Below, piece after piece: positions 1 to 64,000 of a stretch of 64,000 nt of DNA (positions are counted from its first letter, which is position 1; each line of letters begins with the position of its first letter). The stretch comes from an uncultured Gemmatimonadota bacterium (lineage in GTDB: Bacteria > Gemmatimonadota > Gemmatimonadetes > Gemmatimonadales > Gemmatimonadaceae), in the NCBI GenBank assembly GCA_902825965.1, contig CADEDA010000015.1, positions 1 through 64,000 of the forward strand, read 5' to 3'. A program made the position numbers and the translations under genes. Under the pieces are notes generated by a model. That model had not been told where the DNA came from, did not search any database, and saw only the letters and a program-made list of their open reading frames with translations.

Positions 1-1
1 G

Positions 2-73
2 CGCCACGCCCACACCCATCATCACCACGGCCCGACGGGTCGGGGATGGGTGGCGCACGCCGGGGCGAAGTAG
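2..73 (+). CDS. hisL: his operon leader peptide, 5' partial
   Basis: An open frame enters the window at base 2 and stops at TAG 71-73. It reads R-H-A-H-T-H-H-H-H-G-P-T-G-R-G-W-V-A-H-A-G-A-K. Six of its first nine residues are histidine, the signature of a his attenuator leader such as that of enteric bacteria. Ribosome stalling on these His codons when charged tRNA-His is scarce would decide which RNA hairpin forms downstream. The start codon lies upstream of the window, so the true length is unknown. It ends 117 nt before hisG, and the attenuator hairpin lies between. It is too short for routine gene callers. Confidence 0.8.
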   Translation, partial: RHAHTHHHHGPTGRGWVAHAGAK

Positions 74-136
74 CAACGCCTCCACCGTACACAGCCGCTG
101 TTCCTCCGACCCGTCCGCTCTGCGGACGGGTTTTTT
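13..136 (+). promoter_or_regulatory. his transcription attenuator (mutually exclusive hairpins)
   Basis: Three alternative pairings can be read directly. Bases 13-20 are exactly complementary to 45-52 (8 bp), with 1-7 also complementary to 50-56; this 1:2 hairpin covers the His codons. Bases 34-43 are exactly complementary to 106-115 (10 bp), an antiterminator. Bases 110-118 pair with 122-130 to make the terminator. The antiterminator and terminator share 110-115 and cannot coexist. Stalling on the His codons would free 34-43 to pair with 106-115 and allow read-through into hisG. The mechanism is inferred from the classical his/trp model. Confidence 0.82.
110..136 (+). terminator. intrinsic terminator of the his attenuator
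   Basis: A perfect 9-bp GC-rich stem (110-118 with 122-130) with a 3-nt TCT loop is followed at once by six T residues (131-136). It sits between the leader peptide stop (73) and the hisG start (191), where an attenuator terminator belongs. Confidence 0.88.
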
Positions 137-190
137 CGTTTTCGCCCGTCGCCGTCGCACCACCTCCCACTTCATCGGTTCAGCATTCGC

Positions 191-1063
191 ATGCTCCGTA
201 TCGCCATTCCCAACAAGGGGCGCCTCAACGAGGACACCCGCTCCCTGCTCGCCGACGCCGGCCTTCCGGTGCGTGCCCCGTCCGAGCGCGCGCTCGTCGC
301 CTCGCTCGGCGGCGAGTTCGAGGCCATCTTCGTGCGCGCCCAGGACATCCCGGAGTTCGTCGCCGATGGGGCGGCGGACGCCGGAATCACCGGCTGGGAC
401 CTGGTGCAGGAGTCCACGCGACCCGTGGTCTCGCAGCTGGATCTGGGCTTCGGTCGGTGCCGCCTGGTCGTGGCGGCGAAGGAGGACAGCGGCGTCCAGT
501 CGGTCGCCGATCTGGTCCCCGGCACTCGCGTCGCGACCGTATTCCCCAACGTCACGCGTCGCTTCTTCGCCGACGCGGGCAAGGCGGTGGAGCTGGCGTC
601 GGTCTCGGGGGCCGTCGAGATCGCGCCCCACCTCGGGATCGCGGACGTGATCCTCGACCTGACCTCCACGGGATCCACGCTTCGCGTGAACGGCCTGCGC
701 GAAGTGGCGACGGTGCTCGAATCCACGGCGCACCTCATCGTCGCGGGCCCCGAGAGCGGCCGCCGCCCGACCGGCGATCGCGCACGCGCGCTGCAGGAAC
801 TGGAACAGACGTTGCGCTCCGTCCTCGCGGCACGCGGCCAGCGGTACGTGATGGCCAACGTCCCGCGCGATCGGCTGGAAGCGGTGCGCCGCATCCTGCC
901 GGGCATCTCGGGGCCCACCGTGATCGACGTCATGAACGGCGGCAGCAAGGTGGCCGTGCACGCCGTGTGCCCGGCCGAGGGGATCTCGCGTACCTTGAAC
1001 GCCCTCAAGGCGGAGGGGGCCGAGGGGATCCTCGTGACGCGCATCGAGCGGCTGCTCGCATGA
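191..1063 (+). CDS. hisG: ATP phosphoribosyltransferase, long form (HisG)
   Basis: Catalyses the first committed step of histidine synthesis, joining ATP and PRPP to give phosphoribosyl-ATP in the cytoplasm. At 290 aa it is the long form. An N-terminal periplasmic-binding-like catalytic fold begins IPNKGRLNED. The PRPP loop lies around residues 155-168 (LDLTSTGSTLRVNG). A C-terminal ACT-like regulatory domain at about 215-290 is the site of histidine feedback inhibition in long HisG proteins, so no separate HisZ is expected. It is the first structural gene after the attenuator. Its TGA overlaps the hisD ATG (ATGA). Confidence 0.97.
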   Translation: MLRIAIPNKGRLNEDTRSLLADAGLPVRAPSERALVASLGGEFEAIFVRAQDIPEFVADGAADAGITGWDLVQESTRPVVSQLDLGFGRCRLVVAAKEDSGVQSVADLVPGTRVATVFPNVTRRFFADAGKAVELASVSGAVEIAPHLGIADVILDLTSTGSTLRVNGLREVATVLESTAHLIVAGPESGRRPTGDRARALQELEQTLRSVLAARGQRYVMANVPRDRLEAVRRILPGISGPTVIDVMNGGSKVAVHAVCPAEGISRTLNALKAEGAEGILVTRIERLLA

Positions 1064-2367
1064 CCGCGCTGCGCATCGCCGTGCGCGGCACGGTCCGCGC
1101 CTTCACGCCGCGCGACCGCGCGCTGCTGTTCGATCGCTCGACGTCGAGCGACCACGCCGTGCGCGACACGACGGCGCGTCTCCTCGCCCGCGTGCGTCAG
1201 GACGGGGACGCGGCGCTCCGCGCGATGGCGCAGGAGTTCGACGGCGTGGCACTGGACGCGATCGAGGTGCCGCGCCGTTCGTGGGAACGCGCGCTCGACG
1301 CCCTCGACCCGGCACTGCGGCGCGCGCTGGAGCGCGCCGCGCGGAACATCCGAACGGTGCACGAGGCCTTCAAGCCGAGCGCCCAGTCGGTGACGACCGC
1401 CGATGGCGTGGTGATCGGACGTCGCCCCGATCCGCTCGCGCGCGTGGGCGTGTACGCGCCCGGCGGTCGCGCGACCTACCCGAGTTCGCTGCTCATGGGA
1501 GCCGTCCCGGCCCGAGTCGCCGGGGTGGGGGAGGTGATCGTCTGTTCCCCGCCGGGCGCGGATGGACGTCCCAGCGACGTGCTGCTGGCGGCCGCCGCAC
1601 TTGCGGAGGTCGATCGCGTGTTCGCGCTCGGAGGCGCGGGCGCGATCGCCGCTCTCGCCTACGGTACGGACACCGTGCCCGCGGTGGAACGCATCGTCGG
1701 TCCGGGCAACGCCTGGGTCGCCGAAGCGAAACTGCAGGTCTCGAGCGTCGTTGCGATCGATTCGCCGGCGGGACCGAGTGAGCTGCTCGTGCTCGCGGAT
1801 GCCGACGCCCCCGTCGAGGTCATCGCCCGCGAGCTGCTCGCGCAGGCGGAACACGATCCCGCCGCCGCGGTGGTGCTGGTCTCGGATGCGGCGGACCTGC
1901 TCGCGGCGGTGGAGCCGGTGCTCGCCAGGATGATCACCGACGCGGCGCGTGCGTCCGTGATCCGCGACGCGTTGGCGGCGCGCGGTGCGCTGGTGCTCGC
2001 GGACTCGCTCGACGAGGCCGTGGCGTTCGCCAACTCCTGGGCGCCGGAGCATCTCGCGTTGATGGTCGCCCCGGCGCGCGAAGCCGCGGTACTGGCGGCA
2101 CTGCGGAACGCCGGGACGGTCTTCATCGGCCCGAGCGCGAGCGTGGCGTTCGGCGACTACATGAGCGGCGCGAACCACGTATTGCCCACGGGCGGACTGG
2201 CGCGGTCGTACTCCGGCCTGTCGACGCTCGACTTCGTGCGGTGGACGACGTGGCAGCGGATCGGGCCGGACGCCGCGGCGACACTCGCGGAGGACGTCGG
2301 CGTGTTCGCGGACGCCGAAGGCTTGCCCGGGCACGCGGCGGCGGCCCGGCAGTGGAGGCGCGCATGA
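1060..2367 (+). CDS. hisD: histidinol dehydrogenase (HisD)
   Basis: Oxidises L-histidinol to L-histidine in two NAD-dependent steps with a bound zinc. At 435 aa it has the family length. By family alignment the zinc ligands are Gln262 and His265 (in AQAEHDP), Asp366 (GDYMSGANHVLPT) and His425; the catalytic pair is Glu330-His331 (NSWAPEHLA). The start at 1060 was chosen because its ATG overlaps the hisG stop by 4 nt and gives the normal N-terminus; the frame is open far upstream, but that part is a hisG shadow. The gene ends in an ATGA overlap with hisC. Confidence 0.97.
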   Translation: MTALRIAVRGTVRAFTPRDRALLFDRSTSSDHAVRDTTARLLARVRQDGDAALRAMAQEFDGVALDAIEVPRRSWERALDALDPALRRALERAARNIRTVHEAFKPSAQSVTTADGVVIGRRPDPLARVGVYAPGGRATYPSSLLMGAVPARVAGVGEVIVCSPPGADGRPSDVLLAAAALAEVDRVFALGGAGAIAALAYGTDTVPAVERIVGPGNAWVAEAKLQVSSVVAIDSPAGPSELLVLADADAPVEVIARELLAQAEHDPAAAVVLVSDAADLLAAVEPVLARMITDAARASVIRDALAARGALVLADSLDEAVAFANSWAPEHLALMVAPAREAAVLAALRNAGTVFIGPSASVAFGDYMSGANHVLPTGGLARSYSGLSTLDFVRWTTWQRIGPDAAATLAEDVGVFADAEGLPGHAAAARQWRRA

Positions 2368-3470
2368 TCCGGATCGCACGCCCCGGCCTGGAGCGCATCC
2401 CCACATACGCGCCGCAACCGCTCGTGGGTGTCGACCTCGACCTCCGCGACAACACGAACCTGTGGGGCGCCCCGCCGCGTGCACTCGCCGCAGTGCAGAC
2501 GGCATTGCAGTCGGCAGCGCCAGCGGCAGTCGCGGGCGGGTTGCCGCTGGCGTTCGCGCCGGCGAACCCCATTACGCAGTACCCGAGTGTGGGCGCATCA
2601 CGCTTGGTGGAGGCCCTCGCCGCCACCTTGGGTGTCGACCCGCGCTGTGTGGTGACGGGCTGCGGCAGCGATGACGTGATCGACGCGGCGTTCCGCGCGC
2701 TGGCGTCACCGGGCGAGCGGGTGGCGCACGCGGACCCGTCGTTCTCCATGGTGCCGGTCTTCGCGCGACTCAACGGGCTGGAGCCGATCGGCGTGCCGCT
2801 GCTGGCGGACGGCGCGGCGGACGTGGACAGCCTCCTCGCGACCGGCGCTCGCATCATCTATCTCTGTTCGCCCAACAACCCCACCGGCACGGTGACGCCG
2901 CGGGCCGAGGTCCTCCGGCTGATCGAGCACGCGCCGGGCATCGTGCTGATCGACGAGGCGTACGCCGAGTTCGCAGGTACCCACCCGCTGTGGGCCGAAG
3001 CGACCGCACAGGAGCACGTGCTGATACTGCGCACGTTCTCGAAGGCCTGGGGACTCGCGGGGCTGCGCGTCGGCTACGGCGTGGGCTCGCCTGCACTCAT
3101 CGAGGCGGTGGTGCGCTCCCGCGGGCCCTACACCGTGAACGCGCTCGCGGATCTCGCGGCCGCGACCGCCGTCACCGAGGACCGGGCCTGGCTGGCGCAG
3201 GTGGTCGACGAGGCTCGTGCGAATCGCACGCGACTCGACGCTCTCGTGCGCGGCCGCCGCGGCGTGCGCCCCTGGGCCTCGCAGGGGAACTTCGTCTTCT
3301 GGGCGGTCGACGCGGACGCGATGGCGCTCGCCGATCGCTTCCAGGAGCGTGGCATCGGCGTCCGCGCGTTCCGCGGCCTCCGCGGCATCGGGGACGCCTT
3401 GCGCATCGGCGTCGCACCGTGGTCGCAACTCGGCCGCGTGGCACAGCTGGCAGAGGAGCTCTGGCCCTGA
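2364..3470 (+). CDS. hisC: histidinol-phosphate aminotransferase (HisC)
   Basis: A PLP-dependent class I/II aminotransferase converting imidazole-acetol phosphate and glutamate to histidinol phosphate. At 368 aa it has the family length. The Schiff-base lysine is Lys227 in RTFSKAWGLAG. Other PLP contacts visible are the CSPNNPTG stretch near 169-175, IDEAYAEF near 197-203 and the following RVGYG. The start at 2364 overlaps the hisD stop (ATGA). The stop shares one base with the hisH start (TGATG). Confidence 0.96.
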   Translation: MIRIARPGLERIPTYAPQPLVGVDLDLRDNTNLWGAPPRALAAVQTALQSAAPAAVAGGLPLAFAPANPITQYPSVGASRLVEALAATLGVDPRCVVTGCGSDDVIDAAFRALASPGERVAHADPSFSMVPVFARLNGLEPIGVPLLADGAADVDSLLATGARIIYLCSPNNPTGTVTPRAEVLRLIEHAPGIVLIDEAYAEFAGTHPLWAEATAQEHVLILRTFSKAWGLAGLRVGYGVGSPALIEAVVRSRGPYTVNALADLAAATAVTEDRAWLAQVVDEARANRTRLDALVRGRRGVRPWASQGNFVFWAVDADAMALADRFQERGIGVRAFRGLRGIGDALRIGVAPWSQLGRVAQLAEELWP

Positions 3471-4093
3471 TGCGGATCACCATCTTCGACTACGGCGCGG
3501 GCAACCTGCATTCGCTCGCCAAAGCCGTGGCGGGTGCGGATCGCGACGTCCGCCTCGAGACCGACCCGCGCACCGCGCTCGCAACCGATGTGCTCGTGCT
3601 GCCCGGTGTCGGGGCGTTCGGCGCCGCCGCCGACCGGCTCGCCGCCGGTCGCGATGCGATGCGGGCCGCGATCCTCGACGGCCTGCCCACACTCGGCATC
3701 TGTCTCGGGATGCAGCTGCTCTTGGACGCGAGCGACGAGGGCCCGGGCGCCGGGCTCGGCGTACTCGGCGGACGGGTCACGCGACTGCGCAGCCAGCGCA
3801 CGCCGCAGATCGGCTGGAACACGCTGGACGCGCCGCGTGAGCCGCTCATCGCGCAGTCCGGGCTGCACACCGCATACTATGCCAACAGCTTCGTGTGCCG
3901 GCCGAGCGACCCGGAGTCCGTGACGGCCTGGTCGACCCACGAGGACGACCGCTTCGCCGCCGCGGTCCGGCTCCGGGCCTGTGTGGGTGTGCAGTTCCAC
4001 CCGGAGAAGAGCTCGACGCCGGGCCGCCGCTTCCTCGATTCCTTCCTGCGCGCCGCATCCCGCGGCGCCCTTCCTCCACTCGACCTGCCCTGA
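3470..4093 (+). CDS. hisH: imidazole glycerol phosphate synthase, glutaminase subunit (HisH)
   Basis: A class I glutamine amidotransferase that hydrolyses glutamine and channels ammonia to HisF. At 207 aa it has the normal length. The triad is visible: nucleophile Cys78 in LGICLGMQL, and His177 and Glu179 in VQFHPEKSS. The oxyanion-strand motif LPGVGAFG lies near residue 44. The ATG at 3470 shares its A with the hisC stop. Translational coupling with hisA follows the same pattern (TGATG at 4091-4095). Confidence 0.96.
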   Translation: MRITIFDYGAGNLHSLAKAVAGADRDVRLETDPRTALATDVLVLPGVGAFGAAADRLAAGRDAMRAAILDGLPTLGICLGMQLLLDASDEGPGAGLGVLGGRVTRLRSQRTPQIGWNTLDAPREPLIAQSGLHTAYYANSFVCRPSDPESVTAWSTHEDDRFAAAVRLRACVGVQFHPEKSSTPGRRFLDSFLRAASRGALPPLDLP

Positions 4094-4806
4094 TGCTCGC
4101 CATTCCTGCGATCGACCTCCGCGACCGGCACTGCGTGCAACTCGTCGGCGGGGACTACGATGCCGAGGCGGTGCGCCTCGACGATCCCGTTGCCGTGTCG
4201 CGCCGATGGACCGCGGCCGGGTTCACGCGCCTGCACGTCGTCGACCTCGATGCGGCCACCGGTCGCGGCGACAACCGCGACCTGGTGCGCGACCTGCTCC
4301 GCGACGCGACCGTGCCGGTGCAGGTGGGCGGCGGGGTACGCGACGACGCGGCCCTCGACGCGCTGCTCGACGACGGTTCGACGTTCGTGGTGATCGGCAC
4401 CCGCGGCATCGACGACCCCGAGTGGCTCGCCGAGCGTGCGGCCCTCACGCCTGGACGGCTCATCCTCGCGGCCGACGTGCGTAACCGACAGGTCGTCGCC
4501 AATGGCTGGATGTCGCGTGCGACGCGGGGCATCGAGGACCTCATCGACATGCTCGCGGACGCGCCGCTCGCGGCCGTGTTGATCACGGCGGTGCACAAGG
4601 AGGGCAAGATGGCCGGACCGGACCTGCCGTTGATCGAGCGCGCGGTCGATCGTGCGCCGTGGCCGGTGATCGCCTCGGGCGGGATCGGGAGCATGCAGGA
4701 CCTGCGCAACCTGGAGTCGCGCGGGGCAGCGGCCGCGGTGCTCGGCATGGCGCTGTACACGGGTGCACTCGATGCGCGGCTCGTCGCCGAGGAGTTCGCC
4801 GAATGA
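4093..4806 (+). CDS. hisA: ProFAR isomerase (HisA)
   Basis: A (beta/alpha)8-barrel isomerase that converts ProFAR to PRFAR by an Amadori rearrangement. At 237 aa it has the family length. The acid/base aspartates are visible as Asp8 in IPAIDLR and the Asp of LAADVRNRQV near residue 128. The two phosphate-binding half-barrel motifs (QVGGGVR and ASGGIGS) are present. It lies between hisH and hisB with coupled overlaps at both ends. Confidence 0.96.
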   Translation: MLAIPAIDLRDRHCVQLVGGDYDAEAVRLDDPVAVSRRWTAAGFTRLHVVDLDAATGRGDNRDLVRDLLRDATVPVQVGGGVRDDAALDALLDDGSTFVVIGTRGIDDPEWLAERAALTPGRLILAADVRNRQVVANGWMSRATRGIEDLIDMLADAPLAAVLITAVHKEGKMAGPDLPLIERAVDRAPWPVIASGGIGSMQDLRNLESRGAAAAVLGMALYTGALDARLVAEEFAE

Positions 4807-5363
4807 GCCGCCCGCGTGACACGACGCCGGTGGCGCTCGAGCGGCGCACGTCCGAGACGACGGTGCAGGTGACCGTGGCGATCGGCAGTGGCGTGGCCGA
4901 TGTCAGCACCACGGTCCCGTTCCTGGACCACATGATGACCGCCCTCGCGCGCTACTCGGGCTTCGACCTCCACATCCGCGCCAGCGGGGACCTGCGGCAC
5001 CACATCATCGAAGACGTCGCACTCACGCTCGGTGCGGCGATCGCCCGCGCCATCCCCGAGACGGCCGCGCGGTACGGGGAGCGCACCGTCCCGATGGATG
5101 AGGCCTTGATGCAGGCCGTCATCGACGTCGGCGGGCGCCCGTTCTACGAAGGCCCGCTGCCGAGCAATCTCTACGACCACTGGATGCGGTCGTTCTGCGA
5201 TGCGGGGAAGTTCACGCTGCACCTGCGGACGCTGCGGGGCGGCGACCGGCACCACATCGTGGAGGGGGCGTTCAAGGCACTGGGCTTCGCGCTGCGGCAG
5301 GCGGCGGTCGACTCCGGCGCCGTGTTCAGCACCAAGGGTGCCGTCGTGCTGGAGGGGCGATGA
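4803..5363 (+). CDS. hisB: imidazoleglycerol-phosphate dehydratase (HisB, monofunctional)
   Basis: Dehydrates IGP to imidazole-acetol phosphate using two manganese ions. At 186 aa it is slightly short for monofunctional IGPD and lacks the N-terminal HAD phosphatase domain of enteric HisB. The metal-binding His/Glu clusters are visible: [12 protein letters not shown], then [14 protein letters not shown], and later [12 protein letters not shown]. The missing phosphatase activity is supplied by the HisN-type gene two positions downstream. The start overlaps the hisA stop by 4 nt (ATGA at 4803-4806). Confidence 0.96.
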
Positions 5364-6127
5364 CGCTCACACGTCGGGTCATCGTCTGCCTCGACGTCCA
5401 GGACGGACGCGTCGTGAAGGGCGTGAACTTCGCCGACCTGCGCGACGTGGGCGATCCGGTGGCGCTGGCCGAGCGCTACGAGGCCGAGGGTGCGGATGAG
5501 CTCACCTTCCTCGACATCTCGGCGACCCACGAGGGCCGCGGCACGTTGCTCCGGATCGCGCAGCGCACGGCCGAGCGGCTCTTCATCCCGTTGACCATCG
5601 GCGGGGGCGTCCGCGTGGTGGACGACATCGCGGCGGCGCTGCGTGCCGGCGCGGACAAGGTGAGCGTCAACTCCGCCGCGGTGCGCGATCCGGCGATCCT
5701 CACGCGTGGGGCGGAGCGATTCGGCGCACAGTGCATCGTTGCGAGCATCGACGCCAAGTGGGATGGCACGCAGTACCGCGTGTACACCGCTGGTGGGCGG
5801 CACGCCACGTCGCTCGAGGCGGTCGCATGGGCGCAGGAATGCGTCGCACGCGGGGCAGGGGAGATCCTCTTGACGAGCATCGACGCCGACGGGCGGCGCG
5901 GCGGATACGACCTCGCCCTCACGCGCGCGGTGGCCCGCGCCGTCTCCGTGCCGGTCATCGCGTCCGGCGGGGCGGGAACCGCCGCACACGTGGTGGAGGC
6001 GATCACCGAGGGCCAGGCGGACGCGGCGCTCGTGGCCGGCATCCTGCACGACGGGCTCACGACGGTCGTGGCGCTCAAGCAAGCGATGCACGCGTCGGGA
6101 CTGCCGGTGCGGAGGCTCGCGGCATGA
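5360..6127 (+). CDS. hisF: imidazole glycerol phosphate synthase, cyclase subunit (HisF)
   Basis: A (beta/alpha)8 barrel that uses ammonia from HisH to turn PRFAR into IGP and AICAR. At 255 aa it has the family length. The catalytic aspartates are Asp12 ([10 protein letters not shown]) and Asp131 ([12 protein letters not shown]). The phosphate-binding loops LTIGGGVR and IASGGAGT are present. It overlaps hisB and the next gene by 4 nt each. Confidence 0.97.
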
Positions 6128-6885
6128 GCGACAGCTTGTTGCACGCCGTCGAAGCCGTGGCGCGGCAGGCGGGTGCCGTGGCCCTGCGGCACTATCGCGC
6201 CGCATTGACGGTGGACACCAAGGCGGACGGTTCGCCGGTGACGGTGGCGGACCGGGAGGCCGAACGCCTGGCGCGGCAGTGGATCGCCGAGCGATTCCCC
6301 GCGGACGGCATCCTCGGCGAGGAGTTCGGCGAGACGGCCGGGCGGTCAGGCCGCCGATGGTTGATCGATCCGATCGACGGCACCAAGACCTTCGTGCGCG
6401 GCGTGCCGCTCTGGGGAACACTCGTCGCCGTGGTCGAGGGCCAGGACGTCCTCGCGGGGGCCGCGTACTTCCCCGCCGTGGAGGAACTCGTGTGCGCGGC
6501 GCCCGGCGATGGCTGCTGGTGGAACGGTGAGCGTGCCCGGGTGAGCGAGACCGCGAGTGTGGCCGGTGCCACCGTGCTGATCACGGACGAGCGCGCCTTC
6601 CGCTCGTCGGCGCTGCGCGACGGCTGGCGCACGCTCACGGGCGAAGCGGCGGTCGCACGGACCTGGGGCGACTGCTACGGCTACCTGCTCGTCGCCACCG
6701 GACGCGCGGAGGTGATGGTCGATCCCGTCCTCAATCCCTGGGACGCGGCCTGCTTCCTGCCGATCATCGAGGAGGCGGGCGGGGTGTTCACCGACCTGAC
6801 GGGCACGCGCACCGCGTTCGGTGGGAACGCGGTGGCGACCAACGCCGCGCTCGCCACCCTCGTCCGGGACCACTTCGATGATTGA
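6124..6885 (+). CDS. hisN: histidinol-phosphatase, inositol-monophosphatase family (HisN)
   Basis: A Mg2+-dependent phosphatase of the FIG/IMPase superfamily, assigned by context to the histidinol-phosphate phosphatase step. At 253 aa it shows the metal-binding pair Glu66-Glu67 (LGEEFGE), the signature DPIDGTKTF at 82-90, and the C-terminal NPWDAACF motif. Position inside an otherwise complete his operon that lacks a HisB phosphatase domain argues strongly for this role rather than inositol or CysQ chemistry. The ATG at 6124 overlaps hisF by 4 nt. Confidence 0.9.
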
Positions 6886-7486
6886 CCTCGATCGGCTGGA
6901 CTTCGGCAAGGGCGGCGGGGTCGTCACGGTCGTCGCGCAGGACGCCGTGACCGGCGCCGTGCTGATGGTCGCCCAGGCGGATCGTGACGCCTTGGAGCGC
7001 ACGCTCGCGACCGGCGAGATGCACTATCGCTCCCGCACGCGTGGCCTCTGGCACAAGGGCGCGACCAGCGGCAACGTGCAGCGCGTCGTCGCCCTCATCG
7101 CCGACTGCGACGGCGACAGTGTGCTCGCGCGCGTGCGACCGGCCGGGCCGGCGTGCCACACCGGTGCGACGACCTGCTTCGGCGCGGCGCCCGCGGACGT
7201 CCTCGGTGCGCTCGACGCGACGATCGCCGCGCGCGCCGCCGCACCCGCGGTCGCCGGCAGTTACACCGCGCGCCTGCTCGGCGACCGCAACCTCCGCCTC
7301 AAGAAGCTGGGGGAGGAGGCGGTGGAACTCGCGACCGCCTGCATGGATGGCGATCGCGCACGCGCTGCCGAGGAGAGCGCGGACCTGCTCTACCACGCGC
7401 TGGTGGCGCTGCGCGCCGTCGGGGGGTCACTCGCCGACGTGCGCGCCGTACTCGATGCGCGCGCCGCTAGAAGCCCATCAGCTTGA
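6878..7486 (+). CDS. hisI: bifunctional phosphoribosyl-AMP cyclohydrolase / phosphoribosyl-ATP pyrophosphatase (HisIE)
   Basis: A fused enzyme for steps two and three of histidine synthesis. The N-terminal cyclohydrolase half (to about residue 110) has the [13 protein letters not shown] core and zinc-binding cysteines in DCDGDS and [13 protein letters not shown]. The C-terminal HisE half has the MazG-like [13 protein letters not shown] and [12 protein letters not shown] motifs. At 202 aa it matches HisIE fusions. The chosen ATG (6878) overlaps hisN by 8 nt; a start 57 nt upstream would lie inside hisN. The 3' end overlaps the convergent M16 gene by 20 bp. Confidence 0.96.
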
Positions 7487-8795
7487 AGCGATCGACCTGC
7501 GACGGGTTGCCGATGTAGGTGAAGCGGATGTTCCGCATCCACGTGGACGCCACGCGACGCACATCCTCGCCGGTCACCGCCTGCAGGTCGTCCACGAACC
7601 GGTCGCCGGCGCGGAAGTCGCCGCGATACAACTCGGCGCGCGCCAGGAAGTCCGCCTGGGCGCTGGTGGTCTCGTTGTCGAGGAAGTACTCGGTGATGAA
7701 CTGCTGCACCAGCGGCGCGAGGTACTCGGTCGGGATCGTCTCCTGCTGCAGCGCCCGCACCTGGTCGCGCATGACGTCGAGCGTGAGGTCGGGGCGCGTC
7801 GTCGTCACGTAGAGGCCGCCCGAGGTCAGCGCCCGATCGCGGAACCGGGCCTCGACCGCGTATGTGAGGTTGCGCCGCGAGCGGACCTCGGCGAACAGGC
7901 GGCCCTGCAGGATGGCCGTCGCCACCCGCAGCGCCGGCACGTCACGATGACCGGCCGGCGGACCGCTCCACCACCCGAGGATGTAGTTGGTCGGCAGCCG
8001 CCGGTTGAGGATGTGCACGTTGCTGCCGGGTCGTGCCTCCAGCACCGCGGGGGTCTTCCACTCGTACGTACCGACCGGCAGCGTGCCGAGGGTCGTGCGC
8101 ACGAGGGTCTCGAGCTTCGCGCGCGGGATGTTCCCCACCACCACGAGGAGCATCCGCGACTTCACCATCTGCGCACGATGGAACTCGCGCAGCTGCGCCG
8201 GCGTGATTGCGGCGAGCGAGCGGTCGGTGCCCACGGCCGAGAGCGCGTAGGGGTATGTGACGTACGCGACGGAATCCGCGAGGTACTCCAGCAGCGCGTC
8301 CGGACTGTCCTCCCGCTGCCGGAGCGCAGCGATGCGGTTCTCGCGCACGAACTCGATGTCCGCATCGGCGAGCGTGGGGCGCAGCAGCCGGTCGGTGTAG
8401 ATGCTCCACGTCGAGTCCACCCGATCGGTGGTCGTGCGGAGTCCGAAGACGGTGAAATCCTCCTGCGCGCCGACGCCGATCTCGCTGCCGGACCGGGCCA
8501 TCGCACGGCGGAGGGACTCGCCGGGATACCGCGCGGTGCCACGCTCGGTCACCTCCAGCAGCATCGACTCCAGGCCGGCGGTCTGCGGCGTCGCGAGTTG
8601 CACGCCGCCGAGCAGGTAGAGGTTCGCGACGAAGAGCGGCGTGCGCGTGTGCCGGTAGATCACCTTCACGCCGGCGACCTCGAAACGCGTGGTCCCGGTG
8701 TCGGCGACGGCCTGGGCGGACACCGGCGCCGCAGCGACCAGCAGCGCGACGGTGGACAGCAGGCGTCGCGCACTCGCGGGGAGGGCGCGGTTCAT
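7467..8795 (-). CDS. secreted M16 family peptidase-like protein, inactive subunit
   Basis: A 442-aa pitrilysin-fold protein with an N-terminal signal peptide (residues 1 to about 28, ending VSAQA). It shares the two-domain M16 architecture with its upstream neighbour but lacks the HxxEH zinc motif; the corresponding helix reads [14 protein letters not shown]. In M16B heterodimers such as processing peptidases, one subunit is catalytic and the other supplies an R/Y pair for substrate binding. The late motif [12 protein letters not shown] fits that R/Y pair. It overlaps the active partner by 4 nt (ATGA at 8792-8795). Periplasmic location is inferred from the signal peptide; the substrate is unknown. 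Confidence 0.88.
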
Positions 8796-10264
8796 GGGGT
8801 CACCCCCAGTCCCGCGAGCTCCTGCTCGGTGAGGCGCAACCGGGCCTTCGCACCCTCCGGCAGCATCACACCGGTGATCCGTGGCTTGCCGACGATGTAG
8901 CGGCGCGCGTACGCCTGCAGTTGGGCGGGAGTCTGCTTGGCCATTTCATTGATGTAGCGGAGGTGGTAGTCCAGGCCGATCACGCTCCACCAGAAGCCGA
9001 TCGTGTGTGCGTTCTCGGAGGCGCGCTCCTCACCGAAGGCGGTCGTCACCGCGCGGTTGGCTTTCACCGCCTCGAGTTCCTCGGCGGTGAAGTAGCCGGG
9101 TTCGAGCGTGGCCGCGAGTTCCGCGTCGAGCGCCTTCAGCGCGTCGCGCAGCCGCTCCGGCGAGGTCTGCCCGCTGACCGTGATGGGGCCGACGTGGTTC
9201 AGTGTGTAGTAGTTCACCACGACGCCCTGCCACAGGCCGCTCTCCACGAGGTTGCGCTGGAACCGCGACGTCGGCTGGTTGAGGACGTCGCTGTAGACGT
9301 CGGCGGCGAAGGTCGCCGCTTCGTCCTTGCTCGCGCTCGGTCCGTGCCATTGGATCTGCACGGTCACCGCGTTCACGGCCTCCTCCACGATCACGCCGAG
9401 GTTCTTCGTGAGCGGGGGCACCGGGGGCACGGGGGCCTTGGTGAACGGGTCGGCACCGCGCGGCCAGCTGCCGAAGACCTCCTCCGCCACGCGGAAGATC
9501 TCCTCCGCCCGGACCTCGCCGGCCACGATGAGCGCGGAGTTGTTGGGGACGTAGTACAGGTCGCGGATCGTGCGCATCTGCTCCGGCGTCACGTTCTGGA
9601 TGACACTGCGGTCGCCGATCGTGTTCTTGTGGCTCCAGAACGCGCCCCAGAGCTGGCGGCCGATGCGCTCGTCCAGGCGGAACCAGGGCGAGGACTCGGC
9701 GCGGTCATACTCCCCGAGCACCACCACCTTCTCGCGGCGCAACTCGTCCTCGCGGAACTGCGCGCCCCGCAGTGCCGCGTTGAGGAACTCCATGCCACCG
9801 CGCACGGAGTCCGCGACGACCGTGAGGTAGTACGAGACCAGTTCCTCGCGCGTGGTCGCGTTGAAGGCCGCCCCGAGCGACGCGGCGCGGTCCATGAACG
9901 CATCCGGTTCCGGATACGCGTCGTTGGCCTTGAAGAACATGTGCTCGAAGAGGTGCGCCAGCCCCGCGTACTCCGGGGTCTGCGTGAACGCCCCGTTCTT
10001 CACCACCAACTCGATCGTGGCGAGCGGCACCCCTTCACTCGGCGCCACGATGATCTCGAGGCCGTTGGCGAGCACCTTGCGCTGGATGTTGGCGCCGGCG
10101 CCGGTGGTTGCGGCCGCCGGCACCTGGGCGGCGACGCTCGCGACGGCACTGGTGGCGGGCCCGACCGCGAGCAGGAGGAGTGCGGCCCCCACCCGACGCA
10201 ACAGGGCGGCCGCGCGGGACACATGGCTGGCGGCTGATCGGGGCCGCGGGTTGATTTCGCGCAT
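8792..10264 (-). CDS. secreted M16 family zinc metallopeptidase, active subunit
   Basis: A 490-aa M16 peptidase. It carries the inverted zinc motif HLFEH (in AGLAHLFEHMFFKAND), with the downstream Glu expected in the AALRGAQFREDELRRE region. A hydrophobic signal segment (LLRRVGAALLLLAVGP) is followed by an Ala-rich linker. The ATG at 10264 is 4 bp from the divergent murB ATG, which leaves no room for promoters. A GTG at 10222 still retains the whole signal peptide and is a credible alternative start. It is the first gene of a two-gene operon with the inactive partner. Confidence 0.9.
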   Translation of the reverse strand: MREINPRPRSAASHVSRAAALLRRVGAALLLLAVGPATSAVASVAAQVPAAATTGAGANIQRKVLANGLEIIVAPSEGVPLATIELVVKNGAFTQTPEYAGLAHLFEHMFFKANDAYPEPDAFMDRAASLGAAFNATTREELVSYYLTVVADSVRGGMEFLNAALRGAQFREDELRREKVVVLGEYDRAESSPWFRLDERIGRQLWGAFWSHKNTIGDRSVIQNVTPEQMRTIRDLYYVPNNSALIVAGEVRAEEIFRVAEEVFGSWPRGADPFTKAPVPPVPPLTKNLGVIVEEAVNAVTVQIQWHGPSASKDEAATFAADVYSDVLNQPTSRFQRNLVESGLWQGVVVNYYTLNHVGPITVSGQTSPERLRDALKALDAELAATLEPGYFTAEELEAVKANRAVTTAFGEERASENAHTIGFWWSVIGLDYHLRYINEMAKQTPAQLQAYARRYIVGKPRITGVMLPEGAKARLRLTEQELAGLGVTP

Positions 10265-10268
10265 CCGT

Positions 10269-11276
10269 ATGCACTCATCTCGTTCGAAGGGACCTGCACC
10301 GTCGTCCCGCGCGCTCGCGGCGACCTTGGCTCCGGTTCTCGGGGCGGACCGGCTCCGTCTCGATGAACCGCTGGCTCCATACACCACGTTCCGGATCGGC
10401 GGTCCGGCCGACGTGCTGTACGATGCCACGTCGGCCGAGGAACTCGCCAGCGCTGTCGTCACGGCGCGACAACACGGGATCCCGGTGTTCGTCCTCGGAC
10501 TCGGCGCGAACATCCTCGTGGGTGACCTCGGATTCCGGGGACTGGTGATCCGCAACCGCGCGCAGGGCATCCAGCCCCTCGGCGCCGGTCGGCTCCGCGC
10601 CGAGAGTGGCGTGGTGGTCGCCGAGTTGATCCGCCACAGCGTGGCGGCCGGATGGAGCGGTCTGGAGCACTACGTCGGCATCCCGAGCACTGTTGGCGGT
10701 GCCGTCTGGCAGAACCTGCACTTCCTCTCGCCGGCCCCGGCGCGCGAGCGGACCATGTTCATCGCGGAAGTGGTCGAGTCGGTGGAGCTGCTCGATGCCG
10801 CGCACCGGCGCATCAGCGTCCCGCGGGACGACATGGGGTTCGGGTACGACATCTCGCGACTCCACGGCGGGACGGAGATCGCGTTGGCCGTCACCTTCGC
10901 GCTCCAGGCGGGTGACCAGGCCACGATGCACCGCGTGATGCAGGAGAACCTCTCCTGGCGTGGCTCACGGCATCCCTGGCTCGAGGTGCACCCGAGCGCC
11001 GGATCGGTCTTCAAGAAGATCGAGGGCGTCGGCGCGGGGCGGCTCATCGATCAGTGCGGCCTCAAGGGGCATCGCATCGGCGGCGCCCAGATCTCGCACA
11101 TCCACGCCAACATCATGGTGAACCTCGGCGGTGCGACCGCGGCGGATGTCCGCCGGCTCATCACCCATGCGCAGCGCTGTGTGCAGGATCGCTTCGATCA
11201 GCGACTGGAGCCGGAGATCGGGTTCATCGGCGAGTTCGTGGCCGACGAATCGGCGCAGGACGCGACGAGCAGCTGA
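10269..11276 (+). CDS. murB: UDP-N-acetylenolpyruvoylglucosamine reductase (MurB)
   Basis: A FAD/NADPH-dependent reductase making UDP-MurNAc for peptidoglycan. At 335 aa the FAD-binding PCMH domain is clear: TTFRIGGPADVL near residue 37 and GLGANILVGD near 78. The active-site serine lies in SAGSVFKKIEG, followed by GLKGHRIGGAQISHIHANIM, and the catalytic Glu in EPEIGFIGEF. The usual IPGTVGG reads IPSTVGG here. It stands alone, away from other mur genes. The last 79 bp overlap a convergent minus-strand gene; MurB proteins normally end near GFIGEF, so the last dozen residues are an extension into the overlap. Confidence 0.95.
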   Translation: MHSSRSKGPAPSSRALAATLAPVLGADRLRLDEPLAPYTTFRIGGPADVLYDATSAEELASAVVTARQHGIPVFVLGLGANILVGDLGFRGLVIRNRAQGIQPLGAGRLRAESGVVVAELIRHSVAAGWSGLEHYVGIPSTVGGAVWQNLHFLSPAPARERTMFIAEVVESVELLDAAHRRISVPRDDMGFGYDISRLHGGTEIALAVTFALQAGDQATMHRVMQENLSWRGSRHPWLEVHPSAGSVFKKIEGVGAGRLIDQCGLKGHRIGGAQISHIHANIMVNLGGATAADVRRLITHAQRCVQDRFDQRLEPEIGFIGEFVADESAQDATSS

Positions 11277-11836
11277 CGCCCCAGCGCGCGGACGGCCCGC
11301 GGCACCGGGCTGCCGCGCGGGATGTCCCCGCGCTCCTCGCGGCGGATGCGACCGATCGGGTACTCGAACCACCACACCGAGACGGTGCGATCCCGACGGG
11401 CATCCCAGGTGAGCGCGCGCTGCCCCTCCCGCGGCGTGCGCCGGATGAACTCGACGCGCTCCAGCGCACCGTCCTGCTCGCGCGCGACGGCGAACAGGAC
11501 CACGGCCGAGGAGTCCGGATAGCGCAGCTGCAGGCGTCGCCGGACGGTTCCCGGCTCGGTGCCGCGGTACTGGATGCACTCGTGGAGGGACATCGGGCGC
11601 GACACCTCCGTGTGCTCGATCTGCGCGCGCACATCGAGCAGGCGGCGCAAGCGCTGCGGCAGCGTTGCGAACGCGGAGGAGTCGGCCAGGGCGGAGTCCT
11701 GCGCGAGCCGCGCGTACGCCGTCGACGCGGCGACCGCCTCCCGGGCGCCACGGGAGACCAGCACCGCCGCGATCACCGGCGCAGCGACGGTGGCGAGCAC
11801 CAGGGCGACGAACGCGGTGCGGCGGTGTCGGCTCAT
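11198..11836 (-). CDS. hypothetical membrane-anchored protein
   Basis: A 212-aa product of unknown function. One N-terminal hydrophobic segment (FVALVLATVAAPVIAAVLV, residues about 9-27) looks like an uncleaved anchor. The rest is soluble, Arg-rich and predicted periplasmic. The start at 11836 overlaps the stop of the upstream outer-membrane protein gene (ATGA), so the two are probably co-transcribed and may work together. The last 79 bp overlap murB antisense, and the C-terminus there has low-complexity Ser/Asn/Pro character. The stop could instead be an artefact of read-through past an ancestral stop. No family recognised. Confidence 0.6.
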   Translation of the reverse strand: MSRHRRTAFVALVLATVAAPVIAAVLVSRGAREAVAASTAYARLAQDSALADSSAFATLPQRLRRLLDVRAQIEHTEVSRPMSLHECIQYRGTEPGTVRRRLQLRYPDSSAVVLFAVAREQDGALERVEFIRRTPREGQRALTWDARRDRTVSVWWFEYPIGRIRREERGDIPRGSPVPRAVRALGRQLLVASCADSSATNSPMNPISGSSR

Positions 11837-14085
11837 GGGCGCTGACCGAACTCCAGGAGGAACTTCGCCGGGCCGTTGTGGTCCACCGGCTTCGCCACTC
11901 CGACGCCCAAGGCACCGCCGAAGAAACGCAGCGAGAAGCTCACGGACGTCCGGGGATGCCCCGTCGGCGCCGAACCGAGCAGCGTCGTCGTCGCCAACGC
12001 CTCGGCATCCGTCGCGCGTGTCCAGCCGGATTGCACGCCCAGGGCCAACGCCGGTGCCACCGGCGGCAGCCAGAGACGCCGCGAGAGCTGGATCGGCGCG
12101 CCGAGCACGGGCAGCCGTCGCAGCAGCAGCGCGCGGAACACCGCGGCCTGGTCGCCGGCGAACTCCTTGTACTCGTAGCCCGGCAGGTTCTGGTTGCGAC
12201 CGAGTTCGAAGAGTTGCTGCGGCGGCGCCCCGTTGGTGGTCATGCCGAGGTCCAGGCGAGCGCCCAGCGAGAACGGACCGCGGTTGCTCCGCGCCGTGAA
12301 GCGCAGTTCCCCGCGCTGATACGGCATCCCGCCGTCCCCCCGTTCGTAGTAGGCCCGCGCACCGAAGCCTGTGCGCAGGAACTCCAGCGAGACGTCCGGG
12401 CGGTACTCGAGCGTCATCGCCGACCGCTGGTACTGCCCCTCGCGGATCGGACGGTTGGGCAGGAAATCCTCGCCGAACCCGAACGGACTGCGCGCGAGAT
12501 TCACCTCGACGGCGCGGTCCTCCACCCAACCGGTCTCCAGACGCAACTGCGTGCGCCGCTTGGCCCCGAGGAAGCGCGCCCACTGCACCGTCACGCTGCG
12601 GCGATCCAGGTAGTCGTAGTTGTCGTTGCCGAGCAGGGCGCCGGTGGTGGAGCCGGAGTCGTACGGGTTGCGGAAATCGTTCGTCAGGTCGAGGGACCGC
12701 TGGGCCCGGAAGGCGAAGAGGTCCCGCTCGCGGCGGTATTCGACGACGCCGCGACCGCGGGTGACCCCCTCGTTCCACGCGTATCCCGCGGCGCCGCGCA
12801 GCACGAGCCCGGGCACGGCATCGCGGAAGCGCACCACCGAGCCGATGCCCGTGAACAGGCCCTCGACGCGATTCACGCGGAACACGTCCCCGAGGCGTTC
12901 CGTCTCCACCGAGAACCGGGGCGGTCCGTTGGTGCTCCAGCGGTCCGGCGCGACGTCGTTGAAGTCCTCGGCGCTCACTTCGGCCGACATCGCCCCCAGC
13001 TCGCTGCGCCAGGCCTTGTACGCACTCAGCGTGTCGGGATGCGCGATCGCGAGCCGGAAGGGATGGATGGCCAGCGAGTCCTCCGGCCCCCCGACGACCA
13101 ACCCCGGCGGCAGCGGCGTGAGTTCGCGATGCACGAAACGCGTGAGGATGCGGAACACCGCGCGGCCATCACCCACCGTGTTGCTCGTCGCATGCGCCTC
13201 GAAGCGTTGGCGGGACGGCAGCCAGAACTGCCCGTCCACCTCGACGTTCTCCGCCTCGACGAAGGCGATGCCCTGCAGCCCGGCCTCGCGCAGCAGGTCG
13301 AACTTCTTCTTCGGGCCTCCGACCACCGCGAAATAGCCCCGCAACCGCACGATCTGCCGGCGCACCGCGTCGAGGTCGATCTCGCCGAGGAACACGACAC
13401 TCTTCGCGGCCACGTCCTCGCGCAGCGAGACGTCCACACGGACGATCGGGATGGTCCGGTCGCCCACGCGCATGGTGACGATCGTGTCGCCACCGGAGAA
13501 CCGGTAGTAGCGCTCCCGGTCGTCCGCGAGCGGGTGCACGGCGTACAGCGGATCGCCGCCGCGCCGCCGCTGCCGGCGCCGCGCGGCTTCGGACGTGTCA
13601 CGTCCGAACAGCAGTGCGATGCGATTGCCGTAGAGCGACGGGATCGCCCAGCCGCTGCTGAAGAACCCGATGCTCGCGAAGTTCGAGCCGATCGCCTGCG
13701 ACCGGTATCCATCGATGGTCTGCTGGTAGACCCCGCTCCGGTCCCACGTGAGGGTGCTCGCCACCTGCTCCAGCGAGACCGCCATCTCCATGCCTTCCGA
13801 GCGGCGGTTACCGATGGAGATCTCGCTCTCCAGCCGGGCCTTGTACCCCCCCAGCAGGCTCGGGACGCGCCGGTTCAACTGCACCGCTTCCGCGATCAAG
13901 GCGCGGAGGGCCTCGGTGGCGTAGGTGCTCGAGTCCCCTGCCGGCGCCTGTCGCGCCGTCGCGGCGACGCGTCCGCTGTCCGACCGCGCCAACACGCCGG
14001 CGGAGGCCGTGCCCTGCGCGTCGAGCGCGACCGCGGGGACGGCGACCGCCCACACCAGCGCGAGCGCGAATCGACGAGAGGGCAC
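11833..14085 (-). CDS. predicted outer-membrane beta-barrel protein
   Basis: A 750-aa protein with a signal peptide (ALALVWAVAVPAVALDAQG), a mixed N-terminal region and a C-terminal half of alternating short amphipathic strands typical of an outer-membrane barrel. It resembles BamA/DUF5686-type proteins, though this is a weak, pattern-based judgement. Phrases such as RSVTVQWARFLG and TSVSFSLRFFGG look like strand hairpins. There is no TonB box, so it is not an obvious TonB-dependent receptor. The start is GTG at 14085. It is coupled to the downstream small membrane protein by a 4-nt overlap and is divergent from the symporter gene. Confidence 0.68.
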   Translation of the reverse strand: MPSRRFALALVWAVAVPAVALDAQGTASAGVLARSDSGRVAATARQAPAGDSSTYATEALRALIAEAVQLNRRVPSLLGGYKARLESEISIGNRRSEGMEMAVSLEQVASTLTWDRSGVYQQTIDGYRSQAIGSNFASIGFFSSGWAIPSLYGNRIALLFGRDTSEAARRRQRRRGGDPLYAVHPLADDRERYYRFSGGDTIVTMRVGDRTIPIVRVDVSLREDVAAKSVVFLGEIDLDAVRRQIVRLRGYFAVVGGPKKKFDLLREAGLQGIAFVEAENVEVDGQFWLPSRQRFEAHATSNTVGDGRAVFRILTRFVHRELTPLPPGLVVGGPEDSLAIHPFRLAIAHPDTLSAYKAWRSELGAMSAEVSAEDFNDVAPDRWSTNGPPRFSVETERLGDVFRVNRVEGLFTGIGSVVRFRDAVPGLVLRGAAGYAWNEGVTRGRGVVEYRRERDLFAFRAQRSLDLTNDFRNPYDSGSTTGALLGNDNYDYLDRRSVTVQWARFLGAKRRTQLRLETGWVEDRAVEVNLARSPFGFGEDFLPNRPIREGQYQRSAMTLEYRPDVSLEFLRTGFGARAYYERGDGGMPYQRGELRFTARSNRGPFSLGARLDLGMTTNGAPPQQLFELGRNQNLPGYEYKEFAGDQAAVFRALLLRRLPVLGAPIQLSRRLWLPPVAPALALGVQSGWTRATDAEALATTTLLGSAPTGHPRTSVSFSLRFFGGALGVGVAKPVDHNGPAKFLLEFGQRP

Positions 14086-14203
14086 GGGAGGCGGAACCGG
14101 AGCGGAGGGCCGAGGGAAGGTGCGGTGACCTACGGTGGTACTTCAATCGGGGATTCTACACCGACGCTTGCTCGGCGGACATCATCCGAACATTCTTGCC
14201 GCG

Positions 14204-15682
14204 ATGGAAAGCCCCCAAACCGCGCCCGCGGCGACCACGACCGGCGCGCCACTGTCCCGACGCCTCGCGTTGCTCCTCGGACCCGTGGTCGGCCTCGCAC
14301 TCCGCACGTGGGCACCCGGCGGGGTGTCCGAGGACGCCGCCTCGGTGCTCGGCGTCGGGGCCTGGATGGCCATTTGGTGGATCAGCGAGTGCCTGCCGCT
14401 GGCCGTCACCGCGCTCCTGCCGATCGCCCTGTTCCCCCTGCTCGGCGTCGCCACCACCCGCGAAGCGGCGTCGCATTTCGCCAACGAGGTCGTCTACCTG
14501 TATCTCGGCGGGTTCCTGCTCGCGGCGGCCCTGGAGCAGTGGAACGCACACCACCGGATCGCCTTGAGTGTCATCGGCGTCGTCGGCACCAGCTCCCGGC
14601 GCCTCGTGCTCGGCGTCATGATCGCCACCGCGTTCGTGTCGATGTGGATCTCGAACACCGCCACCGCAGCCATGATGTACCCGATCGCCCTGGCCATCGG
14701 AGCGCTGTACGGCACCGGGGAGGCCGCGCGCAGCCAACGCGTGGCGCTGCTCCTCGGTGTCGCGTTCGCCGCGAGCATCGGCGGCATGGGCACGCTCATC
14801 GGCACGCCGCCCAACCTCATCCTCGCCGGTGCGACGCGGGAGCTCATCGGCGTGGAGCTCGATTTCTTCCAGTTCCTCAAGTTCGGCTTGCCCATCGCCC
14901 TGTTGCTGCTCCCGCTGTGCTGGGTGCTGCTGGTGTTCGTCTTCCATCGCGAGCGCATCGAACTCGGCGCCGCCGGTCTGGAGGTGCTCCAGTCCAAGCG
15001 CGCCGCACTCGGGCGCGTGTCCACGGGCGAGCGGCGCGTGTTGTTCGTGTTCGCCGCGATGGCGCTGGCGTGGTTCTTCCGCGAACCCAAGGACATCGGC
15101 GCGCTCTCCCTCGTCGGCATCACCACCTATGTGCCGGCGCTCAGTGACGCAGGCATCGCGGTCATCGGCGGCATCGCCTTGTTCCTGATCCCGGGCGCGC
15201 CCACGGGCGGTGCCTCGCGCCCCCTGCTCACGTGGCGTGAGGCCCGCGAGATCCCCTGGGACGTGCTACTGCTCTTCGGCGGCGGACTGTCGCTCGCCGC
15301 CGCGATGGAGTCGAGCGGGCTCGCCACCACCATCGGGGTGTGGATGTCCGGCCTGAAGGGACTGCCGCTGCCGCTCGTGCTCCTCGGCATCGCGGCCGCC
15401 ACCGTCGTCGTCTCGGAGCTCGCCTCCAACGCCGCCACTGCGTCCATGGGCATGCCGATCGCGGTCTCGCTCGCAGCCGCACTGGACCAGCCGCCCCTCA
15501 TGCTCATGATCCTCGTCGGATTGTCGGCGTCCGTCGGGTTCGCCTTGCCGATGGCCACACCGCCCAACGCGATCGTCTTCGGGAGCGGCGAGATGACCGT
15601 GAAGGACATGGCGCGGGCCGGGCTGACGCTCGACGTCGTGTCGATCCTCGTGGTGGTGGGTGTGGTGCTGTTGATGTTCTGA
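14204..15682 (+). CDS. DASS (SLC13) family anion:sodium symporter
   Basis: A 492-aa inner-membrane transporter of the divalent anion/sodium symporter family, which move dicarboxylates, citrate or sulfate. The two repeat-related substrate/sodium motifs are visible: WISNTATAAMMYPIA near residue 147 and ELASNAATASMGMPIA near 405. About 11-12 hydrophobic segments are seen. The ATG at 14204 was chosen over an in-frame GTG at 14135 because the upstream 23 codons add a non-hydrophobic, Arg/His-rich stretch. Substrate cannot be told from sequence alone. It is divergent from the outer-membrane gene. Confidence 0.92.
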   Translation: MESPQTAPAATTTGAPLSRRLALLLGPVVGLALRTWAPGGVSEDAASVLGVGAWMAIWWISECLPLAVTALLPIALFPLLGVATTREAASHFANEVVYLYLGGFLLAAALEQWNAHHRIALSVIGVVGTSSRRLVLGVMIATAFVSMWISNTATAAMMYPIALAIGALYGTGEAARSQRVALLLGVAFAASIGGMGTLIGTPPNLILAGATRELIGVELDFFQFLKFGLPIALLLLPLCWVLLVFVFHRERIELGAAGLEVLQSKRAALGRVSTGERRVLFVFAAMALAWFFREPKDIGALSLVGITTYVPALSDAGIAVIGGIALFLIPGAPTGGASRPLLTWREAREIPWDVLLLFGGGLSLAAAMESSGLATTIGVWMSGLKGLPLPLVLLGIAAATVVVSELASNAATASMGMPIAVSLAAALDQPPLMLMILVGLSASVGFALPMATPPNAIVFGSGEMTVKDMARAGLTLDVVSILVVVGVVLLMF

Positions 15683-15718
15683 CCGCGCCCCTGCTCCCAT
15701 CCCGATTATCGTTCCCGG

Positions 15719-16237
15719 ATGAGCCGCCGCGACTACACGTTCGTTGCCGACACGGACTCGCTCGAGGCACTGCGTCGCCTGCGCCAGGGCTGGGCCGGAT
15801 GGGAGCTGGCCGAGGGCGAGTTCCGCGTCCGCCTGCGCGAGGGCGGAACGGTGCGGGCACATGTGGATCGGGCCGAGATCGAACCGGGTTTCGAGGTGTC
15901 GGCGCTGGTCGCGGATTTCCTGCCGGAGCAGTCCGCGCTCCCGTTGCGCGACTCCGCGTTCACGTCGCATCCCAACGAGATCGCGCTCTTCCGCGGCGTG
16001 ACCTGGCTGGAGCCGCTGCCGAGCGCCGGCCCCGACCACACCATCCAGTACAGCGGCATCCCCGGCATCGAGATCCCCCCGACCGCCGTCGCCAAGTGCG
16101 ACTTCACGGATGCGTTCGTCGTCACGGCCGATGGGGCCGCTCTGGTGGTGCGGCTCGCACTCAAGCCGGGGTGGCTCGAAGTCGTGGAGGAACCGGAGGC
16201 CGTCGCCCGATTCCTCGAGCTGCGTGGCTACCGATGA
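15719..16237 (+). CDS. hypothetical protein
   Basis: A 172-aa soluble protein with no signal peptide or membrane segment and no family I recognise. It is Glu/Asp- and Val-rich with likely mixed alpha/beta structure. One cysteine sits in the TAVAKCDFTDAF stretch. It starts 36 nt after the symporter stop. Its TGA overlaps an upstream in-frame ATG of the tag gene, so it probably shares a transcript with tag. Confidence 0.62.
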   Translation: MSRRDYTFVADTDSLEALRRLRQGWAGWELAEGEFRVRLREGGTVRAHVDRAEIEPGFEVSALVADFLPEQSALPLRDSAFTSHPNEIALFRGVTWLEPLPSAGPDHTIQYSGIPGIEIPPTAVAKCDFTDAFVVTADGAALVVRLALKPGWLEVVEEPEAVARFLELRGYR

Positions 16238-16278
16238 CGTCGCGCGCGGCTGGCCAGTCGCTGCAGGAGGACGGGCGG

Positions 16279-16848
16279 ATGCGGTGCTGGTGGTGCGGCG
16301 AGGATCCGCTGTATCGGCACTACCACGACACGGAGTGGGGCGTACCGGTGGTGTCGGAGCAGCGGCTCTTCGAGAAACTCGCACTCGAGGGCTTCCAGGC
16401 CGGCCTGAGCTGGATCACGATCCTGCGGAAGCGCGACGCCTTCCGGCGTGCCTTCGCCGCGTTCGACCCCGAGCGCGTCGCGCGCTTCGGTGCACGCGAC
16501 GTCCGGCGGCTGCTCGCCGACACCGGGATCGTGCGGCATCGCGGCAAGATCGAGGCGGTGATCCACAACGCCCGCCGGTATGCGGAGCTGGTCGACGAGC
16601 GCGGGTCACTGGCCGAGTTCCTCTGGGGCTTCGCCCCGGCTGCGGCGAGCGCGCGCCGCAGCCGCGCCGGAATCCCGACGTCCACGGTGGGGTCGGCGGC
16701 GCTCAGCAAGGCCCTCAAGCAGCGCGGATGGAAATTCGTCGGTCCCACGACCATGTACGCGCTCTTCCAGGCGATGGGGCTCGTGAACGATCACCTCACG
16801 AGTTGCTTCCGTCACGCGGAGGTTGCGGCGTTGCCGCGGCCGCGGTGA
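16279..16848 (+). CDS. tag: DNA-3-methyladenine glycosylase I (Tag)
   Basis: A base-excision repair glycosylase removing 3-methyladenine; 189 aa. Zinc-snap residues are visible at both ends: Cys in MRCWWCG, His in RHYHDTEWG, then His and Cys in NDHLTSCFRH. The catalytic Glu lies in ALEGFQAGLSW. The start at 16279 is decided by an AGGAGG ribosome site at 16265-16270 with 8-nt spacing and by family N-termini beginning just before this CW motif. An upstream in-frame ATG at 16234 (overlapping the previous stop) would add 15 non-conserved residues. The 3' end overlaps the convergent regulator gene by 53 bp. Confidence 0.95.
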   Translation: MRCWWCGEDPLYRHYHDTEWGVPVVSEQRLFEKLALEGFQAGLSWITILRKRDAFRRAFAAFDPERVARFGARDVRRLLADTGIVRHRGKIEAVIHNARRYAELVDERGSLAEFLWGFAPAAASARRSRAGIPTSTVGSAALSKALKQRGWKFVGPTTMYALFQAMGLVNDHLTSCFRHAEVAALPRPR

Positions 16849-17341
16849 TGCGTTGCTCCAGTCGCTGCCGCGCGACGAGGCGGATCCGGGGATCGCCCAA
16901 GCGCAGCGCGTCGAGCAGGGCGGCGAGTTCGTACAGTGCCGGCGCCCGGGCGACGAGATGCGGCGCGCCGCGGTAGAGTGGCTTCACGGCGAAACCTTGC
17001 ACCGCACCTGGAAACATGGGCGCGGGCCACACCACCACGTCCGTCGCGTCGACTTCGGCGGAGAGGGGCGGGGCAGAGTACGCGGTGGGGATGCCGCGGA
17101 CGATCGGACCTTTGGCGACCGGGAAGGCGTAGCGGGCGCCGTAGAGGGTGAACTCGCTCAGTGCCCGAGCGTTCGTGGCCCGAGTGCCGGGGCGCAGGAG
17201 TCCGGCGGCCTCGAGTCGGAGGAGAGAGGCGTGCACCTGGCTGGGCGCGACCGCGAGTTCGTCGGCGAGTTGCTGGAGTGTGGCTGCGGGTTCGAGGAGC
17301 CGGAAGGCGAGGACGATGTCGAACGGGGAAGTGCGACTCAT
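16796..17341 (-). CDS. winged-helix transcriptional regulator-like protein
   Basis: A 181-aa protein whose N-terminal 55 residues form a helix-turn-helix: TLQQLADELAVAPSQVHASL followed by LRLEAAGLLRPG, the MarR/IclR-like pattern. The remaining part is a domain I cannot name, containing AYSAPPLSAEVDATDVVVWP. It may bind a ligand or partner; no DNA target is evident. Its upstream region (17342-17396) is AT-rich, unlike its neighbours, and probably holds its promoter. Convergent with tag, with a 53-bp overlap. Confidence 0.7.
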   Translation of the reverse strand: MSRTSPFDIVLAFRLLEPAATLQQLADELAVAPSQVHASLLRLEAAGLLRPGTRATNARALSEFTLYGARYAFPVAKGPIVRGIPTAYSAPPLSAEVDATDVVVWPAPMFPGAVQGFAVKPLYRGAPHLVARAPALYELAALLDALRLGDPRIRLVARQRLEQRITAAAATPQPPRDGSNS

Positions 17342-17396
17342 TCCATAATCTAGAATTTAGTAATCATTTATACAACAAGCCGGTATGGGCTGTTGG
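17342..17396 (-). promoter_or_regulatory. AT-rich promoter region of the winged-helix gene
   Basis: This 55-bp gap is AT-rich in otherwise about 70% GC sequence. Its distal end (17372-17395) can fold into an imperfect hairpin (caacaagcc / ggctgttg), a possible terminator for the upstream EEP gene. The proximal part contains the near-palindrome ctagaatttag at 17350-17360, a candidate operator or -10 region. No clean -35/-10 pair is visible. Confidence 0.4.
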
Positions 17397-18293
17397 CTAC
17401 TTACTCTGCGCGGCGCGTGGTCGCAACGTCGCCCACACGGCGAAGTGGTCCGAAGCCCACAACTCGCCCCACCGCCGCCGGTCGATGCCTGCACCGTCCA
17501 CCGTCCAACCAGGTCCCGCGAGAATCGCGTCGATCTTTCCCGCCGTCGAGTCACCCTTGAACCCGTTGAAGGTGCCGACCACCGTCGCGTTCGGGTCCGC
17601 CGCACGGAACGTGTCGAACAAACCGACGGCACCGTCCCGCCCCGCCGGCTCCACCAGCATCCGGAAAGCGGGATTGGCCTCGTCCGAGTTGAAGTCGCCC
17701 AGCACCAGCACCCGGTCGCTCGCCCCATCATCACCGCGGATCCGCGCCAGCAACATCGCCGCGCTGCGCTCTCGCGAAGGCTGGGATTCATGGTCCCAGT
17801 GCGTGTTGTAGACCCGCACGGTGTCGCCGGTCGCACGGTCGAGCAGGCGCGCCCACGTGGCAATACGCGTGATGCGGTTCCCCCAGTGCATCGACCCCGG
17901 GATCGTCGGGGTGTCGGAATACCAGAAGGTGCCGTGCGCGAGCACGGCGAATCGTGCCGTATCCACGAGCAGCGCCGCATACTCGCCAGCCGTCCGCCCA
18001 TCGTCGCGCCCCACGCCGAGTTCGCGATACGCGGGCAGCGCCCGGGCCAGCTCGTCCAACTGGAATCGCAGTGCCTCCTGCACCCCGAGCAGGTGCGGCG
18101 CATGATCGCGCATGGTGGCGATCACGGCGTCGCGGCGGGCGTCCCAGCGATGCGCCCCATCGTTCGCGGTCCCGTAGCGGATATTGAAGCTCAACACGCG
18201 CACCGGCGCCTGCGCCGACACGGCCCCGGGATGCCACGACAGCAGCCCCAGCCAGGCAGCGAGCGTGAGCCTCACCGCGCGCCCCGTGGTCAC
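17397..18293 (-). CDS. secreted endonuclease/exonuclease/phosphatase (EEP) family protein
   Basis: A 298-aa metal-dependent phosphoesterase of the EEP fold. A signal peptide (to about residue 28, ending AVSAQA) suggests export. Active-site motifs are in order: Asn in LSFNIRYG, Glu in LLGVQEAL, YNTHWDHES, the GDFNSDEANP motif, and the final ASDHFAVWA. The start is GTG at 18293, which lies inside the first unit of a 17-bp tandem repeat. A GTG at 18275 also keeps the signal peptide. Substrate (nucleic acid, phospholipid or sugar phosphate) is unknown. Confidence 0.85.
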   Translation of the reverse strand: MTTGRAVRLTLAAWLGLLSWHPGAVSAQAPVRVLSFNIRYGTANDGAHRWDARRDAVIATMRDHAPHLLGVQEALRFQLDELARALPAYRELGVGRDDGRTAGEYAALLVDTARFAVLAHGTFWYSDTPTIPGSMHWGNRITRIATWARLLDRATGDTVRVYNTHWDHESQPSRERSAAMLLARIRGDDGASDRVLVLGDFNSDEANPAFRMLVEPAGRDGAVGLFDTFRAADPNATVVGTFNGFKGDSTAGKIDAILAGPGWTVDGAGIDRRRWGELWASDHFAVWATLRPRAAQSK

Positions 18294-18354
18294 GCGCGCC
18301 CCGGGGTCACGCGCGCCCCGGGGTCACGCGCGCCCCGGGGTCACGCGTGGCCCG
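18287..18354. repeat. four 17-bp tandem repeats
   Basis: The unit GGGTCACGCGCGCCCCG occurs four times head to tail: 18287-18303 (first base T), 18304-18320, 18321-18337 (exact) and 18338-18354 (two mismatches plus the terC stop). It spans the gap between two minus-strand genes. It covers the last codons and stop of terC and the GTG start of the EEP gene. Confidence 0.9.
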
Positions 18355-19357
18355 TTGACGGCGTGCCATCGGTGGGCTTCCCCCGGTCGGCCAGCCAACT
18401 GGCTACGCCGCCGCCGATCAGCACCACGAAGATGACGCCGAGCAGCCAGAAGTTGGTCGACTCTCCGAGCCACGCTTTGATGTAGCTGCCGAGGAGCATC
18501 TTCACGCCGACGATCGCGAGCACCAGCGCCAGCGAGACCTTCAGGTAGCGGAACTTCTGGATGAGGCCGGCGAGGCCGAAGTACAGCGAGCGCAGGCAGA
18601 GGATCGCAAAGACGTTCGAGGTGAAGACGAGGAACGGATCGGCGGTGATCGCGAAGATGGCCGGGATGGAGTCCACGGCGAAGATCAGGTCCGTCGTCTC
18701 CACGAGCACCAGCGCCACGGCGAGCGGCGTCAGGAATCGGCGTCCGTTGAGCTCGACCACGAAGTGTGATTCATGGAAGCGGTCCGTCACGGGGAAGTGA
18801 CGGCGCAGGAACCGGGTCACCCAGCCCTCCACCTCTTCCTCCTCCTCGGACGCGCTCGTGAACAGCATGCGCACGCCCGTGAACACGAGGAACGCGCCGA
18901 ACAGGAGCAGGATCCAGTGGTAGCGCGCGACCAACTGCGCCCCCACCCCGATCATCGTGCCGCGCATGACGAGCGCACCGAGGATGCCCCAGAAGAGCAC
19001 GCGGTGCTGGTACATCAGCGGCACCTTGAGGTGCTCGAAGATGAGCGCGATGACGAACACGTTGTCCATCGAGAGGCTCATCTCGACGACGTAGCCGGTG
19101 AGGAACTTCACCGAGGCCAATCGCCCGTCGTTCTGCAGGCCGTCGACCGCGTCCGTGCCCAGCCCCAGGCCGAGCCAGTGCGCCTCGTAGGCGAAGTAGA
19201 CGAGGCCCGCGAACAGCACCGCCATCACCACGGTGCCGGCGGTGAAGACCAGCGCCTCCCGCAACGTCGGCGCGTGCGCCTTGCGGTTGAACACGCCCAG
19301 GTCGAGCGCGAGCACCACCGCGATGAACAGCAGGAATCCCGACCAGGCCCAGATCAC
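18341..19357 (-). CDS. TerC family integral membrane protein
   Basis: A 338-aa multi-pass membrane protein of the TerC/Alx family, associated with tellurium resistance and with manganese export in Alx. The Asp-bearing motifs are clear: EMSLSMDNVFVIALI and LVETTDLIFAVDSIPAI. An acidic EEEEEVEG loop lies between them. I chose GTG at 19357, which makes a GTGA overlap with the upstream ArsC-like gene and has GGAG 8 nt upstream. An in-frame ATG at 19381 would add 8 residues and a 28-nt overlap. The C-terminal codons lie in the 17-bp repeat array. Confidence 0.9.
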   Translation of the reverse strand: MIWAWSGFLLFIAVVLALDLGVFNRKAHAPTLREALVFTAGTVVMAVLFAGLVYFAYEAHWLGLGLGTDAVDGLQNDGRLASVKFLTGYVVEMSLSMDNVFVIALIFEHLKVPLMYQHRVLFWGILGALVMRGTMIGVGAQLVARYHWILLLFGAFLVFTGVRMLFTSASEEEEEVEGWVTRFLRRHFPVTDRFHESHFVVELNGRRFLTPLAVALVLVETTDLIFAVDSIPAIFAITADPFLVFTSNVFAILCLRSLYFGLAGLIQKFRYLKVSLALVLAIVGVKMLLGSYIKAWLGESTNFWLLGVIFVVLIGGGVASWLADRGKPTDGTPSTGHA

Positions 19358-19713
19358 GTCGTGCGCTCCGTGTCGATCCATGACTTCCACTCGGACTCGG
19401 CGAGCCCGCGCGTCAACTTGCCACCGAAGCGCGTCAGCGGCTGCACCAGCAGCAGCGGCTCGGCGACCAGGGTGGCCATCCACTTCTCATCCGATAGCCG
19501 GGCCACACCCAGCCCGAGCTCCTGGTACCGCTTCGAGGTTTTGTCGATCAAGGCGGTGAGTCCGAACTTCTGCACGAACCGCTGCAGTTCTCCGGCGCTG
19601 GCCGCACGCTCCTTCAGATCCACGAAGTGCACCTTCACCCGGCGCTCGCTCCAGAATCGGAGGGCGCGCCGCGTGTCCTGGTTCTTCTGCGTGCCGAACA
19701 CCTGCACTTCCAC
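19354..19713 (-). CDS. ArsC/Spx-family thioredoxin-fold protein lacking the active cysteine
   Basis: A 119-aa protein of the ArsC/Spx superfamily. The N-terminus reads VQVFGTQKNQDTRRALRFW. In relatives the residue aligned with the Asn of QKNQDT is the redox cysteine (as in GTKKC.DT), so the catalytic Cys appears absent. The family phrases FVDLKERAAS, ALIDKTSKRYQELG and LLVQPLTRFGGKLTRG are retained. This suggests a binding or regulatory role rather than arsenate reduction. The start is GTG at 19713 with a GGGGGT site about 8 nt upstream. The stop overlaps the terC start, so the two are probably co-translated. Confidence 0.8.
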   Translation of the reverse strand: MEVQVFGTQKNQDTRRALRFWSERRVKVHFVDLKERAASAGELQRFVQKFGLTALIDKTSKRYQELGLGVARLSDEKWMATLVAEPLLLVQPLTRFGGKLTRGLAESEWKSWIDTERTT

Positions 19714-19830
19714 CCCGTCGACCCCCGATATTGCGCAGTGAACGAAACGGCCCGGGCCTGCTGCACGACCCGGGCGTCTCGCGTCGGCGCGCGCCGAGCC
19801 GCCGACGCGACGGAATCTACCGACTCCCCT

Positions 19831-20820
19831 GTGCCGAATCACCCGCCCTTCTCCCCGGCCTGGTGGCTCCCGGGCGCCCATCTCCCCACGGTCTGGGGGA
19901 AGTTCGCGCGGCGGCTGCCGGATGCCCATCGTCGCATCGAACAGTGGCCCACTCCCGACGGGGATTCGATCTCCGTCGCCCGGCTCGACGCGGTCGATCC
20001 CGAAGCGCCGCTGTTGGCCATCCTGCACGGACTCGAGGGCACCGTGCGCTCCAAGTACGCACAGGGTCTGATGCACGAGGCGCGCGCCCGCGGCTGGGGG
20101 GCGGCGCTGCTGATCTTCCGCACCTGCGATGGTCGCATCCCCGGCGTGCCGCGACTGTATCACTCCGGGGAGACCTCGGACGCCGACACCTTCCTGCGGC
20201 GGCTCGCCGCCGAGCGCCCGGGTCGTCCACTGGTCGTCGCGGGGGTCTCCCTCGGCGCGAACGTCCTATTGAAGTGGCTCGGGGAGCAGGGTGCCGCCGC
20301 GCCCGTCGAGATCCGTCGCGCCGCGGCGGTCTCCACGCCCTTCGACCTCGCGGCCGGCTCCCGGTTCCTCGAAGTGGGGTTCTCGCGGCTCTACGCGCGG
20401 CACTTCGTGCGCACACTCAAGCAGAAGGCCCTGGCGGTGCGCCGCCGGCACCCGGCGTTGCCGGTGGCATGGGAACGCGTGATGGACTCCCGCACGTTCT
20501 GGGAGTTCGACGATGCGTTCACCGCACCGGTACACGGATTCGCCGGCGCCGACGACTACTACGCGCGTTCGAGCTCCATCCATTTCCTGTCGCAGATCCA
20601 ACGGCCGACCCTATTGCATTCGGCGGTCGATGACCCTTTCCTTCCTCCGGTCGTCCTCGATCGGGTTCGAGAGCTCGCGAATGCCAACCCCAGGCTCGCG
20701 ATCGACTTCACCCCAAAGGGTGGGCACGTGGGTTGGGTGTCGGGTCCGCCGTGGGCCGCCCGATACTCCATGGAGCCCCGGGTGATCAGCTGGCTCGCCG
20801 AAGGCCTGCCGCGCCGCTGA
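19831..20820 (+). CDS. YheT-family alpha/beta hydrolase
   Basis: A 329-aa cytoplasmic alpha/beta hydrolase of the YheT/EMB8 type. The N-terminal signature FSPAWWLPGAHLPTVWG is typical. The nucleophile serine lies in VAGVSLGANVLL, the acid in SAVDDPFLPP and the histidine in PKGGHVGWV. I chose GTG at 19831; a GTG at 19738 is also open but adds a Cys/Arg-rich stretch. Physiological substrate unknown; relatives act on esters or lipids. It is divergent from the ArsC-like gene. Confidence 0.87.
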   Translation: MPNHPPFSPAWWLPGAHLPTVWGKFARRLPDAHRRIEQWPTPDGDSISVARLDAVDPEAPLLAILHGLEGTVRSKYAQGLMHEARARGWGAALLIFRTCDGRIPGVPRLYHSGETSDADTFLRRLAAERPGRPLVVAGVSLGANVLLKWLGEQGAAAPVEIRRAAAVSTPFDLAAGSRFLEVGFSRLYARHFVRTLKQKALAVRRRHPALPVAWERVMDSRTFWEFDDAFTAPVHGFAGADDYYARSSSIHFLSQIQRPTLLHSAVDDPFLPPVVLDRVRELANANPRLAIDFTPKGGHVGWVSGPPWAARYSMEPRVISWLAEGLPRR

Positions 20821-20821
20821 A

Positions 20822-20836
20822 CAGGGAGAATCCCTG
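20822..20836 (+). terminator. small hairpin after the YheT-like gene
   Basis: CAGGGA-GAA-TCCCTG is a perfect 6-bp stem with a 3-nt loop, beginning 2 nt after the hydrolase stop. There is no T-run, so a terminator role is uncertain. Confidence 0.35.
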
Positions 20837-20912
20837 ATGCGTATGCACCTGTGAAACAGCTAGATTCCGTCAAGTTGATATTCGTTCTCATCTAATTCAT
20901 TCGGATCCGAAC

Positions 20913-22124
20913 TTGAGCGCCACCGCTACTGAGTTCCACGACGACATCATCTATCCGAACACGGCGGCCTTCATCCTGGTCCACCTGGCCCCCCTCGCGG
21001 CCTTCTGGACCGGGGTGACCACGACGTCGGTGATCCTCGCGGTCACCCTATACGTCGTCCGCATGTTCGGCGTCACGGCCGGCTACCATCGCTACTTCTC
21101 GCATCGGTCGTTCAAGACCTCGCGCGTGGGCCAGTTCCTGTTCGCGTTCCTGGCGATGAGCTCGGCCCAGAAATCCGTCCTGTGGTGGGCCGCGCTCCAC
21201 CGGCACCATCACCGGCACTCGGACGATCCCGAGGATGTGCATTCGCCCGTACATCGCGGGTTCTTCTACTCGCACGTGGGCTGGATCTTCGACAAGAAGC
21301 ACGACGCCACGCGTGTCGAGGAGGTCCCGGACCTCACCAAGTATCCCGAGCTCGTGTTCCTCGACCGGCACCAGCTCATCCCGGCGATCGTGCTCGGCGT
21401 TCTGTGCTTCCTCATCGACGGCTGGCCGGGCCTGTTCATCGGGTTCTTCCTCAGCACCGTCTTCCTGTACCACGGCACCTTCTTCATCAACTCGCTCGCG
21501 CACGTGCACGGGAACCAGCGGTACGTGACCGGCGACGATTCGCGCAACAACTGGTGGCTCGCCATCATCACTCTTGGCGAGGGCTGGCACAACAATCATC
21601 ACGCGTACCAGCGCTCCACGCGCCAGGGGTTCCGGTGGTACGAGATCGACATCACGTACTACCTCCTCAAGGCCCTCTCGTGGGTCGGCTTCGTCTGGGA
21701 CCTCGGCGAGCCGCCCGTGGAGGTCGTGCGCAATGAGCGTCGCGTCGGCACTGCCGTGCTCGAGCGGGTCGCACGCCAGCTGGCCGAACAGTGGGCGGCC
21801 TCACACGTGCGCGCGCAGGTGCGGGCGCAGGTGACCGCGCAGATGACGCAGGCGCGCGAATCCTTCGACGCGCACCCCAAGGTCATCGAGCTCCGGGCAC
21901 GCCTCGCCGCCAAGCAGGCGCGGGCCGAGGAGATCTGGCACGAGCTGCAGTTGCACCTGCCACACCTGCCGCAGCTGCCGTCGGCCTCCGAGCTCCGCGC
22001 CCGCGCCCTGCAGATGTACGCCGAGTCGCCCTCCACCGACGAGATCGTGGCGCGCGCCCGTCAGGTCATCGCCGAGCGGATGAGCTTCGAGGTGTTCCCG
22101 GAGTTGCGTCCGCTGCCCGCCTGA
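20913..22124 (+). CDS. acyl-CoA/acyl-lipid delta-9 type desaturase
   Basis: A 403-aa membrane di-iron desaturase. The three histidine boxes are present: HRYFSH, HRHHHRH and HNNHH (in GEGWHNNHHAYQRS), with hydrophobic segments between them. It introduces a double bond into fatty acyl chains and so tunes membrane fluidity. The first 270 residues cover the family. The last 130 are a Gln/Arg/Ala-rich predicted helical tail of unknown role. The start is TTG at 20913; no ATG or GTG occurs in frame before the first membrane segment. A hairpin at 22162-22187 probably ends the transcript. Confidence 0.9.
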   Translation: MSATATEFHDDIIYPNTAAFILVHLAPLAAFWTGVTTTSVILAVTLYVVRMFGVTAGYHRYFSHRSFKTSRVGQFLFAFLAMSSAQKSVLWWAALHRHHHRHSDDPEDVHSPVHRGFFYSHVGWIFDKKHDATRVEEVPDLTKYPELVFLDRHQLIPAIVLGVLCFLIDGWPGLFIGFFLSTVFLYHGTFFINSLAHVHGNQRYVTGDDSRNNWWLAIITLGEGWHNNHHAYQRSTRQGFRWYEIDITYYLLKALSWVGFVWDLGEPPVEVVRNERRVGTAVLERVARQLAEQWAASHVRAQVRAQVTAQMTQARESFDAHPKVIELRARLAAKQARAEEIWHELQLHLPHLPQLPSASELRARALQMYAESPSTDEIVARARQVIAERMSFEVFPELRPLPA

Positions 22125-22161
22125 CGCGCGGCTCGCGAACACGGGCTCGGGGTAGCACGTT

Positions 22162-22187
22162 ATGGGGATGGCGAAAGCCATCCCCAT
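22162..22187 (+). terminator. perfect 11-bp hairpin with GAAA tetraloop
   Basis: Bases 22162-22172 (ATGGGGATGGC) and 22177-22187 are exact reverse complements separated by GAAA, a very stable GNRA loop. It lies 38 nt after the desaturase stop. Only a weak GTTTC follows, so it may terminate transcription or stabilise the 3' end. It also contains a spurious ATG in frame with the next gene. Confidence 0.6.
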
Positions 22188-22221
22188 CGCCGTTTCAGCG
22201 CCCCCTCCTGGAGATCCTCCA

Positions 22222-23169
22222 ATGCCGTTGCTCCGCCGATTCCTGCCGGCCCTCACCCTGCTCGGGGCCTGCTCCGTGCAGAAGCTCACCCCGGACGAAG
22301 CCCGCGCCACCGACGCGCCGGCGACGCTCATGGCCGACGAGCACGCGAGTCATGACGCGACACCGATGGCACATGGCGGGCCGTTCGTGCCCACCACCGA
22401 GGTGCAACAGGCCGGCGGCATCGCGCCGGGGGCCCTCCAGGCCGCGGATCGCATCCGCGCCTCGACGCGTCACGCGGAATGGGCGATGGTGCCGCTCACG
22501 CCCGGCGGGAAGGATTCCATCGCCGCGTGGGTCGTGTATCCCGAGGTCAAGCAGAACGCCCCGGTGGTGGTGGTGGTCCACGAGATCTTCGGCCTCAGCA
22601 CCTGGGTGCGCGCCGTCGCCGACCAGCTGGCAGCCGACGGCTTCATCGCCATCGCGCCTGATCTCCTCTCGATCGAGCGCGGCGGTGCGACGACGGACTC
22701 GCTGATCTACGAGACCGCGCGCACGATGATCCGCAACGTCACGCCCGACAAGATGAACGCCATGGTCGCCGCGGTCGCCCGCTACGGCATGGCGCTGCCG
22801 GCCGCGTCCAAGAAGTACGGGATCGTGGGCTACTGCTGGGGCGGCTCCGCGTCCTACAATCACGCGGTCTTCAACGCCCCGGGCCTCTCCGCCTCCGTCG
22901 TCTACTATGGCGCGGCACCGGCGGCCGAGGACCTTGCGAAGATCAAGGTGCCGGTGCTCGGACTGTTCGGCGAGAACGACCAGCGCGTGAACGCGACCAT
23001 CGCGCGTGCCGATTCCACGCTCAAGGCGACGGGCGGGACCTTCCAGAGCCGCGTCTACACCGGCGCGGGTCACGGCTTCCTGCGCGCCCAGGAGCAGCCC
23101 GCGAACGCCGAGGCGGCGCGTCAGGCGTGGCCTGAGACCGTGGCCTGGTTCAAGAAGTACCTGAAGTAG
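22222..23169 (+). CDS. dienelactone hydrolase family lipoprotein
   Basis: A 315-aa alpha/beta hydrolase with a lipoprotein signal (LLRRFLPALTLLGAC; lipobox LGAC at about residues 13-16). The DLH triad is visible: Cys nucleophile in VGYCWGGSAS, Asp in LFGENDQRV and His in TGAGHGFLRA. The start at 22222 is chosen because GGAGA lies 8 nt upstream and the signal begins there. An ATG at 22162 lies inside a hairpin. Probably an envelope-anchored esterase or lactonase; substrate unknown. A His/Asp-rich linker (about 40-60) separates anchor and enzyme. Confidence 0.88.
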   Translation: MPLLRRFLPALTLLGACSVQKLTPDEARATDAPATLMADEHASHDATPMAHGGPFVPTTEVQQAGGIAPGALQAADRIRASTRHAEWAMVPLTPGGKDSIAAWVVYPEVKQNAPVVVVVHEIFGLSTWVRAVADQLAADGFIAIAPDLLSIERGGATTDSLIYETARTMIRNVTPDKMNAMVAAVARYGMALPAASKKYGIVGYCWGGSASYNHAVFNAPGLSASVVYYGAAPAAEDLAKIKVPVLGLFGENDQRVNATIARADSTLKATGGTFQSRVYTGAGHGFLRAQEQPANAEAARQAWPETVAWFKKYLK

Positions 23170-23184
23170 TCCAGCCGGACGGAT

Positions 23185-23481
23185 TCAGGGCGCCTGGGTG
23201 GCGGACGCGGCGAACATGCCCAGCCACTCAGGCCAGTTCCCGGACATCTCGAAGAAGTCGTCGTAGTAGACCAGACCCTTCTCTTCGAGCGCGGTCACCA
23301 GCGTACCCAGTCCTGCCTCGTCGTACACAGGACCGATCGCGATCACGCTGCCTTCCACCCGGAACTCGTCGGGGGTCAGGTTGAGCCAGGTGTCGATCGC
23401 GGCACGCGTGAGTTGGGCGCCCTCGAACGCACTGCGGCGGATCAGCAGCGTCGGCGCGTCGTGGGCAAGCTTCAGTGGCAT
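23185..23481 (-). CDS. small hypothetical protein
   Basis: A 98-aa soluble protein with no recognised family. It contains ALEEKGLVYYDDFFEMSGN and ends in WPEWLGMFAA, aromatic and acidic near the C-terminus. It is a separate gene divergent from mnmG, with 42 bp between starts. The longer open frame that continues upstream on this strand is only the mnmG antisense shadow. It is convergent with the dienelactone hydrolase gene (15-bp gap). Confidence 0.62.
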   Translation of the reverse strand: MPLKLAHDAPTLLIRRSAFEGAQLTRAAIDTWLNLTPDEFRVEGSVIAIGPVYDEAGLGTLVTALEEKGLVYYDDFFEMSGNWPEWLGMFAASATQAP

Positions 23482-23523
23482 CGGGATCGCGGATGGAGTG
23501 GGGGCGCACTGTAGATTAAGCGC

Positions 23524-25428
23524 GTGCGGCATACGGCGCAGGACTTCGACGTCATCGTGATCGGCGGCGGCCACGCGGGCTGTGAGGCCGCCGTCGCCGC
23601 TGCGCGGCGTGGCGCGCGCGTGGCGTTGCTCACAAGCGCACTCGAGACCATCGGCCAGCTGTCCTGCAACCCGGCGATGGGAGGCGTCGCCAAGGGTACG
23701 GTCATCCGCGAGATCGACGCGCTCGGCGGCGTCATGGGCCGGGCCACCGACCGCGCCACCATCCAGTTCCGGATGTTGAACCGCGGCAAGGGCCCCGCGG
23801 TGTGGGCCCCTCGGGCGCAGGCGGACCGCGGGCTGTACCGGCGCGCCATGCGGCAGGAACTCGAGCGGCACCCCGGTCTCTCCACGCTGCAGGGCACGGT
23901 CGCGCGGCTGCAGCTGGACGGCACGCGCGTCTGCGGCGTGGAGACCACCGAAGGACGGGTGTTCGGCGCGCGCGCCGTGGTGATCACCACCGGCACCTTC
24001 CTCAACGGACGCATCCACATCGGGACCGGGCTGTCGGTGAGTGGTGGCCGCGCCGGCGAAGCCGCCACCACCACGCTCGCCGCGCAGTTCGCGGAGCTCG
24101 GCCTCAACACGCAGCGATTCAAGACCGGTACGCCGCCTCGCATCGACGGCCGCTCCGTGGACTACTCCCGGCTGGAGCGCCAGGACAGCGAGATCGACGA
24201 CTTCGACTACTCGTGGTCGGTGTTCTGGGAGAGCCCGCGGCGCGTCGGCGAGCACACGCGGCACCCCGGGCAACTCGCCTGCTGGATCACCTACGTCGAG
24301 GCCGCCGCCAAGGCCGTCGTCGCCGACCGCCTGGCGGAGTCGGCGATGTACGGCGGTGCCATCGGCGCGCGCGGGCCCAGATACTGTCCGAGCATCGAGG
24401 ACAAGATCGTGCGCTTCGCGAGTGCGGAGCGGCATCAGCTGTATCTCGAGCCCGAAGGCCACGACACGCACGAACTGTACGTGAACGGCCTCTCGACCTC
24501 GCTGCCCGTGGACGCACAGCTCGCGCTGCTGCACGCCATCCCGGGCCTCGAGCGCGCGGTGATGACCCGCGCGGGCTACGCCATCGAGTACGACTTCGTC
24601 CCACCGACCCAGCTGCATGCGACCTTGGCGACGCGGGCCTGCGACGGGCTGTTCCTCGCCGGGCAGATCAACGGCACCACGGGATACGAGGAGGCGGGCG
24701 GGCAGGGGGTGGTCGCCGGGTTGAACGCCGCGGCCCACGCCCTCGCGCTCGACCCGGTAGTGCTCGGCCGCGACAGCTCGTACATCGGCGTGCTGGTCGA
24801 CGACCTCGTCACCCGCGGCGTCGACGAGCCCTACCGCCTGTTCACCTCGCGGTCGGAGTTCCGCCTCACCGTCCGGCAGGACAACGCGCTCGATCGGCTC
24901 TATGCGATCGGGGCGCGGCTCGGGCTGTACACCGGCGACGAGCGTGAGCGCGCGGAGCGCCGGCTGGCGGATGTCGCGACGGCCCTCGGGATCGCCGAGT
25001 CCACGCGCCTCTCGCCGCAGCAGGCCGATCCCGTGCTGCGCGCGCTCGGGGAGCCACCGGTGACCCAGTGGGCGCTGGTGTCCGAGCTCGCGAAGCGCCA
25101 AAAAGTATCACTTGGCGACTTATTGAATGTCGCCGCACCGACGCAGCAACTGCGGCGCGAGGCGGTGCTCACGGCCGAGCTCGAGCTCAAGTACGCCGGG
25201 TACCTGGCGCGCGAGCGTCGGGCGGCCGAGCGCCTGCGCCGCATGGGCGAGTTCGCGTTGCCGGCCGAGGCCCCGTACGCCGCGATGCAGACCGTCAGCG
25301 TCGAGGCGCGACAGAAGCTCGCCGTGCGACGGCCCGCCACGCTCGCCCAGGCCGCGAACATCCCGGGCGTGAGTCCGGCCGACCTGCAGAACCTCATCCT
25401 CGAGGTCGAGCGATGGCGCCGCGCCTGA
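23524..25428 (+). CDS. mnmG: tRNA U34 carboxymethylaminomethyl modification enzyme (MnmG/GidA)
   Basis: A 634-aa FAD/NADH enzyme that, with MnmE, modifies the wobble uridine of several tRNAs. The FAD-binding motif VIVIGGGHAGCEAA lies at residues about 10-23. Family signatures SCNPAMGGVAKG, FKTGTPPRIDGRS, RYCPSIEDKIVRF and AGQINGTTGYEEAGGQG are all present, and the C-terminal helical domain is complete. The start is GTG at 23524. Its partner mnmE is about 28 kb away beside dnaA. The stop lies 16 nt inside the next gene. Confidence 0.96.
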   Translation: MRHTAQDFDVIVIGGGHAGCEAAVAAARRGARVALLTSALETIGQLSCNPAMGGVAKGTVIREIDALGGVMGRATDRATIQFRMLNRGKGPAVWAPRAQADRGLYRRAMRQELERHPGLSTLQGTVARLQLDGTRVCGVETTEGRVFGARAVVITTGTFLNGRIHIGTGLSVSGGRAGEAATTTLAAQFAELGLNTQRFKTGTPPRIDGRSVDYSRLERQDSEIDDFDYSWSVFWESPRRVGEHTRHPGQLACWITYVEAAAKAVVADRLAESAMYGGAIGARGPRYCPSIEDKIVRFASAERHQLYLEPEGHDTHELYVNGLSTSLPVDAQLALLHAIPGLERAVMTRAGYAIEYDFVPPTQLHATLATRACDGLFLAGQINGTTGYEEAGGQGVVAGLNAAAHALALDPVVLGRDSSYIGVLVDDLVTRGVDEPYRLFTSRSEFRLTVRQDNALDRLYAIGARLGLYTGDERERAERRLADVATALGIAESTRLSPQQADPVLRALGEPPVTQWALVSELAKRQKVSLGDLLNVAAPTQQLRREAVLTAELELKYAGYLARERRAAERLRRMGEFALPAEAPYAAMQTVSVEARQKLAVRRPATLAQAANIPGVSPADLQNLILEVERWRRA

Positions 25429-27380
25429 TCGCGGCGCTGGTCCTCCTGCTCTCGTTGCTGCCCGTCACCGCCGTGCTCGCCGGTGGCGAACTCGACGTTG
25501 AATACGGCGCGCGCCTGCTCGACTGGACCTACGGCACGGCGCTCTGTGCCGGCATCGGTGCCCTCGCCTGGTACGTGCTCCGGGCACAGCGGCCGCGCCC
25601 GGACCTCGCGAACGCGCCGCCGCCCGCGGCGCCGCTGCCCGCCGGATTCGCCGGCTCCGGGTTCCTCGCAGCGGCCTCGCTGGGCGCGCTCGGGCTCTAT
25701 CTGCTCGTCGCCCGCACCGTCTTCAGCGGCCGACCCCTGCACATCGATGAGATCGTCCAGGCCCTGCAGGCGCGGTGGCTGGCTGCGGGGCAGCTCTCGG
25801 TCCCCACCCCGACGCCGCGCGAGTTCTACTCCATCCTGAACCTCGTCGACCTCGGCGATCGCAGCTTCGCGCAGTTCCCGGTGGGCGGACCCGCGATGCT
25901 CGCGGTCGGTCGATTCCTCGGCGGATCCTGGGTGGTCGGCCCGTTGGCCGGGGCCGTCTGCGTCTGGTGTTTCGGTCAACTGCTGCGCGCCACGGATCCG
26001 GACGCGACCCGGCGTTGGCACCGCGGCGCGGTGCTGCTCTTCGCGCTCGCACCGTTCGGCGCCTTCATGTTCGGGTCGCACATGAACCATGCGACCACGC
26101 TCGCCTGGCTGCTCATCGCCGCCGTGGCCGTTGAGCGCGCGACGCGCGCGGGTGCTGCGATCGGTTGGGGTGCCCTCGCGGGGATCGCACTCGGCGTGGC
26201 CGCGAGCATCCGCCCGCTGGACGCCGTGGTGTTCGCATTGCCCGCAGCGGGGTGGTTGCTCTGGCGCGCGCGGCACGGCGGTCGCGCGCTGGCGACCTTG
26301 CTCGCCTCGGGCGTCGGGATCGCCATCCCGCTGGCGCTGCTGTTGCTGGCGAACGCCGCAACCACCGGGCGCCCGACCCTGTTCGGGTACGATCTCCTGT
26401 GGGGCGCGGGGCACGGACTCGGATTCCATCAATCCCCGTGGGGACCCGCGCACACACCCGCACGGGGGTTGGAGCTCGTGTCCCTGTACCTCACGCGACT
26501 GAACGTGCACCTGTTCGAGACGCCGTTCCCCGCGTTGCTTCCCGCCGCCATCGCGCTGTGGGTCGCGCGTCCGCTCCGTGCGATCGACCGCTATCTCTTG
26601 GTCGCAGCCGCGCTGCTGCTGCTCGCATACGCGGCGTACTGGCACGACGGGTCGTACCTCGGTCCACGCTTCGTCTTCGTGCTGCTTCCGCTGGGCGTGC
26701 TGTGGACCGCGCGGGTGACGCAGGCCTTCGCCGGGCGGCCGCGCGTGCTGCGACGCGGCGCACAAGTCGCACTCGTCGCCGGCGCCGTGTATGCCGTGGT
26801 CACCGTGCTCAGCGTTCGGATGCCGCAGTACCGGAACAGCATGACCTCGGTGCGGGTGGACGTCTCGGCGGCGGCCCGTGCAGCCGGGGTGCAGCACGCG
26901 CTGGTGCTCGTGCGCGAGAGTTGGGGTGCCCAGCTCATGGTCCGGCTCTGGGCCGTGGGCATCCCGCGATCAGCGTCCGAGATGTTGTATCGACGGGTCG
27001 ACGCCTGCCGCCTGGAGCATGGGTTGCGTGCGGTGGAGGAGCGCGGACTCCGCGGGGCCGCCGCGCTGGCGGACCTCGCGCCGCTGCAGGCGGATTCGAG
27101 CCGGCTCGTGCGGAGTCCGTTCTCGCCGGACGGGTCGGAGCGATTCGCGCCCGGCACCGAGTATTCCGAGCTGTGCAACACCCGCATCGCCGACGACCGC
27201 TCCGGCTTCTCGCTCTTTGCGCCGTTCCGGCTCGCCGAGGACGACAACGTGTACGCACGGTGGCTGCCTGGGCGGGAGGCGGAGATCGCGGCGCAACATC
27301 CGAACCGTCCCGTGATCATCCTCGGGCGTGCGGGTTCCGCCGTCGACGCGCCGCTCACCTGGCACCGCTGGATACCCTAG
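25413..27380 (+). CDS. membrane glycosyltransferase-like protein (GT39/PMT-like)
   Basis: A 655-aa integral membrane protein with about 10 hydrophobic helices and a C-terminal soluble part. The first luminal loop carries the acidic pair in RPLHIDEIVQALQARW, the position of the catalytic Asp/Glu in GT-C enzymes such as ArnT and protein mannosyltransferases. It probably transfers a sugar from a polyprenyl-phosphate donor to an acceptor outside the membrane; acceptor unknown. The ATG at 25413 overlaps mnmG by 16 nt, so it is likely co-transcribed. About 150 nt of non-coding sequence follow. Confidence 0.72.
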   Translation: MAPRLIAALVLLLSLLPVTAVLAGGELDVEYGARLLDWTYGTALCAGIGALAWYVLRAQRPRPDLANAPPPAAPLPAGFAGSGFLAAASLGALGLYLLVARTVFSGRPLHIDEIVQALQARWLAAGQLSVPTPTPREFYSILNLVDLGDRSFAQFPVGGPAMLAVGRFLGGSWVVGPLAGAVCVWCFGQLLRATDPDATRRWHRGAVLLFALAPFGAFMFGSHMNHATTLAWLLIAAVAVERATRAGAAIGWGALAGIALGVAASIRPLDAVVFALPAAGWLLWRARHGGRALATLLASGVGIAIPLALLLLANAATTGRPTLFGYDLLWGAGHGLGFHQSPWGPAHTPARGLELVSLYLTRLNVHLFETPFPALLPAAIALWVARPLRAIDRYLLVAAALLLLAYAAYWHDGSYLGPRFVFVLLPLGVLWTARVTQAFAGRPRVLRRGAQVALVAGAVYAVVTVLSVRMPQYRNSMTSVRVDVSAAARAAGVQHALVLVRESWGAQLMVRLWAVGIPRSASEMLYRRVDACRLEHGLRAVEERGLRGAAALADLAPLQADSSRLVRSPFSPDGSERFAPGTEYSELCNTRIADDRSGFSLFAPFRLAEDDNVYARWLPGREAEIAAQHPNRPVIILGRAGSAVDAPLTWHRWIP

Positions 27381-27531
27381 GCCTCCGGTGGACTTCGGAG
27401 GAGTGCGCGGCGCGGTTGCGTCGGCGCGTGCGGTCACCGACACCTCGGGCCATGCGTCGTGTACCATTGAAGGGCCGCCAGCGTAGCGGTTCCATCATTT
27501 AGTATCCAACTGTTTCTATTTCGGAGTACTC

Positions 27532-28272
27532 ATGTCCCGTCGTACCATGTTGGTCCTCGCCGCGTTGCTGTGTGCCTGCCATGCGCCTGTCGCGGCGCAG
27601 GCACCGGCGCCCCAGCCGTCCGCCGCGCCCGTCGTGTCTCGCATCGTGACGTACGCCAGCGAGGATGTGGAGGTCACGCCGGACCGCGCCGTGGTGACGT
27701 TCAGTGTCGAGACGCGAGGGCGGACCGCTGCCGCCGCCGGCACGGAGAACGCCCGCATCCAGTCCGCCGTGCTCGACACGCTGCGCCGACTCGGCATCGC
27801 CTCGGCCCAGCTCCGCACCCAGGGCGTCAGCATCAACCCGGAGTATGAGTATCCGCGAGAGGGCGGGCGCCCAACGGTGGTTGGGTATCAGGCCGCCAAC
27901 AGCATCCAGGTGGAGCTACGTCAGGTCGCGCAGATCGGACCTGCGATTGACGCCGGGCTGAGCCGCGGTGCGACCAACGTGGGTGGGCTGCGCTTCTTCG
28001 CCTCGAGCACAGAGGCGGCCACTCGAGACGCTCTTCGCCGCGCCGTGGCCAAGGCGCGTGCCGATGCCGACGCAATTGCGGAGGCCGCGGGCGGGCGCAT
28101 CACCGGCGTGGTGGTGATCTCGTCGAGCCCCAGCGCACCGATGCCGGTCCAGGAGATGGCGCCGATGCTGACGATGCGTGCAATGGACAAGGCGGCGCCC
28201 ACGCCGATCGAGACGGGAACCCTGCGATTCAGCGTGTCGGTCGAGGCGACCTTCGTGTTTTCGGCTCGTTAG
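27532..28272 (+). CDS. SIMPL domain (DUF541) periplasmic protein
   Basis: A 246-aa protein with a signal peptide (LVLAALLCACHAPVAAQA) and a SIMPL domain. SIMPL hallmarks seen are ASEDVEVTPDRAVVTFSVET near the start of the domain, IASAQLRTQGVSINPEY, and the repeated Ala-rich helix ALRRAVAKARADADAIAEAAG. SIMPL proteins are periplasmic or outer-membrane; function poorly defined, with links to signalling and stress. ATG at 27532 has CGGAG 6 nt upstream. The parS sites lie just downstream. Confidence 0.88.
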   Translation: MSRRTMLVLAALLCACHAPVAAQAPAPQPSAAPVVSRIVTYASEDVEVTPDRAVVTFSVETRGRTAAAAGTENARIQSAVLDTLRRLGIASAQLRTQGVSINPEYEYPREGGRPTVVGYQAANSIQVELRQVAQIGPAIDAGLSRGATNVGGLRFFASSTEAATRDALRRAVAKARADADAIAEAAGGRITGVVVISSSPSAPMPVQEMAPMLTMRAMDKAAPTPIETGTLRFSVSVEATFVFSAR

Positions 28273-28310
28273 TCTGCTGGCCGGGTACGCCGGTACGTAC
28301 CTGCGAGCAA

Positions 28311-28326
28311 CGTTTCACGTGAAACG
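28311..28326. promoter_or_regulatory. parS site 1
   Basis: CGTTTCACGTGAAACG is a perfect 16-bp palindrome matching the parS consensus core GTTTCACGTGAAAC; only the outer T/A pair differs. It lies 109 bp upstream of parA, as expected for the ParB centromere. Confidence 0.92.
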
Positions 28327-28347
28327 AAACAAGTGTTGGTGAATTGT

Positions 28348-28363
28348 CGTTCCACGTGGAACA
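28348..28363. promoter_or_regulatory. parS site 2
   Basis: CGTTCCACGTGGAACA contains the perfect 14-bp palindrome GTTCCACGTGGAAC, a parS variant common in several phyla. Its centre is 37 bp from that of site 1. ParB-CTP would load here and spread. Confidence 0.9.
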
Positions 28364-28379
28364 ACTAGGCTGGTTGCCC

Positions 28380-28416
28380 GGGGGGAGGGACGGTATATTC
28401 GCCGTTCCTTCCCCCC
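28380..28416. promoter_or_regulatory. imperfect inverted repeat over the parA promoter
   Basis: Bases 28380-28393 and 28402-28416 form an imperfect inverted repeat (G-run/C-run arms) around TATATT at 28394-28399, a plausible -10 box. Only a weak TGGTTG lies 17 bp upstream as -35. ParA-type proteins often repress their own promoter, so this may be an operator; that is inference. Confidence 0.45.
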
Positions 28417-28434
28417 GTCCTTTACCGGTACCCC

Positions 28435-29217
28435 GTGGCCCGCATCATCGCCATCGCCAACCAGAAAGGCGGCGTCGGTAAGACGACGACCGCCGTGAAC
28501 CTCGCTGCTTCGCTCGCGGCCGCCGAACAGCACACCCTTCTGGTTGATGGTGACCCCCAAGGGAACGCCTCCAGTGGGATCGGCTTGGCCCGTGACCAGA
28601 TCGGGGATACGGTCTACGACGTTCTCCTCAATCCCTCCGTCATCGAGACCGCAATCGTCCGGGGCGTGCAGTTCAAGCACCTCGACGTCCTGCCGGCGAC
28701 GCCGGATCTGGCGGGTGCGGAGGTCGAGCTCGTATCGGAGGAGGAGCGCGAGCTCGCCATGCGTCGCGGACTGGAGCGCGTGCGGGATCGGTATGACTTC
28801 ATCTTGATCGACTGCCCGCCTTCGCTCGGGTTGATCACGCTCAACATGCTGGCGGCGGCCGATGCGCTCCTTATTCCGCTCCAGTGCGAGTACTACGCCC
28901 TCGAGGGACTGTCCCAGCTGCTGAACACGGTGCACCTCGTGCAGCAGGGCGTGAATCCGAGCCTGGGAATCGATGGGGTGGTGCTGACGATGTACGACGC
29001 CAGGCTCAACCTCTCGCGGCAGGTGGCGAGCGACGCGCGCGAGTACTTCGGAGCCAAAGTGTTCGAATCGATCGTGCCGCGGAACATCCGACTCGCAGAA
29101 GCACCCTCGTTCGGGAAACCCATCATCCTCTATGATGTGGCTTCGGTGGGTGCTCAGGCGTATATGGGGGTAGCCCGCGAGCTCATTGAACTGAGTCGCG
29201 GAAAGCAGGGTAGCTAA
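28435..29217 (+). CDS. parA: chromosome-partitioning ATPase ParA (Soj)
   Basis: A 260-aa Walker-type ATPase that forms a nucleoid-bound gradient and moves ParB-parS complexes. The deviant Walker A NQKGGVGKTTTAVN is near residue 10, the A' Asp region VDGDPQGNAS follows, and Walker B is FILIDCPPSLG near 122. It lacks the N-terminal DNA-binding domain of plasmid ParA proteins, so it is the chromosomal type. The start is GTG at 28435. It lies downstream of two parS sites and 124 nt upstream of parB. Confidence 0.96.
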   Translation: MARIIAIANQKGGVGKTTTAVNLAASLAAAEQHTLLVDGDPQGNASSGIGLARDQIGDTVYDVLLNPSVIETAIVRGVQFKHLDVLPATPDLAGAEVELVSEEERELAMRRGLERVRDRYDFILIDCPPSLGLITLNMLAAADALLIPLQCEYYALEGLSQLLNTVHLVQQGVNPSLGIDGVVLTMYDARLNLSRQVASDAREYFGAKVFESIVPRNIRLAEAPSFGKPIILYDVASVGAQAYMGVARELIELSRGKQGS

Positions 29218-29341
29218 CCCAGACCGCATGCGCGCTCGACCCGACTTGCACGGGTTGGCGCGGTGGTTTCCGTCCCCGTGCGATGCGCCCTGCATCGCGC
29301 CATCGTCGACGACGGTCGATGCACCATCCCGTGAGTGACCC

Positions 29342-30304
29342 ATGAGCGCAGAAAAGGGAAGACGTCTCGGTCGCGGCCTCGAAGCGCTGATTGCCAGGGC
29401 CCCTGTCCGTTCGGACAGTCAAGCTCCTGATGACCGTCAGGGCGCGCGCAGCGCGGTGGCCACCCCGGAGTCGCCGCTGCGGAACATCCCGCTCTCCCAG
29501 ATTCGGCCCAATCCCCTGCAGCCACGCAAGGAGTTCAAGGCCGAGGAGCTCGCGGACCTTGAGGCCTCGCTGCGCGTGAGTGGCTTGCTGCAACCAGTCA
29601 CGGTCCGCACCGGACCCAACGGCTCGGGGTTCGAGCTCATCGCCGGTGAGCGACGCTTCCGGGCGGCGCAACGACTGGGCTGGGCCGAGATCCCGGCCAT
29701 CGTGAAGGAGGTCGACGATCGCCTGCTGCTGTCGCTCGCGATGGTGGAGAACCTGCAGCGCGCCGACCTCAATCCGATCGAAGAGGCCGAGGGCTACGAG
29801 CAACTCATTCGTGAGTTCTCGCTCACACAACAGGAAGTCGCGGACATCGTCGGAAAGGACCGGTCGACGGTCGCGAACACGCTGCGCCTGCTCTCGCTGC
29901 CGGCCTCCGTGCGGCGCCTGGTCTGGGACGGTCAGCTCACCATCGGCCATGCGCGCGCCCTGCTCGGCATCGGCGACGAGCAGCGCATCGCCGACCTCGC
30001 ACGCGAAGTCGTGGCGCAGGGGCTCTCGGTGCGCGAGGTCGAACGTCGGGTCCGCGAGCTGGTCCCCGGCGCCGGCAAGAAGCCCATCGCCACGGCAGCG
30101 GGTACACTACCAGGTGCACCCGGCAGTGGCGACACCCGCTCGGCCGAAGTGCGACGACTGGAGGACCGCCTGCGGAAGCACCTGGGCACCGACCTCAAGA
30201 TCGTCCAGTCGGGGAAGGAGCGCGGAGAGCTTCGCATCCCGTTCTACAGCGCTGACGACTTCGAGCGCCTGCTCGCCCTGATTCTCGGCGACGAGGCGGA
30301 ATGA
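29342..30304 (+). CDS. parB: chromosome-partitioning protein ParB (Spo0J)
   Basis: A 320-aa CTPase and parS-binding clamp. The N-terminal ParA-stimulating region (GRRLGRGLEALI) comes first. The CTP-binding ParB/Srx domain contains SQIRPNPLQPRKEF and GERRFRAAQRLG, followed by helix-turn-helix DFSLTQQEVADIVGKDRS-like sequence near 160-180. The C-terminal dimerisation domain is at about 265-320. It overlaps the following membrane-protein gene by 4 nt. Confidence 0.96.
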   Translation: MSAEKGRRLGRGLEALIARAPVRSDSQAPDDRQGARSAVATPESPLRNIPLSQIRPNPLQPRKEFKAEELADLEASLRVSGLLQPVTVRTGPNGSGFELIAGERRFRAAQRLGWAEIPAIVKEVDDRLLLSLAMVENLQRADLNPIEEAEGYEQLIREFSLTQQEVADIVGKDRSTVANTLRLLSLPASVRRLVWDGQLTIGHARALLGIGDEQRIADLAREVVAQGLSVREVERRVRELVPGAGKKPIATAAGTLPGAPGSGDTRSAEVRRLEDRLRKHLGTDLKIVQSGKERGELRIPFYSADDFERLLALILGDEAE

Positions 30305-30897
30305 ACCGCAACCTCACCCCCCGGCCCGTCCGTGCGACGGGCGCGCGCGAGGCGCATGGTCGCATCCTGGACCCGGAGTCGGGGCAGCTGTACGTGCACA
30401 TGCACCGCGAACGCGGGCTCTCGCACCGGCACTATGTGTTGCATGGTTGGCAGGTCCGGGTCCTCAACATCCTGCTCTCTTGGCCCATGCGGGTGCTCTA
30501 CGTGGTGGCACTCGTCACCTGGGGCTGGATGGCGTCGCAGGCCGCGCGGGTGCCGGTGCTGCTGCTCGAGGTCAACACGCTGCGTCGAGACGCCGAGCGT
30601 CTCGACACGCTGACGTCGACACTCGCCGAACTGCAGGCGCGATACGATCAGGTCCAGCGAATGATGGGCGGCGCCGAGGCCGCGAAGTCCGCCGGCAGCG
30701 CGAGCACCTCCACCGCTCCGGCCGCAGCCGGCACCGCCAGCTCTGCCGGAGCCACTGGCGCATCCAGCGCGACGCCAACGCAGACCAAAGCGCCCACCAA
30801 GACCGGGCCGATCGAGAAGTCCGCCCCCAAGGCGGACAGCACCAAGAAGCCAGATTCGACGCGCGCGGCCAGCGATACCATCAAGCCGCCGGTGTAG
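30301..30897 (+). CDS. hypothetical membrane protein with coiled coil and Ala/Ser/Thr/Lys-rich tail
   Basis: A 198-aa protein of unknown function. The N-terminal soluble 60 residues are His/Arg-rich (VHMHRERGLSHRHYV). A transmembrane segment lies around 64-85 (VLYVVALVTWGWMASQAA). A short coiled coil follows (VNTLRRDAERLDTLTSTLAE), and the last 80 residues are low-complexity Ala/Ser/Thr/Lys. The middle recalls the N-terminal anchor of cell-shape M23 peptidases but no peptidase domain is present. It overlaps parB by 4 nt and precedes the bactofilin, so a role in anchoring the partition or cytoskeletal apparatus is possible but unproven. Confidence 0.65.
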   Translation: MNRNLTPRPVRATGAREAHGRILDPESGQLYVHMHRERGLSHRHYVLHGWQVRVLNILLSWPMRVLYVVALVTWGWMASQAARVPVLLLEVNTLRRDAERLDTLTSTLAELQARYDQVQRMMGGAEAAKSAGSASTSTAPAAAGTASSAGATGASSATPTQTKAPTKTGPIEKSAPKADSTKKPDSTRAASDTIKPPV

Positions 30898-30947
30898 GTT
30901 TCGACGGATGGGACGCGCGCCCACACATTCGGGCAGGGAGTGAAGCG

Positions 30948-31385
30948 ATGGCGATTTTCGGCGCAGAGAACGCGAAGACGAAGGGCGGCTCGCGGGGTGG
31001 TGAGAACACACTCTCGATCGTGTCCGCCGGAACCACCATCACCGGCGACATCGAGTGCAGCGGTGTACTCAAGGTTGAGGGCCGGATCGAGGGCAGCGTC
31101 CGCCACGCCCGCCAGGTGATGCTGGCAAAGGAAGGCGCCATCCACGGCGACGTCTCCGCCGGCGAAGTGGTGGTCGGCGGCGTGATCGACGGCGCCGTGA
31201 GTGCGAGCGAACGGCTCGAGCTGCAGACGACGGCGGTGGTGAATGGGGACATCACCACGCGCTCGATCGTGGTGATGGAGGGAGCCCGTATTAATGGTGG
31301 CTTGAAGATGTCGGAAATCGCGCTGATTGGACGCGATGAGGAGATCGCGGATTCGCGCGATTCGAAAGTGGTACGTCGCAGCTGA
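30948..31385 (+). CDS. bactofilin
   Basis: A 145-aa bactofilin (DUF583), a polymer-forming cytoskeletal protein that self-assembles through a beta-helix. The repeated glycine-hydrophobic pattern is clear, e.g. GDIECSGVLKVEGRIEGSV, then GDVSAGEVVVGGVIDGAVSA and GDITTRSIVVMEGARINGG. Short disordered ends flank it. ATG at 30948 has AGGGAG 9 nt upstream. Being downstream of parAB suggests a role in positioning ParABS, as reported for bactofilins in Myxococcus; this is inference. Confidence 0.92.
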   Translation: MAIFGAENAKTKGGSRGGENTLSIVSAGTTITGDIECSGVLKVEGRIEGSVRHARQVMLAKEGAIHGDVSAGEVVVGGVIDGAVSASERLELQTTAVVNGDITTRSIVVMEGARINGGLKMSEIALIGRDEEIADSRDSKVVRRS

Positions 31386-31514
31386 CAGCAGTAGCGCACT
31401 TACAAGCCAGCAACGGTTTCAGGCTTCGTTTTTCCACAGGGAATGTTGGCATTATCCATTTGTTTTCTGTGTTGTCGTAAGCGATTACACAGATAGGGAT
31501 TAGGTCGCTTCAAT
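31386..31514. other. AT-rich intergenic region with DnaA-box-like sequences
   Basis: This 129-bp gap is clearly richer in A+T than its surroundings. It holds TTTTCCACA at 31430-31438 (8/9 match to the DnaA box) and TTATCCATT at 31453-31461 (7/9). A perfect TTATCCACA follows at 31543-31551 inside the next gene, all in the same orientation. A weak promoter (TTGTCG, then TAGGGA 16 bp on) may drive the bmp gene but would leave a very short leader. Confidence 0.5.
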
Positions 31515-32507
31515 ATGCGCAAAGTTCTTCGCGCCCTTCTTATTATCCACACCGCGATTCTCGCAACCGCGTGTGGCACAAAGACTTCCGGCGCCGGCGA
31601 CGATTCCGTCTTCAAAGTCGCGCTTCTCACCCCCGGACCGATCTCCGATCAGGCGTGGAACTCCTCCGCCTATCGCGGACTCGAACGCATTCGAGACTCG
31701 CTCGGCGCCGAGATCAGCCACATCCAGACCAAGACACCTGCCGAGTTCGAGGAGAACTTCCGGCAGTACGGTGCCAAGGGCTTCGACCTGGTCATCGGCC
31801 ACGGCTTCGAGTTCCAGGACGCCGCGCAGCGCGTGGGCCCGGAGTACCCGAACACCGTCTACGTGACCACGGGCGGTACAGGCACGGGCAACAACATCGC
31901 CGCACTTTCGTTCGCCTTCGACGAACCGTCGTATCTGGCCGGCATCGCCGCGGCGACCGTCTCGCAGAGCGGCATCATGGCCGTCTTGGGCGGCACCGAG
32001 CTGCCCCCGGTGAAAGCGAGCTTCGCCGCCTTCGAGGCAGGGGCACAGTCGGTTCGCCCGGACATCAAGGTGCTCACCGCCTTCATCGGCAACTGGGACG
32101 ATGCGGCCGCCGGCAAGGAGCAAGCGCTCGCGCTCCTGTCGCGTCGCGCGGACGTGATCTTCCAGAACGCCGACGCCGCGGGCCTCGGGGCGTTCCAGGC
32201 CGTCCGCGAGAACGGCAAGTCCTTCGTCATCGGCGCGAATGCGGATCAGAACGCCGTCGCGCCGGAAGTGACGCTCGGATCCGTCGTCATCGACCTGCCG
32301 CATGCGTTCCTGCTGGTCGCCCGTGAGGTGCAGGAGGGATCCTTCCGTCCGCGCGTGATCACCTACGACACCAAATCCGATGTGGTGCGCTGGGTGCCGA
32401 ACCCGGGCCTGACGGTGATCCGGCCGCACGTCCAGGCGCACATCGAGTCGCTGCGTGCGCAGTTCGTCGATGGGTCGTTCAAGTTGCCGACCGCCGCGAC
32501 CCCATGA
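31515..32507 (+). CDS. BMP family substrate-binding lipoprotein (nucleoside ABC importer)
   Basis: A 330-aa periplasmic-binding lipoprotein of the Bmp/Med/PnrA family, which bind purine nucleosides. The lipobox is ATAC in HTAILATACGTK (Cys about 20). Family motifs are KVALLTPGPISDQAWN, the VIGHGFEFQDAA loop and VFIQNADAAG-like IFQNADAAGLG. Next come a Nif3-like gene (4-nt overlap), an ATPase and two permeases, matching the YufNOPQ-type importer. Ligand (nucleoside) is inferred from the family. Confidence 0.92.
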   Translation: MRKVLRALLIIHTAILATACGTKTSGAGDDSVFKVALLTPGPISDQAWNSSAYRGLERIRDSLGAEISHIQTKTPAEFEENFRQYGAKGFDLVIGHGFEFQDAAQRVGPEYPNTVYVTTGGTGTGNNIAALSFAFDEPSYLAGIAAATVSQSGIMAVLGGTELPPVKASFAAFEAGAQSVRPDIKVLTAFIGNWDDAAAGKEQALALLSRRADVIFQNADAAGLGAFQAVRENGKSFVIGANADQNAVAPEVTLGSVVIDLPHAFLLVAREVQEGSFRPRVITYDTKSDVVRWVPNPGLTVIRPHVQAHIESLRAQFVDGSFKLPTAATP

Positions 32508-33283
32508 AGTCGGTTCCGCTGGAGACGATCGCTGCGCACCTCGACGCACTGCTCGAGATCGCATCGATCACCGACTACCCGCCCGCGCTGAACGGCGTGC
32601 AGGTCGGCCATCGCGGGCCCGTGACTCGCATCGCGGCGGCGGTCGACTGCTCCCAGCGCACGATCGCCGGCGCGGCCGCCCAAGGGGCCAACCTGCTGTT
32701 GGTGCATCATGGCCTGTTCTGGGGAGGCCTGCAGCCGCTCACCGGTCCGCACGAAGCCCGCGTCCGCGCCCTGATCGCGCACGACCTCGCGCTGTACTCC
32801 GCCCACCTCCCGCTCGACGCACACGCGACGTACGGCAACTCGCGGCTGCTGGCCGAGGAGCTGGGACTCGCGCCGACCGCCGGATTCGCGAAACATCAGC
32901 ACATCCATTGCGGCGTGCGCGGCGAGGACGACGTCGACACGGCCGCCCTGGTCGCACGCGTAGGGACGTGGGCCTCGCGTTGGGGTCACCACACAGTTGC
33001 CTCGGCCATCCCCGCGGGGCACCGCACGCGCCGCTGGGCTATCTGTTCGGGCTCCGGCGCCCAAGTGGACACCCTGAAGGAGGCGTACGCGACCCAGCTC
33101 GACACGCTCATCGTCGGGGAAGGGCCGCACTGGAGCGCCGTGGACGCCGAGGAGCGCGGCCTGGTGATCGTGTACGCCGGCCACTACGCCACGGAGACGC
33201 TGGGTGTGCGCGCGCTCGCCGCCCATCTCGCCACGACGTTCGGCATTCCCTGGGACTTCGTCCACGCACCGACGGGGCTGTGA
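32504..33283 (+). CDS. Nif3-like dinuclear metal-centre protein
   Basis: A 259-aa member of the NIF3/YbgI/YqfO family (also labelled GTP cyclohydrolase I type 2). Metal-binding motifs visible are NLLLVHHGLFWGG near 66, LDAHATYGNSRL near 105, and the C-terminal YAGHYATETLGVRAL. Biochemical function is unsettled; a hydrolase role on nucleotide-like substrates is suspected. It is embedded in a nucleoside-import operon with 4-nt overlaps on both sides (ATGA with bmp, GTGA with the ATPase), which supports a link to nucleoside handling. Confidence 0.9.
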   Translation: MKSVPLETIAAHLDALLEIASITDYPPALNGVQVGHRGPVTRIAAAVDCSQRTIAGAAAQGANLLLVHHGLFWGGLQPLTGPHEARVRALIAHDLALYSAHLPLDAHATYGNSRLLAEELGLAPTAGFAKHQHIHCGVRGEDDVDTAALVARVGTWASRWGHHTVASAIPAGHRTRRWAICSGSGAQVDTLKEAYATQLDTLIVGEGPHWSAVDAEERGLVIVYAGHYATETLGVRALAAHLATTFGIPWDFVHAPTGL

Positions 33284-34767
33284 CGATCGCGTCCGCACTC
33301 GCGCTCGCCGGCATCCGACATCGCTTCGGTCACACCCTCGCGCTCGACGACGCGCACCTCACCGTGGCACCCGGCACCGTGCACGCGCTGCTCGGCGAGA
33401 ACGGCGCCGGCAAGAGCACGCTGATGCGGATCGCGTTCGGCATGCTCGCGCCGGACGCCGGCACCCTCGCGGTGCAGGGTCGGCCGGTGCAGTTCCGTTC
33501 GAGTGCGGACGCGATCGCGGCCGGTCTGGGCATGGTGCACCAGCATTTCGCCCTCGTCGGGCCGATGCGTGCGGTGGAGAACGTGGCGCTCGGCAGTCGT
33601 GGCCGGCTCGACCTGACAGCCACCGCGGCCCGCATGCGCGAGGTCGCCGCGCGCACGGGGCTCAGCGTCGACCCGGATGCCGTCGTCGCGACGCTCAGCG
33701 TGGCGGCCCAGCAGCGCCTGGAGATCGTGAAGGCACTGGTCCGCGGTGCCCGCGTACTCATCCTCGACGAGCCCGGCGCGGTGCTCACGCCCGACGAACG
33801 TGCGGACCTCGATCGCTGGCTGCGACAGTTCTGCGCGGACGGCGGCACGGCGGTGCTGATCACGCACAAGGTCCGTGAAGCGCTCGCGGTCGCGGACGCG
33901 ATCTCGGTGCTTCGCCGAGGTCGCAGCGTCCTCGAGGCACCCCGGGCCGACGTGGACGACGACGCCGTCGTCGCCGCGATGACCGGGGAAGCGCTTCGCG
34001 CATCGCCCGCGAAGGCCGGCGGCGCGGCAGCCATCCGCGGCCTCGTGCCCACCCCGAGCGCGGAACCCGTGCTCGCGCTGGACGCGGTCACCCTTCGCGA
34101 TGCACGCGGCGTGACGCGGCTCCGCGACGTCACCCTCCGTGTCGCGCGCGGCGAGGTGCTCGGTGTGATCGGCGTCGAGGGCGCGGGGGTGCGCGAGCTG
34201 CTGCGCGTGCTCGCGGGTCGTCTCGCGCCGACGACGGGATCGGTGCGTCGTCCACTGCGCGTGGGCTTCATCCCTGAGGATCGCCTGCACGATGCGATCG
34301 TGCCCGCGTTCTCCCTGGCGGAGAACCTGGCGCTCGCCGATGCCGGTCATGCGCGTGGACGACTCGACTGGCGGGGGATCCGACGCGCCACCGCGGACGT
34401 GCTGACGGCGCACGACGTCCGCAACGGGACCGCCGATCGGCTCGCTGCGGAGCTTTCCGGCGGCAACCAGCAGAAGTTCGTGGTCGGACGCGAGCGCCGC
34501 GTCGGCGTGGACGCCTTGGTGGCCGAGAATCCGACGCGCGGCCTGGACCTGCGCGCCGCTGCGTCGGTGCTCGCCGCGCTGCGCGATGCCGCCGCGCGCG
34601 GTGCGGACGGCCCGGCGGTGGTGTTCCACTCGACGGACCTCGACGAAGTGCTCGCGGTGGCCACGCGCGTGGTCGCCTGCTTCAACGGCAGTGTGCGCGA
34701 GGTCCCGCCCCCGACGGATCCCGAGGACCGCACGGCGTACGCCCGTGCCCTGGTCGGGACGCTCTGA
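33280..34767 (+). CDS. nucleoside ABC transporter ATPase (two ABC domains)
   Basis: A 495-aa fused double ATPase of the YufO/RbsA type. Domain 1 has Walker A LLGENGAGKSTLM (about residue 36) and Walker B VLILDEPGAVLTPDE, but its signature reads LSVAAQQRLEI where relatives have VGxQQR. Domain 2 has the degenerate Walker A GVIGVEGAGVREL usual in this family and an intact LSGGNQQKFVVGRE signature. The start is GTG at 33280, overlapping the Nif3 stop. It energises the two permeases downstream. Confidence 0.93.
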   Translation: MTIASALALAGIRHRFGHTLALDDAHLTVAPGTVHALLGENGAGKSTLMRIAFGMLAPDAGTLAVQGRPVQFRSSADAIAAGLGMVHQHFALVGPMRAVENVALGSRGRLDLTATAARMREVAARTGLSVDPDAVVATLSVAAQQRLEIVKALVRGARVLILDEPGAVLTPDERADLDRWLRQFCADGGTAVLITHKVREALAVADAISVLRRGRSVLEAPRADVDDDAVVAAMTGEALRASPAKAGGAAAIRGLVPTPSAEPVLALDAVTLRDARGVTRLRDVTLRVARGEVLGVIGVEGAGVRELLRVLAGRLAPTTGSVRRPLRVGFIPEDRLHDAIVPAFSLAENLALADAGHARGRLDWRGIRRATADVLTAHDVRNGTADRLAAELSGGNQQKFVVGRERRVGVDALVAENPTRGLDLRAAASVLAALRDAAARGADGPAVVFHSTDLDEVLAVATRVVACFNGSVREVPPPTDPEDRTAYARALVGTL

Positions 34768-34786
34768 CGCCATGACAGGCTGACGC

Positions 34787-35737
34787 ATGGAAGCCCTCGC
34801 GGCACTTTGGGACGGCGCGTTCGGTTCGCCGTTCGCGTTCTGGTCGGCGACGCTGGTGCGCGCGACCCCGCTGTTGCTGCTGGGGCTCGCGGTCGCGGTC
34901 GCGTTCCGCGCGGGGGTGCTCAACATCGGCGCCGAAGGGCAGCTGCTGCTCGGCGCCGCGGCTGCCGCCGCCGTGGCCCTTGCGTTCGGCGATGCGCCAC
35001 GGCTCGTGCTGGTGCCGGCGATGGTGCTCGTGGGTGCGCTCGCGGGTGCGGCGTGGAGCGGGATCGCGGCGCTCCTGCGCCGCCGGTACGGCGTGCTGGA
35101 GGTGATCAGCACGATCATGCTCAACTTCGTCGCTGCCGCCATGGTGAGCTGGCTGGTGCGCGGACCGATGCAGGAGCCGACGCGTGTGTATCCGCAGTCC
35201 TCGTCGTTCGCCGACGCGGCCCACTGGCCCTTCCTGTTGAATGGGCAGCGTCTCCACCTCGGGTTCGCACTCGGCGTGTTGGCGGCCTGGGGACTGTGGT
35301 GGTGGCTCGAGCACAGTGCCGCCGGGTTCCGGGTGCGTGCCGTTGGCGGTGGTGCGCGCGCGGCGGCGAGCGCCGGGGGTGTGGACGTGGGCCGCACCAT
35401 CTCGCGGGTGTTCCTCCTGAGCGGCGCCCTCGCCGGCGTGGCGGGCGCGTCCGAGGTCGGCGGCGTGACATGGGCGCTCTACGAGGGCTTGTCACCGGGG
35501 TACGGCTACACCGCGATCGCAGTGGCGCTGCTCGCCCGACTCGATCCGCGCTGGATCCTGGTGACGGCGGTGTTCTTCGGCGCGCTCGATGCCGGGGCCG
35601 CGGCCATGCAGCGTGACGCGCAGGTGCCATCCGTCGTGGTCCAGATCGTGGTCGCGCTGGTGGTACTCGCGGTGCTGGCCGCGCGGTACGTCCACGCCCG
35701 GCGCCTCGCGCAGCGTGCGGCCCCGGAGACGGCATGA
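34787..35737 (+). CDS. nucleoside ABC transporter permease 1 (YufP-like)
   Basis: A 316-aa BPD_transp_2 family permease with about 8 hydrophobic helices. The family signature FRAGVLNIGAEGQLLLGA lies near residue 38. It forms the channel with the next gene; both are coupled by a 4-nt overlap (ATGA at 35734-35737). The gap to the ATPase gene is 19 nt, containing no terminator. Confidence 0.93.
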   Translation: MEALAALWDGAFGSPFAFWSATLVRATPLLLLGLAVAVAFRAGVLNIGAEGQLLLGAAAAAAVALAFGDAPRLVLVPAMVLVGALAGAAWSGIAALLRRRYGVLEVISTIMLNFVAAAMVSWLVRGPMQEPTRVYPQSSSFADAAHWPFLLNGQRLHLGFALGVLAAWGLWWWLEHSAAGFRVRAVGGGARAAASAGGVDVGRTISRVFLLSGALAGVAGASEVGGVTWALYEGLSPGYGYTAIAVALLARLDPRWILVTAVFFGALDAGAAAMQRDAQVPSVVVQIVVALVVLAVLAARYVHARRLAQRAAPETA

Positions 35738-36651
35738 TCGAATTCGGCGTGCTGCTGCTGCCGTTCCTCGAGGCCAGCCTCCGGACCGCGACACCCTTGG
35801 GGTTCGCTGCGCTCGGCGAGCTCGTCACCGAGCGCGCCGGCGTGATCAACCTCGGCCTCGAGGGCGCGATCATCGCGGGGTGCTTCGGTGCGCTGGCCGG
35901 TGCGGGGCTGGGTGGGCCGTACGCGGGCGTCCTCGCCGGCATCGCCGCCGGTGCTGCGGTGGCGATGGTGTTCGCGGTGTTCGTGCTCGCACTGCGCGCG
36001 GATCAGATCATCGCCGGGACCGCCATGACGCTGCTCGCGCTCGGGATCACGGGGACGCTGTACCGTCTGGTCTACGGCGCCGGCGGTGCCGCACTCGACA
36101 CACCGACGCTGGCCCCATGGGCGCTGCCCGGACTGTCATCCCTCCCGGGACTGGGTCCTGTGCTGTTCACGCAGCCGTTGCCGACCTATGTGCTGTACCT
36201 GCTCGTGCCGGCGCTCCTCTGGTGGATGCATCGCACCGGCGCGGGACTCGCGCTGCGGGCGATCGGGGAGCACCGCGCCGCGGCCGAGGCCGCCGGGGTG
36301 CGCAGTCAGCGCAGTCGCGCGGCGGCGATCATCTTCGGCGGCGCGATGGGTGGGCTCAGTGGCGCGACGCTGGTGCTCGCCCAGGTCGGCACGTTCAATG
36401 AGGGCATGAGCGCCGGACGCGGCTTCATCGCGATTGCGATCGTCGTGCTGGGACGATGGTCCGTGCTCGGCACGGCGCTGGCCGCGCTGGTGTTCGGCGC
36501 CGCGTTCGCGCTGCAGTACCTGTTCCAGGCGATGGACTGGGCGCTGCCGTATCAGCTCTTCCTGGCGTTCCCGTATGTGCTCACGCTCGTGCTGCTCGCG
36601 CTGCTCCGCGGGCGGGCGGCCGCGCCACTGGAGCTCGGCCGCCAGGACTGA
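35734..36651 (+). CDS. nucleoside ABC transporter permease 2 (YufQ-like)
   Basis: A 305-aa second permease of the importer. The equivalent signature is TERAGVINLGLEGAIIAG near residue 31, with about 8 membrane helices. It is the last gene of the importer operon and is convergent with a lipoprotein gene only 10 bp away; no terminator hairpin fits between them. Confidence 0.93.
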   Translation: MIEFGVLLLPFLEASLRTATPLGFAALGELVTERAGVINLGLEGAIIAGCFGALAGAGLGGPYAGVLAGIAAGAAVAMVFAVFVLALRADQIIAGTAMTLLALGITGTLYRLVYGAGGAALDTPTLAPWALPGLSSLPGLGPVLFTQPLPTYVLYLLVPALLWWMHRTGAGLALRAIGEHRAAAEAAGVRSQRSRAAAIIFGGAMGGLSGATLVLAQVGTFNEGMSAGRGFIAIAIVVLGRWSVLGTALAALVFGAAFALQYLFQAMDWALPYQLFLAFPYVLTLVLLALLRGRAAAPLELGRQD

Positions 36652-36661
36652 CCGACGCGGC

Positions 36662-37414
36662 CTAGCAGCGCGGGAGCACACCCTCCCAGCGCAGCGCCCA
36701 CGAGATGCCGGCGCGATGCAGCAGCTGCGCCAGGACACCGCCGTCCTGCTCATGCACGAGCAGCGCCGCGAGCGTATCGCCCGGGGTGCGCCAGAGTGCG
36801 ACGAGTTCGCGCAACACCAGCTGTTCCTCGCGCCCCACGTCGCGCTGCATCCATTCGAAGCGCACGCCGTCGCGCAGTCCGGGGCGGGGCTCCGGACTCG
36901 CGATGAAGGTGTGGAGCTCCTCGAGCGGCTCGGATTCGATGGGAATGCGCCGCACGAGGATGGCGACGAAGATCGTGTCGCCCGGCGCGAGGGGCGCTCT
37001 CCACGCCGAGCGCACGGCGAACGGGAGCTCGCGAAAGTCCGCGCCCAGGGTGTCGGTCGGCAGTGCACCGACCGCACGCGCGAGGCGCGCAGCGAGTCGT
37101 GCGGAATCGCGCGGTGTGAGTCCCTCGATGGACTCCGTCGCCACGCGCTGCGCGCTGCTGTCGAGTCCACGCAGCTCGGCCGGTGCGCTCTCGGAGGGGT
37201 CCAGCGCGACGCAGGCGTCCGCGGGCAGCCATGCGACCGGCGGCGCGGTGACGCCCGGCGCGGCGAGCGAGGACGGCGGGGGCGGCGAGGCCGACGCGGC
37301 ACTGCGATCCGCCGGTGCCGCGTCGGGCGGGCGGTCGCCGGCGCAGGCCAGCAACAGCGTGGCGCAGGCGGCGGTGGCGCAGGCGGCGGTGGCGAAGGCG
37401 GCGCGGCGGCTCAT
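36662..37414 (-). CDS. hypothetical lipoprotein with repetitive signal peptide
   Basis: A 250-aa predicted lipoprotein, function unknown. The signal peptide contains three tandem 5-residue units (AAFAT, AACAT, AACAT) and ends in the lipobox LLAC. A Pro/Ala/Ser-rich linker follows, then a soluble domain with several Arg/Glu-rich helices. I chose ATG 37414 because it begins the signal sequence and overlaps the upstream DUF4031-like stop (ATGA). An in-frame ATG at 37456 adds 14 residues. Third gene of a pilin operon. Confidence 0.68.
   Translation of the reverse strand: MSRRAAFATAACATAACATLLLACAGDRPPDAAPADRSAASASPPPPSSLAAPGVTAPPVAWLPADACVALDPSESAPAELRGLDSSAQRVATESIEGLTPRDSARLAARLARAVGALPTDTLGADFRELPFAVRSAWRAPLAPGDTIFVAILVRRIPIESEPLEELHTFIASPEPRPGLRDGVRFEWMQRDVGREEQLVLRELVALWRTPGDTLAALLVHEQDGGVLAQLLHRAGISWALRWEGVLPRC
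37359..37403. repeat. three 15-bp in-frame tandem repeats
   Basis: GTGGCGCAGGCGGCG occurs at 37359-37373 and 37374-37388 exactly, and at 37389-37403 with one change. Each unit encodes five residues of the lipoprotein signal peptide on the minus strand, so slippage would change its length without a frameshift. Confidence 0.9.
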
Positions 37415-37746
37415 CGTGGGGGAGGAAGATAGGGTCCGCCGAGATCCCAGTGCCATGCATCGCGACGCTCGCCGCTGCGCGGATCGCGGAGCGGGTGGAA
37501 CTGCAGGCGTGCCTCCGGGAGGCCGACGCGAGCGCCCCAGCGCAGCAGGCGGTCGCGATCGACCGACACGAGATGGGCGAGTCGCCGACCGAACCAGAGG
37601 TGGCGATGCAACCAGAGGCCGCCGTCCATGGCGTGGATCATGCCGTCACGACGGCGGGCGAACTCCTCCCACTCCAGCAGGAGCGCGGACGGGTCGCGCG
37701 GTGGCGGGATCGGCGGGAGGGCGGGCGTGTCGCCCGCGCCGCTCAC
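37411..37746 (-). CDS. small DUF4031-like protein
   Basis: A 111-aa soluble protein. The stretch RRLAHLVSVDRDRLLRWGARVGLPEARLQF followed after a gap by DAWHWDLGGPY resembles the DUF4031 layout (HLV.D...L..FA.RLGLP...), though this match is from memory of the pattern. Function unknown. It overlaps the pilin upstream and the lipoprotein downstream by 4 nt each, so translation of all three is coupled. Confidence 0.62.
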   Translation of the reverse strand: MSGAGDTPALPPIPPPRDPSALLLEWEEFARRRDGMIHAMDGGLWLHRHLWFGRRLAHLVSVDRDRLLRWGARVGLPEARLQFHPLRDPRSGERRDAWHWDLGGPYLPPPR

Positions 37747-38123
37747 TGGCAGGCGACGACGCCTTCGTCCGTCGCGGGCGCCGGCGGTGCGATCGTGCCG
37801 CTGAACATCGCGCAGGTCAGCGGATACGACATCGGGTGCGTGGTGATCGCCGACCAGCCGCCGGAGGTCGCCCCGATGATGGTCAGCTGCGTCCCGTTGC
37901 TCGTGTGGAAATTGAGCGCGATGGTGTCGGTGCTGTAGGTGGAGTGCTGGAAGAAGTACGACTCCTGCGCACTCGCCAGGTTGCGGAGGTCACCCTTGAG
38001 GCTCGCGGCATAGGCGCGCCCCTTCGTCGAAGTGAACTTCGGCACGGCCACCGCGGCCAGGATGCCGATGATCACGACGACGATCAGCAGTTCGATGAGG
38101 GTGAAGCCGCGACGCAGGGACAT
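37743..38123 (-). CDS. type IV pilin-like protein (prepilin)
   Basis: A 126-aa prepilin. The leader MSLRRG is followed by FTLIELLIVVVIIGILAAVA, giving the G-F prepilin peptidase site and Glu at +5, then the conserved KFTSTKGRAY. The C-terminal globular part has two cysteines (LTCAMF and VVACQ) that could form the D-region disulfide. ATG at 38123 starts the leader; the longer open frame upstream is non-coding. It heads a three-gene operon. It could be a major or a minor pilin. Confidence 0.9.
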   Translation of the reverse strand: MSLRRGFTLIELLIVVVIIGILAAVAVPKFTSTKGRAYAASLKGDLRNLASAQESYFFQHSTYSTDTIALNFHTSNGTQLTIIGATSGGWSAITTHPMSYPLTCAMFSGTIAPPAPATDEGVVACQ

Positions 38124-38403
38124 AGGGGCCAATCGGGGGGAGGGGCCACAATCGGGGTACGACGTGTTCTCGATCACACGGGGAACGCACAGCGTCCGTC
38201 GGACGGACAGCGGACCCATGAGCCTGGAAAGCAAGGGCGAGGCCGCGTTCAGGTCTGACCCGCAAGACATTGTGGACAAACCGGTTACCGCGCAAGACGT
38301 CCCGACAGCCCCGCCGCTGACCGAGTGGCATCCCCCCGGGGTCCGCGCAGTATGCAAGAGTCGCGCAGCGTCGTACTTCTCGACGGCGCCGCCGGGCGGC
38401 CTT
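38124..38403. other. intergenic region upstream of the pilin operon
   Basis: A 280-bp gap between polA (3' end) and the pilin start, both on the minus strand. It should hold the pilin promoter. I found no convincing sigma-70 or sigma-54 element on the minus strand and no strong hairpin. A gtccgtcggacggac palindrome (about 38190-38204) is the only notable symmetry. Confidence 0.35.
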
Positions 38404-41400
38404 CTAAGCCTTGGCTTCGAGCCAGTTTGGCCCGGTCCCGATGTCCACCACGAGCGGGACATCCAGGGCGACGGCGGTCGTCATCTCGCGCTCGACGAGG
38501 GTCCGGAGCGGCTGCTCTTCCTCGGCCGGGAACTCGAAGACCAGTTCATCGTGCACCTGCAACAACATCCGGCTCTCGAGCCGTTCCGCGCGGATCGCGT
38601 GATCGATGCGGATCATGGCGACCTTGATGAGGTCCGCCGCCGAGCCCTGGATGGGCGAGTTCTGTGACAAGCGCTCGCCGAAGGCGCGGGTGTTGAAGTT
38701 GCGGTCGAGGATCTCCGGGATGTAGCGCCGCCGCTTGAAGATGGTCTCGACGTACCCGCGCGTGCGGGCCTGCTCCACGGAGCCGTCCAGCCAGGCGCGC
38801 ACGCCGGCGAAGCGCGTGAAGTACGTCTCGATGAACGCCTTCGCCTCGGCGTGCTCGATCTTCAGTTGCCGAGACAGGGCGTGTGCGCCCTGGCCGTAGA
38901 TCGTCGCGAAGTTGATCGTCTTGGCGCGCGCGCGCATCTCGCTGGTGACGAGTTCGAGCGGCACACCGAAGATGACGCTCGCCGTCTGGCGGTGGATGTC
39001 CCCGCCGGCGCGGAACGCTTCCACGAACGCGGGATCGTGCGAGAGGTGGGCGAGCAGGCGCAGCTCGATCTGCGAGTAGTCCGCCGCCATCAGCTGCCAG
39101 CCGGCACGGGGGATGAAGCCGCGCCGGATGTCCTTCCCCAGCTCCCGGCGGATCGGGATGTTCTGCAGGTTCGGGTCGCTCGAGGAGAGTCGCCCGGTAC
39201 TCGCCACCGTCTGGTTGAACGACGTGTGCAGGCGGCCCGTCGTCGGATTCACCAGCTCGGGCAGGGTGTCGAGGTACGTGTTCTCCAGCTTGGCCAGCTC
39301 GCGGTACTCCATCAGCAGGCCGGGCAGCGTGTGCCCCTCGTCGGCGAGCTCCTGCAACACGGACGCGTCGGTGCTGGGGCCGGTCGCCGTCTTCTTCTTC
39401 ACGGGCAGGCCCAGCTTCTCGAACAGGATGGTCCGCAGCTGCTGGTTGGAGGCGACGTTGAAGACCTCGCCCGCCTCGCCGTGGATCTGGGTCTCGATCT
39501 CCTTGCGCGCCGCCTCGAACCGGGTCTTGAGCGAGTGGAACCACGGCACGTCGATCGTGATGCCCGACCACTCCATCTCGGCCAAGACCTCGACGAGCGG
39601 CAACTCCACGTCGCGCAGCAGCACGCCGGCCTGGTGTTCGACGAGGCGGGGCTCGAACAACGCGCGGAGGCGCAATGCGATGTCGCTGTCGGCGCACGAG
39701 TAGTCGCGCGCCGCCACGATAGGCACCTCGTCGTACGGGATCTCCTGCTTGCCCTTGCCGCAGAGTTCGTCGTAGCCGGTCATCGCGACGCCGAGGAACT
39801 CGACGGCGAGTGCATCGATGGCGTGCGACCGGCGGCCGGGATCGAGCACGTAGCTGGCGAGCATCGAATCGAAGTCCAGTCCGCGCAGCGTGATCCCGGC
39901 GCGCCGCAGCACGAGCAGGTCGTACTTCGCGTTGTGCGCGGTCTTGCGGACGCCGGCATCCTCCAGGAGCGCGCGCAGCGGGGCCATGGCGTCGGAGTGC
40001 AGCGCGGGAAGGTTCACCACCGGGTGTTCGCCCTCCGCGAGCAGGCGCGCGGCGATCGAGCTGTCGGCGGCCGGTGCCTTCTTGGGCTTGACCGGCGCGT
40101 CGCCGAGCGCGAGGCCACCCTGCGCCTCGCGCGGCAGTCGGTGCGCGAGGGGCAGGTACCAGGCGCGGCCCGGCGCCGTCCCCACGGAGAGGGCGACGAG
40201 GTTGGCGCGCAGGGGCGTGATGATGGGCGGCGCGCCGGCGTCGAGCACCGTCTCGGTGTCCACCGCGATCATGCCGGCCGCGCGCGCCTCGGCGATCATC
40301 TCGTGCAGCAGCGGGAGCGTGTCCGCCACGCGATACACGGTCGCAACGGCGTCGGGCGTGCCGGGCACCACCTGGGCCGCCCGCTGCGCACTCACCATGT
40401 GTTCGTCCGACGCGGAGGGCTCCGATGCGGCGGAGGTCCGTGTCGCCCGCGCGGACGTCGCACCCGCCGCCGATCCCGACGCGGGCGCGGCTCCACCGTC
40501 GGCCTGCACGGCCGCCGCGCGGGCGGCGGTGTTGAACTCGAGTTCCACGAACAGGTCGCGGAGCCGCGCCCAATCCGGGGTCTCCAGCTTGAGCGCTTCG
40601 AGGTCGAGCGTGACCGGCAGGTGCTCGTGCAACGTGACGAGCTGCTTGGAGAGCCGAGCAGCATCCGCGTGCTGCAGCAGGGCATTCCGCGCCCGCGTGG
40701 GCTCCACCTGCTCGACGTGCTCGAGCATCGCCTCGATGGTGCCCCACTTCTCGATCAGCGCGAGCGCCCCCTTGTCCCCGATGCCCTTCACGCCGGGCAC
40801 GTTGTCGGCGGTGTCACCGACGAGCGCGAGATAGTCGATCACGCGCTCCGGCGGGACACCGAGCCGCTCATGGGCGTTCTCCATGCCGTACCACTTCTCG
40901 GTGGTGCGGCCCGGCGGTCCGTGCCAGGGGTTGAGGATCCAGACCTTCGGCTTCACCAACTGAAGGAGGTCCTTGTCGCCGGAGACGATGCAGACCTCGA
41001 GGTCCTGCGCCGCGCCGAGCCGGGCCATCGAGGCGATGACGTCATCCGCCTCGAAGCCCTCGAGCTCGAGGATCGGGATGCGATACCCCGCGAGGATCTG
41101 CTGCACGCGTTCGACGCCGGTGTCGAAGTCCTCCTGCTCCTCCTCGGGGAGGGCGACGCGGTTGGCCTTGTACGACTCGAGCAGTTCCTCGCGGCCGGAG
41201 GAGCCCGCGTCGCTGACCCAGCCGAGATAGTCCGGCTTGTGCTTCTCGATGAGGCGCTTCAGGAAGTCGCTCACGCCCTTGGCCATGCCCGTGTTCTCCC
41301 CACGGGCGTTGCGCAGCGGCGCGCCACCGCCGAGCGCGTGGAACGCACGGAAGATCAGCGCATAACCATCGATGAGGTACAGCCGGGGGCGTCCGGGGAT

Positions 41401-41406
41401 CGTCAT
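38404..41406 (-). CDS. polA: DNA polymerase I (PolA)
   Basis: A 1000-aa three-domain enzyme for Okazaki-fragment maturation and repair. The 5'-nuclease domain (LYLIDGYALIFRAFHAL; SGDKDLLQLV; PGVKGIGDKGAL) is residues about 1-290. An Ala/Ser/Gly-rich linker follows (about 300-340). The 3'-5' exonuclease looks active, with IAVDTETV, TAHNAKYDLLVL and RDYSCADSD. The polymerase domain carries motif A DYSQIELRLLAHLS and motif C LQVHDELVFE. ATG at 41406 preferred over GTG at 41412. It lies 9 nt after the lipid-kinase-like gene. Confidence 0.97.
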   Translation of the reverse strand: MTIPGRPRLYLIDGYALIFRAFHALGGGAPLRNARGENTGMAKGVSDFLKRLIEKHKPDYLGWVSDAGSSGREELLESYKANRVALPEEEQEDFDTGVERVQQILAGYRIPILELEGFEADDVIASMARLGAAQDLEVCIVSGDKDLLQLVKPKVWILNPWHGPPGRTTEKWYGMENAHERLGVPPERVIDYLALVGDTADNVPGVKGIGDKGALALIEKWGTIEAMLEHVEQVEPTRARNALLQHADAARLSKQLVTLHEHLPVTLDLEALKLETPDWARLRDLFVELEFNTAARAAAVQADGGAAPASGSAAGATSARATRTSAASEPSASDEHMVSAQRAAQVVPGTPDAVATVYRVADTLPLLHEMIAEARAAGMIAVDTETVLDAGAPPIITPLRANLVALSVGTAPGRAWYLPLAHRLPREAQGGLALGDAPVKPKKAPAADSSIAARLLAEGEHPVVNLPALHSDAMAPLRALLEDAGVRKTAHNAKYDLLVLRRAGITLRGLDFDSMLASYVLDPGRRSHAIDALAVEFLGVAMTGYDELCGKGKQEIPYDEVPIVAARDYSCADSDIALRLRALFEPRLVEHQAGVLLRDVELPLVEVLAEMEWSGITIDVPWFHSLKTRFEAARKEIETQIHGEAGEVFNVASNQQLRTILFEKLGLPVKKKTATGPSTDASVLQELADEGHTLPGLLMEYRELAKLENTYLDTLPELVNPTTGRLHTSFNQTVASTGRLSSSDPNLQNIPIRRELGKDIRRGFIPRAGWQLMAADYSQIELRLLAHLSHDPAFVEAFRAGGDIHRQTASVIFGVPLELVTSEMRARAKTINFATIYGQGAHALSRQLKIEHAEAKAFIETYFTRFAGVRAWLDGSVEQARTRGYVETIFKRRRYIPEILDRNFNTRAFGERLSQNSPIQGSAADLIKVAMIRIDHAIRAERLESRMLLQVHDELVFEFPAEEEQPLRTLVEREMTTAVALDVPLVVDIGTGPNWLEAKA

Positions 41407-41415
41407 GCCCACAAA

Positions 41416-42030
41416 CTACGCAGGCAGGAGCAGCCACGCCGCCAGGCCCGCCGCCAGGCCGACACGCAGGTTGTCATCGATCGCGAGCGTGGGTCGCTCC
41501 GCGACCGCCGCGGCCGCTCCGATCGCCAGCGCCGGCCACCAGCCTGCACCGACGAGCCACACGGCGCCCATGGCCGTCGACGCCGCACAGGCGAGTGACC
41601 CGGCCGCCGTCTTCCGCGCGCGCCCACCCCGGTCGGCGGGTGCACGTGCCGCGATCGTGCGGCCGACCACCGCGGCGATCGCATCACCCGCGGCCGCAGC
41701 CCAGAGCGCCACCACCGCGGCGCGCACGGGCAGGGTCCAAGCCGCGAGGCACATGACGGCGGCGAGCCAGGTCGCGCCGGTGATGGCGCGCGCCTCATGC
41801 GCCCGGAGCAGCGGGGCGAGGACGCGGGTGAACGCGGCGCCGAACGCCGCGTGCATGCGGCGCGCGGCCTCCACCGCCAGCGCGATGCCCAGCGCCGCGC
41901 TCAGACCCACGCGGACGAGCGGCGTTGAGACCAGGGCGAAGGCCCAGGCCAGCGGCACCGCAGCCGACAGGAGGTGCAGCGCCTTGCGCGAGACCTCGGC
42001 GCGGAGTGTCAGGCGCGCGATGTCCGTCAC
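41416..42030 (-). CDS. dolichol/phytol kinase-like CTP-dependent membrane protein
   Basis: A 204-aa polytopic membrane protein of the dolichol kinase/CdsA-like group. The N-terminal motif EVSRKALHLLSAAVPL matches the RKxxH signature near residue 14. A later AGDAIAAVVGRTIAA followed by RKTAAGSLAC corresponds to the CTP-binding GDA..GR..K..EGS pattern. It may phosphorylate a polyprenol or phytol-type alcohol; substrate unknown. Its start overlaps the GWxTD gene stop (ATGA at 42027-42030). It is followed 9 nt later by polA. Confidence 0.75.
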   Translation of the reverse strand: MTDIARLTLRAEVSRKALHLLSAAVPLAWAFALVSTPLVRVGLSAALGIALAVEAARRMHAAFGAAFTRVLAPLLRAHEARAITGATWLAAVMCLAAWTLPVRAAVVALWAAAAGDAIAAVVGRTIAARAPADRGGRARKTAAGSLACAASTAMGAVWLVGAGWWPALAIGAAAAVAERPTLAIDDNLRVGLAAGLAAWLLLPA

Positions 42031-43460
42031 CGCAGGCGCCGACGATACTCCTGTTCGAACCGCGTCTCGCTCGTGGACGTGAGGCGCCAGCGCCCGGTGC
42101 CCGTGACGTCGACGAAGACCAGCTGCAGGTTCATCGACTGGTACTCCCAGACCTGTTGCCGGTTGCGCTGGAAGTCCGTGATCGTGGGCTCGAGGAGTTG
42201 GTCGGGTTCACCGAGCGAGATGAACACGCGCCCGCGGTCGGAGAGCCAGCCGGGCGTCGCCTCCTCGCGATAGCGGGAGTTGGCCCGCAGCAGTCGCCCG
42301 AAGTAGACCCGGAGTTCCTCGTGCTCCGGCGTGCTGGGCTGCGCGTCCGTCTCGCGCATGAACTGCGCCCAGGCCTCCGGTCGTTCCTCCTCGGCGGCAC
42401 CGCGCAGGCGATCCAGCCGAGAGGGCGTGGCGTAGTGGCGCAGGAAGTTCACCATCTCGTCGAACGTGGCGACCGGCAGGTCGCCGCCGAAGCCGACGAA
42501 GACGTACGTGGACGCCGAATCCGTGCTGCCCTCGGGCACCAGCGTGAGCTGCGCGACGCCGATCCCGATGCGGCGCACCGGGACTTCGACGACGCCGGAC
42601 CGCATGCCGCCGCGCCGCGCGACCGTCACGGCCTCGTTGGAGAGCACACGCCCCTTCTCGTTGCGGATCAGGAGCCGCACCGGCGTGTCGTCCGCGCCGT
42701 AGCCCTCGATGTAGATCGGCAGGAGCGAATCCCGGCCGGCGACGACCGTCCCGCTCGGATTGAGGAGCAGGAAGGGGACCGAGTCCGTGACGCTGCGCGG
42801 CGTGACCTCGGCGATCGGCATCGGTGTGGACAGACCGCGCCCGGCGAAGCGCGGCACGTCGATGGTGATCTGCTCCTGCGTGGCGCGCTGGCTGCCCTCG
42901 TCGCGGACCGCGACCGTGAGCACATAACGCCCGGGTGCGACGTCGAGGATCTCCTGATGCACGAGCGTCTCGTCCGTCCGCGAGATCTCGCGGTAGGCGC
43001 TGACCACCACCTGCTGCGTCGCCTCGGCCCGTGCGACGACCGCGCCGTCGCGCGCCAGGGTCATGCCCACGGCGTACGCCGCGCGGAACCGGGTGTCCGA
43101 CTCCCGGGCGAAGGTGAGCGCCGCGTTGGCGAACGTGACGCCCACCACCACGTGCGTGGAGTCCGCGGACGGTGTGGCCGCGAAGGCCGCGCGTCCGAGG
43201 ATCGGGAACGGCAGGCCGCGCGCGATGAGCCCCATCTGCCGATAGAGCGGCGTCGCATCGAAGTTCGGGACGAGGCTGCCACGCGGCTGATTGCGCGTCA
43301 CCGGCTGTGCGGGGCCGGCGCCGCCGCCGGGGCCGCCCGGCTGCGGCGGACCGCCCGGCGCGGCGCCGCGTCCGCCACACGCGGACAACACGGCGAGGAC
43401 GAACGCTCCGACGGTCAGGCGTCGGGCGGGGACAAAGGTGGACAAGAGGTTCGAGTGCAT
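42027..43460 (-). CDS. GWxTD domain lipoprotein
   Basis: A 477-aa secreted lipoprotein. The signal ends in LSAC (in GAFVLAVLSACGGRG), followed by a Gly/Pro-rich linker. The C-terminal 120 residues form a GWxTD domain, with GWLSDRGRVFISLGEPDQ as its core and the WEYQSMNLQLVFVD segment after it. The middle contains beta-rich domains (TFANAALTFARESD). GWxTD proteins are known mainly from Bacteroidota, Acidobacteriota and Gemmatimonadota; function unclear. ATG 43460 begins the signal peptide. It heads the operon that continues to polA. Confidence 0.85.
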   Translation of the reverse strand: MHSNLLSTFVPARRLTVGAFVLAVLSACGGRGAAPGGPPQPGGPGGGAGPAQPVTRNQPRGSLVPNFDATPLYRQMGLIARGLPFPILGRAAFAATPSADSTHVVVGVTFANAALTFARESDTRFRAAYAVGMTLARDGAVVARAEATQQVVVSAYREISRTDETLVHQEILDVAPGRYVLTVAVRDEGSQRATQEQITIDVPRFAGRGLSTPMPIAEVTPRSVTDSVPFLLLNPSGTVVAGRDSLLPIYIEGYGADDTPVRLLIRNEKGRVLSNEAVTVARRGGMRSGVVEVPVRRIGIGVAQLTLVPEGSTDSASTYVFVGFGGDLPVATFDEMVNFLRHYATPSRLDRLRGAAEEERPEAWAQFMRETDAQPSTPEHEELRVYFGRLLRANSRYREEATPGWLSDRGRVFISLGEPDQLLEPTITDFQRNRQQVWEYQSMNLQLVFVDVTGTGRWRLTSTSETRFEQEYRRRLR

Positions 43461-43585
43461 AGGACCCAGTGGGAGGGCGCCCGCGCGGGGCGGCACGACG
43501 CATAATCTACCCGATGAAGCGCGAATCCGGTCCACTCGACGTCAACTCGCTTGCCCGAGGGGCATTGCCTCGATAGCTTCGCCGC

Positions 43586-44494
43586 GTGGCTCGCGACGCG
43601 CTCGTTGGAACGACTCTGGCCGGGTACACCCTTCTCGACCGCGTCGGGGAGGGTGGGACAGCGACCGTCTATCGCGCCCAGCACCCGACGCACGGCACCG
43701 TGGCCTTCAAGGTGCTGCGCGAGAAGCTCCGGCAGGACCGCACCGCCGTCGCGCGATTCGTCCGCGAAGCGAGCTTCGGCACCCGCGTCACGCACCCCAA
43801 CGTCATCCGCACCATCGAGACCGGCGAGGCGGACGGCTTCCCGTTCCTCGTCATCGAGTGGGCGGCCGGCGAGCTGCTCGAGAGCTACGCCAAGCGCAAC
43901 GCGCCGTTCCCGACCGACGAGGTCGCGGCCGTGGTGTCGCAGATCGCCGGTGCGGTGTACGCCGCGCACGCCGTGGGCATCGTCCATCGCGACCTGAAGC
44001 CCGACAACGTGATGTACGACCACGACACGCGCACGGTGAAGCTGCTCGACTTCGGGATCGCGACCGCGACCGACGTGACGCCCGACCAGCGGCTCACGCG
44101 CGCCGGCTTCTTCGTGGGCACGTTGATGTACGTCGCACCCGAGGCACTGTCCGGCGAGGTGGTGTCGCCGGCGGCGGACCAATACTCGCTGGCGACCATG
44201 GCGTACCTGTTCCTCACCGGGGCCCTGCCGTACACCGCGAAGAGTCCGCGCGAGATGTTCACGCAGCTGCTGTCGCAGCCACCGATCCCGCTGAACAAGG
44301 CCAAGCCCGAGCTGCAGTATGCGCAGGGGGTCGAGGACGTGGTCATGAAAGGGTTGGCCAAGGCTCCCGGCGATCGCTACCCGGACGTGAACGTCTTCGC
44401 GGCCGCACTCGCGACCGCCCTGCAGACACCCTTCGCTTCCGAGCCGCCCACGGCGGGCTTCCTCTCGCGGATGAAGGGGCTGTTCGGCCGCTAG
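43586..44494 (+). CDS. soluble serine/threonine protein kinase
   Basis: A 302-aa Hanks-type kinase with almost nothing outside the kinase domain. G-loop RVGEGGTATVYRA, catalytic Lys in VAFKVLRE, catalytic loop VHRDLKPDNVMYD, DFG in LLDFGIATA, and APE in MYVAPEALS are all present, so it should be active. There is no transmembrane or PASTA segment, unlike PknB-type receptors. The start is GTG at 43586. It is convergent with a histidine kinase gene (4-bp overlap) and divergent from the GWxTD gene. Confidence 0.93.
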   Translation: MARDALVGTTLAGYTLLDRVGEGGTATVYRAQHPTHGTVAFKVLREKLRQDRTAVARFVREASFGTRVTHPNVIRTIETGEADGFPFLVIEWAAGELLESYAKRNAPFPTDEVAAVVSQIAGAVYAAHAVGIVHRDLKPDNVMYDHDTRTVKLLDFGIATATDVTPDQRLTRAGFFVGTLMYVAPEALSGEVVSPAADQYSLATMAYLFLTGALPYTAKSPREMFTQLLSQPPIPLNKAKPELQYAQGVEDVVMKGLAKAPGDRYPDVNVFAAALATALQTPFASEPPTAGFLSRMKGLFGR

Positions 44495-45408
44495 GCCGAC
44501 TCGGCGCCGCCGGGCGGCGCCGGATCCGCGGGGATCCAGCACGTGAACGCCGCACCGCGGCCCGGCTCGCTCTCCAGCGTGATGTCGCCGTCGAGCAGCC
44601 GTGCCAGTCGCCGCGTGATCGACAGCCCGAGCCCGGTGCCGCGGCGCTCCGAGTCCCGGCGCGACCCGGCCGCCACCTGCTCGAACTCCTCGAAGATCCG
44701 CTCCTGGTCCTTGTCGGCGATCCCGACGCCCGTGTCGATCACCTGCAGCGCGATCCAGTTGCCGCCGGCCGCCAGCAACGGCCGCTTGGCGGTCACGCGG
44801 GTGTACTCCGAGACCGCGCCGTCGGGCACGTAGGTGGCCCGCACCGTGATCCCCCCGGTGGCCGTGAACTTCACGGCGTTGCCGAGGAGGTTCACGAGGA
44901 TCTGGCGCAGGTGCGTCGGGTCGGTGCTCACGCGCGGCAGCGTGGCCGGTACCTGGATGGACAGCGCCAGCCCCTTCTCGATGACCAGCGGCTCGACCTC
45001 GCTCGCGACATCGATGACGAACGCACGGAGCGACAGCGGCTCGCGCAACACGTCCAGGCGGCCGGCCGACAGTTTGGCGAGGTCCAGGATCTGGTCCACC
45101 AGCGCTTGCAGGTGCTCCGCCGATGCCTGGATGCGCTCCACCGGTCCGACCATGCGCGGCCCGAGCTCGCCGTATGAGCCGTCGCGCAGCAGGTCCACGA
45201 AACCCACGATCGCCGCCAGCGGCGTCCGCAGCTCGTGGGACACGTTCGCGAGGAACTCCGACTTCGCCCGGTTCGCGCGCGCGAGCTCGAACGACAGATG
45301 CTCCAGCTCCGCGCTCCGCTCCTTGAGCCGACGACGCTGCGCACGCTCGTAGAGCAGGAACGCGACCAGCCCGGCCGTCGTGACGGCCGCGATCACCCAG
45401 ACCAGCAT
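44491..45408 (-). CDS. membrane sensor histidine kinase (orphan)
   Basis: A 305-aa kinase: one N-terminal transmembrane helix (MLVWVIAAVTTAGLVAFLLY), a short coiled coil, HisKA with phospho-acceptor His in LANVSHELRTPLAA, and a HATPase domain with N-box LVNLLGNAVKF, G1 DTGVGIADKD and G2 GTGLGLSITRR. There is no periplasmic sensor domain and no response regulator beside it. I chose ATG 45408 with GAGG 5 nt upstream. An ATG at 45456 is also open, but it would interlock with the pyrE ATG on the other strand (CATG). Confidence 0.9.
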   Translation of the reverse strand: MLVWVIAAVTTAGLVAFLLYERAQRRRLKERSAELEHLSFELARANRAKSEFLANVSHELRTPLAAIVGFVDLLRDGSYGELGPRMVGPVERIQASAEHLQALVDQILDLAKLSAGRLDVLREPLSLRAFVIDVASEVEPLVIEKGLALSIQVPATLPRVSTDPTHLRQILVNLLGNAVKFTATGGITVRATYVPDGAVSEYTRVTAKRPLLAAGGNWIALQVIDTGVGIADKDQERIFEEFEQVAAGSRRDSERRGTGLGLSITRRLARLLDGDITLESEPGRGAAFTCWIPADPAPPGGAESA

Positions 45409-45454
45409 GCCCACCTCATTGACCTGCCAGAGCGGGAGGACTAGCGTCCCCGCC

Positions 45455-46027
45455 ATGGACTCCCTTGCCCGCCTCCTCGACCTCCTCGCCGCGCGCAGTG
45501 CGCGGCGCGGCACCTTCACGCTCGCCTCCGGGCGCCAGTCCGACCTCTACATCGACTGCCGCCTCACGACCATGCACCCTGAGGGGCTCGCGCTCATCGG
45601 CCCGCTCGGCCTGCACGCCATCGGCGAACGCGGCTGGCACCCGGATGCGATCGGCGGTCTCACCCTCGGCGCGGATCCCGTCAGCTACGCGATCGCGTAC
45701 GCGAGCCAGCTCGCCGGCATGCCGACGCGCGCGTTCACGGTGCGGAAGGAAGCGAAAACGCACGGCACGGGCAAGTTGATCGAGGGCCCGTTCGTGCAGG
45801 GCGATCGCGTGGTGGTCATCGAGGATGTCATCACCACGGGCGGGTCGGCGCTCAAGGCGATCGACGCCATCCGCGCAGCGGGCGGCCAGGTGGTCGGCGT
45901 CCTGGCCGTCGTCGACCGCGAGGAGGGCGGCCGCGCCGCGATCGAGGCCACCGGCTGCGAGGTGGCGACCCTCGCGCGGGCCTCAGAGATCGTCGCGCGG
46001 ATGCCCAGCGTCGGCGGCGCGCGCTAG
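45455..46027 (+). CDS. pyrE: orotate phosphoribosyltransferase (PyrE)
   Basis: A 190-aa enzyme joining orotate and PRPP to give OMP in pyrimidine synthesis. The PRPP motif VVVIEDVITTGGSALKA lies near residue 112. The N-terminal GTFTLASGRQSDLYIDCR and the flexible loop VRKEAKTHGTGK are typical. ATG 45455 is the only reasonable start; the GGGAGG upstream is rather far (15 nt). It is a lone pyr gene here; upp lies 10 kb away. A strong hairpin (46044-46079) follows. Confidence 0.96.
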   Translation: MDSLARLLDLLAARSARRGTFTLASGRQSDLYIDCRLTTMHPEGLALIGPLGLHAIGERGWHPDAIGGLTLGADPVSYAIAYASQLAGMPTRAFTVRKEAKTHGTGKLIEGPFVQGDRVVVIEDVITTGGSALKAIDAIRAAGGQVVGVLAVVDREEGGRAAIEATGCEVATLARASEIVARMPSVGGAR

Positions 46028-46043
46028 CGCACCAGCGCACTCG

Positions 46044-46079
46044 CCCGCAAGCGCGGAGGCTCGCCGCCGCGCTTGCGGG
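46044..46079. terminator. bidirectional hairpin between pyrE and the AraC gene
   Basis: A perfect 13-bp stem (46044-46056 with 46067-46079) with a 10-nt loop lies in the 64-bp gap between convergent genes. There is no T-run on either side. Confidence 0.7.
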
Positions 46080-46091
46080 TGCGCGGCGAGC

Positions 46092-47000
46092 CTACCGCGC
46101 GCGACGGGCGAACGCCGGCGTCCGGTCCGAGAGGCCCGGCGGCGACGGGCGGCGAACCGCGCGCAACGCGAGCGGCCGGAGCCGCCGCAACGCCACGAGG
46201 TGCGGACGCACGAGCTCCTCGAGGAAGCGCTCCAACATGCGCCGCTCGTCGAACCGCTGCCGGAACTCGCTCGCCGTCACGCCCAGCAGCGTGCGCACGT
46301 GCCGCCCGAAGCTCTGCGGCGACGAGTACTCCAGCGCGTTGGCGACATCGGCGATGGCGTGCCCGCGCTCCTGGAACAACCGGCTCGCGCGCAGCAGGCG
46401 CGCGTACGCCAGATACCGTTTGGGCGAGGGCAGCCCGGCGCGGAAGAAGCGGCTCATCATCGTGCTCGGCAGCATGCCCATGCGGCGCGCCAGCTCGCGC
46501 ACGGTCGTCACGCGCTCGCTCTCGGCGAAGATCGCATCGAAGAACCGCAGACACTCCGGCTCGGCGTCCCCGAACTCGAGACGCACGGCGCGCTGTGCGA
46601 GGCGGTCCACGGCCCGCGCGTCCTCGTGCCCCAACACCTCGCGCAGGCGGTTCCAGCCGGAGGGCACCCGGACATCGATGAGCTGCGTGATGCCGGCGTT
46701 GCCGAGCTGGAGCAGCGACTCCGCCGTCGCAGGAGCGGCCCCCAGGAGCGCGAGGGCCGGCACGCCGGGGAACTCGCGCACCACGTGCGCCATGCGGCGC
46801 TCGGGCTCCCGGCCGCAGCGCACCACCGAGAACAGCACGGCACTCACCGGCCGACGCTTCATCTCCGCCAACGCGTCCGCCACCGTCTCGCGATGGATCG
46901 CGCGGTAGAGTCCTTCTCCTGCGGCGTCCACGCGGACGCGTTCATCGGGGTCGAGCACGGTCACGATCGGCGCGGACAGCGGGCGGTGCGTGAAGCGCAT
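46092..47000 (-). CDS. AraC-family regulator with receiver-like N-terminal domain
   Basis: A 302-aa protein. The C-terminal half has the AraC double helix-turn-helix: VRELARRMGMLPSTMMSRFF, then AIADVANALEYSSPQSFGRH with VTASEFRQRF. The N-terminal 120 residues follow a receiver-like alpha/beta pattern (IVTVLDPDERVR, ALAEMKRRPVSAVLFSVV, PALALLGAAPATAESLL) but no Asp is found at the phospho-acceptor strand end. It therefore resembles a pseudo-receiver. ATG 47000 was preferred over the one at 47045. The ligand and targets are unknown. It is divergent from rnpB. Confidence 0.8.
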   Translation of the reverse strand: MRFTHRPLSAPIVTVLDPDERVRVDAAGEGLYRAIHRETVADALAEMKRRPVSAVLFSVVRCGREPERRMAHVVREFPGVPALALLGAAPATAESLLQLGNAGITQLIDVRVPSGWNRLREVLGHEDARAVDRLAQRAVRLEFGDAEPECLRFFDAIFAESERVTTVRELARRMGMLPSTMMSRFFRAGLPSPKRYLAYARLLRASRLFQERGHAIADVANALEYSSPQSFGRHVRTLLGVTASEFRQRFDERRMLERFLEELVRPHLVALRRLRPLALRAVRRPSPPGLSDRTPAFARRAR

Positions 47001-47124
47001 GGGACGGACCTCGGGGCGGCGGACGCGATGAAGGGTGGGAACCACGCGCCCCGAGCATACCGTGCACCGGTCATCGGTTCGTCACCACCCTGCATTGATT
47101 CGCCGCCGGCCGTCATCGCCGCGC

Positions 47125-47130
47125 TATATT
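47125..47130 (+). promoter_or_regulatory. -10 box of the rnpB promoter
   Basis: TATATT at 47125-47130 is 8 nt before the predicted 5' end of RNase P RNA. No good -35 is present at 17 bp; TTGATT at 47095 is 24 bp away. The same TATATT occurs upstream of parA. Confidence 0.5.
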
Positions 47131-47138
47131 CCGCGTAC

Positions 47139-47503
47139 GGTTCCGCCGGACGATCGCGTCGCGGGTTCGCTCGCGCCGAGGAAAGTCCGGGCTCCTTGGA
47201 CACGCTGCCAGGTAACGCCTGGGCACGCCGCGAGGCGTGACGGACAGTGCCACAGAGAACAGACCGCCTTCACGCGAGTGGAGGTAAGGGTGAAACGGTG
47301 GGGTAAGAGCCCACCGCGTCCGTGGCAACACGGGCGGCACGGCAAACCCCAGCGGGAGCAAGGCCAAATAGGCGGCGAGCAGCAGTCCTCTGTGACCAAG
47401 ACGCCGCGGGTTGGCCGCTAGAGTGCACGGGCGACCGTGCGCCGAGAAAAATGATCGTCCGGGTCCGTAAGGACCCGACAGAACCCGGCTTATAGGCGGG
47501 ACC
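47139..47503 (+). ncRNA. rnpB: RNase P RNA (M1 RNA), bacterial type A
   Basis: The catalytic RNA that trims tRNA 5' leaders. Universal core blocks are present in order: GAGGAAAGTCCGGGCTCC (47178-47195), CCAGGTAACGCCTGGG, the GGTAAGGGTGAAAC and GGTAAGAGCCCACCG blocks, GGAGCAAGGCCAAATAGG, and ACAGAACCCGGCTTA (47478-47492). Ends were set by P1 pairing (47139-47147 with 47495-47503, one G-U) and P2 pairing (GGACGATCG with ATGATCGTCC). The GGTTGG of L15 would pair with tRNA CCA. About 365 nt, the usual size. Its protein partner rnpA lies only 4.2 kb away. Confidence 0.96.
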
Positions 47504-47587
47504 GGTCGGTGGATGGTTCGTGGTGGTCGGCGGTCGAGTGCTCCGTTCTGCTCGGCCGCCGCCCATCGTCCCCTCGTTCAGCCTCGT

Positions 47588-48487
47588 GTGATCGTGCCTC
47601 CGTCGCGCCTCGCCCGCCTCGTCGCTTGCGTCGCCACTAGCGTCGCCACCTGCGTCGCCGCTCTCGCGAGCTGTGCGCCACCGGCCGCGACTCCACCCGC
47701 GCGACCGGCCCCCACGGCGGACGTTCCCCTGCGGGACCGCCTCGCCGCGCCCTGGGAGATCGGCGCGGCGCTCGGCGGCGTCTCGCAGCGGCTCGTCCTG
47801 CACACGGAGCTCGAGTCGCGCGTCGATACCGTCGTACGCCGCGACAGCTCTGCGCTGCACCTCGCATTCTCGTGGACCCGACTGTCCGGCACGGCGAGCG
47901 AACGCCTGTCCGGACTCATCACCGCCGCGCGCTTCGGCGACGCGGACAGCACCGCACTGCCGCCGAGTGACCAGTTGTTCCCGATCCCGCTCGTGGCGAC
48001 GCGGAGCGCTGGGGGCGGCGCCGAGACGAGCTCGCCCGACCTTGCGGCCTGCTCCGCGGCCGCTGCGCTGCTCTCGCCGATCCGCGAGGCCTTGTTCTTC
48101 CCGCCCCGGCGCTTGACGCCGGGGCTGACCTGGACCGACAGCAGCAGCGTGACCGTGTGCCGCGACTCCATCCCCCTCACGGTGACGACACAACGCCAGT
48201 ACCGCGTGGTCGGCGCCGAGCTGCTGCGCGACGAGGTCGTCGTGCGCGTCGATCGCGAGACCCGCGTACGGATGCAGGGCCAGGGTCGGCAGTTCGGCGA
48301 GCCGATCGAGATCGCGGCGGACGGCGAGGGAACGAGCACACTCCTCGTGCGCCTCGCCGGCGCGTACCTGCTCCAGGGTACCGGTTCGCAGGAGTTGCGC
48401 ATGACGATGCGCGGACGGCGACGTACGCAGACGCTCGTGCAGCGCACCCGACTCGACCTCTTGAGCGACAGCAGCGCCACGCCATAG
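47588..48487 (+). CDS. hypothetical secreted lipoprotein
   Basis: A 299-aa protein with a signal-like N-terminus and a possible lipobox (ALASC, about residue 25). The segment preceding it contains three near-identical 12-nt units coding for Val-Ala-Thr-type repeats. The body is beta-rich with Asp/Ser/Arg strands and few helices (LRDEVVVRVDRETRVRM). No family recognised. Start choice is uncertain: GTG at 47588 or 47594. The frame is open back to 47513, but that part lies just after rnpB and looks non-coding. Confidence 0.6.
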   Translation: MIVPPSRLARLVACVATSVATCVAALASCAPPAATPPARPAPTADVPLRDRLAAPWEIGAALGGVSQRLVLHTELESRVDTVVRRDSSALHLAFSWTRLSGTASERLSGLITAARFGDADSTALPPSDQLFPIPLVATRSAGGGAETSSPDLAACSAAAALLSPIREALFFPPRRLTPGLTWTDSSSVTVCRDSIPLTVTTQRQYRVVGAELLRDEVVVRVDRETRVRMQGQGRQFGEPIEIAADGEGTSTLLVRLAGAYLLQGTGSQELRMTMRGRRRTQTLVQRTRLDLLSDSSATP

Positions 48488-48513
48488 CGCCGCACCGGAC
48501 TGCGAATGACGAC

Positions 48514-48541
48514 GGGGCGAGCCGTGGATCCGGCTCGCCCC
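48514..48541. terminator. hairpin between convergent lipoprotein gene and dnaN
   Basis: A perfect 10-bp stem (48514-48523 with 48532-48541) and 8-nt loop in the 79-bp gap between convergent genes. No T-run; probably a bidirectional stop. Confidence 0.7.
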
Positions 48542-48566
48542 GCGTGTTGCGGCCCGAAGGGACTGC

Positions 48567-49673
48567 TCAGTCGACCAGACGCAGCGGCATCAAGAGGCAG
48601 AGGTACTTGCCCGGCTCATTCCAGCCTTCCGGCTCGAGCGTCGATGCCCGCTCCGGTGCACGGAACGTCATGCGCACTTCCTCGGTGGGGAGATAGCGCA
48701 GGATCTCGAGCAGGTACGCGGCGTTGAAGCCGATGTCGAGCGGATCACCCTCGTAGCGGATGGGCAGCTCGTCCTGCGCCTCGCCCAGGTCCGGCGTGCT
48801 CACGGAGAACTTGAGCATGCCCGCGTTGAACGACAGCCGGATCCGGTGCGTCTGGTCCGACGCCACGACACTCATGCGCTTGAGCGCGCTGGTGAACGCC
48901 GCCTTGTCGAGGATCGCGTACTTGTCGTTGTCCTTCGGGATGACCTGTTCGTAGCCCGGGTACGGACCTTCGATCAGACGCGTGTAGACCGACGTGAACG
49001 GTGAGCGGAAGCCCAGGTGATTCTCGCCCTGTGCGACTTCGAGCTCCTCTTCGGCCGGGAACAGCCGGCGGATCTGCTCGAGCGCCTTCGGCGGGATGAT
49101 GAGGTCGGCCTTCTGCCCTCCGGCCACGGGGACTTCCATCTTCGCGAGCCGATGGCCGTTGGTGGCCACCATGCGCATGAGGTCCGACCGCAGTTCCCAG
49201 AGCACGCCATTGAGGATCGGACGGCTTTCCTCGGTGCTCGCCGCGAACGCCGTGTGGCCGATGAGCTTCTGCAGCTCGCCGGAGGGGATGCGCACCGCCT
49301 TCTCGAACTGCACCGCCGGGAAGCTGGGGAACTCCGACTTCGGCAGGCCGAGCAGCTTGAACTTGGAGCGGCCGCACTCGAGCGTGATGCGCTGATCGCC
49401 GGTCGCGGAGATCTTCACCGGCGCCGGCGGCAGTTCCCGTGCGATCTCGCTGAGCTTCCGCGCCGGGATCGTGATCGCACCCACCGCCTCGACATCCGCG
49501 GTGACCTCCGTGCTCACGGCGATGTCCAGGTCCGTGCCGGAGATCCGGATGCCCTTGTCGGTCGTTTGCACGAGCAGGTTGGCCAACACCGGCAACGTCG
49601 TCTTGCTCGGCACGGCCGGCGTGACGGCCGCGAGGCCTTCCTGGAGCTTCTCGCGCGTGATGGTGAAACGCAT
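48567..49673 (-). CDS. dnaN: DNA polymerase III sliding clamp, beta subunit (DnaN)
   Basis: A 368-aa three-domain clamp that tethers Pol III to DNA. The N-terminus MRFTITREKLQEGLAAVTPA and later phrases such as GVLWELRSDLMRMVATNGHRL and RMSVVASDQTHRIRL are diagnostic. The C-terminus ends in the conserved LMPLRLVD-type tail that lines the protein-binding pocket. It lies downstream of dnaA on the same strand, separated by 233 bp holding the origin unwinding element. Confidence 0.96.
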   Translation of the reverse strand: MRFTITREKLQEGLAAVTPAVPSKTTLPVLANLLVQTTDKGIRISGTDLDIAVSTEVTADVEAVGAITIPARKLSEIARELPPAPVKISATGDQRITLECGRSKFKLLGLPKSEFPSFPAVQFEKAVRIPSGELQKLIGHTAFAASTEESRPILNGVLWELRSDLMRMVATNGHRLAKMEVPVAGGQKADLIIPPKALEQIRRLFPAEEELEVAQGENHLGFRSPFTSVYTRLIEGPYPGYEQVIPKDNDKYAILDKAAFTSALKRMSVVASDQTHRIRLSFNAGMLKFSVSTPDLGEAQDELPIRYEGDPLDIGFNAAYLLEILRYLPTEEVRMTFRAPERASTLEPEGWNEPGKYLCLLMPLRLVD

Positions 49674-49906
49674 GCGGGTCAGGGCCGAGGGGAGGTCATG
49701 TGGAACATACGGGGATGCTTCTATCCCTAAAGCTTAATTCTCTAATCGCAGTAGTAGTAGTAAGGTGTGGATTGTGGAAGAACGCGGCAACCCGTTGTCA
49801 TGCCGCGAACTCCAGTCCCGACCTCACGTGCAACTGCGGTGGACTGCCGGTGGGGAACTGTGGAACGCTGGCCGGCGCCCGGCACCCGGCGTGGGAACAC
49901 TGTGGG
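49674..49906. other. oriC: oriC: DnaA boxes, DnaA-trio and AT-rich unwinding element
   Basis: Read on the minus strand, this dnaA-dnaN gap contains two TCCACA-core DnaA boxes in tandem (TCTTCCACA at 49773-49781 and CAATCCACA at 49766-49774). Then comes CC, the repeat TTACTACTACTACTG (49749-49763), and an AT-rich stretch to about 49716. This is the order box - trio - AT-rich seen in the B. subtilis basal unwinding system, with 3'-GAT-5' trios on the plus strand. Further box-like sites are at 49699, 49859 and 49901. Function is inferred from order and spacing. Confidence 0.8.
49749..49763 (-). repeat. DnaA-trio repeat
   Basis: The plus strand reads CAGTAGTAGTAGTAA here, i.e. three or four consecutive TAG/TAA triplets immediately beside tandem DnaA boxes. 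On the plus strand read 3' to 5' these are GAT triplets, the DnaA-trio that guides DnaA onto single strands. Confidence 0.75.
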
Positions 49907-51304
49907 TCAGGTGGAATGCCGGACGCTTTCCCGCACCTTCTCCACACGCATCCGGAAGTCCGCGTTCTCCTTCATCATCTCCGAGACGCGCTCGAGCGAA
50001 TGGATGACGGTGGAATGGTCGCGTCCGCCGAACGCCTGCCCGATCTCGACCAGCTGCAGGCCGAGCACTTCGCGCGCCAGATACATGGCCACCTGCCGAG
50101 GGACGGTCAGGTTCTTGGTGCGGGTCTTCGACTGCAGGCCCTCGACCGTGGTGCTCCATTCGGCCGCGACGCGCTGCTGAATGAGCCCCATCCGATCCTG
50201 GCGTGCCGGCCGGAGCTCGGCGGCATCATTCGCGCGCAACTTGTCGCGGAGCGCCTCGCGCGCGAGGTCGACCGTGATCACGCGGTGCTTCAGCGAGGCG
50301 AACGCCAGGAGCTTGATGATGGATCCCTCGAGCTCTCGCACGTTCGACTGCACGTGGTCCGCGATGAAATGCAGCACGTCGTCCGGGATGGTGTGCTCGA
50401 GGTGGTCCATCTCGGCCTTGCGGCGCAGGATGGCGATCCGGTGCTCGAGGTCCGGCTGGCCGACGTCGGCGACCATGCCCCAGGCGAAGCGGGAGGCGAG
50501 ACGCGCCTCGAGTTTCGGGATCTCCGAGGGCGGGCGGTCGGAGGTGAGGACGATCTGGCGTCCCGCCTCATAGAGGGCGTTGAACGTATGGAAGAACTCC
50601 TCTTGCGTGGAGTTCTTGCCGCCGATGAAGTGCACGTCGTCGACGAGGAACAGGTCGGTCTCGCGGTAGCGGCGCCGGAAGTCCTGCATGGCGCCCTTGC
50701 CGATGGACGTGATGACGTCGTTGGTGAACTGCTCGGTCGTGATGTACGTGACGCGCGTGCCAGGAGCGCGCCGGAGGATCTCCTGCGCGATGGCCTGCAT
50801 GAGGTGCGTCTTGCCGAGTCCGGTGGGCCCGTAGAAGAAGAGCGGGTTGTAGGTCTTTCCCGGTGCCTGGGCGACGGCCATCGCGGCGGCTGCGGCGAGG
50901 TCGTTGGACTTGCCGATGACGAAGGTGTCGAACGAATAGCGCTCATTGAGCGAGCTGAGCGTCACGTTCGCCGGCTGCTTTTCTGGCTCCATGATGGCTC
51001 TTTCCTGTCCCTTTACTGGAACAAAAAGATCCATCTGAGAGCGCTGAAGCCGCTCGGCCTGCACGCGGAGCTCGATCTTGAGCGGGTGTCCGACCGCCAC
51101 TGGCGCGAGCGACTCGAGGATCGCCGAATGCCTGCGCTCGTTCCACTCGACCGAGAACTGGTCGGGGGCGTTGAGTGTGAGTGCGTCGCCGTCGAACTCG
51201 GCTGCCGTCAGGGGAGACAGCCAGGTGTCAACTATGTGATCCGAAAGCTGGGTGCGCGCTCTGTCGAGGAGGCGCGTCCAAACTTCGGTGGCGGTGAGGG
51301 ACAT
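49907..51304 (-). CDS. dnaA: chromosomal replication initiator (DnaA)
   Basis: A 465-aa AAA+ initiator. Domain I (1 to about 85) is followed by a short linker, then the AAA+ domain with Walker A YGPTGLGKTHLM and Walker B LFLVDDVHFIGG. The C-terminal domain IV contains the DnaA signature IGQAFGGRDHSTVIHS. It binds the boxes on both sides of its own gene. ATG at 51304. The promoter at 51343-51371 carries a DnaA box in its spacer, consistent with autoregulation. It is transcribed away from rpmH. Confidence 0.97.
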   Translation of the reverse strand: MSLTATEVWTRLLDRARTQLSDHIVDTWLSPLTAAEFDGDALTLNAPDQFSVEWNERRHSAILESLAPVAVGHPLKIELRVQAERLQRSQMDLFVPVKGQERAIMEPEKQPANVTLSSLNERYSFDTFVIGKSNDLAAAAAMAVAQAPGKTYNPLFFYGPTGLGKTHLMQAIAQEILRRAPGTRVTYITTEQFTNDVITSIGKGAMQDFRRRYRETDLFLVDDVHFIGGKNSTQEEFFHTFNALYEAGRQIVLTSDRPPSEIPKLEARLASRFAWGMVADVGQPDLEHRIAILRRKAEMDHLEHTIPDDVLHFIADHVQSNVRELEGSIIKLLAFASLKHRVITVDLAREALRDKLRANDAAELRPARQDRMGLIQQRVAAEWSTTVEGLQSKTRTKNLTVPRQVAMYLAREVLGLQLVEIGQAFGGRDHSTVIHSLERVSEMMKENADFRMRVEKVRESVRHST

Positions 51305-51319
51305 TCCAGGCCGAGCGGA

Positions 51320-51328
51320 TGTGGATAT
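51320..51328 (-). promoter_or_regulatory. DnaA box in the dnaA leader
   Basis: ATATCCACA (minus strand), 8/9 match to TTATCCACA, between the predicted dnaA transcription start and its ATG. Confidence 0.6.
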
Positions 51329-51342
51329 CTGGCGGGGGGTCG

Positions 51343-51371
51343 AAGCTATCCCTGCCGTGTGGACAAGTCAA
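51343..51371 (-). promoter_or_regulatory. dnaA promoter with DnaA box in the spacer
   Basis: On the minus strand TTGACT (51371-51366) and TAGCTT (51348-51343) are separated by exactly 17 bp. The -35 is 5/6 to consensus, the -10 is 3/6. TTGTCCACA, an 8/9 DnaA box, occupies 51358-51366 within the spacer. DnaA binding there should block RNA polymerase. Confidence 0.7.
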
Positions 51372-51413
51372 CGCTCGTGTATGCGAACCACGTGTAATCC
51401 GAGGGGTCTCGGG

Positions 51414-51442
51414 TTGACCTAAGCCGTGGGCCCGACTACGTT
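51414..51442 (+). promoter_or_regulatory. rpmH operon promoter
   Basis: TTGACC (51414-51419) and TACGTT (51437-51442) are separated by 17 bp, a good sigma-70 match. The predicted start is about 40 nt before rpmH. It is divergent from the dnaA promoter. Confidence 0.7.
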
Positions 51443-51487
51443 TAGCGGTCTGTCCAGCTGTGTCTTTACTCGCCTTTTGGAGTCACG

Positions 51488-51652
51488 ATGGGGAAGCCGA
51501 CTTACCGCCCGCGCAACAAGCGTCGCATCAAGACGCATGGGTTCCGCGCGCGCATGGAGACCAAGTGGGGGCGTGAAGTGCTGAGCCGCCGCCGCAAGAA
51601 GGGCCGCAAGCGGCTCACGGTGAAGCTGCCGTCGAAGTACGCTGGCGCCTGA
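51488..51652 (+). CDS. rpmH: 50S ribosomal protein L34
   Basis: A 54-aa, highly basic ribosomal protein. The sequence [19 protein letters not shown] begins it, and [12 protein letters not shown] marks the C-terminal half; both are diagnostic of L34. ATG at 51488 has GGAG 6 nt upstream. It is first in the conserved rpmH-rnpA-yidD-yidC-mnmE cluster, 31 nt before rnpA as annotated. Confidence 0.97.
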
Positions 51653-51683
51653 GATCGCGCTCCGCTTCCCGCCGAGTCGGCGG

Positions 51684-52019
51684 GTGACGCGGTCGGCGGA
51701 CCTCGAAACGGTGCGCCGTGAAGGGAAGCGATTCCGAACCGCCACGCTCGAGGTTCGGTACATCGCTTCCCTTTCGCGTCACTCCCGGCTCGGCGTGATC
51801 GTGCCGCGCCACAAGCACTCGGCGGTGGATCGCAATCGGGTGAAGCGGCGGCTGCGGGACCTCGGTCGCACGCGCCTCGTGCCAGCCCTTGCGTCGCAAC
51901 CACCCCTGGATGTCGTGGTGCGCGCGTTCCCCGAGGCCTACGCAATGGACCATGCGGCGCTCGCCGGAGAGATGGAGCGCATCGTGCGACGACTCGTCGC
52001 GTCCTCGGGGCCGTCGTGA
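51684..52019 (+). CDS. rnpA: ribonuclease P protein component
   Basis: A 111-aa basic protein that helps the RNase P RNA bind precursor tRNA. The RNR signature is [18 protein letters not shown] near residues 45-62, and [11 protein letters not shown] precedes it. The GTG at 51684 is the only standard start, yet the codons before it (RFPPSRRV) look like the conserved family N-terminus and have no ATG, GTG or TTG before a stop at 51621. A CTG at 51642 or another non-standard start is possible. It overlaps yidD by 4 nt. Confidence 0.92.
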
Positions 52020-52255
52020 AGTGGCTGCTGATCTTCGTCGTCCGCGGCTACCAGGTGTTGCTGTCGCCGCTGCTCCCGCCGGCCTGCCGCTACACGCCGT
52101 CCTGCTCGCATTACGCGATCGACGCGCTGCAGAAGCACGGCGCGATCCGCGGCAGTTGGCTCGCTGCGAAGCGCATCGCGCGCTGTCATCCGTTCCACCC
52201 GGGGGGATACGATCCCGTCCCGGACCCTCCAGCCAGATCGCCTCGTGATGGATAA
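52016..52255 (+). CDS. yidD: membrane protein insertion efficiency factor YidD
   Basis: A 79-aa protein of the YidD family, which aids insertion and folding of inner-membrane proteins. The signature is nearly complete: [20 protein letters not shown], then [14 protein letters not shown] and [17 protein letters not shown] start overlapping the rnpA stop (GTGA). The stop lies 8 nt inside yidC. Confidence 0.95.
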
Positions 52256-54014
52256 GCGTTTCTTCCTCGCGCTCGTGCTCACCGTGGGTGTCATCCTCGT
52301 GACGCCGCGGATCTTCCCCGGAAGGCCGGTGCCGGTCGCTGTCACCGGCGACAGCACCGCAGGGCCCGCGACCGGCGCGGCCGCGCCAGGTGCCATCGGC
52401 AGCGCCAGCGGCAATGCCGCCGGCGGTACGACGACGGGCACACCGGTCGGCGCCACCGGCGCTCCGGTGCCGACCATCGGTGCCGCACCCGGCGCATCGG
52501 CGGCCCGCGACAGCGTCCCCGCATTCGTCCCGCAGACGTTCGTGCTGGAGAACACGGTGGCCCGCTACGAGTACAGCTCGCTCGGCGCGACGCTGCAGTC
52601 CGTGGGCCTGTCGCAGTACCGCCGGCTCAACGGCGACTCGGGACAGGTCACGCTGCAGTTCCGGCGCGAACCGCTGCTCCGGCACCGCCTCATCACCGGC
52701 CGCGACACCATCGCGCTCGACCGCACGGCGTTCACCGCGACGGAGGAACGCGTGGGTGCGGAGCAGCGACTCACGTTCCGTGCCTCGGTGGCGGGCGGCA
52801 GCATCGAGATCGCATACCAGTTGTCGGTCGACAACTACCTCACGACGCTCTCGGTGCGCAGCAGCGGACTGCCGACGCCGGCGTTCCTTCTCACCTCGCT
52901 GCCACCGGGATTCGAGTCCCAGGAGCGCAACACGAAGGAGGATGTCCGCAGCCTCGGGTACTCGACCCGGACGCTGACGGGCAGCGAGGAGCTGACGGGA
53001 TTCGCCTCGCCGGATCCCGGTGAGCGGCTGGTCAAGCCCGGTCCCTTCAGCTGGGCGGCGGCCAAGAGCAAGTACTACCTCGTCGGACTCATCGCACGGG
53101 ACACGACCGCTGCGGCCGCGATCGCGGAGGTGCAGATCCTCGGGGAGGTGCGCGAGAACGGGGAGGCGGTCCGGGCCAGCGCCACGGCGATCACGCCGCT
53201 CGGCCCGCAGGGCGTCACGTTCGACCTCTACGCGGGCCCGCAGGAGTGGAAGCGCCTGATCGCGGTGGGACAGGAGTTCGAGAACGCGAATCCCGTCGGG
53301 GGATGGATCAGCGGGATCGTGCAGCCGTTCGCCACCATCGTCATGCGCATCCTGCTCTGGATGAAGCAGACGTTGGGGATCGAGTACGGCTGGATCATCG
53401 TCATCTTCGGCGTGGCGCTCCGCGTGCTGCTCTGGCCGCTCAACAGCCGCATGATGCGCACGCAGATCAAGATGCAGAAGCTCGCGCCGGAGCTGCAGGA
53501 GGTGCAGCGGAAGTTCGCCACCGACCGCGCCAAGCAGAGCGAGGCGATGATGAAGGTGTACGCCGACCACGGCATGAGCCCGTTCTCGCAGCTCACCGGC
53601 TGCCTGCCCATGTTCCTGCCGATGCCGATCTTCATGGCGCTGTTCTTCGTCTTCGGCAGCACGATCGAGTTCCGCGGCGTGCCGTTCCTCTGGTTCCCGG
53701 ACATCTCGGTCGCCGACCCGATCTACCTCATCCCCATCCTGATGGGGGCGACCATGTACCTGCAGTCGTGGATCTCGCAGCGCAACATGCCGCCGAATCC
53801 GCAGATGCAGATGATGACATGGATGATGCCGGTGCTCATGACGGGCTTCGGCTTCTTCTGGGCCTCGGGCCTGAACCTCTACTGGTTCGTGCAGAACATC
53901 GCCGCATTGCCGCAGACCTGGCTGATCGCGAACGAGCGGGCGAAGGCCCAGGGCGGCGCCGTCATCGCGGCGCCGGCGGGTGGAGCCGGTGGGGGATCGA
54001 AGCCCGGCCGCTGA
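52248..54014 (+). CDS. yidC: membrane protein insertase YidC
   Basis: A 588-aa insertase of the Gram-negative type. The N-terminal anchor ([19 protein letters not shown]) is followed by a low-complexity Ala/Gly/Thr linker (about 30-95), then the large periplasmic beta-domain to about 350. The conserved insertase core follows, with helices containing [19 protein letters not shown] and the [13 protein letters not shown] segment. ATG 52248 was preferred over GTG 52245. It ends 35 nt inside the annotated mnmE start. Confidence 0.96.
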
Positions 54015-55389
54015 CGTCCGCGGCGATACGATCGCCGCGGTCGCCACGGCACCGGGACGCGCGGCGCTCGCGACGCTCCGGGTGAGCGGACCCGCCACGG
54101 CGGGCATCGCGGCGCGGGTGCTGCGACCATGGCCGCTCGTCGCCCGTCGCGCGACGCGCGTGGAGGTCGCGGACGCCGAGAGCGGCGAGCTCCTCGACGA
54201 CGCCCTGGCGACGTGGTTCCCCGGTCCGCACTCCTACACCGGCGAGGACGCCCTCGAACTCAGCGTCCACGGCGGAACCTACATCCCAGCGCGTGTCCTG
54301 GCCGCGCTGGTGGCGGCGGGAGCGCGCCCCGCGCTGCCGGGCGAGTTCACGGAGCGCGCCGTGCGTGCCGGACGCATGGACCTGCTGCAGGCGGAAGCCG
54401 TGGGCGAGCTCATCGCCGCGCGGTCGCGCGCGACGCATCGCGCCGCGCTGCGGCAGCTCTCCGGGGCACTGACCGCACAACTCGCGGCGCTGCGCGAGGG
54501 CCTGCTCCAGGTCGAGGCGCTGCTGGCCTACGAGATCGACTTTCCCGAGGAGGACGACGGTCCGCAACCGCGTGCGCGTGTCACCGCGGCGGCCACGGAG
54601 GTGCTCGACACGCTGGCGCGCCTGCTCTCGACGCTGCCACTCGCGGCTCGCGCGCGCGACGGCATGCACGTGGTGCTCGCCGGGGCGCCGAATGCCGGCA
54701 AGTCCTCGCTGTTCAACGCGCTGCTGGGCGACCCGCGGGCGATCGTGAGCGACGTGCCGGGCACGACGCGCGACGCGATCGAGGCGTTGCTGGACGACGC
54801 GCCGTGGCCGCTGCGCCTGGTGGACACCGCCGGGTTGCGCGATGCGGCGGATCCGGTGGAGCGCCTCGGCGTGGAGGTGAGTGAGCGGCGCCTCGCCGAC
54901 GCCGACATCGTCCTGGTCTGCGCCGACAGCGACGCGGCGCTCGCCCGCGACCTCACGGCGGTGCAGCAGCGCACGGCCGCACGCTGCATCGCGGTGCGGA
55001 CGAAGGTCGACGACGGCGTGCCGCCGCCCGCGATCGCGATCGGGATCGCGTCCGCGTCCGTGGCGGTGCCGAGTGTCGCGGTGAGCGCGACGCAGGGGCA
55101 CGGCCTCGCGCTGCTGCGCGAGGCGATCCGTGCGGTCGCGTGCGAGGTCGAGCCCGAGCCACCCGAGTCGCAGCCGATGATCCTGCGTGCGCGGCAGGCG
55201 TCGGCGCTCGGCGTCGCGCGCCAGGAGGTGGAGGCGTTCGTTGCCGCGTGGACGACCGAGGCGCTGCCGGCACCGGTCGTGGCGACGCACCTGCGGGCCG
55301 CGGTGCTCGCGCTCGATGAACTCATGGGGACGATCGACCGCGAGGAGATCCTCGGGCGCGTGTTCCGTGAGTTCTGCGTGGGGAAATGA
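53980..55389 (+). CDS. mnmE: tRNA U34 modification GTPase (MnmE/TrmE)
   Basis: A 469-aa GTPase partner of MnmG. The N-terminal formyl-THF-binding domain starts near GDTIAAVATAPGRAALATLR. The G domain has G1 GAPNAGKSSLFNALL, DVPGTTRDAIE, G3 DTAGLRDAADPVE and TKVDD as G4. The C-terminus ends in the diagnostic CVGK with catalytic Cys466. The GTG at 53980 gives a 35-nt overlap with yidC; GTG 53989 is equally possible. A hairpin at 55392-55423 follows. Confidence 0.95.
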   Translation: MEPVGDRSPAADVRGDTIAAVATAPGRAALATLRVSGPATAGIAARVLRPWPLVARRATRVEVADAESGELLDDALATWFPGPHSYTGEDALELSVHGGTYIPARVLAALVAAGARPALPGEFTERAVRAGRMDLLQAEAVGELIAARSRATHRAALRQLSGALTAQLAALREGLLQVEALLAYEIDFPEEDDGPQPRARVTAAATEVLDTLARLLSTLPLAARARDGMHVVLAGAPNAGKSSLFNALLGDPRAIVSDVPGTTRDAIEALLDDAPWPLRLVDTAGLRDAADPVERLGVEVSERRLADADIVLVCADSDAALARDLTAVQQRTAARCIAVRTKVDDGVPPPAIAIGIASASVAVPSVAVSATQGHGLALLREAIRAVACEVEPEPPESQPMILRARQASALGVARQEVEAFVAAWTTEALPAPVVATHLRAAVLALDELMGTIDREEILGRVFREFCVGK

Positions 55390-55391
55390 CA

Positions 55392-55423
55392 ACGCGCGGC
55401 CGGCCCCGGAGCCGGTCGCGCGT
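55392..55423. terminator. bidirectional hairpin after mnmE
   Basis: ACGCGCGGCCGGC and GCCGGTCGCGCGT form a 13-bp stem with one G-T wobble in the 60-bp gap between convergent genes. No T-run. Confidence 0.7.
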
Positions 55424-55449
55424 GTCCACCGAGCCTCCCTCCGAGCGCG

Positions 55450-56388
55450 TTATGCGGTTCGGCTGGCGGCGTCGGCGACGTGCATGAGTTCCTGTGCGTC
55501 GGCGCGCAGCGCCCACGCGATGCCACGTTCCGCGATGGCATCCTCGACCATCTTGGCCCCGATCCAGTAGCCCGCCCGCTCGGGCAGGATGTAGCGCTGC
55601 ACCGTGCGGGCCTCGTCGCTCATGCCTCCGGAGAGCCAGCGCAAGCGCAGGCCGAGGCCGGCTCGATCGAGGTCCTCCGTGACCACACGCGTGAGCACGG
55701 ACTCGAGTTCGCGCACCCGAGCGTACTGGCGGCGCTGGAATCCATAGTACTCCCAGGGCGCATGCCCGGGGCTGAGCTGGCGCGACGCGTGCACCGCGAG
55801 CCCTTCGTTGACGAGATGCTCGCGCAGCGTGGCGGCGCGACCGGTCTCCCAATACGAATAGAAGCCGCCGCCGGCGCCGATCACCTTGCGCAGCTCGGCG
55901 CGGCTCTGCGGCGACGTGTACCGCACGCAGTGCGCGATCTCGTGGGCGAGCCACATGGGGATGAGCTCGGGGTCGAGACCGAGCCCGCGCGTCGCGGGGT
56001 TGGCGATGCTGGTGAAGTGCTCCAGGCAGACGAACGCCATGCCGCGCCCGCCGACCACGAGCTCGCCCGCGTTGGCCGCGCCGACGCCGGCCATGAGCAC
56101 CACGTCGATGGTGGAGTCGACCTCGAAGAGCTCGGTGCAGGCCGCCTCGGCCTGCCGGGCGAGCGCGACGACGTCGGTGCGCTCGAGCATGGTGCGGAGG
56201 TCGCTGCGGTCGGCGCGGACGGTCTCGCGCACGACATCATTGAAGTGCGGGCCCGTGGGCTCGATGACGTAGTTGTGCCAGTATGCCCCGAGCACCGCGC
56301 GATGGGTCTCGAAGTACCGATGATACGCTGCGACCGGGTCGCTGCTCTGGAGCACAGCGAAGAAGTCAGGCAGCAGGTTGATCAGCAT
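55450..56388 (-). CDS. putative zinc metalloprotease (HExxH protein)
   Basis: A 312-aa cytoplasmic protein without signal peptide. The motif MWLAHEIAHCVRY (HExxH, near residue 169) suggests a zinc-dependent peptidase of the gluzincin kind. A later Glu in LVNEGLAVHASRQ, about 40 residues on, could be the third ligand; this layout resembles DUF2268-type predicted proteases. Substrate unknown. It lies downstream of upp on the same strand with a 141-bp gap. Confidence 0.68.
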   Translation of the reverse strand: MLINLLPDFFAVLQSSDPVAAYHRYFETHRAVLGAYWHNYVIEPTGPHFNDVVRETVRADRSDLRTMLERTDVVALARQAEAACTELFEVDSTIDVVLMAGVGAANAGELVVGGRGMAFVCLEHFTSIANPATRGLGLDPELIPMWLAHEIAHCVRYTSPQSRAELRKVIGAGGGFYSYWETGRAATLREHLVNEGLAVHASRQLSPGHAPWEYYGFQRRQYARVRELESVLTRVVTEDLDRAGLGLRLRWLSGGMSDEARTVQRYILPERAGYWIGAKMVEDAIAERGIAWALRADAQELMHVADAASRTA

Positions 56389-56529
56389 TCGGTAGGGTCG
56401 GGGCGTGCTGCGATCAACGGGAAGACGCGGCGAGAATCACCGGGCGAAGGATACAGGTCCACGTGATTCCAGACAAGAGGACGTGAAAGGAAACAAACCC
56501 CGTGCACGGGAGCGTGACCGACGTCACAG

Positions 56530-57177
56530 TCAGCGCGTGCCGAACAGTCGGTCGCCGGCGTCGCCGAGCCCGGGGAGGATGTAGCCGTTCGCGTTCAGCT
56601 CGCGATCGAGGGACGCGGCGAAGATCGGCACGTCCGGGTGCGCGGCGTGCAGTCGCTTCACGCCCTCGGGCGCGGCGACGAGACAGAGGAACTTGATGCG
56701 CTGCGCGCCGGCCCGCTTGAGCGATGCGACCGCGCTGGCGGCGCTGCCACCGGTGGCGAGCATCGGATCGAGCAGGAAGAACTCGCGTTCCGCGGCGTCA
56801 CCGGGCACCTTGAAGTAGTAGTCGACGGGCTCAAGAGTATCGTGGTCACGATACAGTCCGATGTGTCCGACGCGTGCCGAGGGGACGAGCTTGAGGATGC
56901 CTTCGACCATGCCGAGACCGGCCCGCAGGATCGGCACGAGGGTGAGCTTCTTGCCGGCGACGCGCTGTCCGGTGGTCGTCTCGAGCGGGGTGATCACCTC
57001 GGCGGGCTCGAGCGCGAGGTCCGCCGTGGCCTCGTAGGCCATGAGCATCGCGATCTCGTCGACGAGTTCCTTGAAGATCTTCTTCGGCGTCGCCTGGTCG
57101 CGGAGGATCGCGAGCTTGTGCTGCACGAGCGGATGCGAGACGACGGTCAGGCCCAGGAGCGCAGGGGTGGTCAGCAT
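56530..57177 (-). CDS. upp: uracil phosphoribosyltransferase (Upp)
   Basis: A 215-aa salvage enzyme making UMP from uracil and PRPP. The PRPP-binding motif is [16 protein letters not shown] near residue 130. N-terminal [16 protein letters not shown] and C-terminal uracil-binding [17 protein letters not shown] are typical. ATG 57177 gives the normal length; the longer frame upstream is antisense to the MBL gene. It is divergent from the small DUF4177-like gene with only 27 bp between starts. Confidence 0.96.
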
Positions 57178-57204
57178 GGGCGAAAAGCTAGTATCTTCGG
57201 CGCC

Positions 57205-57381
57205 ATGAAAGAATATCAGGCGGTGATCCTCCGGTTCACGCGGCACCAGCGCGAGGACGAGGACGCGCTCACGGACCTGCTCAACGAGCGCAGCCGAGGC
57301 GGCTGGGCGCCGACCATGATGTCGCAGGACGGGTTGCGCCTGACCGTGGTGTTCGCGCGCGACGCCGAACCCGAGCGCTAG
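57205..57381 (+). CDS. small DUF4177-like protein
   Basis: A 58-aa acidic/basic mixed protein starting [11 protein letters not shown] with [16 protein letters not shown] and [10 protein letters not shown]. The pattern YE.k.v.....E..LN..g..GW..v is that of DUF4177 proteins; function unknown. ATG at 57205. It begins 27 bp from the divergent upp start and ends 22 nt before the MBL gene, so is probably co-transcribed with it. Too short for many gene callers. Confidence 0.7.
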
Positions 57382-57403
57382 TCCCCTCAACCGCGATTCT
57401 TTC

Positions 57404-58798
57404 ATGCAACTGACATTCCAAGGTGCGGCCCGCGAGGTCACCGGGTCGGCGCACGTGGTGCGCGTTCGGGGACGGACGATCCTGCTCGACTGCGGGCTCT
57501 TCCAGGGCCGGCGCGCGGAAGTGGCCGCGAAGAACCGCCGGCTGCCCGTCCCGGTCGCCGAGCTCGACGCGGTGGTGCTCTCGCATGCGCACATCGACCA
57601 TGCCGGCCGCCTGCCGTTCCTGGTGAACGCCGGATTCCGCGGCCCGATCCACGCGACGGCGGCCACGCGCGATCTCTGCGAGGTGATGCTCGCCGACTCG
57701 GCCTTCATCCAGGAGAAGGACGCCGAGTTCCTCCGGCGCCACAAGAAGTCCGCGGACGAGCCGCTGTACACCATCCGGGACGTCTCGACGACGCTCACGC
57801 AGATGGTGCCGCATCGCTACCACGACCGCTTCGAGGTGGTGCCCGGCGTCTGGGCCCGGTTCACGGACGCGGGACACATCCTCGGCTCCGCATCGGTCGC
57901 GCTGGAGTGGGAGGAGCACGGCCGCACGCAGCGCCTCGGTTTCAGCGGCGACATCGGCCGCTCCGGGCTGCCGATCATCCGTGACCCGGAGCCGTTGACG
58001 GACCTCGACTGGTTGCTGCTGGAATCGACGTACGGCAATCGCGACCACACGAGCGTGGCCGGCGCGCGCGAGCAGCTTGCCGCCGTGGTGCGCGACACCG
58101 TCGCGCGCGGCGGCCGGGTGCTGATCCCGGCGTTCGCCGTGGGCCGCACGCAGGAGCTGCTGTACGACCTCCACCAGCTGGTGCACGAGGGCAAGATCCC
58201 GGCCGTGCCGGTGGTGATCGACAGCCCGCTCGCCACGCAGGCGACGGACGTGTTCCGCGAGAACACGACGATCTTCGACGACACGGAAGCGATGGTGCGC
58301 GCACACAACGGCGACCGGGGCGCGCTGTTCGACTTCGACATGGTGCAGTTCACGCCCGATGTCGAGGACTCGAAGGCGATGATGCGCAAGCAGGGACCGA
58401 TGATCGTGATCGCGGCGTCGGGCATGGCGGAGTCCGGGCGCATCCTCCATCACCTGGCCCACAGTGCGGGCGATCCGCGGACGACAATCCTCATCGTCGG
58501 GTTCCAGGCCGAGCACACGCTCGGGCGGCGGATCGTGGAGCGCCGGGAGACGCTGAAGGTGTATGGGGAGTCCGTCCCACTGCGCGCGCGCGTCGAGGTC
58601 CTGACGGGGTATAGTGCGCATGCGGACCGGCAGGAACTGCGGCGCTGGCTGGACGCGGTGCGCGCCACGTCACCGCGGTTGGCGGATGTGTTCCTCGTCC
58701 ACGGGGAACCGGAGGCGCAGGACGCCTTCGCGAAGGATCTCACGGCAGCAGGGTATAGAACGACGGCACCTGAACCTGGTACACATGTCACGCGCTGA
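57404..58798 (+). CDS. MBL-fold/beta-CASP RNA-processing hydrolase
   Basis: A 464-aa metallo-beta-lactamase with an inserted beta-CASP domain and C-terminal RMMBL-type segment, the architecture of archaeal CPSF-like and bacterial YsgG-type nucleases. The zinc motif is [14 protein letters not shown] near residue 64, with further ligands in [10 protein letters not shown] and FSGDIGRSG. The final histidine lies in [12 protein letters not shown]. Likely an RNA endo/exonuclease; substrate unknown. The last 14 nt overlap the TetR gene. Confidence 0.92.
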
Positions 58799-59342
58799 CG
58801 CATCGGAACGGATCATCGAAGGCGCAGTACGGTTGGGCATCGCGCGCGGCGTCGGCGCGATGAGTCTGCAAGCGATCGCAACGGCCAGCGGGGTGAGCAA
58901 GGCGCTGGTGCTCTACCACTTCCAAGGCAAGGCGACCCTCCTGCGGGCGGTGGCGGACACGCTGGCCCGGGGCAGCACGACGCGGCTGCAACGGGCTGCG
59001 GCCGCGAGCGACGCGATGCCGGCGTGGCGTGCGCTGGTCGTCGACGAACTCGCGCGCGGCGACGCGGCACTGCTCGCCGCCCTCTCGCTGGAGGAGGACG
59101 TCGATCCCGAGACGTCCCAGCGGGGACGCGTCGCCCGCGAGGAGGCGGCGGCCGCGCTCGCCACCGCGGTGCTGGCGGGCGTGGGGCTGGTCCCGCGCGT
59201 GCCGGCTGCGTTCCTCGGGCGACTGATGCTGCGGCAGATCGAGGGACTGGCGGTGGCGGCGGCGCGCGGCGGCGTACCCGACGCGGCACGTGACGCGGAA
59301 CTCGACGCGTTCGCACTGGCCCTGCTCGCCCTCGGCCGCTGA
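58785..59342 (+). CDS. TetR-family transcriptional regulator
   Basis: A 185-aa regulator. The N-terminal HTH is SLQAIATASGVSKALVLYHF (residues about 27-46), typical of TetR. The C-terminal helical ligand domain is Ala/Arg/Leu-rich. ATG 58785 begins just before the HTH and overlaps the MBL gene by 14 nt. Target genes are unknown; the neighbouring ElyC-like and peptidase genes are candidates only by position. Confidence 0.9.
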   Translation: MSRADASERIIEGAVRLGIARGVGAMSLQAIATASGVSKALVLYHFQGKATLLRAVADTLARGSTTRLQRAAAASDAMPAWRALVVDELARGDAALLAALSLEEDVDPETSQRGRVAREEAAAALATAVLAGVGLVPRVPAAFLGRLMLRQIEGLAVAAARGGVPDAARDAELDAFALALLALGR

Positions 59343-59384
59343 GGACCGTACCCCTCGCGCAGTCGTGGCGGTAGTTTGCGAGCC

Positions 59385-59990
59385 ATGGCCCTTCCCACGC
59401 GACCCTCCCTGCGCCGGCGTGTGTTGTACGTCGGCGTGGGGACGATCACGGCGCTGTGGTGCCTGTCGGCGCTGGCGGTGCTGTGGGTGGCTGCCCGGGA
59501 CCGGGCCGCGCCGGCCGATGCCATCGTCGTGTTGGGGGCCGCGCAGTACCGCGGTCGCCCGTCCCCGGTGCTGCGGGCGCGCCTGGACCATGCGGTCGGG
59601 CTCTACGCGCGCGGCCTGGCGCCGCAGATGGTGCTCACCGGCGGCGTGGCCGAGGGCGACACCTCAAGCGAGGCCGCGGTGAGCCGCCGGTACGTGATGG
59701 GTGCCGGCGTGCCGGAAGCCGCGCTGCTGCTCGAGAACGAGGGGCGCACCACGAGCGAGTCCCTGCGGGCGGTCGCGCAACTGCTCGACGTGCGCGACCG
59801 CGAGCGCGTGATCCTCGTGTCCGATCCCTTCCACCTGCTCCGCGCGAGCATCGTGGCGCGGCGGCACGGGCTGGTGGTGCGCACCTCGCCCACGAGCACC
59901 GAGGGCGTGCTCGCCCGCCTCGCGCGGCAGCCGCGCTACTTCCTCGCGGAGTCGGTGAAGGCCCCGGTGGCATTCCTCTTCGAATGGTGA
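59385..59990 (+). CDS. YdcF/SanA-family (DUF218) envelope protein
   Basis: A 201-aa protein with one N-terminal membrane helix (VGTITALWCLSALAVLWVA) and a DUF218 domain. Signature phrases are ADAIVVLGAAQYRGRPSPVL, MVLTGGVAEGD and ILVSDPFHLLRA. Family members (SanA, ElyC) affect envelope integrity and peptidoglycan precursors. ATG 59385 was preferred over TTG 59376. Confidence 0.88.
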   Translation: MALPTRPSLRRRVLYVGVGTITALWCLSALAVLWVAARDRAAPADAIVVLGAAQYRGRPSPVLRARLDHAVGLYARGLAPQMVLTGGVAEGDTSSEAAVSRRYVMGAGVPEAALLLENEGRTTSESLRAVAQLLDVRDRERVILVSDPFHLLRASIVARRHGLVVRTSPTSTEGVLARLARQPRYFLAESVKAPVAFLFEW

Positions 59991-59994
59991 GTCC

Positions 59995-61293
59995 GTGCGG
60001 ATCCCCGTAACGACCTACACGCTGGCGAACGGCCTCCGCGTGATCCTGTCCGAGGACCACGCGACGCCCGTCGTCGCGGTGAACCTGTGGTATCACGTGG
60101 GCTCGGCGAACGAACGGGCTGGGCGCACCGGGTTCGCCCACCTCTTCGAGCACATGCTCTTCCAGGGCAGCGCGCAGGTCGCGGCCAACGAGCACTTCGA
60201 GCTGGTGCAGCGCGCTGGCGGCACGCTCAACGGCTCGACCTGGCTGGACCGCACGAACTACTTCGAGACGATGCCCTCGCACCAGCTCGAACTCGCGCTC
60301 TGGCTCGAGGCCGATCGCATGGCTCGCCTGCTGCCGGCGATGACACAGGAGAAGCTCGACACCCAGCGCGACGTGGTGAAGAACGAGCGGCGCTGGTCGG
60401 TGGACAACCAGCCGTACGGCACGTGGTGGGAGCGGTTGCCGGCGCTGTGCTTCCCGCCGGAGCATCCGTTCCACCACTCGCTCATCGGGTCGATGGAAGA
60501 CCTGAGCGCCGCGAGCTTGGAGGACGTCGCGACCTTCTTCCGCACCTACTACACCCCCGACAACGCGGTGCTGACCATCGCCGGCGACTTCGACCCGGCC
60601 GCGGCGCGGACGATGGTGGACCGCCACTTCGCGGCGATCCCGCGCGGTACGGGACGGCCGCCACTGCCGGCGATGACGTTGCCCGCCACGTTCGGCGGCG
60701 GGCGACGCGAAGTGGTCGAAGACGACGTGGTGGCGCCGCGCCTGTTCCTGGCCTTCCGCGTTCCCGCCGCCGGGAGCGCGGGGTGGTACGCGGCGAGCCT
60801 CATGGGCGCCGTACTCGGGACTGGCGACGGCAGCCGGCTGGCCCGCGCGCTGGTGCGCGAGCAACGGATCGCCTCGGCGGCGACCGCCTACACGTTCGAC
60901 CTCGCCAAGGGCAGCGACCTGCTCGTCTGCGACGTGACCGCACATCCGGGCGTGACGGCCGACGCGCTGGAGGCGGCGGTGTTGGCGGAGATCGACCGTG
61001 TGCGGCGCCCCGACGCGCCGGACGCGGTGCAGGAGGCCGAGCGCGAGCGGGCGCTGGCGCTGCTGGAGACGTCCTGGGTGACGGCGCTGCAGTCGGCAGG
61101 CGCCCGCGCCGATAAATTGTCGCAGTTCGCTACTTATTTTGACGACCCCGCGCGCGTGAACGAGGAGCCGGCCCGACACGCCGCCGTGCGCGTGGCGGAC
61201 CTCGCCGCCTTCGCCGCGGCGTCCCTGGGGCCGGACAACCGCGCCGCGCTGCTCTATGTGCCGCGCCACACGCCCGCCGCGGAGGCCGCGTGA
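59995..61293 (+). CDS. M16 family zinc metallopeptidase, active subunit (cytosolic)
   Basis: A 432-aa M16B peptidase without signal peptide. The inverted zinc motif HLFEH (FAHLFEHMLFQGS) is at residue about 49, and the third-ligand Glu lies in KLDTQRDVVKNERRW. The start is GTG at 59995, 5 nt after the YdcF-like stop. It overlaps the inactive partner by 4 nt. This is a second pair, distinct from the secreted pair at 7467-10264. Confidence 0.92.
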   Translation: MRIPVTTYTLANGLRVILSEDHATPVVAVNLWYHVGSANERAGRTGFAHLFEHMLFQGSAQVAANEHFELVQRAGGTLNGSTWLDRTNYFETMPSHQLELALWLEADRMARLLPAMTQEKLDTQRDVVKNERRWSVDNQPYGTWWERLPALCFPPEHPFHHSLIGSMEDLSAASLEDVATFFRTYYTPDNAVLTIAGDFDPAAARTMVDRHFAAIPRGTGRPPLPAMTLPATFGGGRREVVEDDVVAPRLFLAFRVPAAGSAGWYAASLMGAVLGTGDGSRLARALVREQRIASAATAYTFDLAKGSDLLVCDVTAHPGVTADALEAAVLAEIDRVRRPDAPDAVQEAERERALALLETSWVTALQSAGARADKLSQFATYFDDPARVNEEPARHAAVRVADLAAFAAASLGPDNRAALLYVPRHTPAAEAA

Positions 61294-62672
61294 CCGTGCC
61301 GCCGCGTCCCACACCGGGCGTACCCCGGCCGTACGAGTTCCCCGACGTCGTGCGCGCCACGCTCAGCACCGGGATGCGGGTGGTGGTGGTGCCGATGCCG
61401 CGGCTCCCGCTCGTGACCGTGCTCGGACTGATCGATGCCGGTGCGAGCGGCGAGACCAACGCCGAGGCCGGGCTCGCGGCGCTCACCGCGCGCACGCTCG
61501 TGGAGGGCACCCACTCGCTCGACGGTGCGGCCCTCACGGCGCGGCTCGAGGGACTGGGCACGTCGCTCGGCGGCGCCGCCGACTGGGATGCGAGCAGCGT
61601 GCACTTCACCGTCACGCGATCGCGCTTGCGCGCGGCGTTCGCGCTGTTCGGCGAGACGTTGCGCACGCCGGCGTTCGCAGCGACGGAAGTGGAGCGGCTC
61701 CGGGAGGAGCGGCTGGCGGACCTCGCGCAGCAGCTGGCCGAGCCGCGCGGCCTGGCCGACCAGCGCTTCAACGGGTTCGTCTACGCCCCCAACACGCGGT
61801 TCGCACGTCCCGTCGGCGGTACCGTCGGCAGCGTGCAGGCGCTCGATCGCGCGGCCGTCAGTCGGTACCACGCCGCGCACTACGGCGCGGCCACGACCAC
61901 GCTGCTCTTCGTGGGGGACATCCGTCCGGACGAGGCGGTGGCGATGGCCGAGGAGGAGTTCCAGGCCTGGCGCAACTCGGCGCAGCCGAGCGCGTCGGCG
62001 CCGGATGCCGTCGCGCGGGCGGCCACGTCCTCGCGTCGCGTGGTGGTGGTGGAGAAGCCGGGTGCGCCGCAGTCCGAACTCCGCATCGGACACGTCGGGG
62101 TGCCGCGCAGCCATCCCGACCACCTCGCGATCGTCGTCATGAACGCGATCCTCGGCGGCCTGTTCTCGTCGCGCATCAACCTCAACCTCCGCGAGCGGCA
62201 CGCCTTCACGTACGGTGCATCGTCGGGCTTCGATTGGCGGCGCGCGGCAGGACCGTTCGCGGTGCGGACCGCCGTGAAGACCGAGGTCACGGCGCGCGCG
62301 GTGGAGGAGATCCTGCGCGAACTCGACGGGATGCGGGCCGCGCCTCCGAGCGCGGATGAGGTGACACTCGCGACGGACTATCTCGCCGGGGTGTTCCCGA
62401 TCCGGTTCGAGAGCACCGACGCGGTGGCCGGCGCGCTCGCGAGCGCGCTGACGTTCGGTCTCGCGGAGGACTGGTTCCTGCGCTACCGCGACCGGGTGCG
62501 TGCGATCGGTCCGGACGAGGTCTTCGCGGCCGCGCAGGCGCACCTCGACCCCACACGACTCCTCGTGCTCGCCGTGGGGGATGGTGCCGCGATCACGGAG
62601 TCCCTGGACGCCCTGGCGCTGGGGCCGCTCACGCGGCACGCGAGCGACGCAGACCCCGCAGAGGCCCCATGA
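61290..62672 (+). CDS. M16 family peptidase-like protein, inactive subunit (cytosolic)
   Basis: A 460-aa partner of the preceding peptidase. The position of HxxEH reads AGLAALTARTLVEG, so the zinc site is missing. The R/Y substrate pair is kept in NLNLRERHAFTYGASSGF. In M16B dimers this subunit shapes the peptide chamber. GTG/ATGA-type coupling on both sides: the start overlaps the active partner by 4 nt and the stop overlaps the NUDIX gene by 4 nt. Confidence 0.91.
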   Translation: MTVPPRPTPGVPRPYEFPDVVRATLSTGMRVVVVPMPRLPLVTVLGLIDAGASGETNAEAGLAALTARTLVEGTHSLDGAALTARLEGLGTSLGGAADWDASSVHFTVTRSRLRAAFALFGETLRTPAFAATEVERLREERLADLAQQLAEPRGLADQRFNGFVYAPNTRFARPVGGTVGSVQALDRAAVSRYHAAHYGAATTTLLFVGDIRPDEAVAMAEEEFQAWRNSAQPSASAPDAVARAATSSRRVVVVEKPGAPQSELRIGHVGVPRSHPDHLAIVVMNAILGGLFSSRINLNLRERHAFTYGASSGFDWRRAAGPFAVRTAVKTEVTARAVEEILRELDGMRAAPPSADEVTLATDYLAGVFPIRFESTDAVAGALASALTFGLAEDWFLRYRDRVRAIGPDEVFAAAQAHLDPTRLLVLAVGDGAAITESLDALALGPLTRHASDADPAEAP

Positions 62673-63244
62673 GCGCAGCGCAGGACGAGCGGGACATCGG
62701 ACACGGCGTCGGACGCATCGACGGCACGCGGATCTGGCAGCACCGCTTCCTCGACGCCCATGTGGATCGCGTGCGGATGCCGGACGGCAGCACGCACGAG
62801 CAGGTGCTGATCCACCATCCGGGAGCGGCAGCGGTGGTGCCGTTCCTGAGCGATCCGCGGGGACCGGATCCGCAGATCCTGCTCATCAAGCAGTATCGCT
62901 ATGCGACGGGCGGCACGATGTGGGAGATCCCTGCGGGCCGGCTGGAACCGGGCGAAGCGCCGATCAGCTGCGCCCACCGCGAGCTGCTCGAGGAGACGGG
63001 ATGTACGGCGGCGGCGATGGAACCGCTCACGTTCCTGTGGACGACACCAGGGTTCACCAACGAGAAGATCCACCTGTTCCTGGCGTCGGGACTCACGCGT
63101 GGCGCGACCCAGCACGAGGCCGACGAGTTCATCGAAGTGGTGACGTTGCCGCTCAGCGAGGTGCTCCGGATGATCGGCGCCGGAGAGATCACGGATGCGA
63201 AGACGCTGATCGGCGTGCTGTTCGCGGCAGGTTTCCGGACGTAG
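62669..63244 (+). CDS. NUDIX hydrolase, ADP-ribose pyrophosphatase-like
   Basis: A 191-aa NUDIX enzyme. The complete Nudix box is GRLEPGEAPISCAHRELLEE followed by TG, with GX5EX7REUXEEXGU satisfied, near residues 90-112. The N-terminal beta-domain (EQVLIHHPGAAAVVPFL) is typical of ADP-ribose pyrophosphatases. It probably hydrolyses ADP-ribose or related nucleoside diphosphate compounds. It is coupled by 4 nt to the M16 pair, then followed by an intrinsic terminator at 63274. Confidence 0.92.
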   Translation: MSAAQDERDIGHGVGRIDGTRIWQHRFLDAHVDRVRMPDGSTHEQVLIHHPGAAAVVPFLSDPRGPDPQILLIKQYRYATGGTMWEIPAGRLEPGEAPISCAHRELLEETGCTAAAMEPLTFLWTTPGFTNEKIHLFLASGLTRGATQHEADEFIEVVTLPLSEVLRMIGAGEITDAKTLIGVLFAAGFRT

Positions 63245-63273
63245 GAATAGCGCGCGACACTATAGAAGCGAGC

Positions 63274-63312
63274 GCGGCGGCCCACCTCGGTGGACCGCCG
63301 CGTCCTATTTTT
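63274..63312 (+). terminator. intrinsic terminator after the NUDIX gene
   Basis: A 13-bp GC-rich stem with one mismatch (63274-63286 with 63289-63301) is followed by GTCCTATTTTT. It ends the ydcF-M16-M16-NUDIX transcript. Confidence 0.8.
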
Positions 63313-63402
63313 GGGACGGAGTTCTCGTCAATTGGAGACACTTTCGCACATTAGGCTGCGATTAACAACATATAAATCAACAACTTATAGCGCTGTCCCC
63401 AG

Positions 63403-63418
63403 TGGCACGCCCCCTGCT
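63403..63418 (+). promoter_or_regulatory. sigma-54-type (-24/-12) promoter
   Basis: TGGCACGCCCCCTGCT has the invariant GG (63404-63405) and GC (63416-63417) with exactly 10 nt between. It differs from TGGCACRNNNNTTGCW at one position (C for the first T of TTGC). It lies 51 nt upstream of the sigma-factor ATG. The 80 bp upstream are AT-rich and could hold an activator or IHF-type site. Confidence 0.6.
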
Positions 63419-63468
63419 TTGAACTATCAGCGAGCAGGCACCACGAACGACTCCTTCGGGGGGAGACC

Positions 63469-64000
63469 ATGGGAAGCGCCGCACTGAAGTTGGCAGCACG
63501 TCCACTCGCGTTTCGGACGCTTAATGACCTCAAGTCGCTTGAAGATGGCGCCTTGGTGTCTGAGTATTTGGCCGGCCAGCCGCGTGCTTTCGACGCCATC
63601 GTCGATCGGTATCAGACCCGCCTCCTCAACTTCATCTATCGCACCGTGGGCGACCGTGAGCGCGCCGAGGACCTCGTGCAGGAGGTCTTCATCCGGGTGC
63701 ACCGTCACCTCGCGCGCTTCGACCGCTCGAAGAAGTTCTCGACCTGGATCTACACCATCGCCTCGAACCTGGCCAAGAACGAGCTCCGCAACCGCTCGCG
63801 GAATCCGATCGTGCTGTTCCAGACCATGACGTCCGGCTGGGACGACGAGGAGCGTCCGCTGGAGTTCGAGGATCCGGCCGCTCGCCCGGACGACCTCTTC
63901 CGGAAGCGCCACGTGCGGCAGTTGGTGGAGCAGACGGTGGCGCAGCTCCCGCAGCACCACCGGGAAGTGTTCGTCCTCCGGGAACTCGAGGGACGTTCGT
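63469..64000 (+). CDS. ECF-type RNA polymerase sigma factor, 3' partial
   Basis: The first 177 codons of an RpoE-like sigma-70 family factor run off the window. Region 2 contains AFDAIVDRYQTRLLNFIYR, DLVQEVFIRVHRHL and FSTWIYTIASNLAKNELR, the -10 recognition helix. Region 4 begins at VAQLPQHHREVFVLRELEG. An N-terminal extension of about 30 residues precedes region 2. ATG 63469 lies just after GGGGGAGA. A sigma-54-like promoter upstream would make it part of a sigma cascade. No anti-sigma gene is visible before the window ends. Confidence 0.92.
   Translation, partial: MGSAALKLAARPLAFRTLNDLKSLEDGALVSEYLAGQPRAFDAIVDRYQTRLLNFIYRTVGDRERAEDLVQEVFIRVHRHLARFDRSKKFSTWIYTIASNLAKNELRNRSRNPIVLFQTMTSGWDDEERPLEFEDPAARPDDLFRKRHVRQLVEQTVAQLPQHHREVFVLRELEGRS

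Follow-up and report, generated by a model that had tools for sequence, protein, structure and literature searches.

The closest described counterpart of the locus studied here is the basal unwinding system (BUS) at incC of Bacillus subtilis, in which DnaA-box#6 and DnaA-box#7 are combined with DnaA-trios (PMC6669920; PMC8287927; PMC10721633). Opening of DNA by DnaA from a box and trios has been obtained in vitro for B. subtilis and for six other species. Experiments in B. subtilis revealed that the upstream box (#6) is critical and that the downstream box (#7) is auxiliary. In the same organism the DnaD recognition element (DRE), a single-strand signal opposite the trios, has been put forward as the guide for loading the second helicase (PMC10201434). 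In the open-access literature we found no paper that pairs the DnaA-trio with Gemmatimonas. We describe here an element between dnaA and dnaN of an uncultured Gemmatimonadota bacterium that is very probably the unwinding region of the chromosome origin and a basal unwinding system of this kind.

The element lies on contig C15 of a 4.07-Mb assembly in 73 contigs, of which a stretch of 64 kb, hereafter called the window, was analyzed. The gene order rpmH-dnaA-dnaN counts in favor of an origin at this place. The encoded DnaA shares 58-60% identity with the DnaA of named relatives, mostly Gemmatimonadetes MAGs, which places the assembly in the phylum Gemmatimonadota. Coordinates of all features are compiled in Table 1.

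Table 1. Features of the dnaA-dnaN gap and its surroundings, in positions of the window.
Feature	Position	Strand	Remarks
dnaN, sliding clamp	48567..49673	-	368 aa; Pfam
Gap dnaA-dnaN	49674-49906		233 bp; both flanking genes on the minus strand
Third DnaA box TGTTCCACA	49707-49699	-	dnaN side, direct orientation
Weak inverted trio-like run	49718..49729	+	minus strand reads TAG GGA TAG AAG
AT-rich part of the DNA unwinding element	49717..49748 (low end approximate)		after the trios
DnaA-trio array TTA CTA CTA CTA CTG (TTACTACTACTACTG)	49763-49749	-	five trios
DnaA box 2 (downstream) CAATCCACA	49774-49766	-	2 mismatches to TTATCCACA; shares 2 nt with box 1
DnaA box 1 (upstream, probably register-setting) TCTTCCACA	49781-49773	-	2 mismatches to TTATCCACA
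dnaA	49907..51304	-	465 aa; DnaA_N, AAA+ and box-binding HTH (Pfam)
DnaA box ATATCCACA	51328-51320	-	dnaA promoter region; conserved in genus
DnaA box TTGTCCACA	51366-51358	-	dnaA promoter region; starts at last base of TTGACT -35-like hexamer
rpmH	51488-51652	+	far side of dnaA

A first-pass annotation of this DNA had placed a B. subtilis-like unwinding element at 49699-49781, and its description of the parts proved accurate, with one refinement. Two TCCACA cores lie 7 nt apart on the minus strand, and every listed element was found on that strand in the order boxes, trios and AT-rich run. The interval lies inside the dnaA-dnaN gap and is bounded by the third box at its low end and by box 1 at its high end. 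As had been noted, boxes 1 and 2 are non-canonical. The overlap of their two 9-mers by 2 nt is real, but it is unusual by 1 bp only, since the usual spacing of 8 bp between cores already makes the 9-mers share 1 nt. With CC (minus strand) as the spacer between box 2 and the trios, CAATCCACA lies 2 nt ahead of TTA, while TCTTCCACA lies 9 nt ahead of TTA and 12 nt ahead of the first CTA. On the plus strand, which is the strand expected to be bound, the array reads 3'-AAT GAT GAT GAT GAC-5'. By nearest-neighbor energy, only one 70-mer of the 64 kb is less stable than that starting at 49714. A direct downstream box, like the third box here, is enriched in the genus (z 7.9) and in the family (z 5.6) of the window.

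We re-implemented the published BUS rule (PMC8287927), which looks for a box with no more than two mismatches to TTATCCACA and, at a distance of 0-16 bp, for three or more 3'-NAN-5' trios in a row. Applied to the 64 kb, the rule gave the site a score of 13 from either box, with 5 for the next best. Both boxes stay within two mismatches and within 0-16 bp of the trios, and there are five consecutive trios against the three required. A tandem second box, which is common but not required in the BUS, is present as well, the cores being 7 bp apart. Location in a replication origin is indicated by proxy, through the dnaA-dnaN gap and through GC skew, which switches at dnaA in two complete relatives. 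The pattern TCCACA-N1-3-TCCACA-N1-8-CTACT did not appear in any of 100 shuffles of the window. The run CTACTACTACT occurs exactly once in the window, and allowing up to one mismatch yielded three matches where 0.02 were expected. In the whole genome the strict box-box-trio pattern is found a single time, and it is likewise single-copy in each of the nine same-genus genomes that possess it.

Upstream of dnaA lie two better boxes, TTGTCCACA and ATATCCACA, which the genus has conserved. The true opening site might consequently be sought in the dnaA-rpmH gap, with the block between dnaA and dnaN serving as a regulatory box cluster only. We consider this quite unlikely, since the box-plus-trio rule returned nothing upstream of dnaA and the conserved boxes there directly follow a promoter-like TTGACT, as autoregulation predicts. 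On the minus strand at 51343-51371 a promoter-like TTGACT...TAGCTT is conserved, and the DnaA box within it reads either TTGTCCACA or TTATCCACA. Judged from this arrangement, the promoter boxes look like a means of dnaA autoregulation. It could also be that the upstream site and the dnaA-dnaN site cooperate in the style of a bipartite origin. Elsewhere in the window, about 18 kb from dnaA and near the skew minimum (33.4 kb), an AT-rich stretch has TTTTCCACA on one side and a perfect TTATCCACA on the other (31430-31551). This site was rejected as a rival origin because it has no trio array of note (score 4), and it is possibly a DnaA-titration or regulatory site.

For the comparison, dnaA-dnaN gaps were collected from about 100 Gemmatimonadota genomes of nine families, and controls were taken from Bacillota and other phyla. 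Most of the assemblies are MAGs, and as related genomes are non-independent, one genome per genus was used to lessen the effect of kinship. Among 15 same-genus genomes, the box-box-trio block is the sole strongly conserved part of the gap and the rest barely aligns. The boxes are followed by CTACT-type trios in all same-genus gaps examined, mostly as an uninterrupted run of at least five and in a few cases as a broken one, so that the trios of the annotated element are indeed kept in close relatives. The block recurs across the phylum in otherwise diverged gaps and is kept in most of them. Slippage can generate trinucleotide repeats, and the array could in principle be a mutational or low-complexity repeat without function. 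The probability of this is negligible, since a functionless repeat is already contradicted by conservation: different families have the array at a constant spacing from the box amid otherwise unalignable sequence, and the genome holds its strict form only once.

Measured from the core of box 1, the first CTA follows at 18 bp, the modal value, in 58 of 82 Gemmatimonadota and in 36 of 48 control gaps, and half of the remaining Gemmatimonadota gaps deviate by one trio (15 or 21 bp). Cores spaced by 7 bp occur in the genus of the window and in the genera g13, g20 and g78, which form one clade on the DnaA tree (support 100/98). In the window's genus and in g20 box 1 is still 18 bp from the CTA, and the distance from box 2 has shifted from 10 to 11 bp. 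In g13 the distance from box 1 is 15 bp (one trio fewer), and in g78 it is 18 bp by eye. The simplest reading is a change in one clade, in which box 2 would have shifted by a single base pair, with box 1 and the trios staying in register. Because box 2 slid and the distance between box 1 and the CTA stayed at 18 bp, it is apparently the upstream box that determines the register. This reading agrees with the B. subtilis experiments on boxes #6 and #7, and the clade thereby offers a natural experiment that points to the upstream box as the register-setter.

Mapping of GC skew had been suggested in the first-pass annotation as a check. In the complete same-genus genome G011, sampled in 20 x 20 kb and evaluated by a permutation test, the skew switches at dnaA (0.049 to the right, -0.022 to the left; p < 5e-5). 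The complete same-family genome G105 also switches at dnaA (p = 0.003). In genome G004, on the other side, the half-genome contrast is suggestive (p ~0.06) and the local skew minimum lies 58 kb from dnaA, and in the contig of the window the cumulative minimum at 33.4 kb is 16 kb away. These distant minima can be attributed to the weak skew in the group and overall do not refute an origin at dnaA. The window's own skew, being too weak and having its minimum at 33.4 kb, was discarded as proof of an origin.

The DnaA protein of the window fits the element. The equivalents of the trio-contacting residues N187, I190, I193, R202 and E228 and of the Arg finger R264 are all identical to Bacillus. Among 99 Gemmatimonadota DnaA sequences N187, E228 and R264 are invariant. 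The protein also carries the box-reading helix RDHSTV.

By its sequence, the core element is best described as a Gemmatimonadota member of the DnaA-box/DnaA-trio system. Sequence and comparison support this through the elements themselves, their conservation, the 18-bp register, the trio-contact residues of DnaA and the skew switch in relatives. Two points count against it, namely that both boxes have two mismatches while better boxes sit in the dnaA promoter, and that skew is weak in the group. DnaA binding, opening and helicase loading at this site are predicted by analogy with B. subtilis and the other tested species. Domain IV of DnaA would dock on box 1, aided by box 2, and an ATP-bound DnaA oligomer would then extend along the plus-strand trios. 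Two bases of each trio would be gripped between neighboring DnaA subunits, and the resulting stretching would open the adjacent AT-rich segment. The opened segment would then serve for helicase loading, presumably with DciA.

Beyond the AT segment, many relatives carry repeats of the TAGTAG/AAGCAG type, which amount to trios on the opposite strand that face the first array. In Gemmatimonadales, with one genome per genus, an inverted pair lies at +20 to +55 from the first trio in 23 of 49 genera, compared with 8.3 +- 2.5 expected (0 of 500 shuffles). The inverted pairs cluster at 26-44 from the first trio, and forward pairs are not enriched there. Among 45 control gaps, mostly from AT-rich Bacillota, a single one contains an inverted pair, with 1.8 expected. 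The test was devised after the first set of gaps had been viewed and was fixed before it was repeated with 24 new genera from this order, the sole set free of that influence; here 13 genera were positive against 4.2 +- 1.7 expected (0 of 1000 shuffles). Inverted trio runs are thus more frequent in this order than expected by chance. They are strongest in families f2 and f3 (13 of 17), and the genus of the window reaches 9 of 12 against 2.9; in families f4-f9 the pattern is not significant (3 of 15 against 2.2). The window itself holds one such pair, TAGAAG (49723-49718), which taken alone is not significant (score 4.5, p = 0.29) and is located where the 23 genera carry theirs.

The far side of the gap also differs among families in its boxes, which are direct downstream boxes in f1 and inverted ones in f4-f8. 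In f4-f8, which belong to the same class, an inverted far-side DnaA box occurs in 6 of 15 genera with 0.5 expected. In gaps of f4 and f5 (L193, L199, L202) inverted boxes of the GTGGA type lie between the AT segment and dnaN, so that boxes flank the unwinding element. In L211 and L212 (f5, genera g52 and g61) and in L099, a TATGATGACGATCTTCT-type sequence apparently replaces the forward CTA trios, and these may be diverged trio motifs.

The forward and inverted runs of some relatives are complementary enough to pair, and the CTACTACTACT run with its inverted partner might accordingly form an mRNA hairpin that regulates dnaN instead of a DnaA site. Complementarity within genomes is indeed slightly above that of swapped pairs, yet this excess of z 2.2-2.4 is small and could be explained by shared ancestry. 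Furthermore, the inverted run of the window is weak, a hairpin would not be expected to keep a fixed 18-bp register to a DnaA box, and in Bacillota the forward run stands without an inverted partner. We therefore rejected the hairpin, which we regard as highly improbable.

If the inverted run is a DnaA site, the element of Gemmatimonadales may be two-sided. The inverted run, starting 26-44 nt past the first trio, would give a second DnaA oligomer a grip on the other strand, and with both strands captured by DnaA one helicase could be placed on each strand without DnaD. We put this forward as a tentative proposal that is less likely than not. A mirror-image triplet run on the other strand seems to be undescribed, and a search of open-access papers for symmetric or inverted trios returned nothing relevant. 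If true, the inverted run bears directly on the loading of the second helicase in bacteria that lack DnaD and DnaC.

With respect to helicase loading, DciA is present in the genome, and the DnaD/DnaB_2 domain (PF07261) had no match in this genome, which is 95% complete, while the B. subtilis control was positive. With no DnaD-type loader found, the route of B. subtilis, in which DnaD on the opposite strand brings in the second helicase, would be unavailable. The label B. subtilis-like given at the outset consequently applies to the unwinding element and not to helicase loading. A separate observation concerns a protein of 634 aa that has two DnaA-type AAA+ domains in tandem, without DnaA_N and without the box-binding HTH (L003, 88-1992, minus strand; G000:C40, ~2.6-4.5 kb). 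Its gene adjoins those of an Arf/MglA-like small GTPase and, by eye, of a roadblock-type protein, and similar matches were obtained in most Gemmatimonadales searched. Possibly, this AAA+ protein is a polarity or motility switch.

Taken as a box-trio origin signal, the element would extend this system to a poorly studied phylum, Gemmatimonadota. It resembles B. subtilis incC in order, strand and location between dnaA and dnaN, and shares with it the tandem boxes, the 3'-GAT-5' trios, the AT-rich segment and the trio-contact residues of DnaA. The 18 bp from the core of box 1 to the first CTA are those of most Bacillota loci examined. Compared to incC, the boxes are 7 instead of 8 bp apart and weaker, one extra base lies between box 2 and the first CTA, and there is an additional direct box on the dnaN side. 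The order also has the inverted trio-like run past the AT segment, and the genome has DciA, with DnaD not found. The eTrio of Thermotoga maritima, three TAG repeats in the DUE, is alike in its TAG-type trinucleotides and in a single strand bound by DnaA; it differs in relying on a box sequence of its own and on a separate DnaA-oligomerizing region, and it is not known to have an inverted second array (PMC10316083). The DRE of B. subtilis is likewise a signal in single-stranded DNA, located across from the trios on the other strand. However, DnaD reads the DRE, whose sequence is directly complementary to the trios, whereas Gemmatimonadales have their inverted run as an element of its own, past the AT segment (PMC10201434 for the DRE).
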